DNA of 64,000 nucleotides from positions 3,731,501 through 3,795,500 of the forward strand of contig NC_060107.1 of the NCBI RefSeq assembly GCF_021155765.1, written 5' to 3'. Every line of letters begins with the position of its first letter. Positions within the stretch are counted from its first letter, which is position 1. A model generated the notes under the pieces. That model saw nothing but the letters and a program-made list of their open reading frames with translations. It searched no databases and was not told where the DNA came from. The DNA comes from Diprion similis. Its lineage: Eukaryota; Arthropoda; Insecta; Hymenoptera; Diprionidae. This document shows, piece by piece, positions 1 to 64,000 of this stretch. The translations under genes and the position numbers were made by a program.

Positions 1-742
1 GCCCAAGGTTGTGCCAGCGTCGAATATACTGAATAAAAATGAAACCGAGACTGCGGCAGGGCAGGCTGCAAGCACGGAATCAGATTTAAAAAAAAAAGTC
101 GAGGACATCGTGTACGATACGAAGAAAAGCTTTGTAAAAGTACACGGCCATTCCATTGTTTTTACGGACAAAACTCTTGACTCTGAATTGAATTACTTCA
201 AGTATTGCAGCAGTTATTCGTTCAATGGTGGAGGGTGTCTGGAAATAATCACAAGTAACCCTCGCTTGTTTCATAGGTAAGACCTTAGCGATTACCCGAA
301 ATTAATTTTAGTTGTACACTACAAAGTAATACGATTTAACACTGATCAATTTACCTCATTTTTCCAGGCTATTTCTTATTCAAGTCACTTCTTCACACGG
401 CATTCAAGTTAGCATCGTCTACCGTATGGAGACATGCGGACAAGATCAATGTGAGCTGCTGCTCGTTGTAAGCAATAATGGGAATTTAAAGCTGGTCAGT
501 AAATATCAAACGGAGGAATTGAACTATGCTTGGAAAAAAAAGTGCGAAATACTTATTCATTTCTGTGTTTCTCTACATGTATAAAAAGCGATTGATAATG
601 TATTTATACTGAAATGGCATGTTTAAATTTTTTTACAGCTTGTACATCACGAATTTTGATAGGATTACTGAGATTGGAGTAGCAGCATCGAAGAAAGGAC
701 GAATAACACTGGGAGAAATTGTTGTCCAGGATAAACAAGCTG
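1..742 (+). CDS. 3' part of an unrecognised gene (partial, runs in from the left edge)
   Basis: An open frame enters from the left edge and ends at a good donor (CATAG|GTAAGA, last exon base 276). A second exon starts after TTTCCAG at 368 and keeps the frame. Together they encode about 120 residues, including the stretches EDIVYDTKKSFVKVHGHSI and SIVYRMETCGQD. The second exon could end at 467 (GTT|GTAAGC) or 450 (T|GTGAGC). A possible third exon lies at 639-742 between TTTTTTACAG and G|GTGAGT. Its best-looking frame (YITNFDRITEIG) cannot be reached in phase from either donor; the phases that can be reached stop early. I do not recognise the family. The first two exons look coding; the 3' end is unresolved. 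Confidence 0.45.
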
Positions 743-3700
743 GTGAGTTATAAAGTCTTATTTTTCCTCATTTTTACGGAATGACCGCCAACCTCAGGAT
801 GATGTATTCTAATGTATTCGAGCTTGAGGACACGAAAAAAAGAGAAAAAACAAAACGAGATAAAACAAAAAAAAAACTTTCCGCATGCCTATGTAAACCA
901 AGGCACACATAGCAGGTGTATTACATCATGCGATATTTCAGCTCTCGGTTCTCATTCAATTTTAAATATCGTAATAGATAGAACAAAAGTCAAATTTTGT
1001 AATAGTAGGCTTGAGAACCACTGCGGTGAAAGGAAGACCATACGCTTGTGTTTATGTGGAGTCAATGAACACGAGACACACAATACCTCATATCTTGTGG
1101 CCTTCTGACATTTAATTTATCGTAAAAAAGATGGAGTGAAAAACGAAAGAAAAGGAAGCGTTTATTGTCTCTTGCACTGTCATTCTCTGTTATTTATTTA
1201 TTTTTTTTTTTTTCTTACTACCCCTGAAATTAATACTTTCTAACATTAAACAGCTAGGAAATGTCCCCTTTTAATAACGTTGAGTAACAACACTTACATG
1301 CCATTTGTTACATCGATGTATTTAGTAAGAGGATGATACTTCAATGGCTTAAACATTTCTACCAGCGCAATCTTATTCATTCTAAAGAATTAACAATTTC
1401 GAGAACGTGTAGAAATGTACATAGGCAGAGCACTGTATATACATAAGTACTTACAGGTTGAAATTAGCTATTCCAATGCCATGTACTTAGCAAATTAGAT
1501 CAACCGGTTAGCTAACAGGAAATTTTTCATGTAGGAAGTGCAGAGAAACAATAGGTTCACGTGGTATTGCAGAGTTATTTGTGTTAAGCATATTAATGAC
1601 ATGCAACATTCAAGAATGCTGCTCCGCAGGAATTATCATAATCGAAGCTCGATGCATATCAAGAGCTAATTTCACTTTAGAAATTTCAATACCTGTTATT
1701 CATTGCACAATCAATCGATCGAACAATCAGCATGGGGTTCTTAGAATTTTTCTTCACAAATGAAACTCAGATATCAATTTTGATATTATTTCTCGAGCGT
1801 TTATACGTCCTTACAATTTGCCGGCACACTTAAACGTCTCCTTTGGCATGCATATTTTGCTGGGAAACAATCTCAAACTGACCCATATTACACTTAAGCA
1901 TAATATGCTGTGTTGTAATTCGAGAGTTCAATAGCTTATTGATATTCAAGTCTCACGGAGTGAAACAGGTCCGGCAATAGCTAACTTGGAGCACCTGCGT
2001 GTACCTTGAATATAAACTATTTCGTTATATATAGATATATTGAGCAGCTTACAGTTTAGTAGTGAGAATTTATCTGTTTCTTGTTGGATTTCGAAGAGTG
2101 GTGCAAATTGATTTTTACTTTTAAATATGTTAGACGCACAATTGACAAACACTTCAAATCTCTGAATGATATCGGATAACTTGGAGGAAAAAGTTACATT
2201 AAAAAAAAAGCATATCTATATGGTATAAGCAACAGGAATTTATCCCTTCCTCGAGTAAGAATCTCATAATTCAGTGGCTCAACCTCTAACGCTATGTCGT
2301 TGTCTCTTATGTTTATGCGATGAGATCAGCCTCCTTCGTTTGCTGCGTGGTCAAGGCAATCTACTTCAGCCTTGTCAATAATCTTAATAGTATACCTAAC
2401 ACTTTGTCTGCTATGCTCAACAGTAAATATTATCTCGACATTTTTTTAAAGTAAATAATTACCAAGCAGGAATAAAATTAATGCAAGAATTTTGTTGATG
2501 ATTTTTTGAATTTTAAACAAAAATACTTGCTGCCATTGAATTGTCCACAGGTTCGCACAGCGAATTATTAATTCACTTCTGTGCGCTATTGAATTCTGAG
2601 ATGAAACTTGTCGGTATATATTCAGATGTTGATTCAATGAATCTCAAGTAGTTAAACGAATGAGAGAATCACAATTACTTTACGTAGTTGCAAAATAATA
2701 CGTTATTGTAACGGTAATGCTAACTGTATAATACGCAATGTGGGCGACCATAAAACAGTAAGAGCATGTCGGACACGAGATTATAAAATTTTACACATCG
2801 TGTCATAATTACTATATTGCGGACTGAGATTGCATCTCGATCACAGAGATTCTCTCATGTGTGTTTAGGTAGACATATATTATACATAGGGGACAGGAAG
2901 CAAGCTTGCATAATTATGGTTTTCCACCAGTCTTCTACCTCTCATCACCAGACCATACCGCGCAGATATTCCAATCCGACGTTTTCATGTCTGGGTTTAG
3001 TTCTTTCATTTAATTTCAGTCACACCGTTTTAATCCACAACTTGTAATCGGGAATAGTGAACTGTGTAAATCGATTCATTTCCCTGATGTTAAAACCTAT
3101 TAAAGCAGTACTTGAGGAAGTATCATCGATTTTGAAAGTGTTAAAATCTCTTGGATTCATCTTCATCCGTGCTTTCCGATTGGCAAATTTAAAGAACACG
3201 CTACTATATTGTAATTCATTTTTTGTATACTCGATACTATAAATCACTGTAGAAATATTCATGTTAATATTCCTCCAACCAAAAATCGTATGAAAAATTT
3301 ATGCACATGATATACATTTATCATGTATACTAAATGGAGAGATGCAGAGGTCATAGAACTCACATATATCCAGCTCTTCTCCTTTTTCTCAACTTTCTCG
3401 TGATCTCATCGTCAGTAAATAAATGAAATGCCCACCTGCGTATGAGAATATATCAAGAAATTGTCAGTCAGTAACGTGTTATTTAACATATTCGCGCTTT
3501 CCTGCTTGTCTATCAGCTCACTGTCATTATGTTCAACTAGACACGGTCCAGAGCTTTCTAGACGGTTGTAGCGTACATTCACACATAGAGATTATCTCAT
3601 TATACGTCTGGGCTATTCGCGCGATTTAGCAATTATTATATATTGTATATTTTTATACAGCCGATGATCGTAATTTATGGATGACCGTCATTACAGTGCA

Positions 3701-5576
3701 CAACAGATTTTGTTACGGTATTTGTTCATTTTGTTTGATTCCAATTATTATGGTCCGCTGACCCCTCTCAAGTGCTTCATGCTGGTGTCTTGCAATGACA
3801 AACCGAAACATTGTAAATTTAACGCAATTCTCTTCTACTTTCCATAACGAATTTTTAAAAACTGGTCATTCTTGTAAAAGAATACCTGGATGAGATAATT
3901 TGATGTTACGCAAGAGAGAGAATGACGAAAGGCTAAAAAAGAGAATGAAATGAGTCTAATGTACGAATTCTTGTTGAAATAATGTCGGCTGGAATTCCAG
4001 ACCACTCGTATTTGAAAGTGACCTAAGCAAGTATCATGTTAAGAAAATAAAAATACACCATATAAAAAATTGAATAACAAAAATACAGAATGCAAGTAAT
4101 AGTATACATGCAAAATTACACAGCTTTTCAACTTACGCCAGGTCGGTATTCTACATCGGCTTTGATATCGATAAATGAAAGTAAGAGCAATTGTACATTG
4201 AATATCCAATCTACCTAATTGTTGTTCCATCAGAAATTACAATCAAATCAATTCCATCCGCTTTCTCGTACCATTATCTTACCAAGTAATCACATTCGTG
4301 ATTTATTGGTACGATTGGATTTAGTAAATTTTATTTACTCACATATATTGAACATTGTTTTATTTTTTTATTTTTTTTTATTTCCAACAATAAGAATATT
4401 TGCAATTTTTTATCCAGCATTATGATTAAAATGGCGGATAATTAATTTTACAATAAATAATAAATGGTCTCTTATTTTTCTATTTGATGTAGCGGATGCG
4501 ATAGCAAAAATAGTTGAAATAAGACAAAATGTTTGAGTCAGCTATAGAGGGACAGTTTAGCTTAAAACGGTGCTCCTTACATTTCTCTTCTGGATGCTTC
4601 TGTAGAAAGGTAGAGAGAAACTACAGACTCGAAAGCATGAACTGTACCTGTTGCTGTATCTTGAAGTATAGTTTATTAAGCCCATGCCTCTCTGGTACCT
4701 GTGCCTTGCCAGTCACTGACCAGGCTTACCACGAGCTACTTAACTTACTCCTCACAATCAGACAAAGTTTCTCTCTTATTAAAGACAACTCTGACGCTCT
4801 GTTAAACATTTGAATTGCTTGTTATAAAATTTATTTTATCATTCGCCAATTTTATTTTTAACAATTTAATAGTGATGTGACTGTTGTTTGTTATTTAAAA
4901 TGACAACGTTGGTGAGTTTGTTTCTTGCGCAGTGTTAAATTTGAAAATATTTCAAATCAGCGTAATTGTTTAGATCACTTCAACAATAAAAAGGAAAGAG
5001 TTATAACATGTACCGCGCAAAGTTATTCCAAAATAGAACCCTTTTATTGTGCTTAACAGTAAACAGTGCAATTGTTTATTCTAAATAAGAAATTAAAGAA
5101 AAAAAATTAATATATTTTTGCATCTTGATACTTCGAATAAATGATTACAAATTTTAATCATCTTCAGGCTATCGTGATAACCAGGACTTGGGAACGTTGA
5201 TATCTGACATCAACTATTAGGAAGTTAAAAAGAAAAGTGACAGTGACCTATTGAAGTTTTTGTTGATTGCCTTACAATAGACTCAACCGTACGGTGATAT
5301 TAAACGCTTCAACTCGAATGCCCGGCTGTCTTTTAATCCAAGCAAAATTAGGTCAGCAGATGTTGTTTGACTAATAAACTATCTCCTGCAAACAATTTTA
5401 ATTGACTATTGTTATATACAAAAGTTTTGTAAAACAATTCATATTAAAGAGAGTAAAAAAATTTGAGGGACTCGACTTTATAATACATGTCTTTTGATTA
5501 TACAATGAAAAGATAATTTAAAATCTGCTATTTTGTGCATAATACAATATTTGTAAATAAGTCAAATAAAATAATC
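743..5576. other. 4.8-kb intergenic stretch, no supported gene
   Basis: AT-rich DNA with frequent stops in all frames. The longest ATG-started open frame is at 4529-4813 (94 codons, cysteine-rich, no recognised motif, no upstream exon seen). I do not accept it as a gene. The right end probably contains the promoter and 5' UTR of the tetraspan gene that starts at 5577. No tRNA or obvious repeat was found by eye. Confidence 0.5.
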
Positions 5577-8500
5577 ATGACGGAGAATCATACTACTATG
5601 GAAGCAGACTTAACAGTGAGGAGTCAAAATTCAAACGACTCAAAACTATCAGGGGACTCAAAGGATTCCAAAACGAGCAGCACAATGCAGTCCAAACATT
5701 CCAAAGAAGTTCTAATTTCGAAAAAACAAGAAGAAACCGAAACTAAGGATGACTCGAATTTACTAATGCTTATGTCCTGCGGTCAGCTGCTACTTGGTAA
5801 GTTATCAAAATCTTTGTACAGCTTAGCAGTTGAGGAGATGGATAAGTCGAAATGAAATTATCATTGTATTGAAGTTATTAATGTTATCGTAACGATTCAT
5901 GCTGAGGAAAAACCGTTATTTCTCCATTTTGGAATTGTTTGAAATTCAGCAAACTGTCATAAAACAAAACTTACTCACGTTTCGAAATCTTAGTTCCTTG
6001 AAAATCTTTGTAAAAGTAAGAAAATAGTAGTTATTTTCACAACGTTTCGTTACGATGACATTACTAATTTCAACCTCGTAAATTATCCATACCTGTAATT
6101 GACAATTTGAGGTCTATGAATTCCAAAACTTGTCAGGTGTAATTCTGGTGGTTTTCGGCGTATTGGTCCTGGTGCACGGAGCTTCATTGGGAAATTCAGG
6201 AGCAGGACTATGGGCAGGAGCTGGAGCTCTGGTCGCAGGTGCCTTAGGGGTTGTCGCCACTTTGACGACTTCTGCTAATAAAGAGAGCCCTCAATACTCG
6301 GGCTTCTCTTCTGCCCATTTGGCATCCAGTTTGATAGCACTGGCTCTTTCAAACATGGCTGCAATCACAGCGCTCACTTCTGTCGTAAGGGATTCACAGA
6401 GGGCTAGTCCTGAGATAAATCTTTTAGAAACAACGGTAAGCAATTAGCGAGTTGTTGGCATAGTTTTTATGTGTATAATTTATGCCAGGCAATAAATCTT
6501 GGGTCAACTGTTCAAGTAATTAAACGCACGTGTAAACACATTGCCGTGTTAAAAATAACAAGGCTGGTACTTTTGAAACACACGCAACACACCTGCCACG
6601 TATATTTCCTGGGAATTTAAACTCTTCTCACTTGTGGTAATAATGAATAATTTATTACACTAAATTCTAGATCATAAACTGTGGTATTAATTAAGAACGA
6701 AAGTGTCTTGACTCTAATTAGCCTAAATATCTGGTGGACCCTGACGCATATACCTATGTGATATTCAGGAGATGGTTTAGCCTGATTTCAAATGAAATTT
6801 GGGCGTTGCATTGAATTAGAGTGTGAAACCTGTTCACACACGGCTCATTTTTTGGTGGGAAAACTATAATTCATCCTACATGTTACGGGTTATTTCATTG
6901 TGGATTAACTATTGATCTTCCAGTCAAGTTTGTTCAGCTTGTAACGGGTTTCTAGAGATACCAATTTCAAACGTGGTAATGGAACGGGTTAATATTTGCT
7001 CTGTGCTTCTTGGAAATGTTAAAATCAATATTGAGGGACCTATTTCTAAAGTTAACACCATAAAAACCAGACGCGAACAGTTTGAGTTCTAAATCTTTTT
7101 TCAGCACACGTGTGAATGATTATAAAGAGAAAGTTGAGCACCAGGAGGACAAGCACTTACATTTAATTCATTGCCAAATGCCAAGGTCCGCATATTTACT
7201 ATTGAAAATATGGCTATTACGATTATGCTGAAAATCCAAGGAATGAGATTAGGATGATTATAGTCATAAATAGTCGTGATTCACGGATGAAGCATTTACG
7301 TTTTCTACTCTCTATATTAATTCGAATCAAAAACGTGTGTGTGCACCTACATCAGTATTCAAAGTATTATAAAAAGCACGGAATGTTTATCACTTGGTTT
7401 ACCAATCTTACAACTCAACCGCAATGGTTCATAATCGTGATACAAGTTCTCGACATTATATGAGATCTATTTTTCAGAACGACGATGACTCTGTAATGGG
7501 TGTTGACCACAGATGGGCAGGATTGATGGCTAGCATTGGTCTTCTGATAGCGAGCCTCATCGAATTACTCATCTCTGGGTACAGCTGCGTTAAGCTTGCG
7601 CCCCGTCTCTGCGGCTGCTTGAAAGGATCTTCTCCGCCTATCTCAGGTCAGGGTCAATTGAAAACGCACAACATGGTACACCAGTGGGTTTCATCGCATC
7701 CCAAATCTCAGCAGATATATCTGGTACAGCCCATTATGTCTGTACAACCCGTGTTACCGGTGAGTATAGTTGTGCAGTCCTTTCTCTAACAAATATCAGT
7801 ATGTATACGGGTTTAGTTTATACAATCTTCAAAAGAAATTATCGTTGTGAGCGTTTAGAAAAGAATTTGTTTTGGTATGGGGGAAGGTAGGTCAGTGACA
7901 CACTAGAAAGTTCGCTCATCCCATGAATCCTAAGATTGAGAATGATGCTTGGGAGAAACTTGTAATATCTTTGCCTGCAGCTAATCCATTTAGAAATCTC
8001 TCACTGCGTAATATTTCTACAGTGGGAAATTTCTTCTCTTTTCGTATTTTCTATGCCAGAATGCACTCAGTTAATTATATAAATAACGAAAGTGTTTAAG
8101 TTATTTGACATTTGAAAAGAGCCCTTCACTTTTATTGAATTCCATACTTACTCATTATGACTTTTACTTATTTAATTCAAAAAGTTTATCTCATTTTGTA
8201 TTGTAGGCCCCGTACGGCATGGCGACGGTACCTAAAAAATATCCCACATTTATACCAGCAACAGGGACATTTCCTCCACATTCCATGTATCATTCCATGC
8301 CTGCACCTTGTTGTAAAATGCCAAGAGGTCCGATCTACCCACCAAATCCTCATTACCATCCACAAATGGTAAGCATATTTCTATGTACTTGAAATATAAA
8401 TTTACCAAGTATTGCATCATGCATTTGGAAACTAATTTTAGGAAAACCGTTGAAAAACATTTTTCTGTAGGTACGCATCAAGCGAAAGAGATACGCAATG

Positions 8501-8776
8501 CCAGAACATGAATCAAACAGTTTACCAAACCATCGCACAAAGCCAGTATCTCCCGTGTCACAGCAAGAAGTTGGAAAAGCTGAAGCTTTTTTGCCAGGTA
8601 CAGATCAGGTTGATTTGTCTCAGACATATACTGGCCTGGACAAAAAAATGTCGGAAGAATTTATTTCAATCGCCATGGATCCGGATAAAAAATCTAAAGC
8701 TTTGAGCAGCAACACAAGTGAAATTAGCTCAGCTGCCAGAAATTCTCCTGCAACATTGCCAGAATCGAAGTTTTGA
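5577..8776 (+). CDS. Four-pass membrane protein of unknown function
   Basis: Five coding exons join in phase: 5577-5796, 6137-6435, 7478-7759, 8207-8368 and 8471-8776, giving 422 residues. The start ATG (5577) is the first in frame after several upstream stops. Residues 1-60 are hydrophilic, rich in Ser, Lys and Asp, with no signal peptide. Four hydrophobic segments follow at about 62-88, 96-117, 133-156 and 186-209. Cysteines follow the last segment (GYSCVKLAPRLCGC). The tail of about 200 residues is rich in Pro, Tyr and Met, and ends in a polar region with a basic patch (RIKRKRY). The topology, with both ends cytoplasmic, resembles MS4A/CD20-like or MARVEL-like tetraspans, but I see no diagnostic motif, so the family is inference. 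Splice sites are all GT-AG. Confidence 0.8.
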
Positions 8777-9854
8777 ATGTAATATATTCTGATAAATGTT
8801 CATCTGTACTGTTTACTCATGACGCTTTATGTATGGGTATGCAGCATAAAGGCTACATTTGAATATTTTTTAAATGTGCGTCATGCCTATTTGAAAATAT
8901 ATTTTTCGTGTGAAGCTCATTGATTCAAAACCGCAATGGATAGTAGACAATTTTTGGATATGGTATAGAGATGCAATCATTATGCCTAATTAGTTCTAAA
9001 TCATTTCCCACTGCCAAAACTTGAAAAAAAAAAAAAAAAATAGAAACAAATGAAACAAATGTAATCTATTCTTTGTTACTTGTAAAAACTATTAAGAGTC
9101 TATTGATTGTTATTACTTATGCATATGTATATGTATGATTCTACATGTGATGTTACTCGACTTACATACTTTAGTTTAGGCAATATGCTCAACGAGTTGG
9201 ATATAAAAGTATTGTTATGACTTGCAGCCATATAACGTGCAATTTGAAATTAATTACCAAGGCAACCTCTTATTCTTATATATACCTACTGTTTGTAAAG
9301 GAAACGAGGTTCGCATGTAAAGTTTGATGTAGAAGTTATGAAGTTACCTGAAATAATTGACCCAAGTACTTGATGGGAGTACTTGTTTTGGATTTGGGTA
9401 CTTTTGAACAATTTGGGCCTTAATCGAGAAATTGCATTTTCTTCGTTAAGGTGGTGCTATACATATATATATATATATATATACATGTTGGTTGCCGCTT
9501 TCGCAAATGAATCAAAAACGAAACTAATCAAATAGATTTTCGTTTTTGTATTTCATGAAAAAGCACAGAATCACCTCCCGATTAAGTAGTTTCGATGAGA
9601 TACAAGCAGTTCCAAATATGAAACGGTTATGCAGATTGTATACGTATCAATTCAAACAAGGGAGCGTATTTCATTCCGAATTTAAGTTTTCTTTTTAATA
9701 AATTACTTGTAAAATAAAAAGTACACTAATTATGTCTGTAAATATATTAAAATTGTTAAATTGTCGTCTTCTGTATTCAGATCCAGTTCCATTTGTCTGT
9801 ATGATACTTTATCAAGTAACGGCAATAATTAGGTTTCAATATTTCAGGACTAAA
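8777..9854. other. 3' flank of the tetraspan gene and intergenic DNA with an (AT)n tract
   Basis: No open frame of note. It holds a poly-A run near 9025-9041, an (AT)n run at about 9463-9483, and a small hairpin (AAAAACGAAA ... TTTCGTTTTT) near 9517-9550. The 3' UTRs of two convergent genes, the tetraspan gene (+) and the coiled-coil gene (-), probably meet here. Confidence 0.5.
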
Positions 9855-12243
9855 TTAGTCACACCAGTCACTGACTGAAGTCTGACTTGGTAATGGCTTT
9901 ACACATCGATGATGTTCGATGTAAAGGGCGTTTACGATTTCGAGATTTTTACTATACTCTTCCTGAAGACTCTCGAGTTCCTGCTCTAGGAAGTGCTTCT
10001 CCTTGCAGAGCATCCGGGGTACGTGGCTCTCCTGCTCCATTCTTTCAGCAGCTAGCACACGAAACTTTCCAAGGAACATTTTCAAGTTTGCGTTTTCTTC
10101 CTGCAGGCGCGCTAACTCTTTTTTAAGCCATTGTCCCCGCATGAATACTTGATGAAGTAGCTTGTCCAATATGTTTGGATCCGCGTGAACTCCCTTACGT
10201 TTCTGGTCCTGTTTAATAAATTGATGAATGAACGAGGATTAATTATATAGTCCAGCGTTTTTTTTATTATTGCTAATCTAAAACAAATTTACCAATTCGA
10301 CATTTTGAAGTGTCGAATTGAAACTAATAAATGACTCTTTATCGTTTACTAATATCGGCTTACAACTTTGATGAGTTTCGTCACTTTTGACTTGTTCTTC
10401 CCGTGTTTTGCCCAATCGAATTTCGGAGATATTTCCAAAAGACGTTGCCGGATTTTCATCGTTCTGTGAACCATCGCATCTGTTAACGAGTGAAATTTTT
10501 GCTTTATGTCATTCTGGGTGTGCATCATTACGTCAGCCTCGTCCTGAACCTGTTTCAAACGAAAATGATATTAGTCGATTTCGGCAAGATTCCGTTACAG
10601 CTCATCCAGAATTGAATTTTATTGCGATTATTCGCAAGAGGAATCGATTTTCGCGGATTTAGCGTAACGAACCTACGGGTTCCACTTTCGTTTCCAATAT
10701 CCGTTACAATTTTAATACAAAAGAATATCTGAGATCACTGATTGCAGCTACTGTTCGATAATGAGAACGCAATTTCGTTATGACGAAATAATGTTCAGCA
10801 ACGTGAAATTCGATTCCCACGTTTACCGCACAATCAAACCGATTAATTCGTAACGAATAATTTCGCTCAGCCTAAACCGCAATTCCACCGTAATTCCATC
10901 ACCGATCCTCCAATAGAGCAGTGATTACATTTTCAAACCAAACCATTTGACAACCCTGGTGAAAATTTTTACTAATACGAAATTTTACAGTAATTGTAAC
11001 GTTCCATATTATTTCATACAAAATTGTAAGTATGCACAGTTTTTCATAAGGAAGTATTAATTTTCTTTGAAAACTGTAGTAATTTGTAGATTTTGTACTG
11101 AGAAAATACAAATTTTCTCGCAAATCTAGAAATTTTTCTGAGAAACTATGAACACTTACAATCTTGTATGAATTTCCTTAAAAATTCGTAGAAAATCGTA
11201 GATATTATTTTCACCGGGGCACTCGAGCATCGATCGAGGAATGACCGTAGAGATCGTCAACAAGCATCTTATATAGTGACAGGACGTAATAAATTCATGG
11301 ATTTCAATACCCTTCGATCAACCGTCTCGTCGACGATATGACGAAAGAAGTTGAGATCTCTGTCCAAAATTTCTCGAAAAAGCATCCCACGGTCAGATAC
11401 GTATGGCGCAAGCGCATATACAAATTCCGCAGCAGTTGTTATTTCGCCGTTGCGTACATCTTCGCAAATCTTTGCTATTCCCCGCAAGTCAGTCTGCCAT
11501 GTAGAGATTACATTATGTGTATAGGCATTATACGGTGTGTAATTACTCAGAGAGCTGTTTTTGCGCAATCGGGCATGGCGAATGTTTCGTTGCAGAAAGG
11601 GAGACAGATTAAATAATTAAATAACGTGCAACTCACACCAGGCTGCAATTGCGCGATGACATCTTTTCTAGGGCACACTGATTTCTGAAACGAATAATCA
11701 ACGTACTTTTTAGTTCATATATCACCCTGAGGACGTATCCTATGAGATGTAATGACAATGTAATCGGTTTCGAAAATTTTTAAACCAATTCATCTCGTTT
11801 TCTCATGTATATCGATATTATAGGGGAAAAATTTCATGGAGGAGACAATTGTGAGGTTCCGAAAACGTGAAGAACTACGATAAGAAAAGTTCGTACTCCA
11901 GACTTGGGGACTGCCGTTGAGAGGTCTTGCGAACAAAGAGCCGGCTTCATTTCGTCAGGCAAAGGCTCGCCGGACTGTACGATGTATCTTAAATAACGAC
12001 CGTATTCATTTCTAGCTCGTCGATCAGCATCCGTCTGGACCTCCTTGCCTACCTGCTGCAGCCATCCGGCTACCGTTTTTCGATCTGGATGAATCAGTTA
12101 ATGCATAATTAGTTTGTAGCCTATAATTGCGTTCAGTGTTCCGGTGAAGTACTGAGGCTCGGACCTTCTTTTGGGTATTTTTTTATATCCTCGGTAATGT
12201 CACGTACGATCTTGCGGAATCCCTCATCGAGATGGTCCGCCAT
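9855..12243 (-). CDS. Uncharacterised coiled-coil protein
   Basis: At least six minus-strand coding segments are seen. Exon 1 is 12243-12165 (start MADHLDEGFRKIVRDI), exon 2 12084-11897, exon 3 11684-11637, exon 4 about 11580 to about 11275, then about 10548-10360 and about 10210-9855 (stop at 9855). Exons 1-3 join in phase; the exon 1 donor (G|GTCCGA) is weak. Exon 4 is clearly coding (YALAPYVSDRGMLFREI), but I cannot find an AG acceptor in the right phase. The last two exons are heptad-rich (KKELARLQEENANLKMFLG), predicting a long coiled coil. The N-terminal 60 residues vaguely resemble DUF4485-type domains; this is a weak guess. A MITE lies in the intron after exon 4. The gene's 5' end abuts the satellite block. 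Confidence 0.65.
10954..11219. mobile_element. MITE-like element with CCCYGGTGAAAAT terminal inverted repeats
   Basis: A 266-bp AT-rich segment starts CCCTGGTGAAAAT (10954) and ends ATTTTCACCGGGG (11219), so the two ends are inverted copies with one mismatch over 13 bp. Weaker inverted similarity continues inward. It has no coding capacity, as expected of a non-autonomous DNA transposon. No convincing target-site duplication is visible, so the superfamily is unknown. It lies in an intron of the coiled-coil gene. Confidence 0.7.
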
Positions 12244-12639
12244 ATTTAGGAATTTTTGAAGAACTGCGCGGCGAAATTAATACTGTGCCAAAAAATATTG
12301 CGAAGGTTAATCGGGGCAGCAGCCCGTCATTAAAAAAAACGCATCTATTAGAAAGTGTAACATCTGACTGTATTTCAATCTCCACCGAAAACACGAGAAG
12401 AACATGATGCTAACAGGTGAAACATCATTTGAAGGATTTATTACTTCTGCTGAAACTGACGTATTATGTTTGATGAATATTATGTCGGAGTATGCGTAAT
12501 AATATTAAATATATTTTTTGCAAATGTTTTTTCATTCTTCATTCCATAGTAATGGGATGAAATGATTGTGTATAATGTATTCTTCTCACAATATTGAATC
12601 GATATGCTGCGAATCTGAAAATCTGTTAAAAATGGATGG

Positions 12640-13020
12640 AAAAACGGCTTATAGTTGGTATTACTTTTTGTTTTGCTATGCGAAGAGCAAACCGTTTTAT
12701 CTGAGGATCGATTTCAGAACTAATTGGAAGCTTGGAAATGGAAAAAGACAATCCAGAACCGTGGACAGGATCAACAGCTGTAGGGGTACGGATGAATTTC
12801 TTTGGTTTTCTGACGGTAGCGTTTTATTCGCTACATGCAATAACTCTAGCCTACACGCAATCAATTTCTGTTGCAAGATTACGTCGGTACAAAGTCTCAT
12901 TTAATTATTATTCTTGCGTTCTCAAACTGTTGAATAATGGACTGGGAGGATGGGGTTAGGGGTTTGCCTTACTTTTTCGGCCACTTTTGGAGTTCGAACC
13001 TTTTTGCGTCGGATTTGATT
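12640..13020 (+). repeat. Decayed satellite units, left edge
   Basis: The landmark TACTTTTT-GG recurs here in degraded form at 12662 and 12970, 308 bp apart, close to the 312-bp period of the core array. Between them lie recognisable remnants such as ATTACGTCGG (12880s), in the order and spacing of an intact unit. These are old satellite copies that have not been homogenised with the core. Confidence 0.7.
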
Positions 13021-13079
13021 TAAATTCCCGTACATAGTCTGCTTGTATTTCTGATGGTTGAAAAAAGACGTTCAAGGCA

Positions 13080-13510
13080 TACCAGGAAAAGGAACTGGAC
13101 GAATACGAAATAATGTTTATTTCATTATTTCAATCCATATGCTACTTCAAATAGTAATGATACATTTAAGTGAACATCGTATTATGCAGAGGTGCATTGC
13201 ACCTGTACGCTAGTCGTAATTTAATACTATACTTATATACGCTACAATAATAATTATGTTATACAACACTTTTTACATTGTGCCCAAGATAATGTATATA
13301 TGTTGAACTTATTTTTCCATAAATAATAGTCAGATTTCAAATGCGATGTTAAATCAATTTCTTGCGTACCTTTTTGTCTTTTACTTGAACACTATTTACC
13401 ATATTGTACAGTACTATACACTGACAAATGAACATGTGTACTAGAATAAAAGCAAATTGAATAAACTATGACTGAAATCTTTATTACTGTATTTTTGTGA
13501 ATTTTCTTTT
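13080..13510 (+). repeat. Left tail: diverged direct repeat flanking the satellite
   Basis: This segment matches the segment at about 23210-23650 in the same orientation. Shared blocks in the same order include TGCAGAGGTGCAT, ATAGTCAGATTTC, ATCAATTTCTTGC, CCTTTTTGTCTTTTA and TTTGAATAAACT-like sequence. The copies are clearly diverged. It contains a small hairpin (AGGTGCA-T-TGCACCT, 13190-13204). No coding capacity is seen. Confidence 0.75.
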
Positions 13511-13609
13511 TCACCTCCTCAAAAACATGGTCCAAAGTTCACATTTGTCGATCCCAAATTTTTATCCATTGACTGCAGATATCTAAGACGAATCAAGTAT
13601 ATCTTACGT

Positions 13610-16600
13610 TGAATGACTATAACTTTTGATCTGTTGGTCGCAGCGTATTGGGACTGCGGTTAATCGAGTTCTCTCGCAAAATTACGTCGGAATAGTACCC
13701 TAACGGATTGTTTGCAGCACTTTTTAAAGTCGTCGAAATTTTCGCCAAAAATCCAAAGGGGTAAGCCTTACTTTTTTGGTCATTTTCGGAGCCGAGAATT
13801 TTTGGTCTTGGAATCGATTTGTATGACCATCTCTAGAGTAATTCGACCCCCAGAAACTCAGAAAACACGTAAAAAAGAGCCTCGGACCAACAGCAGAGAA
13901 ATGGCGAAGAAAATTTCCAGTTTTTCGGCTGTAACTTTTGATGCGTTGATCGCAGCGTATTGGGACTGCGGTTAATCGATTTCTCTCGCAAAATTACGTC
14001 GCAATAGTCCCCTAACGAATTATTCGCAGCACTTTTCGAAGTCGTCGAAATTTTCGCCAAAAATCCAAAGGGGTAAGCCTTACTTTTTTGGTCATTTTCG
14101 AAGCCGAAAATTTTTGGTCTTGGAATCGATTTGTATGACCATCTCTGGAGTAATTCGACCCCCAGAAACTCAGAAAACACGTAAAAAAGAGCCTCGGACC
14201 AACAGCAGAAAAATGGCGAAGAAAATTTCCAGTTTTTTGGCTGTAACTTTTGATGCGTTGATCGCAGCGTATTGGGACTGCGGTTAATCGATTTCTCTCG
14301 CAAAATTACGTCGGAATAGTACCCTAACGAATTATTTGCAGCACTTTTTAAAGTCGTCGAAATTTTCGCCAAAAATCCAAAGGGGTAAGCCTTACTTTTT
14401 TGGTCATTTTCAAAGCCGAAAATTTTTGGTCTTGGAATCGATTTGTATGACCATCTCTAGAGTAATTCGACCCCCAGGAACTCAGAAAACACGTGAAAAA
14501 GAGCCTCGGACCAACAGCAGAGAAATGGCGAAGAAAATTTCCAGTTTTTCGGCTGTAACTTTTGATGCGTTGATCGCAGCGTATTGGGACTGCGGTTAAT
14601 CGATTTCTCTCGCAAAATTACGTCGGAATAGTACCCTAACGAATTATTTGCAGCACTTTTCAAAGTCGTCGAAATTTTCGCCAAAAATCCAAAGGGGTAA
14701 GCCTTACTTTTTTGGTCATTTTCGAAGCCGAAAATTTTTGGTCTTGGAATCGATTTTTATGACCATCTCTAGAGTAATTCGACCCCCAGGAACTCAGAAA
14801 ACACGTTGAAAAGAGCCTCGGACCAACAGCAGAGAAATGGCGAAGAAAATTTCCAGTTTTTCGGCTGTAACTTTTGATGCGTTGATCGCAGCGTATTGGG
14901 ACTGCGGTTAATCGATTTCTCTCGCAAAATTACGTCGGAATAGTACCCTAACGAATTATTTGCAGCACTTTTGAAAGTCGTCGAAATTTTCGCCAAAAAT
15001 CCAAAGGGGTAAGCCTTACTTTTTTGGTCATTTTCGAAGCCGAAAATTTTTGGTCTTGGAATCGATTTGTATGACCATCTCTAGAGTAATTCGACCCCCA
15101 GGAACTCAGAAAACACGTGAAAAAGAGCCTCGGACCAACAGCAGAGAAATGGCGAAGAAAATTTCCAGTTTTTCCGCTGTAACTTTTGATGCGTTGATCG
15201 CAGCGTATTGGGACTGCGGTTAATCGATTTCTCTCGCAAAATTACGTCGGAATAGTACCCTAACGAATTATTTGCAGCACTTTTCAAAGTCGTCGAAATT
15301 TTCGCCAAAAATCCAAAGGGGTAAGCCTTACTTTTTTGGTCATTTTCGAAGCCGAAAATTTTTGGTCTTGGAATCGATTTGTATGACCATCTCTAGAGTA
15401 ATTCGACCCCCAGAAACTCAGAAAACACGTAAAAAAGAGCCTCGGACCAACAGCAGAGAAATGGCGAAGAAAATTTCCAGTTTTTCGGCTGTAACTTTTG
15501 ATGCGTTGATCGCAGCGTATTGGGACTGCGGTTAATCGATTTCTCTCGCAAAATTACGTCGCAATAGTCCCCTAACGAATTATTCGCAGCACTTTTCGAA
15601 GTCGTCGAAATTTTCGCCAAAAATCCAAAGGGGTAAGCCTTACTTTTTTGGTCATTTTCGAAGCCGAAAATTTTTGGTCTTGGAATCGATTTGTATGACC
15701 ATCTCTGGAGTAATTCGACCCCCAGAAACTCAGAAAACACGTAAAAAAGAGCCTCGGACCAACAGCAGAAAAATGGCGAAGAAAATTTCCAGTTTTTTGG
15801 CTGTAACTTTTGATGCGTTGATCGCAGCGTATTGGGACTGCGGTTAATCGATTTCTCTCGCAAAATTACGTCGGAATAGTACCCTAACGAATTATTTGCA
15901 GCACTTTTTAAAGTCGTCGAAATTTTCGCCAAAAATCCAAAGGGGTAAGCCTTACTTTTTTGGTCATTTTCAAAGCCGAAAATTTTTGGTCTTGGAATCG
16001 ATTTGTATGACCATCTCTAGAGTAATTCGACCCCCAGGAACTCAGAAAACACGTGAAAAAGAGCCTCGGACCAACAGCAGAGAAATGGCGAAGAAAATTT
16101 CCAGTTTTTCGGCTGTAACTTTTGATGCGTTGATCGCAGCGTATTGGGACTGCGGTTAATCGATTTCTCTCGCAAAATTACGTCGGAATAGTACCCTAAC
16201 GAATTATTTGCAGCACTTTTTAAAGTCGTCGAAATTTTCGCCAAAAATCCAAAGGGGTAAGCCTTACTTTTTTGGTCATTTTCGGAGCCGAAAATTTTTG
16301 GTCTTGGAATCGATTTGTATGACCATCTCTAGAGTAATTCGACCCCCAGGAACTCAGAAAACACGTGAAGAAGAGCCTCGGACCAACAGCAGAGAAATAG
16401 CGAAGAAAATTTCCAGTTTTTCGGCTGTAACTTTTGATGCGTTGATCGCAGCGTATTGGGACTGCGGTTAATCGATTTCTCTCGCAAAATTACGTCGGAA
16501 TAGTACCCTAACGAATTATTTGCAGCACTTTTCAAAGTCGTCGAAATTTTCGCCAAAAATCCAAAGGGGTAAGCCTTACTTTTTTGGTCATTTTCGAAGC

Positions 16601-19600
16601 CGAAAATTTTTGGTCTTGGAATCGATTTTTATGACCATCTCTAGAGTAATTCGACCCCCAGGAACTCAGAAAACACGTTGAAAAGAGCCTCGGACCAACA
16701 GCAGAGAAATGGCGAAGAAAATTTCCAGTTTTTCGGCTGTAACTTTTGATGCGTTGATCGCAGCGTATTGGGACTGCGGTTAATCGATTTCTCTCGCAAA
16801 ATTACGTCGGAATAGTACCCTAACGAATTATTTGCAGCACTTTTGAAAGTCGTCGAAATTTTCGCCAAAAATCCAAAGGGGTAAGCCTTACTTTTTTGGT
16901 CATTTTCGAAGCCGAAAATTTTTGGTCTTGGAATCGATTTGTATGACCATCTCTAGAGTAATTCGACCCCCAGGAACTCAGAAAACACGTGAAAAAGAGC
17001 CTCGGACCAACAGCAGAGAAATGGCGAAGAAAATTTCCAGTTTTTCCGCTGTAACTTTTGATGCGTTGATCGCAGCGTATTGGGACTGCGGTTAATCGAT
17101 TTCTCTCGCAAAATTACGTCGGAATAGTACCCTAACGAATTATTTGCAGCACTTTTCAAAGTCGTCGAAATTTTCGCCAAAAATCCAAAGGGGTAAGCCT
17201 TACTTTTTTGGTCATTTTCGAAGCCGAAAATTTTTGGTCTTGGAATCGATTTTTATGACCATCTCTAGAGTAATTCGACCCCCAGGAACTCAGAAAACAC
17301 GTTGAAAAGAGCCTCGGACCAACAGCAGAGAAATGGCGAAGAAAATTTCCAGTTTTTCGGCTGTAACTTTTGATGCGTTGATCGCAGCGTATTGGGACTG
17401 CGGTTAATCGATTTCTCTCGCAAAATTACGTCGGAATAGTACCCTAACGAATTATTTGCAGCACTTTTGAAAGTCGTCGAAATTTTCGCCAAAAATCCAA
17501 AGGGGTAAGCCTTACTTTTTTGGTCATTTTCGAAGCCGAAAATTTTTGGTCTTGGAATCGATTTGTATGACCATCTCTAGAGTAATTCGACCCCCAGGAA
17601 CTCAGAAAACACGTGAAAAAGAGCCTCGGACCAACAGCAGAGAAATGGCGAAGAAAATTTCCAGTTTTTCCGCTGTAACTTTTGATGCGTTGATCGCAGC
17701 GTATTGGGACTGCGGTTAATCGATTTCTCTCGCAAAATTACGTCGGAATAGTACCCTAACGAATTATTTGCAGCACTTTTCAAAGTCGTCGAAATTTTCG
17801 CCAAAAATCCAAAGGGGTAAGCCTTACTTTTTTGGTCATTTTCGGAGCCGAAAATTTTTGGTGTTGGAATCGATTTGTATGACCATCTCTAGAGTAATTC
17901 GACCCCCAGGAACTCAGAAAACACGTGAAAAAGAGCCTCGGACCAACAGCAGAGAAAGGGCGAAGAAAATTTCCAGTTTTTCCGCTGTAACTTTTGATGC
18001 GTTGATCGCAGCGTATTGGGACTGCGGTTAATCGATTTCTCTCGCAAAATTACGTCGGAATAGTACCCTAACGAATTATTTGCAGCACTTTTGAAAGTCG
18101 TCGAAATTTTCGCCAAAAATCCAAAGGGGTAAGCCTTACTTTTTTGGTCATTTTCGAAGCCGAAAATTTTTGGTCTTGGAATCGATTTGTATGACCATCT
18201 CTAGAGTAATTCGACCCCCAGGAACTCAGAAAACACGTGAAAAAGAGCCTCGGACCAACAGCAGAGAAATGGCGAAGAAAATTTCCAGTTTTTCGGCTGT
18301 AACTTTTGATGCGTTGATCGCAGCGTAGTGGGACTGCGGTTAATCGATTTCTCTCGCAAAATTACGTCGGAATAGTACCCTAACGAATTTTTTGCAGCAC
18401 TTTTTAAAGTCGTCGAAATTTTCGCCAAAAATCCAAAGGGGTGAGCCTTACTTTTTTGGTCATTTTCGGAGCCGAAAATTTTTGGTCTTGGAATCGATTT
18501 GTATGACCATCTCTAGAGTAATTCGAGCCCCAGGAACTCAGAAAACACGTGAAAAAGAGCCTCGGACCAACAGCAGAGAAATGGCGAAGAAAATTTCCAG
18601 TTTTTCGGCTGTAACTTTTGATGCGTTGATCGCAGCGTATTGGGACTGCGGTTAATCGATTTCTCGCGCAAAATTACGTCGGAATAGTACCCTAACGAAT
18701 TATTTGCAGCACTTTTCAAAGTCGTCGAAATTTTCGCCAAAAATCCAAAGGGGTAAGCCTTACTTTTTTGGTCATTTTCGAAGCCGAAAATTTTTGGTCT
18801 TGGAATCGATTTTTATGACCATCTCTAGAGTAATTCGACCCCCAGGAACTCAGAAAACACGTTAAAAAGAGCCTCGGACCAACAGCAGAGAAATGGCGAA
18901 GAAAATTTCCAGTTTTTCGGCTGTAACTTTTGATGCGTTAATCGCAGCGTATTGGGACTGCGGTTAATCGATTTCTCTCGCAAAATTACGTCGGAATAGT
19001 ACCCTAACGAATTATTTGCAGCACTTTTGAAAGTCGTCGAAATTTTCGCCAAAAATCCAAAGGGGTAAGCCTTACTTTTTTGGTCATTTTCGAAGTCGAA
19101 AATTTTTGGTCTTGGAATCGATTTGTATGACCATCTCTAGAGTAATTCGACCCCCAGGAACTCAGAAAACACGTGAAGAAGAGCCTCGGACCAACAGCAG
19201 AGAAATGGCGAAGAAAATTTCCAGTTTTTCCGCTGTAACTTTTGATGCGTTGATCGCAGCGTATTGGGACTGCGGTTAATCGATTTCTCTCGCAAAATTA
19301 CGTCGGAATAGTACCCTAACGAATTATTTGCAGCACTTTTCAAAGTCGTCGAAATTTTCGCCAAAAATCCAAAGGGGTAAGCCTTACTTTTTTGGTCATT
19401 TTCGAAGCCGAAAATTTTTGGTCTTGGAATCGATTTGTATGACCATCTCTAGAGTAATTCGACCCCCAGGAACTCAAAAAACACGTGAAAAAGAGCCTCG
19501 GACCAACAGCAGAGAAATGGCGAAGAAAATTTCCAGTTTTTCCGCTGTAACTTTTGATGCGTTGATCGCAGCGTATTGGGACTGCGGTTAATCGATTTCT

Positions 19601-22600
19601 CGCGCAAAATTACGTCGAAATAGTACCCCTACGAATTATTTGCAGCACTTTTGAAAGTCGTCGAAATTTTCGCCAAAAATCCAAAGGGGTAAGCCTTACT
19701 TTTTTGGTCATTTTCGAAGCCGAAAATTTTTGGTCTTGGAATCGATTTGTATGACCATCTCTAGAGTAATTCGACCCCCAGGAACTCAGAAAACACGTGA
19801 AAAAGAGCCTCGGACCAACAGCAGAGAAATGGCGAAGAAAATTTCCAGTTTTTCGGCTGTAACTTTTGATGCGTTGATCGCAGCGTATTGGGACTGCGGT
19901 TAATCGATTTCTCGCGCAAAATTACGTCGGAATAGTACCCTAACGAATTATTTGCAGCACTTTTGAAAGTCGTCGAAATTTTCGCCAAAAATCCAAAGGG
20001 GTAAGCCTTACTTTTTTGGTCATTTTCGAAGTCGAAAATTTTTGGTCTTGGAATCGATTTGTATGACCATCTCTAGAGTAATTCGACCCCCAGGAACTCA
20101 GAAAACACGTGAAGAAGAGCCTCGGACCAACAGCAGAGAAATGGCGAAGAAAATTTCCAGTTTTTCCGCTGTAACTTTTGATGCGTTGATCGCAGCGTAT
20201 TGGGACTGCGGTTAATCGATTTCTCTCGCAAAATTACGTCGGAATAGTACCCTAACGAATTATTTGCAGCACTTTTCAAAGTCGTCGAAATTTTCGCCAA
20301 AAATCCAAAGGGGTAAGCCTTACTTTTTTGGTCATTTTCGAAGCCGAAAATTTTTGGTCTTGGAATCGATTTGTATGACCATCTCTAGAGTAATTCGACC
20401 CCCAGGAACTCAGAAAACACGTGAAGAAGAGCCTCGGACCAACAGCAGAGAAATGGCGAAGAAAATTTCCAGTTTTTCCGCTGTAACTTTTGATGCGTTG
20501 ATCGCAGCGTATTGGGACTGCGGTTAATCGATTTCTCGCGCAAAATTACGTCGAAATAGTACCCCTACGAATTATTTGCAGCACTTTTGAAAGTCGTCGA
20601 AATTTTCGCCAAAAATCCAAAGGGGTAAGCCTTACTTTTTTGGTCATTTTCGAAGCCGAAAATTTTTGGTCTTGGAATCGATTTGTATGACCATCTCTAG
20701 AGTAATTTGACCCCCAGGAACTCAGAAAACACGTGAAGAAGAGCCTCGGACCGACAGCAGAGAAATGGCGAAGAAAATTTCCAGTTTTTCCGCTGTAACT
20801 TTTGATGCGTTGATCGCAGCGTATTGGGACTGCGGTTAATCGATTTCTCTCGCAAAATTACGTCGGAATAGTACCCTAACGAATTATTTGCAGCACTTTT
20901 CAAAGTCGTCGAAATTTTCGCCAAAAATCCAAAGGGGTAAGCCTTACTTTTTTGGTCATTTTCGAAGCCGAAAATTTTTGGTCTTGGAATCGATTTGTAT
21001 GACCATCTCTAGAGTAATTCGACCCCCAGGAACTCAGAAAACACGTGAAAAAGAGCCTCGGACCAACAGCAGAGAAATGGCGAAGAAAATTTCCAGTTTT
21101 TCCGCTGTAACTCTTAATGCGTTGATCGCAGCGTATTGGGACTGCGGTTAATCGATTTCTCGCGCAAAATTACGTCGAAATAGTACCCTAACGAATTATT
21201 TGCAGCACTTTTGAAAGTCGTCGAAATTTTCGCCAAAAATCCAAAGGGGTAAGCCTTACTTTTTTGGTCATTTTCGAAGCCGAAAATTTTTGGTCTTGGA
21301 ATCGATTTGTATGACCATCTCTAGAGTAATTCGACCCCCAGGAACTCAGAAAACACGTGAAAAAGAGCCTCGGACCAACAGCAGAGAAATGGCGAAGAAA
21401 ATTTCCAGTTTTTCCGCTGTAACTTTTGATGCGTTGATCGCAGCGTATTGGGACTGCGGTTAATCGATTTCTCTCGCAAAATTACGTCGGAATAGTACCC
21501 TGACGAATTAATTGCAGCACTTTTTAAAGTCGTCGAAATTTTCGCCAAAAATCCAAAGGGGTAAGCCTTACTTTTTTGGTCATTTTCGAAGCCGAAAATT
21601 TTTGGTCTTGGAATCGATTTGTATGACCATCTCTAGAGTAATTCGACCCCCAGGAACTCAGAAAACACGTGAAAAAGAGCCTCGGACCAACAGCAGAGAA
21701 ATGGCGAAGAAAATTTCCAGTTTTTCCGCTGTAACTTTTGATGCGTTGATCGCAGCGTATTGGGACTGCGGTTAATCGATTTCTCTCGCAAAATTACGTC
21801 GGAATAGTACCCTGACGAATTAATTGCAGCACTTTTTAAAGTCGTCGAAATTTTCGCCAAAAATCCAAAGGGGTAAGCCTTACTTTTTTGGTCATTTTCG
21901 AAGCCGAAAATTTTTGGTCTTGGAATCGATTTGTATGACCATCTCTAGAGTAATTCGACCCCCAGGAACTCAGAAAACACGTGAAAAAGAGCCTCGGACC
22001 AACAGCAGAAAAATGGCGAAGAAAATTTCCAGTTTTTCGGCTGTAACTTTTGATGCGTTGATCGCAGCGTATTGGGACTGCGGTTAATCGATTTCTCTCG
22101 CAAAATTACGTCGGAATAGTACCCTAACGAATTATTTGCAGCACTTTTTAAAGTCGTCGAAATTTTCGCCAAAAATCCAAAGGGGTAAGCCTTACTTTTT
22201 TGGTCATTTTCGAAGCCGAAAATTTTTGGTCTTGGAATCGATTTGTATGACCATCTCTAGAGTAATTCGACCCCCAGGAACTCAGAAAACACGTGAAAAA
22301 GAGCCTTGGACCAACAGCAGAGAAATGGCGAAGAAAATTTCCAGTTTTTCGGCTGTAACTTTTGATGCGTTGATCGCAGCGTATTGGGACTGCGGTTAAT
22401 CGATTTCTCTCGCAAAATTACGTCGGAATAGTACCCTAACGAATTATTTGCAGCACTTTTGAAAGTCGTCGAAATTTTCGCCAAAAATCCAAAGGGGTAA
22501 GCCTTACTTTCTTGGTCATTTTCGAAGCCGAAAATTTTTGGTCTTGGAATCGATTTGTATGACCATCTCTAGAGTAATTCGACCCCCAGGAACTCAGAAA

Positions 22601-22962
22601 ACACGTGAAAAAGAGCCTCGGACCAACAGCAGAGAAATGGCGAAGAAAATTTCCAGTTTTTCCGCTGTAACTTTTGATGCGTTGATCGCAGCGTATTGGG
22701 ACTGCGGTTAATCGATTTCTCTCGCAAAATTACGTCGGAATAGTACCCTAACGAATTAATTGCAGCACTTTTTAAAGTCGTCGAAATTTCCGCCAAAAAT
22801 CCAAAGGGGTAAGCCTTACTTTTTTGGTCATTTTCGGAGCCGAAAATTTTTGGTCTTGGAATCGATTTGTATGACCATCTCTAGAGTTATTCGACCCCCA
22901 GGATCTTAGAAAACACGTGAAAACGCGCGTCGGACCAATAGCACACACAGTATGGAGGAAAT
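13610..22962 (+). repeat. Satellite array: about 30 tandem copies of a 312-bp unit
   Basis: Head-to-tail units repeat every 312 bp with almost no indels. Landmarks such as GCAGCGTATTGGGACTGCGG, CCAAAGGGGTAAGCCTTAC and ACCATCTCTAGAGTAATTCG recur at exactly that spacing. Copies differ at a few positions each. Variants are shared at larger spacings: 1560 bp on the left (13.8-15.3 kb against 15.4-16.9 kb, with one extra unit in the second), 624 bp in the middle, and 936 bp on the right (for example ACCCCTACG at 19625 and 20561). The open frames of 75 and 87 codons in the copies are a property of the unit, not evidence for genes. First and last units are degraded. Confidence 0.97.
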
Positions 22963-23150
22963 TCCAGCAGCTGCAAAATTCACATAACAAATTCTTCCTC
23001 ATTTCGGCCTTAACACTTGATCGCTCCCTCGTATCCTAATCAGACTACGCTCAAAAAATTCATACTAAAAATGTAACGGGTCCGCCCTACTTTTTCTGCA
23101 AATTTCAAAGCTCAATACTTTCTGCGTCAGAATTGAATGAAGTGTCCTTC
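22963..23150 (+). repeat. Decayed satellite unit, right edge
   Basis: After the last good unit the sequence keeps weak satellite landmarks (a TTTCGGCCTTAACACTTGATCG-like run, then CCCTACTTTTTCTG at 23085), spaced with deletions relative to 312 bp. This mirrors the decayed units on the left side and leads directly into the right tail. Confidence 0.6.
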
Positions 23151-23209
23151 TCAAGCTTAAATGTATTCCTAAGAATTCTTACAAGACATTCAGAACCATT
23201 TTGTACTAA

Positions 23210-23650
23210 CAGCTGAACGAAGACCAGGAAACGTTTGTTTATTTCTTTCTTTTAATTCACGCTACATCAAATAATTATTATACAATTCCATACACACCAA
23301 ATTCTGCAGAGGTGCATAGCACCCGTACACTGGCTGAAACTAAAACTATACTCTCAAACTACAATACTAATTATCTGGTATCATACTTCTTACATTATGG
23401 ACAAGGTCATGTATATTGCACACATTTGTCCTTATATACAATAGTCAGATTTCCTACGCGACGTTCAATCAATTTCTTGCATGCCTTTTTGTCTTTTATT
23501 TAAACTCTAATAAACACGTACATTGTTAAATTACAGTCAGTATACACTAACACACGAACACTTGTACCAGACTCAAGGAAATTTGAATAAACTGTGACTG
23601 CAACTTTCCAGCTTCCAATTTGTGATTTTTCTTCTCCACCCCTCGAAAAC
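23210..23650 (+). repeat. Right tail: diverged direct repeat flanking the satellite
   Basis: Partner of the left tail (13080-13510), same orientation, lying just after a decayed satellite unit exactly as the left copy does. It ends near a TC-rich run (23660-23700) absent from the left copy. Confidence 0.75.
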
Positions 23651-23659
23651 AGAGTCTCT

Positions 23660-24333
23660 CTTCCTCTCTCTCTTTCGCACTTTCCTTCCTTCGCTAACTG
23701 TCTCTCACTTCTGTTCTGGTTTGCCTCTAAAAACCTTGTATTCACTAGCGACAAAAAATCTGCCGTAAATTATCATTCGGTCTTCCGGTGTATCCAGAAT
23801 CCAACCCACCATCTTCATGATGACATTGATAATTTAAAATTACCCAAGAAGCCTTAGGATGGGTGCGATTCAACCGAATAGATAGGCTGTACAAACAGTG
23901 CCTAATACCTCCAAAGAATGTTTTAATTTGAGACCTCATTTGCTCAACTGTAAAATAATCTACCTCTGATTTGTTAGTCACGTATCTTATTGATAACAGC
24001 CTCACCTGGAGTGAGAGAATTTTTTAGACTGCTCTTGTGAACTTTTGTTTAGTGACATCACGTTGAGGAACTACAACGGAGTGTTCATGCTAACCTGAAT
24101 CATGTACCACATCTATGGACCTTGGCGCTGAAACGTCATTCAAGCAATTGAGTCACAATTTACGTACGAAAAACATCAACGGGAGCGATTTGAAGAACTC
24201 CTGCGATTTTAGTTTTAGTATAGTTATCAAGTGGTTAAACTATTACAAGAAAATATTTCGGTATTGTGTTGCGTTGATTAAATTACTCAACACAAACCGA
24301 GTGGGCACCATTGTTTCATCACTTACAGGTTAA
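23660..24333. other. Between satellite tail and TSG101: likely TSG101 promoter and 5' UTR
   Basis: No gene supported. A 72-codon open frame (24115-24333) ends just before the TSG101 start codon and probably reflects 5' UTR. The TC-rich run at 23660-23700 is low complexity. Confidence 0.4.
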
Positions 24334-26631
24334 ATGGTGAAAATGACTCAAATCAACGAAGGGAAGATAAGGCAGTGCTTAACAAAAGTTAATAACATTT
24401 TTTGTTCGTAGACCAACGCCCTCCGATATTCGCCAACTTTTCATAGCTTTCAAATCATCTAGAAATACAGTTCAAAGTACATCCCTCAAGTTTTGCCCAA
24501 GATCTTGTGCCATGTCGATTCAGATATTGACTTGTATTCATACTGCATAAGTTTTTATAATCTTCACCACCCGTGCTAAACTGATTTAGAGATTTGGAAA
24601 TTCATTCAACAAAGAAACACTTGATCAGCGTGCTTAAGCCTTGCAAATTTATCATATTTTACTTCGTCTTTCGCAGTATCAACATCCCGACCTCACCTAT
24701 CGCGATGTTGTCAGCGTACTCAGCCAATATTTTGCTCTGCAGTATAGAGTAGAGCCGTATGGTACGCAGTTTCCAATATGTTCAATATTTTCTTCAATTA
24801 TATTCAGTAATTAATCTCCTTGATCTTGCTAAACCAATTTCACTTTCAGCAGCTTTCTCTGCTAATCCTAATAGACAATTTAAAGTTCGATCACTTCAGT
24901 GACACACAATAAATTGTAATTAATATTTTTCAACATTTATGATTCAATTTCACAGTATTCACGGATGGAACACGCAAAGAATTATTCAGCTTACAAGGAA
25001 CGATACCAGTTACTTATAAAGGTATAATTATCAAGTTGACAATCCTAAAATATTCCTTCCTATTATTATCTTTACAATACTCATACATATAGAAAGCTAC
25101 AGTTTTGGTTGTCGCGTTACAAAATCGTGGTCCTTCTTTATTTTTCCTTATAGGAAATGTCTACAACATTCCTATCTGCGTATGGTTGATGGATACCCAT
25201 CCCAATAACGCACCAATATGTTACGTTAAGCCTACAGCAGACATGAACATCAAGGTCAGCATGTATGTGGATCACAATGGAAAAATTTACCTTCCTTATC
25301 TTCACGAATGGGTCCCTGTAAGTAAAAATCGTATTTACTCAATTATTCTGTGTTTCACATTAGCAGCAGAATATCTAAAATTGCACAAAATACAAAGAAC
25401 TTGTCTTTTATAGCAAAAATCAGATTTGTTAAGCTTGATTCAAGTGATGAGAATAACTTTTGGAGAACAGCCACCAGTTTATGCTAAACCCAAGAACGAC
25501 AATCAGACTTCTTCAACGCCGTATCCTGTACAGTGTGAGTTACAATAAAAACTGAATATCCAATCTTGTTATTGTTCAGTTATAAAACAAATATCTGATC
25601 TCTGCTATTCATTAAATTTTCTTAATCCATGTAATGATATTGTAGCCTTCATGCCAGTTCCCGGTAGTGGTGGAACTTCTACTAGTGGTTTTCCACCTTA
25701 TCCTAGCGCTTCACAGTACGGAACTGGCAGTAACGTTTATCCACCTTATCCAACATCTGGAACACCTGGAATGCCATATCCTGGGTACACTCCATACCCC
25801 GGTAGCACATCGAGTTACGGGGGACCCGTGTTCCCGGGTTCTTACCCAACGCCATATCCGCCAGTCACACAACCAGTATGTCACATCAATTCTTATTGTA
25901 GTTGAATTGGAGTGTCAGCTAATTTTACCAGCAAAAAGTTTTTTCACTGATTGCTTAATTATTTGGTAATAATGTCTCCCTACTTCGAAACTTCTAATCT
26001 TTTAGTCGCCGAGGGTGCCTGGAAATTCTAGCAACACAGATACGATATCCGAGGAACATATCCGAGAGTCTCTGTTGTCCGCTGTTGGTGATAAATTAAG
26101 ACGCCGTTTGCGTGAGCAGTTATCTCAGGGAGAAGCAGAACTAGAAACTCTGCGTCGCACCGAGCAGGAACTAGCGAGCGGATCAGCTCGGTTAGAGGAA
26201 TTGCTCAACAAGCTGAATCGGGAGAAATCTGAACTTGAGAAAAATATAAATATACTCGAGGAAAAGGAGAGCGAATTGGAAAGAGAAATTAGTAAACTTT
26301 CCGACAATCAAACCATCGATGTTGACGAAGCAGTAACGACAATTGCTCCCTTGTACAAACAGTATGTATATTTGATTTGTTCTTACGACTGTATACCGTA
26401 TAGATTTGTTGTAATTTAAACTGAGCATTTTTTTACCAATCAAGGATGCTGAATGCCTTTGCGGAGGAAGCTGCTATCGAAGATGCGATTTATTATCTTG
26501 GAGAAGGGCTGCGCGGAGGGATCATAGATTTAGAAGCATTTTTGAAGCAAGTTCGACAGCTGTCACGTCGGCAATTTATGCTCCGGGCACTAATGTTGCG
26601 TTGCAGACAGAAGGCTGGTCTGGCAGGATGA
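24334..26631 (+). CDS. TSG101: TSG101, ESCRT-I subunit (Vps23)
   Basis: Eight coding exons join in phase: 24334-24387, 24677-24761, 24956-25021, 25154-25317, 25414-25534, 25646-25875, 26006-26361 and 26445-26631, giving 420 residues. The N-terminal UEV domain (about 1-150) has the family stretches FTDGTRKELFSLQGTIPV and NGKIYLPYLHEW; it binds P(T/S)AP motifs and ubiquitin. A Pro/Gly/Tyr-rich linker covers about 160-240. A coiled coil follows at about 260-335, then the C-terminal steadiness box (YLGEGLRGGIIDLEAFLKQV). It sorts ubiquitinated cargo at endosomes and works in membrane scission. An alternative start at the fourth codon (24343) is possible. The nearest poly-A signal is AATAAA at 26821. 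Confidence 0.96.
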
Positions 26632-27339
26632 ATAGAAATTGATCTTGGTGCTGAGATGATGAACTATTGGCTTTAAAATGTAATTAATTATACCTACACA
26701 TGTTATACCAAGATATGCGAACAAAGATTTATTTACGACGTACCATGTATATTAAGAAAAAAAAATTTATCGATAACATTATACCACAGAATGAATACAA
26801 ATAAAAAGTAATAACTCTGTAATAAAATAAAGTCCTGATGAAATGACCATAAACCACATGGTTCAATTCAAACAAAAATTTACGATTCTTACAACTTCTT
26901 AGTCGACATATATTTGAGAATAAAATTTGTAAACTATATATTTACATTTAGTATGAATATGTACAGTGTTTTATTTCGTTTTTATTACAGTTTATATATT
27001 TTTATTTCTTTTGTCAAAAACAGAAGTGAGGAACACTGTATGAGGTGTCAAGAGTCTGTGCCATAATACACAGTCGAATCTATTTTACCATATTTATTAT
27101 AAATAGTTAGAAAAATGACTTTGGTTCAACGGAATGTTACAGATGTATAGCGCGGTTCCTTGAAGTCACAAGAATCACATGCAAGTCACTGTTCAACTTG
27201 TAGAAATTTGAATATGTCTGGTGTAGCAAAATGGGTTATGATCCATCACTGAAAGCAAACGCAGATCAGGATTAAAATATTCGTATGGGCAAGAACCTAA
27301 ATTTATATTTATATCTATATTTATACTGTCAACATTTAC
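26632..27339. other. Shared 3' region of convergent TSG101 (+) and TMEM258 (-)
   Basis: No coding sequence. AATAAA occurs on the + strand at 26821 for TSG101. On the - strand AATAAA occurs at 26975-26970, a candidate poly-A signal for TMEM258. The two 3' ends face each other within about 150 bp. Confidence 0.55.
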
Positions 27340-27823
27340 CTAAACATAAATTCCGACCCAAAGCAGTAGGAACAGTACACCGAATCCGGAGAATATTGCA
27401 GCAACTAAGGAGACCAGCAATTCCTTGAATATGTCTCTGGTAAACTTGGTGCTGGTTACTTCATACACGAAAAACCATGCGGTAAAGAATATACCGATTC
27501 CTAACAGGACTACAGCCAAATGTGGAAACACGGCTGGGTTTATCGGCGAGACGTACCTCGTCATGGACTCGATTTCAATCTGCAAAATATTACGAGTAAG
27601 AATAAAATAACGAATAACCAAAAGCACGGATGAAGCGATTAGAACTACTAATGGAACAGTTCAACTGCTTGGTTATTGGTTGTTGCCATACGGGAAAAAT
27701 TAGTTTTCAACTGTTCTGGCAATGGATATGAGAGAAAAAAAAATATAATATTTAAATTACATGCGCTATTACGGTTTGCAATACAGCGACGTACCTAATA
27801 ATACCAAATTATATTCTTACCAT
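27340..27823 (-). CDS. TMEM258: TMEM258 (Kuduk), oligosaccharyltransferase subunit
   Basis: Two coding exons on the minus strand: 27823-27821 holds only the start codon, followed at once by the donor GTAAG; 27579-27340 encodes the rest. The 80-residue protein matches TMEM258 along its whole length, for example [30 protein letters not shown] and [15 protein letters not shown]. Two membrane segments are visible at about 18-38 and 55-77. TMEM258 is a small subunit of the ER oligosaccharyltransferase complex. The longer open frame to 27627 runs into the intron and is not the real start. Confidence 0.96.
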
Positions 27824-29121
27824 TTTAGTGGATGTATATTTTGACGTGGCCTACCGGTAGTACTAGACATGTAGCTTGTACCAATGGTTGTCCTGATAGT
27901 AGATTGTCCCCTGACCCTTAATACTGACTTAGCCCGTGGATGATGTCACTTTATGGAAGACTTTTGCACAGTCGATAAGTAAGATTACAGGATTTCGATC
28001 ATATCGAAAAATGAAAATACCACTGAAAATAATGATCTTCGAATGAAGGTAATTGTTTAATTTAACCTCGGTATTTGACGATTTTTATATTTTTTATGCC
28101 AACGTGAAACTAGAACTCGATTTAGCTTCATTTTATTGAAATATGGAATTATATGTAGTGCGCAATATCCTGCCTTACCGACTCTAAGGTCACAGCACTC
28201 AGAATCATCGAACTACAGTACTTACCACGCCACGCATATTAATACTTGATAACGTTAGTAGTCCTTGATACGCGACGCTAGCCAATGTTTTATATTTGTG
28301 ATGACCACGGTGTTAGAATATGAGGTGGTCTAACCTCGGACTAAAGTCCAACTCGCGCTGGATACTTTCGGAGTTGCATACTGAAACCTAACTCGAGTAT
28401 CATTGTTTCTCTGTTTGATCTTATGCGTTGGACAGAGATAGGATAACTCATGTGCGACGCCTGGCGGAGGATCAGGGGACTTTAGTAAAATAATGAGTCT
28501 TACATGTTTTCATATGCGGAGTATAAGCCGTCGTGGCAGTCAAATCACCTTTTATTCATACACCGTGGTGATCACTACGCACATTTTTTTCTCATACACA
28601 CTCGCACGCAACAACACTCGTGTGTTAACATCGAATCACGCGTGCGATTTCCAAGAAGAAGAAGGAAAGTTGACGCAATCTCGTGTTGACTGTGTGATTG
28701 CACTTTTGCTTGAAGATTTTACAAAGCAATTGAAGTAAGTAATAACCCTTTCAAACTGTTTGCTATTTTAGTCAATACAAATTTCGCATACCTATTTAAT
28801 GCCCGCGTTTACATTTGTAACGTTCAATTATTTAAAAGTCATGTTAAATTAATCAAGGTCGAACAGTGACGTATTGGATATACATATGTATATACGCTAT
28901 ATTTGAAGATTCTCTAACTAGAAAAATAAGACATTTCTTTGATTCTCTGTAGACTTCATCTGCAGTCTAACACTGAGTTCGGGTCTATGGCATATAAATT
29001 TGTTAATTAGGTCATCTATATTTGGACCCTAGCTTAGAAGCCCTAGTATCTAGGTGCACGCAGCATAATATCGGAAATTATTTCATATCGTCTTTTTTTA
29101 TCAGCAGCTAAATTGACCAAA
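27824..29121. promoter_or_regulatory. Divergent promoter region of TMEM258 (-) and the LITAF-like gene (+)
   Basis: No conserved coding sequence. A probable LITAF-like 5' UTR exon ends at 28734 (TTGAA|GTAAGT) and would splice to the exon that begins near 29105 after TTTTTTATCAG. The open frames at 28493-28738 would be upstream ORFs within that leader. No TATA box was assigned. Confidence 0.4.
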
Positions 29122-29860
29122 ATGAATAAGAACGGCCCACCGCCTCCATATGAACCACCACCGACTGCACCGCCTACCTATTCTCAAAGTGTGGGAGGTG
29201 TACCACCTGCCAGTCCTTATACACCAATACAATCGTGTGAGTCAATAATGTAACCTGTATGCAACCGTTACGTATGACCTCAAAATTATTATTATAACTT
29301 CATCTGCATATTTCAAATGCCACAAAATTAAAACGCCTTGTTCATCTCTGAGGATCAACAATAGGACATCTCATATCTCTTCTCTCAACTACTTGCAAAC
29401 TTACGATACTTTTATGTTGAAATTATTTGAACAATTGTGATGATTGAATATGAGAACGAAGTTGTCCAAACACTTCAAACTAGCATTTTTTTCCTTTCAC
29501 AGTTGCAGGAGGTCCAACTATAGTTACAACAGTTGTACCGGTTGGACCGCATCCGACACATATGATATGCCCTCAATGTGGAACTGAGATCGATACAGCA
29601 ACCAAAACAGAGCCTGGAATGATTGCATATATTTCTGGAGTCATTATCGCACTACTCGGGTACACTATCTTTTTCTCAAGTAGTTTTAAAACGTTATGAA
29701 CGTCTGGAGTTATCTCGATTTACAACATTCAAATTTAATTGGATTGTTTTTTAGATGCTGGTTAGGATGCTGTCTAATTCCGTGCTGCATTGATGAATGC
29801 ATGGATGTTCATCACAGCTGTCCGCATTGCAAGGCGTACTTAGGTCGCCATCGAAGATAA
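29122..29860 (+). CDS. LITAF-domain protein (LPS-induced TNF factor homolog)
   Basis: Three coding exons, 29122-29236, 29503-29659 and 29755-29860, give 125 residues. The N-terminal 38 residues are Pro/Tyr-rich with PPPPYEPP (a PPxY-type motif) and PPTYSQ. The C-terminal LITAF domain has the two zinc-binding CxxC knuckles (ICPQCGTE and HSCPHCKAYLG) flanking a hydrophobic stretch (IAYISGVIIALLGCWLGCC) that inserts into membranes. LITAF proteins are monotopic proteins of late endosomes and lysosomes; PPxY motifs recruit NEDD4-type ligases and P(S/T)AP-like motifs recruit TSG101 in known members. A MITE lies 170 bp downstream. Confidence 0.95.
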
Positions 29861-32375
29861 ACGATGTACAGAAAAGTGAAATTTTAATCGCTGCATTTTG
29901 ACAGAGGGTATATATAATATAAGACGAGTAAAATAAAAACGTAAAGGTAAAATATCCAAGCATGGTAGCTAAAAGTACTGCTGCAGTTAGCAGCACATAT
30001 AGAATTTCGCAGCTACATATCTATAACAGGGTCGCGGTCGACCGGGAAAGCCGAAAATAGTCAGGGACTTTCGTCTATCGGGAAAAGTCAGGGAATTTCA
30101 TTCAAGAAAAATCGTCGCTACCCTGTATAATTCAAAGCAGGTTGTAACAATATATCAAATACGTTGACTCGGAGAAGTGAGATATGAACATACGTGATTC
30201 GCACGTACATTATTATACGAAATGTTTGTAGAATTTGAACAATTATAAGTGGTTAAGCTATTGTTGGTTGCTATAGATACCTATATTGAAGGCAGCTTCT
30301 TTCAAGTAATCATTTGCAAAAGTTACCTAATCTCGCTTATTAAATATGAAATTAAAATAAAGTAGGTCAGTAGCTTTACGTACAAAATAGTCACATATTT
30401 TATTTCTACATTCATTATATAGCCCTTCTTGCCGCTCGTTTAATGGACTTTAAATAAGAGTTCGTCAATGTAGCGCTATTATCTATTACTAACATTGATG
30501 TTCGGCTTGATAAATACAATTAACGAACTGCATGTCGTTACATGTTAATTAGGTATAATGAACTACTCGAAAAACTGCAAACTCTACATTTCCTCGCAAT
30601 TGTTATTTTTATGCCATTAGGCAATTTCTTCTCTCACATTATAGACGATTGCTTCTTTTTATTTCATTGTATTACCAATATAAGTAATACACTAGTGATA
30701 CATGTATCAGGTCTGACTGATACTGACTTGTCTATCTTTCAATCACTTGAATGCTATAATTTTATTGTATGCACACAGAGAATAATACATATCGGATGTA
30801 ATATAGCCAATATACCTAATATTATAGCTACATTACACACTTTTTTTTATCGACACACTAAGAATAAAAGAAAAACTAATTACAATATTGAAGTATATTC
30901 TTCTACAAATCTACTATGTCAATTACGTTATAATTCCGTAAATGTGCCATTTCTCACCTACACAAATGTTGGGCTTTATCTCATTCCACGATGAAAAAAA
31001 AAACCAACAGAGTCAACTGTGGCTAACAAGACTAGAGTATAATACAGTAAATTTTGTATTACTTTCGATAATTCTTACCATTTTTTCCCAAACAATGGTG
31101 CATGTTTATGTATAGTATGTATGTACGTATACATACACGCACTGTTATTTTTCCGCGGTGATTTATCAAATCCGAAAAGAGAGGTATAAAGAAACAGTGG
31201 TTTTATTTTTAGCAAAATACAATTTGTTATGAATTTTCATTTTATTGTAATGTCGAAAGTAAAGCAAACAAGTATTTCGTAAGAAATGTGTAAACGTGAG
31301 TGCCTTTCAAGCGAAAACTGTCTCTTTAATATAATAATCACGGACAATGTAGTTGAATGATTTCTACATTTCTAAGTGACGATTTGAAAGTGTTCAGTGG
31401 AGCACAAACTGGAAACGCTATCCACGTCTTATTTGACATTATTGCAAAGAAGCAAAGGATACAGCGACATTTTATGTAAGGTATTGCGATATAAGGATAA
31501 CTAAAGCAAATTGCATTGTCCATTGCTTACGTGTATTTATCCATTTTACACTAATAACAACTAATAAAATTGTTATTATTTTTTGTAAAAACGTTAATAC
31601 AAAAAAAATATATAAATTATATATACATATACTTGGTGTACTTAATAAACCAATTATCAATATTAGTACCTATATTTTCGTGTACCCGCTGAAAATTCTC
31701 TTTAAAAAAAAATGTACATACGCCCATACGCGTTTCACAATTTACTTTGCATTGCGTCAAGAGAAAATAAATCCAATTCGCTACGTGGGATAGAATAATT
31801 GAATAGATTAAACAATCAAAATATTCGATGTGGGCGAAGTATAATCGTGTTATTTGTTAAAAATGTATACGTAATCTATCTGCTGCTGCTGTTTCGCGTC
31901 AATGGCTAGTGTCAGTCCGTGTATGGAATTCAAATTGGATTGCTCTTTCTTACCGATAGCGATGACACATGCAACGTAGCCTGTCAGAAATCGCTGTTTT
32001 ATCTAGCATATAATTTTGTTATGCATACTTGACGGAGCAGTGGTTCAATATTATTTGAATTAACGGTAATTATCCAGCAATAATATATTTGCCCTTTGGT
32101 TGAGTATATCATCTCGAGTTCACCTGTTAAAAATTTACGCCCGACAAGCACGGTATTCAAAACATAGAACCTCAGTCGCTTCTAACCTAAATATCCTTGT
32201 AGGGGGGAAAATGACCCAACCCTAATTAAATCATCACTCTTGTCACATTGCTTCATACGGTATTCAAAAGATCGTCAGCATCACGATCCCTTGATATTTC
32301 TCTCGGTCAACAATTGCTCCAAATCTTTATTACAAAGGTTCATATTTTTTTCAGTTAACTCTACAAAATTCAACG
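29861..32375. other. Intergenic stretch between LITAF-like and WIP genes
   Basis: Very AT-rich. It holds the MITE at 30027-30125 and a 150-codon open frame at 30542-30994 that looks like chance (no recognised motif, no splice context). A CTGCTGCTG run occurs near 31882. The last few hundred bases probably contain the WIP promoter and a 5' UTR exon; an acceptor TTTTTTTCAG at about 32345-32354 precedes the start codon. Confidence 0.45.
30027..30125. mobile_element. 99-bp MITE-like element with CAGGGTNGCG ends and TATAA flanks
   Basis: It begins CAGGGTCGCG (30027) and ends CGCTACCCTG (30125), inverted repeats with one mismatch over 10 bp. It is flanked on both sides by TATAA (30022-30026 and 30126-30130). 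The interior has GTCAGGGA repeated twice (30060, 30088). Termini of this CAGGGT type occur in hAT-like non-autonomous elements, though those usually make 8-bp target duplications; only 5 bp match here. It lies in the 3' flank of the LITAF-like gene. Confidence 0.7.
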
Positions 32376-34032
32376 ATGTCAGGCCCGCCGCCTCCTCCAC
32401 CTCCAATGATGAAGTTACCAGTCTCATCGGATTCTGGTGGCGATCAAGGCAGAAATATGCTCTTACAATCAATTCGAGCCGGCAAACCATTAAAAAAAAC
32501 CGTTACCGTCGACAAAAGTGCTCCAGCTATTGCAGGTATCGTCTAAGCTACTCACAGATTTTCATTCATTCAAAGAAAATCTCATTAATTCCATCGCCCA
32601 TCACACCTAATCGAGGGTAAACTGATGACAATTGATGTAAGGCGTTGAGTCACCTCAGGTCCGTTTCCTGGGATACTCTTTGTATATCTGGCAGCAAGTA
32701 GAACTCTCGCATTGGAATGTCTGTACAAATATATGGCACATCTTGTTTCGTGTTATTATATCACTCGTGAATCCACAAATTGTTATTATTTCAATCATGT
32801 ATAATATTTCAAAATCCAATTTATTTTCTTGGAGAATTTGATGTCATTTTACTTTCAGGAAAAATTGGAGGCGAGTCCTCTAGTATTTCATCATCTGTTG
32901 GTGGAAATAATAATAACTCCAGCTCTAACGGCAGTAGTATTAATAATAATAGTAACACTGGTCCAATGGGTCTTGGCGGATTATTCGCTGGTGGTATGCC
33001 AAAGCTGAAACCGACTGGCCTGCGAGGAAACGTTACGGATCGAGGAAATGTTACAGAACGTGATAATTTTAGCTCCAATGTTACACACAGTAATAATGCA
33101 AATACAAATACCAAAAGGGGTCCGCCACCCATTCCTCCACCAGCTACACAGAAGCCCCAAATACTCCAGGTATAATCTATGTCTTTTTGGTTCGTTGTTT
33201 GGATGGTGGAATTCTTATTCAGAAAAGTTTTTGTCGATCAAACAATTTTCCAGTGACCTATCCCAAACAACAAACTCTCATCAATAAGCATTAAAATTGA
33301 TCAATCCTTCGATTACAGAGTGTATCTGACTCAGCTTTAACGAATTCAGAGCAATCACGAGGGTTTGGAAAGCCAACATTTGTTCCAAAACCCCCTCCAC
33401 CCTCATCTGTGGCTCCACAGAAACCGTCACCGCCTCAATTTGCTGCTCCACAGAAGCCGTCTCCACCTCCAAAAAAGATTAATCTAAGCAGTCTTCATTC
33501 ATCTAGCGGAGGCGTAACAAGAGCCCAAAGCATGCGAGTGCCTCGGACTCCTCCAGTTCTTGCACCAACCTTGTCTTCTCTTCATCAATCTCAAGATTGC
33601 TTGAACGATCCACATCCACCTCCACCTCCCAGGCCAACTCCTCGTCATTTAAGACCACCCGTCACTAGACCGCCACCACCTCCTCCCTCTAGAATAACAG
33701 CTGCACCTAGCATGCCTCCTCCCCCGCCGCCACCCGTTCATCGATCTGGCAATTCGCATCAAAGACATGCTCCACCCCCTCCGTCTCCACCAACGCCTCC
33801 CACAAGAGGTTCTTCGATGATGCGTAACGGTCAATCTTCAAGCTGGTTGGATTTTGAGACAAGATTCGCCGACACGTTTCATTCTGCCTCAACATTTCCA
33901 CCTCCAGAACCTTTCAAGGGATTCCCAAAAGTCTACAATAGCAGAAACGGTGAGACCAGCCCCAGAAATTTCAGTCCACAGTCTATCCTTGGCTTCAATC
34001 TTAGCCGTCATTCTTCAGAGTTTGATGCATGA
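32376..34032 (+). CDS. Vrp1: WIP/verprolin: WASP-interacting, actin-regulating protein
   Basis: Three coding exons, 32376-32535, 32859-33169 and 33319-34032, give 394 residues. The protein starts with a proline run followed by a WH2 actin-binding motif (GRNMLLQSIRAGKPLKKT, about 26-42). A Ser/Asn/Gly-rich low-complexity region follows. Exon 3 has repeated APQKPSPP and long polyproline tracts (profilin/SH3 ligands). Near the C-terminus, SSWLDFETRF plus PPPEPFKGFPKVY form the WASP-binding region. This order (WH2, polyproline, WASP-binding) is diagnostic for the WIP family, which binds and stabilises WASP and promotes actin assembly. A good donor (G|GTGAGA at about 33950) inside the last exon may give an alternative C-terminus. 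Confidence 0.95.
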
Positions 34033-35268
34033 CTTGTCCTTTCACGTCTAGCTGCTTATCAGAATTATAATACCCTGCTGTTGACTAATCACTGGAGCTT
34101 GTATAACACTTTATATGTATATATAATTTACGCTACCAGCTTTATACGTATTCATTAGTATTCTATTCTTCGTTTTGCATGCTATTGCACAGACAGGTAA
34201 CGCAGGCGATTTTTATTTACTACTTTTGGTGTTTAGACTCTCTCAACTAAACAAATAGCAATATTCAAAATTGAGTGTTTGTGGTATTGCATTTGTAATA
34301 CAACTGTCCATATGGATGGTCCACAAAAATCGTATGGTTCGTGACAGAATTTTCTATTCATTATTTAATCACTGATCTTAATGAGAGTAGCGAAACCAGA
34401 AATTTTTCGACCAAGGGACAATCAATGATTTGTACCATTTCATCTAGCGATCGTACTACACATTTATGCAAAATGATGCCAGAAGATATGGTAGATTTAA
34501 CGTTTATTTTAGTAAATAAACGATCAATGTATAGTCTTGATAATTATAGAAAAGAAAAAAAGGGTGCTCAAAAAAATGTTCTGAATATTTCGAGAGCCAT
34601 GAGTAGATTAAGAAAAAAAAAACAAAGAAACTGAAACGTGCCTTACCTCTTTCATCACAAATCGTTGTGGATTTGGAAACTATTAAGATATAATTTTATG
34701 AGAGAAAAGCAAACCTGTTCTGTTCTAATGGAATAACAATAATATTTGTAGATTCGTATTGCCATTACTATTGTTAGTATTACACAGTTCAATATATCTA
34801 TGTTACTGATTCTTTCAATGATACATATTAGATGAAGCCGTACAATTCTATTTAATATACAGATTCATATTTGTTACATTAAACTACAAACAAGGCAAAA
34901 CTTGTACGATGACAAACTTCTTCAAAACTACGTATACTTCATATTTACAGTTACAGTGATCACAATTTAGTATTTGACTGATTTTTCTTTCTATACATTT
35001 CCGTTCATGTGCATGGTAATATAGTATTATTCGGTATCAGTAGATAAGAAAGAAGATGGGAAACGAAGCCGTACTATAACTATTTCAATTTTCACTATCA
35101 TTGTCTGATTTCACATCTCTATAGGAAAGATTTCAAGTAAGTAGTGGATCTGCAGTGTTTACTTTTAAGTTGTAAATAACTAGTGCGTTTTAATTATTAA
35201 CATAACATGCCGCATATCTGATCCAACTAACACTTCCATTATTCAAGTTTTCACTCATATACTTAGTG

Positions 35269-35405
35269 CGTTCGGTATTTATATCTGATTTCTCAATTAC
35301 CTCGAAACGCGATGCATCTCTCTTCTTGCGATGCATTTCGAGGTGTTCTCTCTTCTCGCGAAGTGTTGCAAGGTAATCGAGGAATCAGATGTTAATATTG
35401 AACGC
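35269..35405. repeat. 137-bp imperfect foldback (inverted repeat)
   Basis: The outer arms GCGTTCGGTATTTATATCTG (35269-35288) and the inverse of CAGATGTTAATATTGAACGC (35386-35405) pair with a few mismatches. The middle arms CTGATTTCTCAATTACCT (35285-35302) and AGGTAATCGAGGAATCAG (35371-35388) pair over 18 bp with two mismatches. Both mismatches would be G-U pairs in a minus-strand RNA. The loop contains a further hairpin and a near-repeat (TCTCTCTTCTTGCGA / TCTCTCTTCTCGCGA). It could be a foldback MITE or a hairpin RNA. Confidence 0.75.
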
Positions 35406-36219
35406 AGCTTTATTTCAACAAAATAATTTTATATAACACAACTAATAATTTCTCTAATACAAAATGTATTGAATTCGAAGTTTTATTTCAAAACTTGACT
35501 TGTGCGTACGGTAAATTGGTTTCATTCAATGGGCTGTAGTTAATACTTTAAAAAATGATAAATGTATAACTGTGTTAATAATCTTTACTAATTCAATTAT
35601 ATAGCACCTAACCGAATGACTGTTCTGTATTTAGAGAGCACACATTTATTTAACTCAAAATTGCATGCTGCATATACAGTTGTAAATAATTTGATGGGTA
35701 TTTAGCTGTAATGGGCGTTTTGGTGATTGACAAGGAAACAAAATTTAAGGAATGAATCAATGAATCAATGTCGGGATATTACAGCAGCTAAACAACAGGC
35801 TCCTGCTCCACCGCCAACAACCCCCAACACGATGCTTCAACTTAATTCAACTCATGGAGAAAGACAGTGGCCACGCGATGCAGCTTCGTCCGCCTGTTAA
35901 ATATTTCACTAAATTTAGTCTTCCATACGTCTATTTCACCGAACAGTCGACAGTAAGATCTTTATGTACATTTTTTTTTCATTTTTATCTCCCAATATGA
36001 TATTGTGTTACGGTCATTACAAAGATACGGAATGTATTAATCAATAATAGACCATTTTAAGTTAGAGTCTGTATTATAGAGGGATAGAGGTAAGTGCGCT
36101 AAATGAAATTTCGAATTTTAGAATCATACGTATATCAATGCTAAATGGTCAAAACTTATCTTGATATCCTCCGCAAATTCATCAGCTACTTTAGTACTGT
36201 TGAAATTATTTATTTAAAC

Positions 36220-36240
36220 AAAAAAAAAAAAAAAAAAAAA
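36220..36240. repeat. Poly-A tract
   Basis: About 20 consecutive A. There is no target-site duplication or coding remnant next to it that would mark a retrotransposon 3' end. Confidence 0.8.
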
Positions 36241-36981
36241 CGCAGTTACTTACGTTTCAGTCAACTTAATAAAAATTAACTACAATATTAGAAACTACTA
36301 AACTAATGCACTCTGTTGTCTAGTCACTAATTCTGCACTACATTGAATGAGCTCATGTTCATTAGTAAAGTTTTAAAAATTCAAAAAACTTAGTAATACT
36401 AAATGATTATTCAATGATCTGTTAACTTTGATTCTCTAGTTGATTTCATTTCTAGTTTAAACCGTGCAATGTGAATATTTTACCTGTTTTTAATTGTGAA
36501 CATTTTCTTACAATACTTTAATTATAAAACCCTTGGGTAAGGCGGTTAAATTAGACGGACTGTTTTAGCAGAGTGATCAATAATTGATTTATTAAATTAG
36601 ATGTACAGCAACGATAATATAATAAGTTTACTTTTTTAATTTACTTTTTTTTTTATATATTTTGTTTGTATATATTTCTCGTCGATAGCCAACCTACCCC
36701 AAACTCAGTATGAAACGTGACTGATTGCTTGTCTTACCTACGTCATGAACCCATGACTCTCAAGTACCTATGTATTATGCTCTTCGAATTCGTTTATGAA
36801 ATTTTCATTATCAAGTGTCGCCTTTTACACAGGTTTTATGCAGAATTGTTGTCTGTAATTCTGCTAATTTTATCGCCAATCAAAAATAGTTTTAACAACC
36901 AATGAGAAAGATTAACCACGGAAACGAAGATTGAAAAGTGCGTTCACTATGAAGCACAGTGCATTGGTTTTTGGTTGGCAC

Positions 36982-37019
36982 GAGTGATTGGTCGTAAAGA
37001 ACGTCAACCAATCACGACT
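36982..37019. repeat. Hairpin at the ABCF3 stop codon
   Basis: GTGATTGGT (36985-36993) and ACCAATCAC (37007-37015) form a perfect 9-bp stem around a 13-base loop, overlapping the ABCF3 stop codon (TGA, 37014-37012). Each arm carries a CCAAT/ATTGG box. Confidence 0.6.
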
Positions 37020-40000
37020 TTTGTGCCTCAAGTTCTTTTTCTATAATTCTGCGGTACTCATCGAAGCCACCTTCAATGCATCGCACACCACCATCACCGC
37101 ACACCCATAGCTCGTGACATACCATACGGATAAGGCGTTCGTCGTGCGATACCAATATGACGCCACCCTGAAAAATTGGATAAATGTTGTTAAACTTCAA
37201 ACGCATGGAACAAGCAATTTAGTTTACTTTCATGAATGATTGTCAACCGTACTTGATAAACCTCAAGTGCTTTCCCAAGAGCTTCGATAGACTCGATATC
37301 CAAATGATTCGTGGGTTCGTCAAGTACCAAGAAATTTGGCATTGCTGCGCACATAAGAGCCAGAGCCACTCTTGATTTCTGACCTCCAGACAATGAGTTT
37401 ATCGTTTGCAATGCCAAGTCTCCACTGACTCCAAAACTGCCCAACATTCGTCTGTATTCTTCAATTGGTTTCCCTGAAAAAAAATAATTTCTTTGGTCAA
37501 CTTGCACTTTACATCTTACAACTCAGGTTTCCGGCAAGAATCGTAAATTGGGTAACATGTACCTGGGAAGTGATTTTGTAGTAGTTCAACAGGACAGACA
37601 CGCATATCTAGTTGGTCCACATGATGTTGACTGAAATATCCGAATTTCAAGTTTCTATGAAGATGTACTGTGCCGCGTGTCGGACTCAATTTCCCAGTAA
37701 TTATTTTGAGAAGCGTTGTCTTTCCCGCTCCGTTTTCTCCCACTATACAGATGCGCGACTGCAAAGTAGCTGTGAGATTTACACCAGTGAATAAGAAATC
37801 AGCGTTGTTTCCACTGCTGTCATATCGAAATGAAACTTCGTTCAGCTGGAGAATTGGAGGACTGAGAGCTTCCACTTCTGGGAAACGAAGGGTAACTTCT
37901 CCCTCCTTCTCCATTGGTTTCAACTCAGGTCTGAAAATTTTTGAAACTTCATTTAATATCCGATCTACTAAGAAACAAGCAACGAAAATATAAGCAAAAA
38001 GTGTACAGCAAAGATTTTGTTAGAAGAAAACATACAATTTCTCCAGCATCTTGATCTTGCTTTGAACACTGGATGCACGATTAGCATTGTAACGAAAACG
38101 ATCAATGAACTCTTGTACATGGGCTCTTTTGGCTTGTTGTGCCTCAAATTCTCTCTGTTGATTTCGTTCCCGTTCGCCTTTTGTCCTTGCAAATTGATCG
38201 TAATTTCCTCTATAAGCTTCAATTTTTTGTGCTTTTAGATACAGGATATCTGTCGGTACCTATATTCAAAGGTATCACAAAGATTCATTAGCATAATTAT
38301 AAAGATACATTTCGTTCATTGAATCCTTTGATACATACTGTGTCCAAAAAGTTTCGATCGTGAGAAACAACCAAAAGAGTCGTGGGCCAGGATTGCAAAT
38401 ACTTCTCAAGCCAGAGAATGGCTTTTATGTCAAGCATGTTGGTAGGTTCGTCGAGGAGCAGAAGATCGGGTCTTGAGAATAGCGCCCTAGCCAAGGCCAA
38501 GCGCATGCGCCATCCACCAGAAAAAGATTTTGTGGGCCATGCCTGCCTCTCGACAGAGAAACCGAGACCTGAAAGAATGGCGCTTGCCTTCGCAGGAGCC
38601 TTATCTACTTCTGCTAACCTCATGGCTTCATAAACACGTGCCAACTCTTCACCAATAGAATCACCTCCACCCTGATCCAAAGCTGACTGGAGATCAGCTT
38701 CACGGCTAAGCAACTCACTGCGCTCATGGTCACATTCTAACACGGAATGTAGCGCCGAGGTATCGTCACTCGCAACCTCTTGCTCTACATGAAGAACCCG
38801 TACATGTGAAGGAATCCGTAATTGTTTGCTGAGGAAAGCGGGGAAAATATATTGATGATAAGTATTTTCTGACTTACATGAAACAGTGATCCTATGGATT
38901 TTAGTAACGTAAGACACTAAAATGAATGAGAAAAGATTTACCGGTAAACACTTGCAGCTTGTTTTCATAGTAACTAATGAAGTTCGTACGTTGCAAAAAG
39001 TAATCAATCAGACAGAGTACCAGAAATTTTAATCAGACAAGTAAATCTTGTGAATGTTTTCTTATTATGTCAAGAAATTATGAATTTCAGGTTACTCCAA
39101 GAATATCAGGGACCACTGGTTGTTTTATTTTACCTGGATATCATTCTAAGCAGAGTTGTTTTTCCGAGACCATTTCTACCAACAAGACCATAACGCCTAC
39201 CAAATGCAAGTGTTAGATCAGCACCTTGCAGCAGGACTCGATCGCCATATGCCACGTCAAAGTTCTCTATTCGGATATCCTGTGTTTTATTGACTCCACC
39301 TTTGCCCTCCATTCGACTGTCTTTCTTACTGGTCATTTGACTAGCACTGGCAGTTTCCAATGCAACCGTCGCATTGACATTTCGATTTACAGATCCTGAA
39401 TCACCACCAACTCGTTTCTCAAGTTTTTGTTGCAGTTTCGCTTCTGCCTTTTCCAACTTTTTAGCATCTACTTTCTAAAACATGAGTTTGAATAGGTCCT
39501 GACTCAGTATAAATTTATAAAAAATGTGCTGGCAAGAATTTATAGATCCATTCAAAATCATTAGAATACATGCAAGATTTTCTTTTTTTTTTACAAATTC
39601 ATTAACAGTTGAGTGTGATTTTAAAAAATTACCGATCCATCATCCCTGGTTGTAACCCAAATACTTTTGATATCTTCAACTTGATCCTCAAGGGTTGCGG
39701 CCATTGCTCCCAAATTAACTGGAGCATTTAATACTTTGTTCACGCCATTGTTACGTTTGTCATTTCCAGCATGTAATTCCCCATCTGACGTCCCTTTTAA
39801 CATTGCCAATAGTCTCCTGCATATTTTTCTGCAAGATGATCCAGATTATGATTTTGTCTTCAGGGTTCATTTCAAATTTTACTGTCAGCGATGTAAACCT
39901 TATCACAGATACTCTGACAACTAAATTGGCAAAGACCACAGTTTTTTTTTTTTTGTCAGGATGACATTTTTATGTAGTAGTAATTGGTGTCAAAAAATTT

Positions 40001-40402
40001 GACCCCAATCTGGAATTTTCAATATGCATTTAACGTTGAAATTTTCAGATAAAAATGGGAAATCACTGACGATAAAATTCAAAGATCACCCACAGTTTGA
40101 CGTGGTTTGCACCGAGCTTAACGGAATATTTTACCGACCTAACCTCTTTCTCAGGCTTATCAGCTACCTCGTGCAAAACCTCACCAATAGCTTCGTAAAC
40201 CTCGTCGCCATCCTCGAAGTCATCTCGAGAACTGTCGAGAATGCCTGAAAAATTTCAGCGTATTTATATGAATGTGCCGTTTGCCGAGACGATATAAAAT
40301 CGGTTCTAGGTTAACTTGGTAAACCGTACCTTCGACATACTGATACAAATCGTCATCTATAGAGGGAAATTCAGTCCTGATATAATCGCCACAAGCGGCC
40401 AT
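37012..40402 (-). CDS. ABCF3: ABCF3, soluble twin-cassette ABC ATPase (GCN20-type)
   Basis: Nine minus-strand exons join in phase: 40402-40330, 40244-40139, 39828-39633, 39474-39134, 38828-38339, 38259-38036, 37930-37563, 37473-37253 and 37167-37012, giving 724 residues (human ABCF3 is about 709). Two ATP-binding cassettes and no membrane segments are present. Cassette 1: P-loop GRNGLGKTT (about 224-232), signature FSGGWRM (about 341-347), Walker [10 protein letters not shown]. Cassette 2: P-loop GENGAGKTT (about 541-549), signature LSGGQKS (about 627), Walker [10 protein letters not shown]. The linker has the family's [10 protein letters not shown] stretch. ABCF proteins act with translation and the GCN2 response. 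The exon 2 to 3 junction (AG|GTCGGT) is the least certain. Confidence 0.96.
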
Positions 40403-41087
40403 GGTGATCGGTTTATATTTCTGCCTCACGATATCTTAATAAATTATTTAACTCTAACGTTATATCAAAAAACCGACAAAACTGTAGCACCATCAAACTC
40501 ACGAACACATGTTCACGCCATTTTGAATTTTGGGACTGAAGAAATATAGCCCCGCGTATCAAACTACTGTTAAAGAATATTGATTTCTATTTAGAATAAA
40601 TTCCGCCAAGCGTTTACGCATGAAATAATTTTTTTTCATACCGTAATTCCTTGACCGTACAACAGAAACATACTTTCTTGATTGTATCATTTATAAATTA
40701 ATCGTATGACCAGATTCGCCATTTTAGAACTGTCAAAAAGTGGTAGTGGGCTTCCCAATTCCCGTGTTCCGTTCGTTCGGCGTGTATATCAATAATACAG
40801 CAATCTGTCGGTACCGCGTACGTTTTTAATTACTCTTAATTATGTACTTGTTTCTATGAAGTGATGTGAAGTGGTGGGACTCAGGATTCGCGTTTCAACA
40901 AGAGAATGATAATGCGCGTTAAAATAATGTGTCGACGTCTGTGAAAGTTTGCTTTTTTTCCAACTTTCTAGGGCTTGGTCAATATTATTCGGTTACAAAG
41001 TACCCACTGTTTTGTTTTCTTATAAACTGGCGTGCATCTTTGACTATTGTCTCAACACTCTTCTATCCGACTATATGTAAACAAATA
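40403..41087. promoter_or_regulatory. Divergent promoter region of ABCF3 (-) and the 41-kb gene (+)
   Basis: The two start codons are 685 bp apart on opposite strands. No conserved coding sequence lies between. No specific motif could be assigned. Confidence 0.4.
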
Positions 41088-41876
41088 ATGGCAACAGACG
41101 CCGAGGAGTCGGACACCGATGAACGGCCCACTAAACGACTGCGTATCGGAGATAAAGATCGTGTACAAATGGTAAGTATAAAAATGCCTGTAAACAATTA
41201 ACTCGAAGCACAATTTTTCAAGCACGTGTTGTTCATTCGTAATTATTTTCCTCAGGATCAACAAGAGATAGAAACTGAAGAGATTGTTGCAGGAAATGCA
41301 AGCAGAGAGGAGAATTACGAGGAAGAGGAAAACAATGAGATTGAAACACGAGCCAGAGAACGTCTCAAGAAATGGCAGGCAAGACAAGTGGCAAAAGGTT
41401 TTGTAGACAACACGATAAACCGCGTGCTAGAAAACTATGTAATCTCTCTACCGTTCAACGAGATGTATCCTCGCCTCAATCCACGAACCGATGATATGGA
41501 GGACCGGGCAGTCGCGATGGCCATTCAAAATCATGGGTTGGTACAACCGACCGTAAATTATGTCCCCAGTGCAGATCCTCCTGCCCGTCGCAATAACCCG
41601 GTAAATGAATATTGGGTTCGGGAGGACGGAGTAATTGAGCAAGGTCGATGCACGTGTCCTTTGAGCAGTGAGCAAAAAAACAAAGCAGACAACTTGGCCG
41701 GATCCGCTGCTTCTGCCGATGAAACATGCGGAAGTTTAAAGCAGGACGAGGAAAATGCTTGCTGGGTCGGTGACAAAGGAGATGAGAATAATCAGCAGCA
41801 GGATTTTCTTGAACGAGCAGTCGCCGAAGCAATAAAGAAGAAAGGACTCAGTGCACTCAGCGTAGACTATGGTTGA
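41088..41876 (+). CDS. Acidic protein of unknown function with a duplicated RAVAxAI motif
   Basis: Two coding exons, 41088-41171 and 41256-41876, give 234 residues with GT-AG ends (ATG|GTAAGT ... CTCAG|GAT). The start ATG follows upstream stops and begins MATDAEESDTDERPTKRLRI, an acidic run followed by a KRLRI basic patch that could be a nuclear signal. Residues 35-60 are Glu/Asn-rich; 60-78 form a basic helix (RARERLKKWQARQVAKG). A motif occurs twice: RAVAMAIQNHGL (about 112) and RAVAEAIKKKGL (about 215), each followed by a V-x-Y. A Cys-containing stretch (GRCTCPL) lies at about 158. I do not recognise the family. Splicing, length and composition support a real gene. Confidence 0.8.
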
Positions 41877-43851
41877 CATCAGTTTGAATTAACAATTATC
41901 GTGTTGCTTCTATTGTACTCGTTTTTCTCTATTTTACATCTATATTGGCAAACGGCTGGGTACATACGGTACTTTACGTTAGCTGCGTGCAATCACTGAC
42001 TACCTTTTCATAACTTTTCGATTTTAATTGAAGACAACACTTGTATTAATAGTTGCTAATGCATGTTCTGTAATCATATCATTCACATCAATCAATCCTA
42101 TCATGCTATTCCCAGTACAGGATTATCAGCTTTTTTCCTCACTTTGTTAACGATAATTATTTAAACAATTTTTAGCTAACAACTTGGAATTCATTTTTTT
42201 TCTTGTCACACTAATTCACTATCAAATTATTTAGATATCTCTAAGAGATATTTTCCAGCAACGATATGACTCTGAATTGTAAAACAAAGTTTTATAGTAA
42301 TACGATATAGATTTTATAGTTCATAGTTTAGATCGATATTTGGTTTTATTTTTTTATATCGCTAGTACGAAAATAAATAGGAAGAAACAAACTTCCCAAT
42401 ATTATATACCGTATTTTTCCGAATGTTCGCAGAGGTTTATTGTCGTTGATAGCACCTGCCAAAATTGTTCTTGTCTTATACATGGTTAAATAAGAAGAAC
42501 ACCCCGAAATATTATCTCAGAATTGAGGGTTGTCTTGTATAAGGGATCGGCTTATACTCGGAACGATATGGTATTCCACACACAAGTCTTGATGTTAAAC
42601 TTACGTACCCTTGTACGTGAACACATAATACTGGGTATAATTTATCCATTCCAATACCCTAGAATTAGAAATTGCATTAGCTATATTGATCAATGTGAGA
42701 TACAATTTCTTTCCTTCAAAGCAGGAAATATGAATTAAAGGCAATAACATTATTCTTATCATATTTGTATAAAATAAATAACTGATCCTATCTTTGTTAT
42801 TGCCTTAGAATCTATTTAGTTTTAAATGTTGCAATCCGTTATAAATATAATGTAATCAATTTTTAATCAAGTGAGTAAAATTAATCATTGCATAATGTTG
42901 AATTATATATATATTTTTAATTGAAAAAATAATTCTTCTCATCCATTTGTTGGTCATATTCCACCATTGTCTATTGGATGTATTTTTCACGCATAAATCA
43001 ATCACCAATATTACTTCGCATTTAGAACGCTGGCTAAAAAGTTCATATAAAAATACCATGAAAATTAATAGATCATTTAAATATATATATATATACATAT
43101 ATCTTTTAAATCATGCCTGAGGATGCAACAACAAATCATGGAGAATCTTGACAGTTCCTATGCTGTAATTAATTGAATAATATACAATAATAATTCCGAG
43201 TTAAGTTACATCAAGTATTTTAATTTTTAATTTAGAAAAACCTAATAGACTTATAGAGATTATTATATTGACAGTAAATTTTATAACAAAATAAAATATA
43301 ATTCATTTATGTATATACTATAAGAAGCTTCTCGTTGGGCTTGCAATTGTATCCTTATCCATTAATGTAAATCAACAATTTTCTTTTTATCTTGATTACC
43401 ACATATGCTTTTTAAAAATAGAAAATGAGTTGCATGAAGCTATCTAACATCATGTAATACTGTCAATCAATTCAACTGTTAATCATGGAAAGTAATTTTT
43501 TGTAAAGAGCACCTTCTTCAATGAATTTTGGTTAAAGTCTTTTGATTACTTTTATTAAGAAATACGAAATTACTCTAATTTGTAATGGAATGACCATCTT
43601 GTAGCAGACAAAGATTTTGTCTCAATTGACATCTTTCAGTAAAAAAAAAATTTTAGTAGTGTGGCCTTGCATGGGACACGACATTCATATTATAGCGTCC
43701 GAACAAGGTGAGGTAGAACAATAAATACTGAAAGTTATTTGATAATTCAGATCTGATTTTAAATAAACATGTTCTGAACGAAATCCTTTACATTCATTTC
43801 ACTTCAATGATATTATTATTTATTTCCATAAACAGTAAGCAGTGACCAATA
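41877..43851. other. Intergenic stretch, no supported gene
   Basis: AT-rich with many stops. The run CCGTATTTTTCCGAATGTTCGCAG near 42410 and the CTTGTATAAGGG-GGCTTATACTCGG pair near 42535-42560 look like worn transposon ends, but I could not define borders. An (AT)n run lies near 43080-43100. The right end is presumably the kinase promoter. Confidence 0.4.
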
Positions 43852-45101
43852 ATGTTGCACTGCATGAGGAGCAAGGCAAATAGTGGGCTACTTACCAAAA
43901 TGTCTTTACGGCCATCGAGTTCCCAAGTAGAATCTCCCAGACTTAAAGACATTAGTTCTAATTCTATTGACCTACATCTACAAGATCAGGGTTACAGATT
44001 TGGAAAGACTATAGGAGAAGGTTCCTACTGCAAAGTCAAAGTATGTACGTTGTAACAAAAATCGGAATCTGCGTTCCGTCACGTATGTACATAAAAACAT
44101 ATATAAACTATTGAGTCTTGAAAAAAAGTAGCACTTTTGGATTTTCAAGATAGTATATCAACGGGCCAGAAAAAATCACATTCAAAAGATTGCCTGCAAG
44201 ATCATCGACAAGTATAAAGCATCCAATGAATTTGTCACCAAATTCTTACCACGCGAATTGTCGATGGTGCAAGGATTAAGGCATCCAAACATAGTTACAG
44301 TATTGAATGTCCTGAGCACACCACGTCATGTTTACATTTTCATGGACTTCTGCGAGAGAGGTGATCTCTTGGATTATATTCGGGCAAAAGGTGCTCTGAC
44401 TGAATCTAGGGCAAGACATTTCTTCAGACAGATAGTGTCCGCGGTTCAACATTTACATTCGCTGGATATTGCTCACAGGGATTTGAAATGTGAAAATGTC
44501 TTGTTGACCACAAAGGATCATGTGAAAATTGCTGGTAATTCGATATTAACTCTAATCTTAGTATTAGTCAATTGTTGATAGCATTTAATTGCTAAATGCG
44601 TTTATAGACTTCGGATTTGCCAGATGGTGTCACGACGATAAAGGACACAGAATTTTATCAGACACTTTCTGTGGTAGTGCAGCTTATGCCGCACCAGAAA
44701 TTTTACAAGGAACAATGTACAATCCAAAGATGTACGATTCTTGGTCGCTTGGTTGCATTTTGTTCATTATGTTGACTGCGTCAATGCCATTTGACGATGC
44801 ACATATGCCGAGCATGATTCGAGCGCAGACAAATAGACTGATCAAATTTAATGAGAAAATTCAAGTTGGCTCAGCAGTCTGTAAATTAATTTCGTGAGTC
44901 ATTTTATTGTTAATTTCAAGATCTAATTATCTCATTAGCTAAATTAAAGTAGTTTCTTATTTCAATAGGCATCTCTTGGAACCAGATGTTACACGACGTG
45001 CAACTATCAGACAAGTGGCAAGATCAACCTGGTTGCGTCACCCTTCCAACACTGTATTACGTGATTCTGTAAATAGAGCCATTAATTCAATATCCAAGTA
45101 G
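43852..45101 (+). CDS. TSSK-like (testis-specific type) serine/threonine kinase
   Basis: Four coding exons, 43852-44040, 44150-44534, 44608-44893 and 44969-45101, join in phase to give 330 residues. After a variable 47-residue N-terminus the kinase domain covers nearly the rest. Visible motifs: glycine loop GEGSYCKVK (about 55-63), catalytic lysine in IACKII (K80), HRDLKCEN (172-179), DFGFAR (192-197) and AAPEIL (about 219). All key catalytic residues are intact. The compact single-domain layout and RELSMVQGLRHPNIV plus DFGFAR fit the TSSK family, which in mammals acts in sperm formation. A second in-frame ATG (codon 5) and a third (codon 17) could also start translation. Expression in male germ line is inference from the family. 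Confidence 0.93.
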
Positions 45102-45356
45102 GCAGTTACTTTTGTAAATTTATGAAATTTAGTTACCTTTTCTATCAATCAATCGCACTTCAATGTGGCGTTGATTAAGTTTTTATTCTTTTAGGTACAT
45201 TTTTTGTAAATATTATTTTATACCCTTATTTATGCTGTTATACAAGAAAGTACTAAACGATTTTTAAAATAACAGAAGAGTTTGTCAATTAGTTTAGTTA
45301 CAGTACAATTACAAAACTATTGTTATTCAATCTTATAATTAAAATAACTGTCAACA
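45102..45356. other. Shared 3' region of convergent TSSK (+) and YEATS4 (-)
   Basis: Only 255 bp separate the two stop codons. The DNA is AT-rich and non-coding, so the two 3' UTRs may overlap. Confidence 0.5.
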
Positions 45357-46395
45357 TCAACTAATACTTAAACCTCCATTTGTTTTGGATATTTTAGCAA
45401 TCTCTTCCTTGAACTTGGCGATAGTTTCTTTTGCCAAGGTTAATTTTTCTTTAAGCTCTGTTACTTCTCCCCTGATTTTATTTTTTGCCTCCATAATCTC
45501 TTGAAGGGTCGACTGTTTTTTGGCTTCAACTACAAATTGAATAGTCATTACATTACAAATACACATGATTATAAAAAAATTATTCTTGTAATAATTACAC
45601 TCACAATCATTATCATGGCGCCACACACCAAGTGTCATAGGCCTGGAAGAACTTAGCAAATGTTGCATTAAAGCTGTTGGATCTTGAAAGACTATTTCTT
45701 CGTAAAATTCAGAGACTAAACTCTTTTTCCCTAACTGTATTTCTGGTGTTGATTGGAATAGCTTTAATATATGATAAATAGTCACCTGCAATAAACGTAA
45801 GGTATACGGACTATTACAACGGAAGACACAAGGCCAACAGTGTTTCAAACAAAGTACAGAATTCATCATTTTCAAAATTTTTAAAATTAGATATCTATGA
45901 TAGGCATACCGGCCTCTCGTTTGGGTCGTGGAAGTAGATCTTAATGACGATTTCGAATTCTCCCCATCCTGTCTCAGTCAATTCGTAAGGTGGCTTGGTG
46001 ACGATTCTGTTTGGATTATTATAACTTTCGTGTAGTTTGAAATGAACTTTTTTCACATATGTCGACATATCCTCATTATTGTACGGCTTAACGTAAACAG
46101 TCCACTGATGCGTGTGACCGTCCTCCTCTCGCTTTTTGCCAAAATATCGAGCCACATTTCCATAAACGATGGGTTTCACGATGGTGAGACCCTGTAGAGA
46201 AAAGCAGATATCATAGCTAAGTTACAGTGCAAACCTTAGATCACGACACAAATTTGAATGCGCGTTGCACTATCCTATACCACACAATGTATTGTTGATC
46301 TGTCACATCTGTGATGAAATTTGTAGGTTATAAAGGCAGATTCCTACCTTCACTCTTCCACCTGAATCTGGTCCAAATTCACTAGCTGTTGCCAT
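45357..46395 (-). CDS. YEATS4: YEATS4/GAS41, acyl-lysine histone reader
   Basis: Four minus-strand exons, 46395-46348, 46191-45910, 45785-45605 and 45529-45357, give 227 residues, the same length as human GAS41. The YEATS domain (about 15-140) is highly conserved: [40 protein letters not shown] and [14 protein letters not shown]. The aromatic cage residues in HESY and GWGE that hold acylated lysine are present. The C-terminus (about 165-227) is a Lys/Glu-rich coiled coil. GAS41 is a shared subunit of the TIP60/NuA4 and SRCAP/SWR1 chromatin complexes and reads acetylated histone H3. It diverges from C9orf78. Confidence 0.96.
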
Positions 46396-47221
46396 AATTT
46401 GAAGCAGTTATTATCATAATTAATAAGTAGTCGGATTATAATTATTTAGTGAAAAATCTGCGTTTACGGAGTAGTTTTTATTCCTTGCATTCTTCAATGT
46501 TTGACAGTTCAAACTCCACTGTTCACTGTTCAGACAGTTCTGAATTCTGATTGTGCGCATACTCGTAATACGCATTTGTGGGCGAATGCGCAGAACGCGG
46601 CCTGCAGTTACACAGAATTGCCGCTACCCGTTGTGTCAGGCGTGTTTCTTCGATACAAGGAATTTGTTCCTTGTGGTAAATGCGCTCTGCATTATCTACT
46701 GGTCCGGAGGTACCCACCCCTGCTGTCACATCGCGAAAACTGTTGCCGAAGTGATGAGAGATCGGCATATATACTCGGAATGTTCTGTCTCTCTCACTCT
46801 GCATTTGATTGGCTGAGACGAAACGCATCGACCAATCAGGTGTACGGTAAGAGAGACAGATTATAAACGGGTATATACCTTTCTCTCTCTCACTCCTCCG
46901 CCACACTCTCCGTATACTTGCGAAGCTACCTATGGTAGTGTGTAACATGCTCTTAAGGTAAGTGTAGAACGATTACCGACATCCTTTTGCCGTAGAAAAA
47001 TTAGTTCGATGAACCTACGTTACAGTGAAGACAAAAATAACACAACCAAAAAATACGAAGCACTAAATTGACGCATTGATAAATGGTTATGTTATTGTGT
47101 TGAAAAGGCAAAAGTACAGCAATTATAGATTGCATTGAATAAATTCCTTCTCATAAACAAGAAGCTACAACGATTTAATACGATAATTAGTTTGGTTTAA
47201 GGAAAAACGACTGGAGAAACA
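46396..47221. promoter_or_regulatory. Divergent promoter of YEATS4 (-) and C9orf78 (+)
   Basis: Start codons lie 827 bp apart on opposite strands. The middle is more GC-rich than its surroundings and has two inverted CCAAT boxes (ATTGG at 46808-46812, CCAAT at 46832-46836), typical NF-Y sites. Open frames at 46501-46866 (+) and 46523-46948 (-) overlap each other in antisense and look like by-products of composition. Confidence 0.5.
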
Positions 47222-48743
47222 ATGTCAAGTACTGAGGAGTCGACTAGCAAGATACAATTTAAGAAGAAAAAAGTTAAATCGTTAAGGAAACGAACTGGAT
47301 CTTCTGATGATGATTCTGATGGTGAAAGAGAGACGGTCAGGTACGAATTCGTTTTCATATTTTGGATCTGGATGTTAAGGAGGACATACAAAATCAATTC
47401 GAAATTATTTAATAACAACGTTCTGTTGTTTGATCACATGCAAGAAATTAAATAACCACGTTAATGCTAAGCTTTAAAATTTACAGAGATCGATTAGATG
47501 AGATGAAAACTATTCAAAAACTCCGCCAACGACCCCATGGTGTTAATATCGCTGGACTGGCGCTTGGCGAAAAAGTGACTGCAGATTTGACGGTAGGTTG
47601 ACTGATTGATTTCAATGAATAAGTCAGACATGACAATGCATACCTTTTTTGAACTCGAATTCATACTTCAGTCTGATCCTTTCAACGTTAAAAATGGAGG
47701 AATGGTGAATATGGCAGCACTGAAAAATACGAAGCTTAAGCAGCCGGACGATGCATATGATACTGGAATCGGCACGCAGTTTAGTGCTGAAACAAATAAG
47801 CGAGATGAAGATGAAGAAATGTGCGTGAATCTAGATCTCTTTCGAGTACAATTGGTGTTATTGTTTAAAAATTTTCAACGAATGACTTTTAACTGAATTC
47901 AGGATGAAATACATTGAGGAACAGTTGTCGAAGCGTAAAAATAAAAATCCCAGCACAAGCGATGCCCATGGTGATGGAGACGGAGGTAGTTATTGCTCAC
48001 CGGAAGAAGCAGCTCTACAAGCTGTACCTGAACACTTGCGACAAAGTTCAGCTAACAGAAGCGAGGAAATGCTTTCCAATCAAATGCTTTCTGGTATACC
48101 AGAAGTTGATTTAGGGATAGAGTGAGTACAATCGCCTTGTGAACAGTTCTAGGTATTTCTCTCTGGCATACTTTGTCGTATCACTAAAATAATGTATTTC
48201 AGAGCCAAGATACGGAATATAGAAGCTACCGAAGAAGCCAAACTTAAACTGCTCTGGGAAAGACACAGGAAAAAGGATGGACCTTCTCAATTCGTTCCCA
48301 CAAACATGGCTGTTAATTTCGTTCAACACAATAGATGTAAATACTTTCAAAATTTAGAACACATACTTTCACTGAACAGTCGAATTATGCAAATTTGATT
48401 TGAACCGCAATCAATGAATGCAGGTTCCAAAGAATTTGAGTAACGACTAGTAGAATCATCGCATATTCCGTGTATCTGTGAAATTTTGTGCCTGTCGCAT
48501 AAAAATATGATTTCTATCATACATTTTTAATGAGATGTAAAATAAACAGTAATTTTTCTTTCAAACAATTTTACAGTCAATATCGAAGACTCGGATGTAC
48601 AGAAGGGAAAGCGAGACGCTGAGGAAAGAAAGAGACTCGCAGCTCGGAAAGACGATGCTAATGGAAAGCGGAAAGATAATGGAGAAAAGGCGACGGACGA
48701 TTATCATTACGAACGGTTTAAGAAACAATTTCGAAGATTTTAA
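47222..48743 (+). CDS. C9orf78: C9orf78/TLS1 homolog, splicing-associated protein
   Basis: Six coding exons, 47222-47340, 47487-47592, 47672-47820, 47903-48121, 48203-48336 and 48577-48743, give 297 residues (human 289). Conserved blocks run in family order: LRQRPHGVNIAGLALGEKV, SDPFNVKNGGMV, FSAETNKRDEDEEMMKYIE, EEMLSNQMLSGIPEVDLGI, FVPTNMAVNFVQHNR and the C-terminal EKATDDYHYERFKK. The N-terminus is Ser/Asp/Lys-rich, as in the family. Human C9orf78 associates with the U5 snRNP and affects 3' splice-site choice; fission yeast Tls1 acts in splicing of telomere and heterochromatin factors. The protein is mostly disordered. Confidence 0.95.
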
Positions 48744-48959
48744 ACTTTTACTAAACAACACTAGGTGTAATGTATTTGCTGTACATTTGGATTTAAATCC
48801 AGGATAAATATATATTATAATAATATTTTGCATTTCATTCCTGTCAAGAAAACTCATCCATATCATACGTCAGAAAACAAAACCGCAGGCGATCTGTCAA
48901 TTTTTTACCATTGCAAATAAGTTATTCACGTGTGAGACGATCGGTGATAATAATAAGAT

Positions 48960-49450
48960 TCCAAGTGCTCGAAGTGCCCGGAATGACGAAAAAAATCGAT
49001 TTTCGATTGAATCGATTATTTTTTTACCGATCAATCGAGTATAATCGATTATTTTTCAAATTCGAGTAATCGACCGACTCGATCACTTCTCAGAATCGAT
49101 TTCTGTTTTTTACTTCCACAAACGACGTAACACAATATCAATTTATGGTATTAAAGTATCAATTTATATCATTGTCTTACTTACTTACTACCTATTTGAT
49201 ATAATTAGTAAAAGAAAAATCAATGTTTTTACCTGGAATTGATAAATATGTACAACGACACTATGAAGTATTAAAAAAATATCTATGTAATTCATAAAAT
49301 TTTTATTTCCAATGCCCTGTTTAAAAAAACAACGAAATAATCGATTGATCGATTAATTTTTACCGATTTAATCAAACAGTGTTCGGTTATTCTTATGGAC
49401 TCGATTAATCGATGCATCGATGATTTTTAGCTTAGTGGCCACCACTAGTC
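48960..49450. mobile_element. Probable worn DNA transposon fragment rich in AATCGATTA
   Basis: ATCGAT/AATCGA words recur in both orientations across about 480 bp. The right end GCTTAGTGGCCACCACTAG reads, inverted, as CTAGTGGTGGCCACTAAGC. TAGTGGTGG-type termini followed by CGATTA-rich subterminal DNA are typical of insect hAT elements. The left end is not clear, and no coding sequence is left. Confidence 0.4.
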
Positions 49451-50310
49451 GGTGGGTATCATACGGCAAGATAATTTCGAATCACGTTTTTCTTAAGATA
49501 AAAATTTTTGCTTAACTGTAAAGGAGTTTCTTCTGGAGTACATATTAGACTTTGAACGATTGAGTTAAGCGCAATAACATTATTTTTCAAAATTTGCACA
49601 TAGGATTCTGAAAAATTGAGTTGTTAACGTAACGGAACTAACAATTGATTATGACAATCAATATACAATAGGTAAATATCATGATAAATGTGTTTTTAAA
49701 TCTGACACGCCTTTCAAGTCCTGAGACAGAAGTAGCGATCGTATAGCAGGATTTTACTGGTGATGAAGAGAAGACCTGAAAAACTATCATTTCAACAAAG
49801 TTGTAACGTGTGAAAGATTTACATTGACATTGCGGTTCAATCTTTAGGTATTTTAAATATCGATATCGCTAAATACAGGCTTAAAATTCTTTCCTATCGA
49901 TTTTACTTTGTCCGTGTCGTAATTCTCCTCTCCGTCTGACTAAACGCTGAATTCACTACTTACCGCCACCGGCTAGGATTCATTTCGATATGTTCGGCTA
50001 GAAAACTGATCAACCTGTAATGATTTTGGGATTAAAAAATTATTTTGCTTCCACAATGTTCAAACAAATATATACGACATTAGGAGCAAAAATTGAAGAC
50101 ATATATCGTACATGATGAGTAAAAACCTACCCTGTACTTTAAACGGTCAAAGAGCATAACGAGTTAGTATTCATCAGAGCGTCTATATACAGTCTACCAT
50201 TTCAAAGTGAAGGAATTTGCTATAAAAATTCGATACAACGGTTAAAAAAGCGTAAAAAAAAAGACAAGTAATAAAAGGAAGAGTCGAATAAGAATAATAA
50301 TAATTAAAAG

Positions 50311-50335
50311 AAAAAAAAAAAAAAAAAAAAAAAAA
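50311..50335. repeat. Poly-A tract
   Basis: About 25 consecutive A within an A-rich region; no sign of a full retroelement next to it. Confidence 0.8.
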
Positions 50336-51794
50336 CAGAAAGAAAAGAAAACTACACATTCACGCAGTCGTGAAATCTCAGCCGGCAAATGCAGGTTTTC
50401 ACTAAATGTAGTGATATATAGCAGGGCTAATTTTTTGTGTACCCACCAAAGTATTTATACGATGCATGGGATCGTGGAGGTGGGTCTGAGGTCTCGCCTT
50501 ATACACGTTGCTGCGCTTGGTGGAAAACGAATTTAGTATATATAAGTGAGGGATGATAGGAAAGCGAAGGGTTGCAGAAGAACGTAAAGCAAGCCGAGTG
50601 AAAAAAAGGAAGAAAAAAGAAAAAGATAAAAATAAAAAATAAAATAGCGCAGACGTAGGTAGGTACACAGACGCAGGATGGATACCGTGGCAGAGACAGA
50701 GGAGGTGGAGGACTCGCCGGGGGTGGCCAAATGAGGGGAAATGGAATGGAGGCAGAGGGAACGCGCCGCGGCAGCGAGGCTCTGATTGGTAGCGGAATCG
50801 ATTAGCCGCCGTTGAGGCACCTCCGCCGCCTCCGCCGGAGTTTCGGCGACGCCGCGAATTTCCCGGCCGAAGGTTTCCTGTTGGTCCCGCCCCCAGCCCT
50901 CCGTCCTCCGGCCGTACGTCCCACACCGTCGCGTTTCCCATGGCAACCCTCATTTAACCCCGCTTGCGCGCCTCTTTCGCTATGCTGTCTTCCCCCGCCG
51001 CACCGTCACCGGGTAATGGGAATCCCTTTCTCGATGAGGGTCGCGGCCACGTTGTGTATAATACCAGCTATGCATAAATATGCGCTGCGGGTATCCATGA
51101 TAGTCTATGGCCAGGTAGGCAGAAGCCCTGATGATGACTCTTCAATACAATATAGACGGTTATAAAAATTCAAAAAAGCATGATGTTCCACTTACAGGTC
51201 CACTTTATGTTTGATGTGAATTATTTTTTAAATTTCTGTTAGTAAATTTGATACGAATTAGTGCAATTTTAACATTTAAATTGTCATATCAACGTTTAAT
51301 TTGGACTTTGTAACTTTTTTCACTTGTTAATATATTGTTGAACGGTTAAATCAACCCAGAAATTTTTGTGGATTTGCTGGGTCGTTTTTTTTCTAACCGT
51401 GTATGTATGTGTACATATAGGTATAGATGCTGCAGTTCATGGCGTGATACCTTATCATTGTTTTTCACGGGAGAATGCACGCAGAGTGAATCCAGATTTT
51501 TCCACTTTTTGCACTAGCTCTTCAATACACCAAGTTGAAGCAGAAAATTTATGGAACAAACTTGACGCGGCTGAAAAGTTAATTTAAAGTATGTTAATCG
51601 GATGTTGGTAAATGAATTTTTGATTAATTGTATGAAATGATTTTTTGGAAATCTATGTAGAAAGGAGAGAGCAATTGTGAGACGATTATATGATCGTCAA
51701 AAGTATTGATAACTTGGATTTTCTCTTGAAATCAAAATAACGATCGAATTAATAGTTTGCTTGCTTAAGACGAAGCTATTTTCACCAAACAAGT

Positions 51795-51897
51795 AAAAAT
51801 GACTGGTCTTCGAAAATTACTCAATATCAAAAAATTTTCACATCATATTAGTATAAACATTTTCTATTATTACAATTTTTCGAAGACCAGTCATTTT
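51795..51897. repeat. 103-bp inverted repeat with near-perfect arms
   Basis: The left arm AAAATGACTGGTCTTCGAAA (from 51796) pairs with the right arm TTTCGAAGACCAGTCATTTT (ending 51897). The pairing extends to about 23 bp with a one-base slip in the T run. The loop is about 55 bp, AT-rich and unstructured by eye. No coding sequence is involved. Confidence 0.85.
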
Positions 51898-52542
51898 GTA
51901 GTGTTAAAGAATATTTCTTTCAAAGAAGTTCAAATTCAGTCCTACAACCTTATAGTTCACAACTGTTAGTCCAGAAATTTCTTTTTTTTCCAAGTACACG
52001 ACAAACAATGATACACGTGTAAAAATTTCACAAAACTGAAACTGTTGCAATAATTTTGTTTGAGAAAAATTTCTGGGAAAAAGAAATACAGATCGCGTGA
52101 GCAGATGATGATGGTTTTTTGTAACCAATTTTTCTAACCGAAAAATGTTGATTTCTCCTAAGACATCGCTGTGCGTAATGTGCGGAGTGGATGGCTATTA
52201 ACGACGCACCGGAAACTGGAACACAGAACATAGAATAAAAACTTTGAACGACTAAACCTACGTTAAAATGGTGGAAAATAGTCGAATTCTACGTTCCTTA
52301 CTAGGTTTACCTACGTACCAAAGCGCAGAATTTTATACAGCACAAAATTAGAAGAGGTACGCGATAGAAGAGATATAGGTTGCATTGATTTTGCCGACGA
52401 CTGATACAACCCCATCGGCTCATTTAATTAGAACATGGCGGCTTTAATACAAGCGCACGACAACAAGAACAACAACGGCAAGCCCACCCGACCTACACGT
52501 ATTCGTTTCACAAGTTACACTTATCATGATCATCACCATCAT

Positions 52543-52568
52543 CGTCGTCGTCGTCGTCGTCGTCGTCG
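52543..52568. repeat. (CGT)n microsatellite
   Basis: Between eight and nine CGT units, preceded by CATCACCATCAT. Confidence 0.9.
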
Positions 52569-53080
52569 AAAGATCTGACGTTGGACATTCCTGCATTTGT
52601 TGACGAAAATATTAAAAGTATAAATAAATAATAAGCATTTTAAAATTCATTCGATCGTTGATTACTTCGTCATTCGGGAGGGCTGCGTATCTACCTAACG
52701 TATCGTATCCTACGCTTAAAACTGAGACATCCGGCGCAGAAAAAAAGTAAAGGAAGAAAGAAAAAAGAAACAAATAAGCTTAATAACAGGAGTGTCGAGA
52801 AAAACAAACAATAACAAGAACGAAACGAACATGTATATTATACAATTGCATTATAGTAGACACTTTTCTCCTCGTAATTTCACGCTCTCCGTAAAATAAT
52901 TATTGCGGTTTGATTCTTAATCGTTAATGTAGGTATACTATACACTTTAATAGTAATAATAGTAATTAACACATGGTAAATAATAAAAATAATACTCATA
53001 TCAATAATACAATAATAATAGTAATAATAAGTATAATGTTATTTCGCTGACTCTCACGCGTATGTATATCGTCCATATAT

Positions 53081-53101
53081 ACACACACACACACACACAC
53101 A
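53081..53101. repeat. (AC)n microsatellite
   Basis: About ten AC units, flanked on both sides by AT-repeat sequence. Confidence 0.9.
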
Positions 53102-54992
53102 TATATATACACATATTTATATGTATATAACTAACTCACGCACACCTTTTACTTGTCTTTATTAATTATTTTCACCGTTCTTGCAGCGCAAACTCTCACG
53201 CACTCGACTAGGATCGCTACGCGCTTAGTTATAGTAATAATAATAATAATTATTATTATTGTATATAATTTATATTTAAATACACTACACATGAAAACAC
53301 CCTATCTACATTGGTGTCGCACAGGAATTCCCCGGATCGGAAGTCGAATATTTCCGCAGTACGAGTATAAATTTTTCAATTAATACATCCAGAATGTGCG
53401 TCTAAAAAATCCAGCCCGAGAAATTCCCTGAGCGCGTTAAAATATTTATATTTGAGTCATTTGACCTCAAACCACACACTCTCGAAAAGATCGAGGATTC
53501 AAATTTTATAAAACTTTTCGCCTTTGACTCGAGAGGAATCCCCCTTAATTTTTTTCCAAGTTTAATGTAAATATTTTCGGAGTTACACCGGATCGAAAAT
53601 ACTGACACCAAAATTTAAAAAAATTCAGAAAAATTGTCTAGGGGCAAAAATAATACATTCACAAAATTTTGTGAAATTTTGAACCGTTGATGTAAATTTT
53701 GCTTCAAAAGTGCGCGATTTGACGTGAAATGACTCATACATATATAATATATATTGATTTTGTTTTTGTTTTTAGTATCTAATTATGACGTTAATGCTTA
53801 CGCACTTTATACTTATGGTAGTAATATGGTACAATATACGACTTAGAATTTACGATTTTTTTTTTTGGTTTCTTTTTTTTTGTTTTCTGTTGACAGAGGT
53901 ATGTTTTAATCATTTTCCTTCTATTCTTTGTTCTCCTTTTTTCTTCTCCCTTATCATTCAGAAGTGAACACGTCGCTCGATATTTTTCGTAGTGTTTTTA
54001 TAATACCTATTGGTTCTTGCAGGTCCAAGCTTCATGCTTCTGACCCTGTTGAAATTACGCGCGGGACTGCATAAAAAAAAAATGTACACGATTTTTTGAA
54101 CATCAATAATACAGAAGTATCGTGTAAAAGGTGAAACATTATATGGAGCAGAGAATTGATTCGTTAGGAATTTTCGTTAAAACGACAAGGTGATTCTGTG
54201 TAATTTTTCAATTATACATTTTGGCTTTGAAAATTTTGAACCGCGGAATTAGAGTGCACGGTACAGGCGTTTACGCGATTAGCCGACCAGCCCTCGGATT
54301 TGAGAACACCGAACGACGGTTCACCCTTGCAGGTATACAAACGATCAACGGAAATAAATAAAGAGACTTTATAATACACACAATATATTTATAATAACTT
54401 AAGACTAGCGATGCCCGCGGGGCGACGGTCGACGACGTCCGTCGGATCCCGGCGCTGCAGAGATTTTGTTGTGTATTTACAAGACGTTGCGTCGGTAATT
54501 TCTCACTGGTAACGCATTACACGCGTACAGAGTAGTACAGCGCAGTAAAATATAACGAGTCTTTAAATCGTCCTTACAATCGCGAGTGAATCGCGTGTAG
54601 AAGCCGAAGTCTCTGTGTTATCATACAGCGTGCACATACGATCGCAGAGATTTGGTCTGCACGTTATACATATAGCTATATATAATACTATATGTAATAC
54701 TATACGTATAACAATTACACAGCACAAGATCCGGCTCGAGGATCTTTTTCGGTGGTTGTCGGAGGGGTGGGGGAATTTTCTGCACGAACAAACGAGGATG
54801 GGGAGGGGATGGGTCCAAGGGTGGAAAGGGTGGAAAGGGTGCAGGTTCGACTGGCGGTTATGAGTTATCACGGCAATGGCACGGTATGGCACAGCACAGG
54901 GTAGGACACTGCGGCACGTGGCGCGGCGCCATCAAGGGCTCGACTCACAATCAGCGCGGGGCTCCAAGAGCGCCCCAGTGCTCGGCGGTGGG

Positions 54993-57885
<2,893 letters not shown>

Positions 57886-60800
57886 CTGAAAGGAGAGAAA
57901 AAAACTTGCGTTGAGAACATTGACAAGGCTGTTTTAGACTTCTTTCGGCAATTTGGGCTCTTATCGTCATCCGCCATCGCGAATAATACATGCCGAATCG
58001 AAACATTAACGGACCACGGTCAATTTTTTACGCTCTGAATGAATCGCGAATGAAAGGTGAAAAAATTACGCGGAGCAGCGAAAATTACAGGTGAATAAGC
58101 GGCAATTACATGCACGGCAAGCTCATGCAAACTATGAATTTCATAAATGCCTGTGTGCTCGAATTTAATGTGGCTTGTACGAATGTATACAGTTTTCCAA
58201 CGCAAGTCGTATATTATGTACGAGAGGAATGAATCGGCGAAATGAATTTCCGCGTACAAAACGAGTGCGATCAATCTGCAAAAGGGGAATTATTCTGGCA
58301 CTGGTAGCGTGTCGCATACTCTTCGAAGAGATTAGAGACATAGGATTTTCGAGGTGAATTCTGGAGCAGGAATGGCGGTATTGGGTTGGAAGAAGGTATT
58401 TTGTTTGGGTGCAATCGATTGTAAGTATCCGTCGACAGCAGCTGAGCCCGTTGCCTCATACCTCCCTGCATGATTTCCAGAGTAGGTATGTATGGCGAAG
58501 CGACAGAGCGAAACAGTCGAGATAACTTTGGTCAACACCCTTGGTCGAGGTTTAGTTTAAACTGTACCTTCCGGCGATACGCGGAGAGACTGATATCCCA
58601 GTGATCATGTTATGCGAACAACTTTGACGCGGAATATTACTGGTAACGGAAGCCAAAATTCCTAACCACACAATATGGCCAATTGTCTTTGCAAGACTCT
58701 GAAACTTAATCAGGTATCGTCTTGATACTTCCGATTTCGAAGCGTTGTCACCGAAACAGTGTTCAATACCAATCGAAACCTGGCTCACTTAAATTTCATG
58801 GAACGACGATATTTTTCATGGTGTCAAGCACCTGAGCAACTGGGAATGATCAGAGAACTCGGAGGGTTTAAGGTAAACGGTAAAGACCAAGATGAAGAGA
58901 TGACCCACTCGAGCGGCAGAATTTGCCGGAGAGGATTTCCGTGTAGGCAAACACCGGCTGAGTGCTTTTCTCCTCGGTTCTATCTCGCTTTCTCTTTCTC
59001 TCCTACCCTCCGACGTCACGTATATACTACCAGGAGTCCGATTGCTCTCGAGTCTCTACAGTTACAACTGCCTTATCAAACCGACCCGCCTCTCTTTCTC
59101 TCTATCTCTCTCTTTGTTAGGGAATCCGAAGGAACTGAGAGCACCTCTTCAGTCAAGCCGAGTCATCGGAGTCGGACGAAATAAACTCTGGCATAAGCCG
59201 CTGCCCACCGCGTACGAGAAAACGAGCTAAATTTAATTACGGATGATTGCGCTACGGCCGAATGATCAGACCTTGGTCTCAACGTCGAGGAAGTTTCCTG
59301 ACGATCCGTACTGCAGGCTGGAATTGGAGGACAAACAGAAACTCCGGACGAATATTGTAACAAGAATATACAAGGCAAAATTGTTTTTGTATAGGTAGAC
59401 GTGGGCGGTAATTATCAGGACTATACCTATAGCCTAACGTTATTTTCTCTCTGTGCTGCAGCAGGAGTAATTTGAATCGAAAATAACACGCCGAGATAAA
59501 AACAATCGCGCTGTTTCTATTCGAGGGGATTGAAACGGGCAGATGTCACGGTTAAGTAGCAGTTGGTGTCCGCTATGTTAAACAATTTGATTTCGGGCGT
59601 GATTGGGAATTCGGGGGACGGACGAAACGCCGTCTTCCTCGAGGTCGAGCGGCGCCTAGGGGGTCCGCCGCAATCAGGGCAGCCGCGGGGCTTCCTCGAA
59701 CCCCAGTCCAAGGGCACCACCGACTCCTGGACACCCCGAGCTGCCGTGACATTCCCATTGTCGTTCGGATCCTCGTCCTGCATTCACGAGCAATTACGCG
59801 GGGCGGAGTAATCCGGTTACGCGTCTGGGACCCGGACGGATCTGCACCCTGCTCCTATCTTCCCTCCAAAATTCGTCCTTCGCCTCCTACCGCCGCAGGA
59901 TCAAAGGACCTTGTCCTTCCGCGCGAATGCCGCCCCTTCGACTTTCGAGACGACGCTTCCAACAGCACAATGTTCCAAGCTCCCTCTCTTGTCGGGATAA
60001 CTAGCTCGTTTGGCTCACTCTCACACTGGAGAATTGTATCACCATCTTCGCTCACCTTCGCGATTCGGACGAGCATGCCACTGTGCTTTTTCGAAAGGCT
60101 GGACCTGCCCTGAAACCACCCTTAAAGCATCCACCCTTGCCCTTCGTTCATTGTATATTCATTGTGGTTAATACCATGAATGGATCCGCAGGTGGAATAG
60201 CTTTTTTCAAAATTTGGAAAGTGATGGACGTTCGGGAACGAAGCAATGAGCAAAAGAGGCGGTTTCTAAAATTCTACATTTAGTTGGGACTGAATATACT
60301 GATCACGTCTCGATTGAAACTGGGCAAAAAACAGAGCTATTAAAAGTTAGTTATTACATGGTTCAATGTTGAGATCGCGTCAGAGGCGAAGCGAAACTTT
60401 GGGGGAATGGAAGGTTGCGGGCTTGCGGGGGCGATCCACTTCGGGGGAACCCCTTTAGAACGCGAGCCGCAATTCCGCTTTACGATTGCTATTGTGACGA
60501 GTTGAAATCTTTGTTCCGTGAGTCAAAGGGGCTTTGAACTAGTCACGAAGACCGTGAGTGAGGTGGCTAGCCAGCGTGTATGTATGAGGTACGACGGTAT
60601 ACAACGTACGACGTAAGCCACGAGGAGGATGAAATGAACGTGAAAAATTCAAGACTCGTGATATCCAGACGTGTGTATGAAGAGAAACAGGAAAAACCCG
60701 TAACAAATCCTCCGCACGAAAATGAGAAAAGAAAAAATATGAATGAGAATCCAGATGAAAATACATATATCGAAGCGCGAAAGAGGCCGGTGAGGGTCAC

Positions 60801-63800
60801 GAGCAGAATGAATAATAAAAACGCGAATAATTAAAAAGCGAGAATTTCACATTAACCGCTGGGGGGAGGAGGAGGAGGACGACCGAGTTATATGAACTTC
60901 GACCTCCAGACCGGCGGACCCTCCGGCTTTTACAATCCCCGCTAACCATCCACTGTACAAATCATGACGCTCTAGTGTATAATAAGTAGGTACTTATAAC
61001 GTTGAAAAATACTGTGAAAACGTTAGCCGTGCAGCTGCGATGAAAAACGAAAATTACTACTAGGCAGAGAAAAGCAGGAGCTGGTATAATTGCTCTTGTA
61101 GACTGAAACAGGTTGTTGCTGCTGCGGTCCAGGCGAGCCGTGAAGCGTTTAAAAATAAAATAGTTGAAGAATTGAGTGCGTGAATCTGTTACGGTTACAG
61201 TAACAGAACCAGACATCCAGTAATCTTTAACTAATAAAATGGTGAAACTTTTCCAGAACCTTATGAGGATTTGCAAGAACACTAGATTTTCTACTAAACT
61301 GAAATAAAATCTACGCAGGATCTTCACATTTCTATCTTACAATCATTATTACCATGGACAAACTGTGATTGTAGAAAATTGGCACTGCATGTGTGAGTGA
61401 AAGGAGTTCTCAGCTCAATACTGAACTTTCAATGCATGGGGTTAAAAAAAAAACGCCGACGACCTTAGGCCTCAGAATCCTGAGCAGACACTGTATGACC
61501 AGGACCCATAAGCGACCCCTGGTTACAGGGTGCAAATCACGACGGTGCAGTAGAAGCATGGTACATATATAAGCAATAAGTACAGAGCTAAGTGAGTAAC
61601 TAGACTTAACGCACGCGACGAGGAGATAGAGGCGGGGTGGACGAAACGCACGCGACGTTGCACCCTTCGATCAGGGTCCGCAATCCCCATCCCCATTCCC
61701 ATTCCCATCCCCCGGGCAGGAAGTGCGGGCTCCGAACTGCCGGGCTCCGACGCGATCCTGAGGGAGTCGGGGGATACGGATCGGGCAACAAGTCAGTGGG
61801 AAACGGTGCGTAGAGCTAGCGGTACGCGCGTGACGTATAACGGCGAAGGAAACGCGTCGCCATCCCCCAATTCGAATGGCTCGAATGCGTGAGCATATGG
61901 GGGAGAGACTGTATTATGTCTTCACCAGTACACACATGGCCACGTGCCAATGCGTGACACGTTCACGCATCGTCGGTTGTGTTTCGACTTGATCGTCATC
62001 CCCCTGCCCGAGTTACACTCCACGGTGTTGTTCTCCGACGATTTCCTTCCTCCTGGAAGGATCAGCCAACTCCGGTTCGAAGGACTCTGATAGCTACATT
62101 CATCCCTCATCTGTAGTTGGGGTCTTCAGTTTTTGCGCAAAGGAATTGCTTCGTGTGAAACATCCCGCAAATAGATGTACATACCTACTTGTCGACGGAA
62201 CTTGTCCTCCTGAGCCTGGAATTATGTTTCAAACTGTGAAACACGACTCGGTATGGTTTCCATTTGCACGTCTGATTGATCATGAGAATGAGGCGATCCG
62301 TTGCTGCTTAAGTGCGTGTAAAAAGCTCAGCCATATCCGCCACTCGTGTCACTTTCAGAGAGGCATGTAACAGCGTCGACGAATCTTTCGGACTGTGTAT
62401 AGGATTTGAGAACGAATCAAGCCGAAACATTCGTGTACATATATACCTACTTTCCCGGTTGGTTCGTTCGATTGGCTGAACAGAGGGGTTCTTCTGGAAA
62501 TTGTCTCACATATATATACACGTATATAACGTTTGTCGTTTCAACTTCTTTTTCCAATGCTTCCATAAAAGAGCAGAGGAATCTGTTTTCTCTCAAAAAG
62601 GTATCCAGCCTCCTCGTCAAGAGCTTCACGCGCGTCGATCAAAGTCGCTACATCAGCGAGTAAAGAACGGCAGAAGAATAAAACTCTGTTCTCTCATGGT
62701 ATGCATGTAAAAGAAGTTTTCACAAAAGCATTTCGAACTGGAACACTGTGCCCAACTCTCGATTCACCAAACTCGTAACCACATTAGTTTCCACGTGCAA
62801 TGGAACATCAGAACGTCAACTAATGAGGGTCGAGTGCAGAGCTCGTTGCGGGATGGTGTGATGTATGATGATTCCAAGCAAAGGAATGGTCTGCCATGCA
62901 ACATACAAGGCATAGAGCGGTGGTAGCGGAGACAAAGTGTTCACCTCCCAAGAAGTCGAAAAGCGTGATTAGCCAAGGCTGTTTTCCTCCGTGTCGACGG
63001 TACTCCGGAGGGGCCGATCGTTACCCAGGAGTTGGTAAGATAGTCACGCGATACGCGATGAGGCGCGTAAGCCGTCAGCGAGGCACGCGTCGACGTGGGG
63101 CGTATAATTATTGTACAACGGTGAACCGACTCTGCTTGGTCTCTGGGGCCTCGACTTGGGTCGAGAAGTCACGCTAGTAGTCCAACCTCCTTCTACCCTC
63201 CTCGATTCCTCTGACCCCACGAATGACCCCTGACTGCTCCGCGGCCACTCTTACCCATTTTTTATTGTACACCACTAACTCGGGGCGAGCTTGCTTCAAC
63301 CAACTTCCTGACCTTAGGCGCCCTCTTACCTGTAGTACTGTTCAACGCTTTGCACACCCTGCTTTTGTACACCCGGATACCTGCTCCCTGCGTACGGATG
63401 TCCACACTATTCGGGGTGCATATTTACCTCCGGTGTTTAAACACCGCAAACTTCATCGTTGCACCTCGCAGGTGCAACTTGACTTTTGGTAATAGATTTC
63501 TACAGAGTTATTATGTCAGGGGTAAACCAAAACTTCAGCGGATTAACCCAGGTTAACTGTTGCCTGTTCCGTTATTGTAGTTCAACAACTTCACGGAGGC
63601 AATGATGGAGAAGATCACTTTGAACTTCAATTATACGATGCTTTTCAGTAACTGAGAACAATGAAAAAGTCTCTTTGGAATCCTGCTGATGTTCGGGATG
63701 TTTGTGATCCTATTACTGTCGTCGGTTTGTGGCTGAATTTTCTAGTTTCCAATCAAGTGACTACCTCGAAAGTAGAATATCTTCTTCGGATCAGAACTGT

Positions 63801-64000
63801 CAACCCGTCAAAATTATTTCATCAAGTTCTTATATTCCCAAAAGTGTCTTTGTATCCAAAAACAGTGTGCAGTCTAGTAGTTTGATCAGAAGGATGAAGA
63901 CCCGAGTTGCTTCTTAGCCCTAGCAAACATAATTTCACAGTTGAAAATCCTCTTGGAAGCTTTACGTTCAAAAAGGTCCTCGGTGTTTGTCTTTGACAGT
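57886..64000. other. Probable ETS upstream intron/5' region, no exon identified
   Basis: More GC- and CpG-rich than the rest of the window, with many short open frames on both strands, none with recognisable protein motifs. Because the ETS gene must have upstream exons, unrecognised 5' exons or promoters may lie here. Two adjacent palindromes are at 63431-63478. Pyrimidine-rich TCTCTC tracts occur at about 58985-59120. Confidence 0.4.
63431..63478. repeat. Perfect palindrome followed by a tight hairpin
   Basis: CGGTGTTTAAACACCG (63431-63446) is a perfect 16-bp palindrome. Twelve bases on, GTTGCACCT (63458-63466) and AGGTGCAAC (63470-63478) form a perfect 9-bp stem with a three-base CGC loop. 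Confidence 0.8.

Follow-up and report, generated by a model that had tools for sequence, protein, structure and literature searches.

A 312-bp satellite array in Diprion similis: local copy of a genome-wide family probably dispersed as transposon cargo

How did a block of some thirty nearly identical 312-bp units come to lie between two genes of Diprion similis? The block occupies part of a 64,000-nt stretch of DNA (hereafter the window; C3:3731501-3795500 of a 269-Mb assembly of 60 contigs), for which an initial annotation had offered a centromeric outpost or a local amplification as the origin. The comparisons set out below point elsewhere: the block is probably a local copy of a genome-wide satellite that was dispersed as transposon cargo, then locally expanded and exchanged.

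The array and its flanks

The first description, of a homogeneous intergenic array of about 30 units, has been borne out by measurement. TRF gives 29.9 copies of 312 bp at 13620-22943, with 97% matches and 0% indels, and nhmmer places the units at 13621-22963; the plus-strand array is taken here as 13620-22963. All 29 unit-to-unit steps measure exactly 312 bp. Compared with the array consensus, identity is 97.1-99.7% in units 1-28, falling to 96.5% in the first edge unit and 89.4% in the last (from 22668), and eight pairs of units are identical at lags of 2, 5, 6 and 8, marking recurring multi-unit blocks of the sort expected from tandem duplication and unequal exchange. A coding repeat is ruled out by stops in every one of the six frames, the longest stop-free run being 207 codons. 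A dinucleosome-phased unit of 2 x 156 bp, as had been proposed, finds no support in the sequence, since no half-unit duplication is present (every circular shift gives at most 36% identity) and the 10-bp periodicity of AA/TT/TA is not significant (p 0.22). An Rfam scan of 11000-25000 for ribozymes and structured RNAs, at E values up to 1, returned nothing but a SCARNA7 match that, at 18.9 bits, falls below the gathering score of 65, and ARAGORN (bacterial code) found no tRNA. Elsewhere in the window lie a separate tandem pair of period 156 (56344-56658; 2.0 copies, 84% matches), with no visible resemblance to the 312-bp unit, and self-inverted repeats of ~80 and ~100 bp (55498-55577 and 51796-51897; 82% and 77%, respectively).

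The surroundings, initially taken for single-copy DNA, are not so at roughly 12695-13620 and 22963-23654, where decayed units (the 312-bp unit being denoted U) and copies of an AT-rich module (T) border the array, all on the plus strand. On the left, a relic unit outside T (12695-13026) is matched by a two-unit nhmmer model at 51 bits and by blastn against the unit consensus at 12859-12887 and 12958-13021; a weaker match, to a composite model, widens the relic stretch, which then begins at 12565 and reaches about 13110 (12565-12795, and 12790 onward). The left T module (13115-13550; ~430 bp, 309 bits against the T model) contains a conserved block ending in AATAAA at 13460-13465. On the right, a decayed unit (23065-23231; 26 bits) lies between the array and a second T module (23233-23654; 318 bits, AATAAA at 23586-23591), giving the order U relic, T, thirty U, U relic, T. 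These two T modules are 73% identical (13114-13527 against 23236-23651) and, among the T copies compared, are each other's nearest relatives, at 74%. The right-hand neighbouring gene, first named as TSG101, is supported as TSG101-like by a plus-strand UEV-domain exon at 25093-25413 (PF05743, E 2.5e-24); on the left, two ORFs read from the minus strand (9855-10238 and 11269-11616) match no Pfam family at E 0.001, and the putative coiled-coil gene there, like the gene starts at 12243 and 24334, is taken from the initial annotation.

A satellite family linked to a second module

Kin of the unit are abundant elsewhere in the genome: one 27-mer of U, at up to three mismatches, has 41,258 matches (20,012 and 21,246 by strand) and another 29,861 (14,476 and 15,385), with no match for the reversed control of either. 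At one match per ~311 bp, the 41,258 matches correspond to about 12.8 Mb, or 4.8% of the genome. With long, homogeneous head-to-tail arrays in many genomic copies, U is a satellite DNA; titles on sawfly, Neodiprion, Hymenoptera and Diprionidae satellites, a weak check made at title level, included none found to describe this repeat. Homogenisation is local: in six arrays, units are 94.2-98.4% identical within and 89.7-93.2% between arrays, save for a neighbouring pair on C13, 40 kb apart, which reaches 99.7%; this is a pattern of concerted evolution to which the 304-bp arrays described below are the exception. The best match outside the window array reaches 92% among the 123 matches scored, and the nearest of 30 other array consensuses 92.6%; the window therefore carries its own version of U. 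Across 31 array consensuses the longest invariant run is 6 bp, no longer than expected by chance (p 0.51), which leaves a protein-bound conserved box unsupported, and conservation along U is at most weakly uneven (p 0.07). At C13:194106-203268, a minus-strand array meets a plus-strand unit in a head-on junction at about 203037.

The T module is likewise dispersed, with 28 and 32 matches to the two window flanks as queries, the window's own included. The best 12 of each search, less the window's own four and two duplicates, gave 18 distinct loci, and 312-bp units adjoin T on the same strand in all 18; T is partial in three (L017, L027 and L028). Among arrays found by the unit alone, T was present at five of the eight left edges reached and at one of the six right edges reached, and absent from the remaining three and five. 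A 28-mer from the T core, at up to three mismatches, has 145 matches (control 0). Mean identity among T copies is about 64% (61% with flanks); a search for a conserved RNA fold yielded 0 pairs in 11 copies, and AATAAA is the most conserved hexamer, found in 19 of 21 copies against a mean of 5.0. On the strength of this motif, T may act in array exchange or in transcription.

Two further readings of T have been rejected. Left and right T do not form two old clades, their identities being 0.646, 0.646 and 0.642 and the window's two copies being nearest each other; and an LTR reading, with T as direct repeats around the array, was dropped because U lies on both sides of T at most loci and inverted repeats lie outside. 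At C10:19558977-19583794, eleven T cores follow one another on a single strand, spaced 2165-2793 bp apart in steps of 314 bp, as though a block of T and several units had turned into a higher-order repeat.

Terminal inverted repeats around the satellite

Comparison of the sequence outside U and T uncovered a terminal inverted repeat of ~240 bp, which points outward on both sides and ends ...GTGAAAATCCAGCC; the inverted repeats around the U-T core start GGCTGGATTTTCAC. Matches to a model of this repeat abut U to the right of C8, L011 and L030 and, inverted, to the left of L012 and L015. A search gave 42 matches; the terminal 21-mer, at up to two mismatches, has 38 matches (control 0), with inverted pairs around arrays. 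The complete element at C4:26790095-26800425, read whole, opens with an inverted repeat followed by U and T; next come 22.8 units of 312 bp (95% matches), and then U, T, U and a 320-bp stretch that leads to the closing inverted repeat. Inverted pairs also enclose arrays at C8:25570217-25583085, at C10:21975838-21985127 and, probably, at C12:4461643-4510172, where only the ends were read. Terminal inverted repeats thus surround the satellite at these loci and others, and the alternative that the initial annotation had set against its own reading, namely that the unit is the internal repeat of a transposon, holds at the level of the family. With a U-T core placed between inverted repeats at some loci, the satellite is thus carried by a DNA transposon, old and non-autonomous. 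A Tetris-like foldback element was rejected, U being interior to the ~240-bp inverted repeats and not within them, as was a Helitron or Helentron, terminal inverted repeats being present.

Target-site duplications are unclean: an exact 3-bp match was found in two of six elements (TAA and AAA) and not in the other four. Regarding the features of PIF/Harbinger elements (TWA duplication, DDE_Tnp_4), one TAA/TAA pair occurs among the six, and the genome contains 93 PF13359 matches; no transposase of the family was found, and none of the 93 was tied to the termini. Right-hand junctions of U or T with the inverted repeat vary among loci. Among 24 inverted-repeat ends outside known arrays, U or T lies within 400 bp of 10 and is absent from 14, ten of which belong to five short elements without U (L054, L055, L056, L058 and L065); the 24 ends were picked partly for pairing or a nearby T, so the proportion 10/24 carries a selection bias. 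Three elements that share these termini contain further tandem repeats (L064:2160-2467, L069:1-445 and L063:814-1034): a 26-bp minisatellite is present in two of the three, and 2.4 copies of a 92-bp repeat in the remaining one. A transposase in the 2.9-kb elements L063 and L064, which contain such short tandem repeats, was not accepted, on stop-to-stop stretches judged by eye.

No inverted repeats were detected beside the window array at E values up to 10 (11501-12800 and 23501-25000). The window copy holds the inner part only, U-T-[U]n-U-T, which matches the core of the C4 element, and it would once have possessed inverted repeats as a full element; inverted-repeat loss of this kind is described for MITE-derived satellites in the portion of PMC12628747 drawn on here. 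That many arrays, the window's included, show no inverted repeats, that short inverted-repeat elements exist without U, and that free satellites can, according to the same portion, be captured by transposons (PMC12628747) would all suit an ordinary dispersed satellite of no transposon origin, into which inverted-repeat elements had inserted by chance and of which T was an old edge variant. Such an origin is nevertheless unlikely: the inverted repeat enters U at the same U position at nine of 11 loci judged by eye (L072 doubtful, L070 not), it is oriented outward at either side, and the module order of the window recurs in the complete C4 element, a combination that independent insertions would not yield.

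Array age, exchange and chromosomal setting

Interiors and flanks of the arrays differ in age. Relic units outside T at 13 loci are 58% alike (75 of 78 pairs, each with at least 100 comparable positions), whereas units from the arrays of those loci reach 85%; with T at 64%, array interiors are therefore younger than their flanks. The 304-bp arrays (L046/L020 on C9, L049 on C2, L047 on C14 and L023 on C7) are 94.6-99.7% alike between four contigs, while T at those loci is 53-68% alike. Identity falls abruptly towards T, at differing distances: at L049, three 312-type units (80-83% identical to the 304 type) are succeeded, with phase maintained, by 304-type units (96-100%); at L020, 304-type units give way to a single 312-type unit, which is followed by a decayed unit and T; and at L023 and L047 the drop is present without intact 312-type units. 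A 32-mer diagnostic of the 304 type, at up to two mismatches, has 13,949 matches (control 0), three arrays on C1 included. The likeness of the 304-bp arrays, the divergence of T and the in-phase joins together indicate that array interiors have been replaced between loci while the flanks stayed, and homology-based transfer between arrays would best explain this pattern of identities.

Strong constraint on U, or recent transposition of whole elements in place of array exchange, would likewise yield high identity across contigs, and either seems quite improbable here. The 312-type arrays differ among themselves by about 15%, so U is not that constrained; T and the outer units at the four 304-bp loci are old and different, so whole elements have not moved recently; and sharing a contig does not raise the likeness of array consensuses (0.860 in 31 same-contig pairs against 0.859 in 430 others, four same-array or neighbouring pairs having been removed).

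The distribution of the family bears on another rival, in which a centromeric or pericentromeric satellite would have a euchromatic outpost here and would serve chromosome segregation; this rival is very improbable, and the data leave it unsupported. Although the abundance of U and a monomer within the usual size range would accord with it, U blocks of 3 kb to tens of kb are found on at least 13 of the 14 contigs C1-C14, several on each and in both orientations about equally, with the T core on the fourteenth (C5), among the matches listed; the lack of 10-bp periodicity and half-unit structure, the short invariant run and the near-even conservation of U count against it too.

Harbinger-type PF13359 matches are clustered (C2:0.4-3.3 Mb, C3:18.1-18.9 Mb, C4:6.0-9.8 Mb, C10:0.2-3.1 Mb and C13:10.4-11.0 Mb), and these megabase clusters are possibly heterochromatin. 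Among the matches listed, with 86 of 100 T places and 69 of 93 PF13359 places used (C1, C5, ten of the eleven tandem T at C10:19.56 Mb and adjacent PF13359 fragments being set aside), T cores are rarer than expected within 250 kb of a PF13359 match (2/86 against 8.8%, p 0.008), but not within 500 kb (7/86 against 13.2%, p 0.09) or 1 Mb (16/86 against 19.2%). This rarity, a point entered on the side of a centromeric outpost, speaks, if at all, for arm locations; an exclusion of T from transposase-rich regions was not accepted, the effect being weak and scale-dependent. Least probable of all is an assembly artefact, or an array collapsed or expanded in assembly, against which stand the absence of any N in the window, private variants in single units, graded decay at both edges and diverged T modules on both sides.

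The preferred reading, a satellite dispersed as transposon cargo, would involve an old, non-autonomous carrier, with U, T, [U]n, T and U enclosed in that order by inverted repeats, whose transposition long ago, as opposed to dispersal by another route, would have spread one or few copies of U along with T. At each site U would have grown by multi-unit tandem duplication and unequal exchange, with homogenisation proceeding from the middle outwards and decayed units and T remaining at the edges; the 304-bp variant would then, on several contigs, have displaced the central part of older arrays of 312-bp units, in phase and with flanks unmoved, possibly by homologous integration of circular repeat DNA or by gene conversion. 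The earlier notion of local amplification fits the interior of the window array, with its multi-unit block copies; the seed came from elsewhere. More tentatively, and with the balance leaning somewhat against it, old U-T elements may be fixed arm sites between which satellite variants pass in waves, the 304-bp type having swept array interiors. Recent spread of variants between euchromatic satellite arrays of the Drosophila X, with circular DNA or conversion proposed as the route, was reportedly described by Sproul et al. in 2020; in the present system, old flanking T modules mark the sites.

Satellites derived from MITE-like interiors are already known, and what is distinctive here is the scale, the T module and the flanks that date each site. 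In the parts of the respective sources considered, Tetris of Drosophila virilis, with 220-bp repeats (TIR-220, 610 copies) inside its inverted repeats, large arrays in beta-heterochromatin and target duplications of 8-10 bp, is similarly a non-autonomous DNA element with inverted repeats whose internal tandem repeats have grown into satellite arrays, and its short relative DAIBAM shares only the termini, as do the U-less short elements here (PMC4079207); in D. similis, by comparison, U is interior and beside T, has at least 41,258 pattern matches and is dispersed, and a candidate target duplication, an exact 3-bp match, occurs in two of six elements. The Xenopus MITEs Xstir and miDNA4 likewise have tandem repeats from the MITE interior, with MITE, array and MITE-with-array forms coexisting and arrays from which the inverted repeats have been lost; set against that description, as far as the source was covered, the T module and in-phase variant replacement are features of the present family (PMC12628747). 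The Helitron-associated satellites of Crassostrea gigas, in a satellitome of 6.33%, are also linked to mobile elements and scattered through the genome, on the portion of the source used; the carrier there is a Helitron, whereas here it has ~240-bp terminal inverted repeats (PMC8268682).

Old T modules, decayed units and inverted repeats mark the site and age of each array, whose interior is younger. This contrast provides an internal clock, such that transposition, local expansion and transfer between arrays, which are usually hard to separate for satellites, can be distinguished at many loci within a single genome. The family would also offer an example of a transposon seeding, in gene-rich DNA, a satellite that makes up about 5% of a compact genome.
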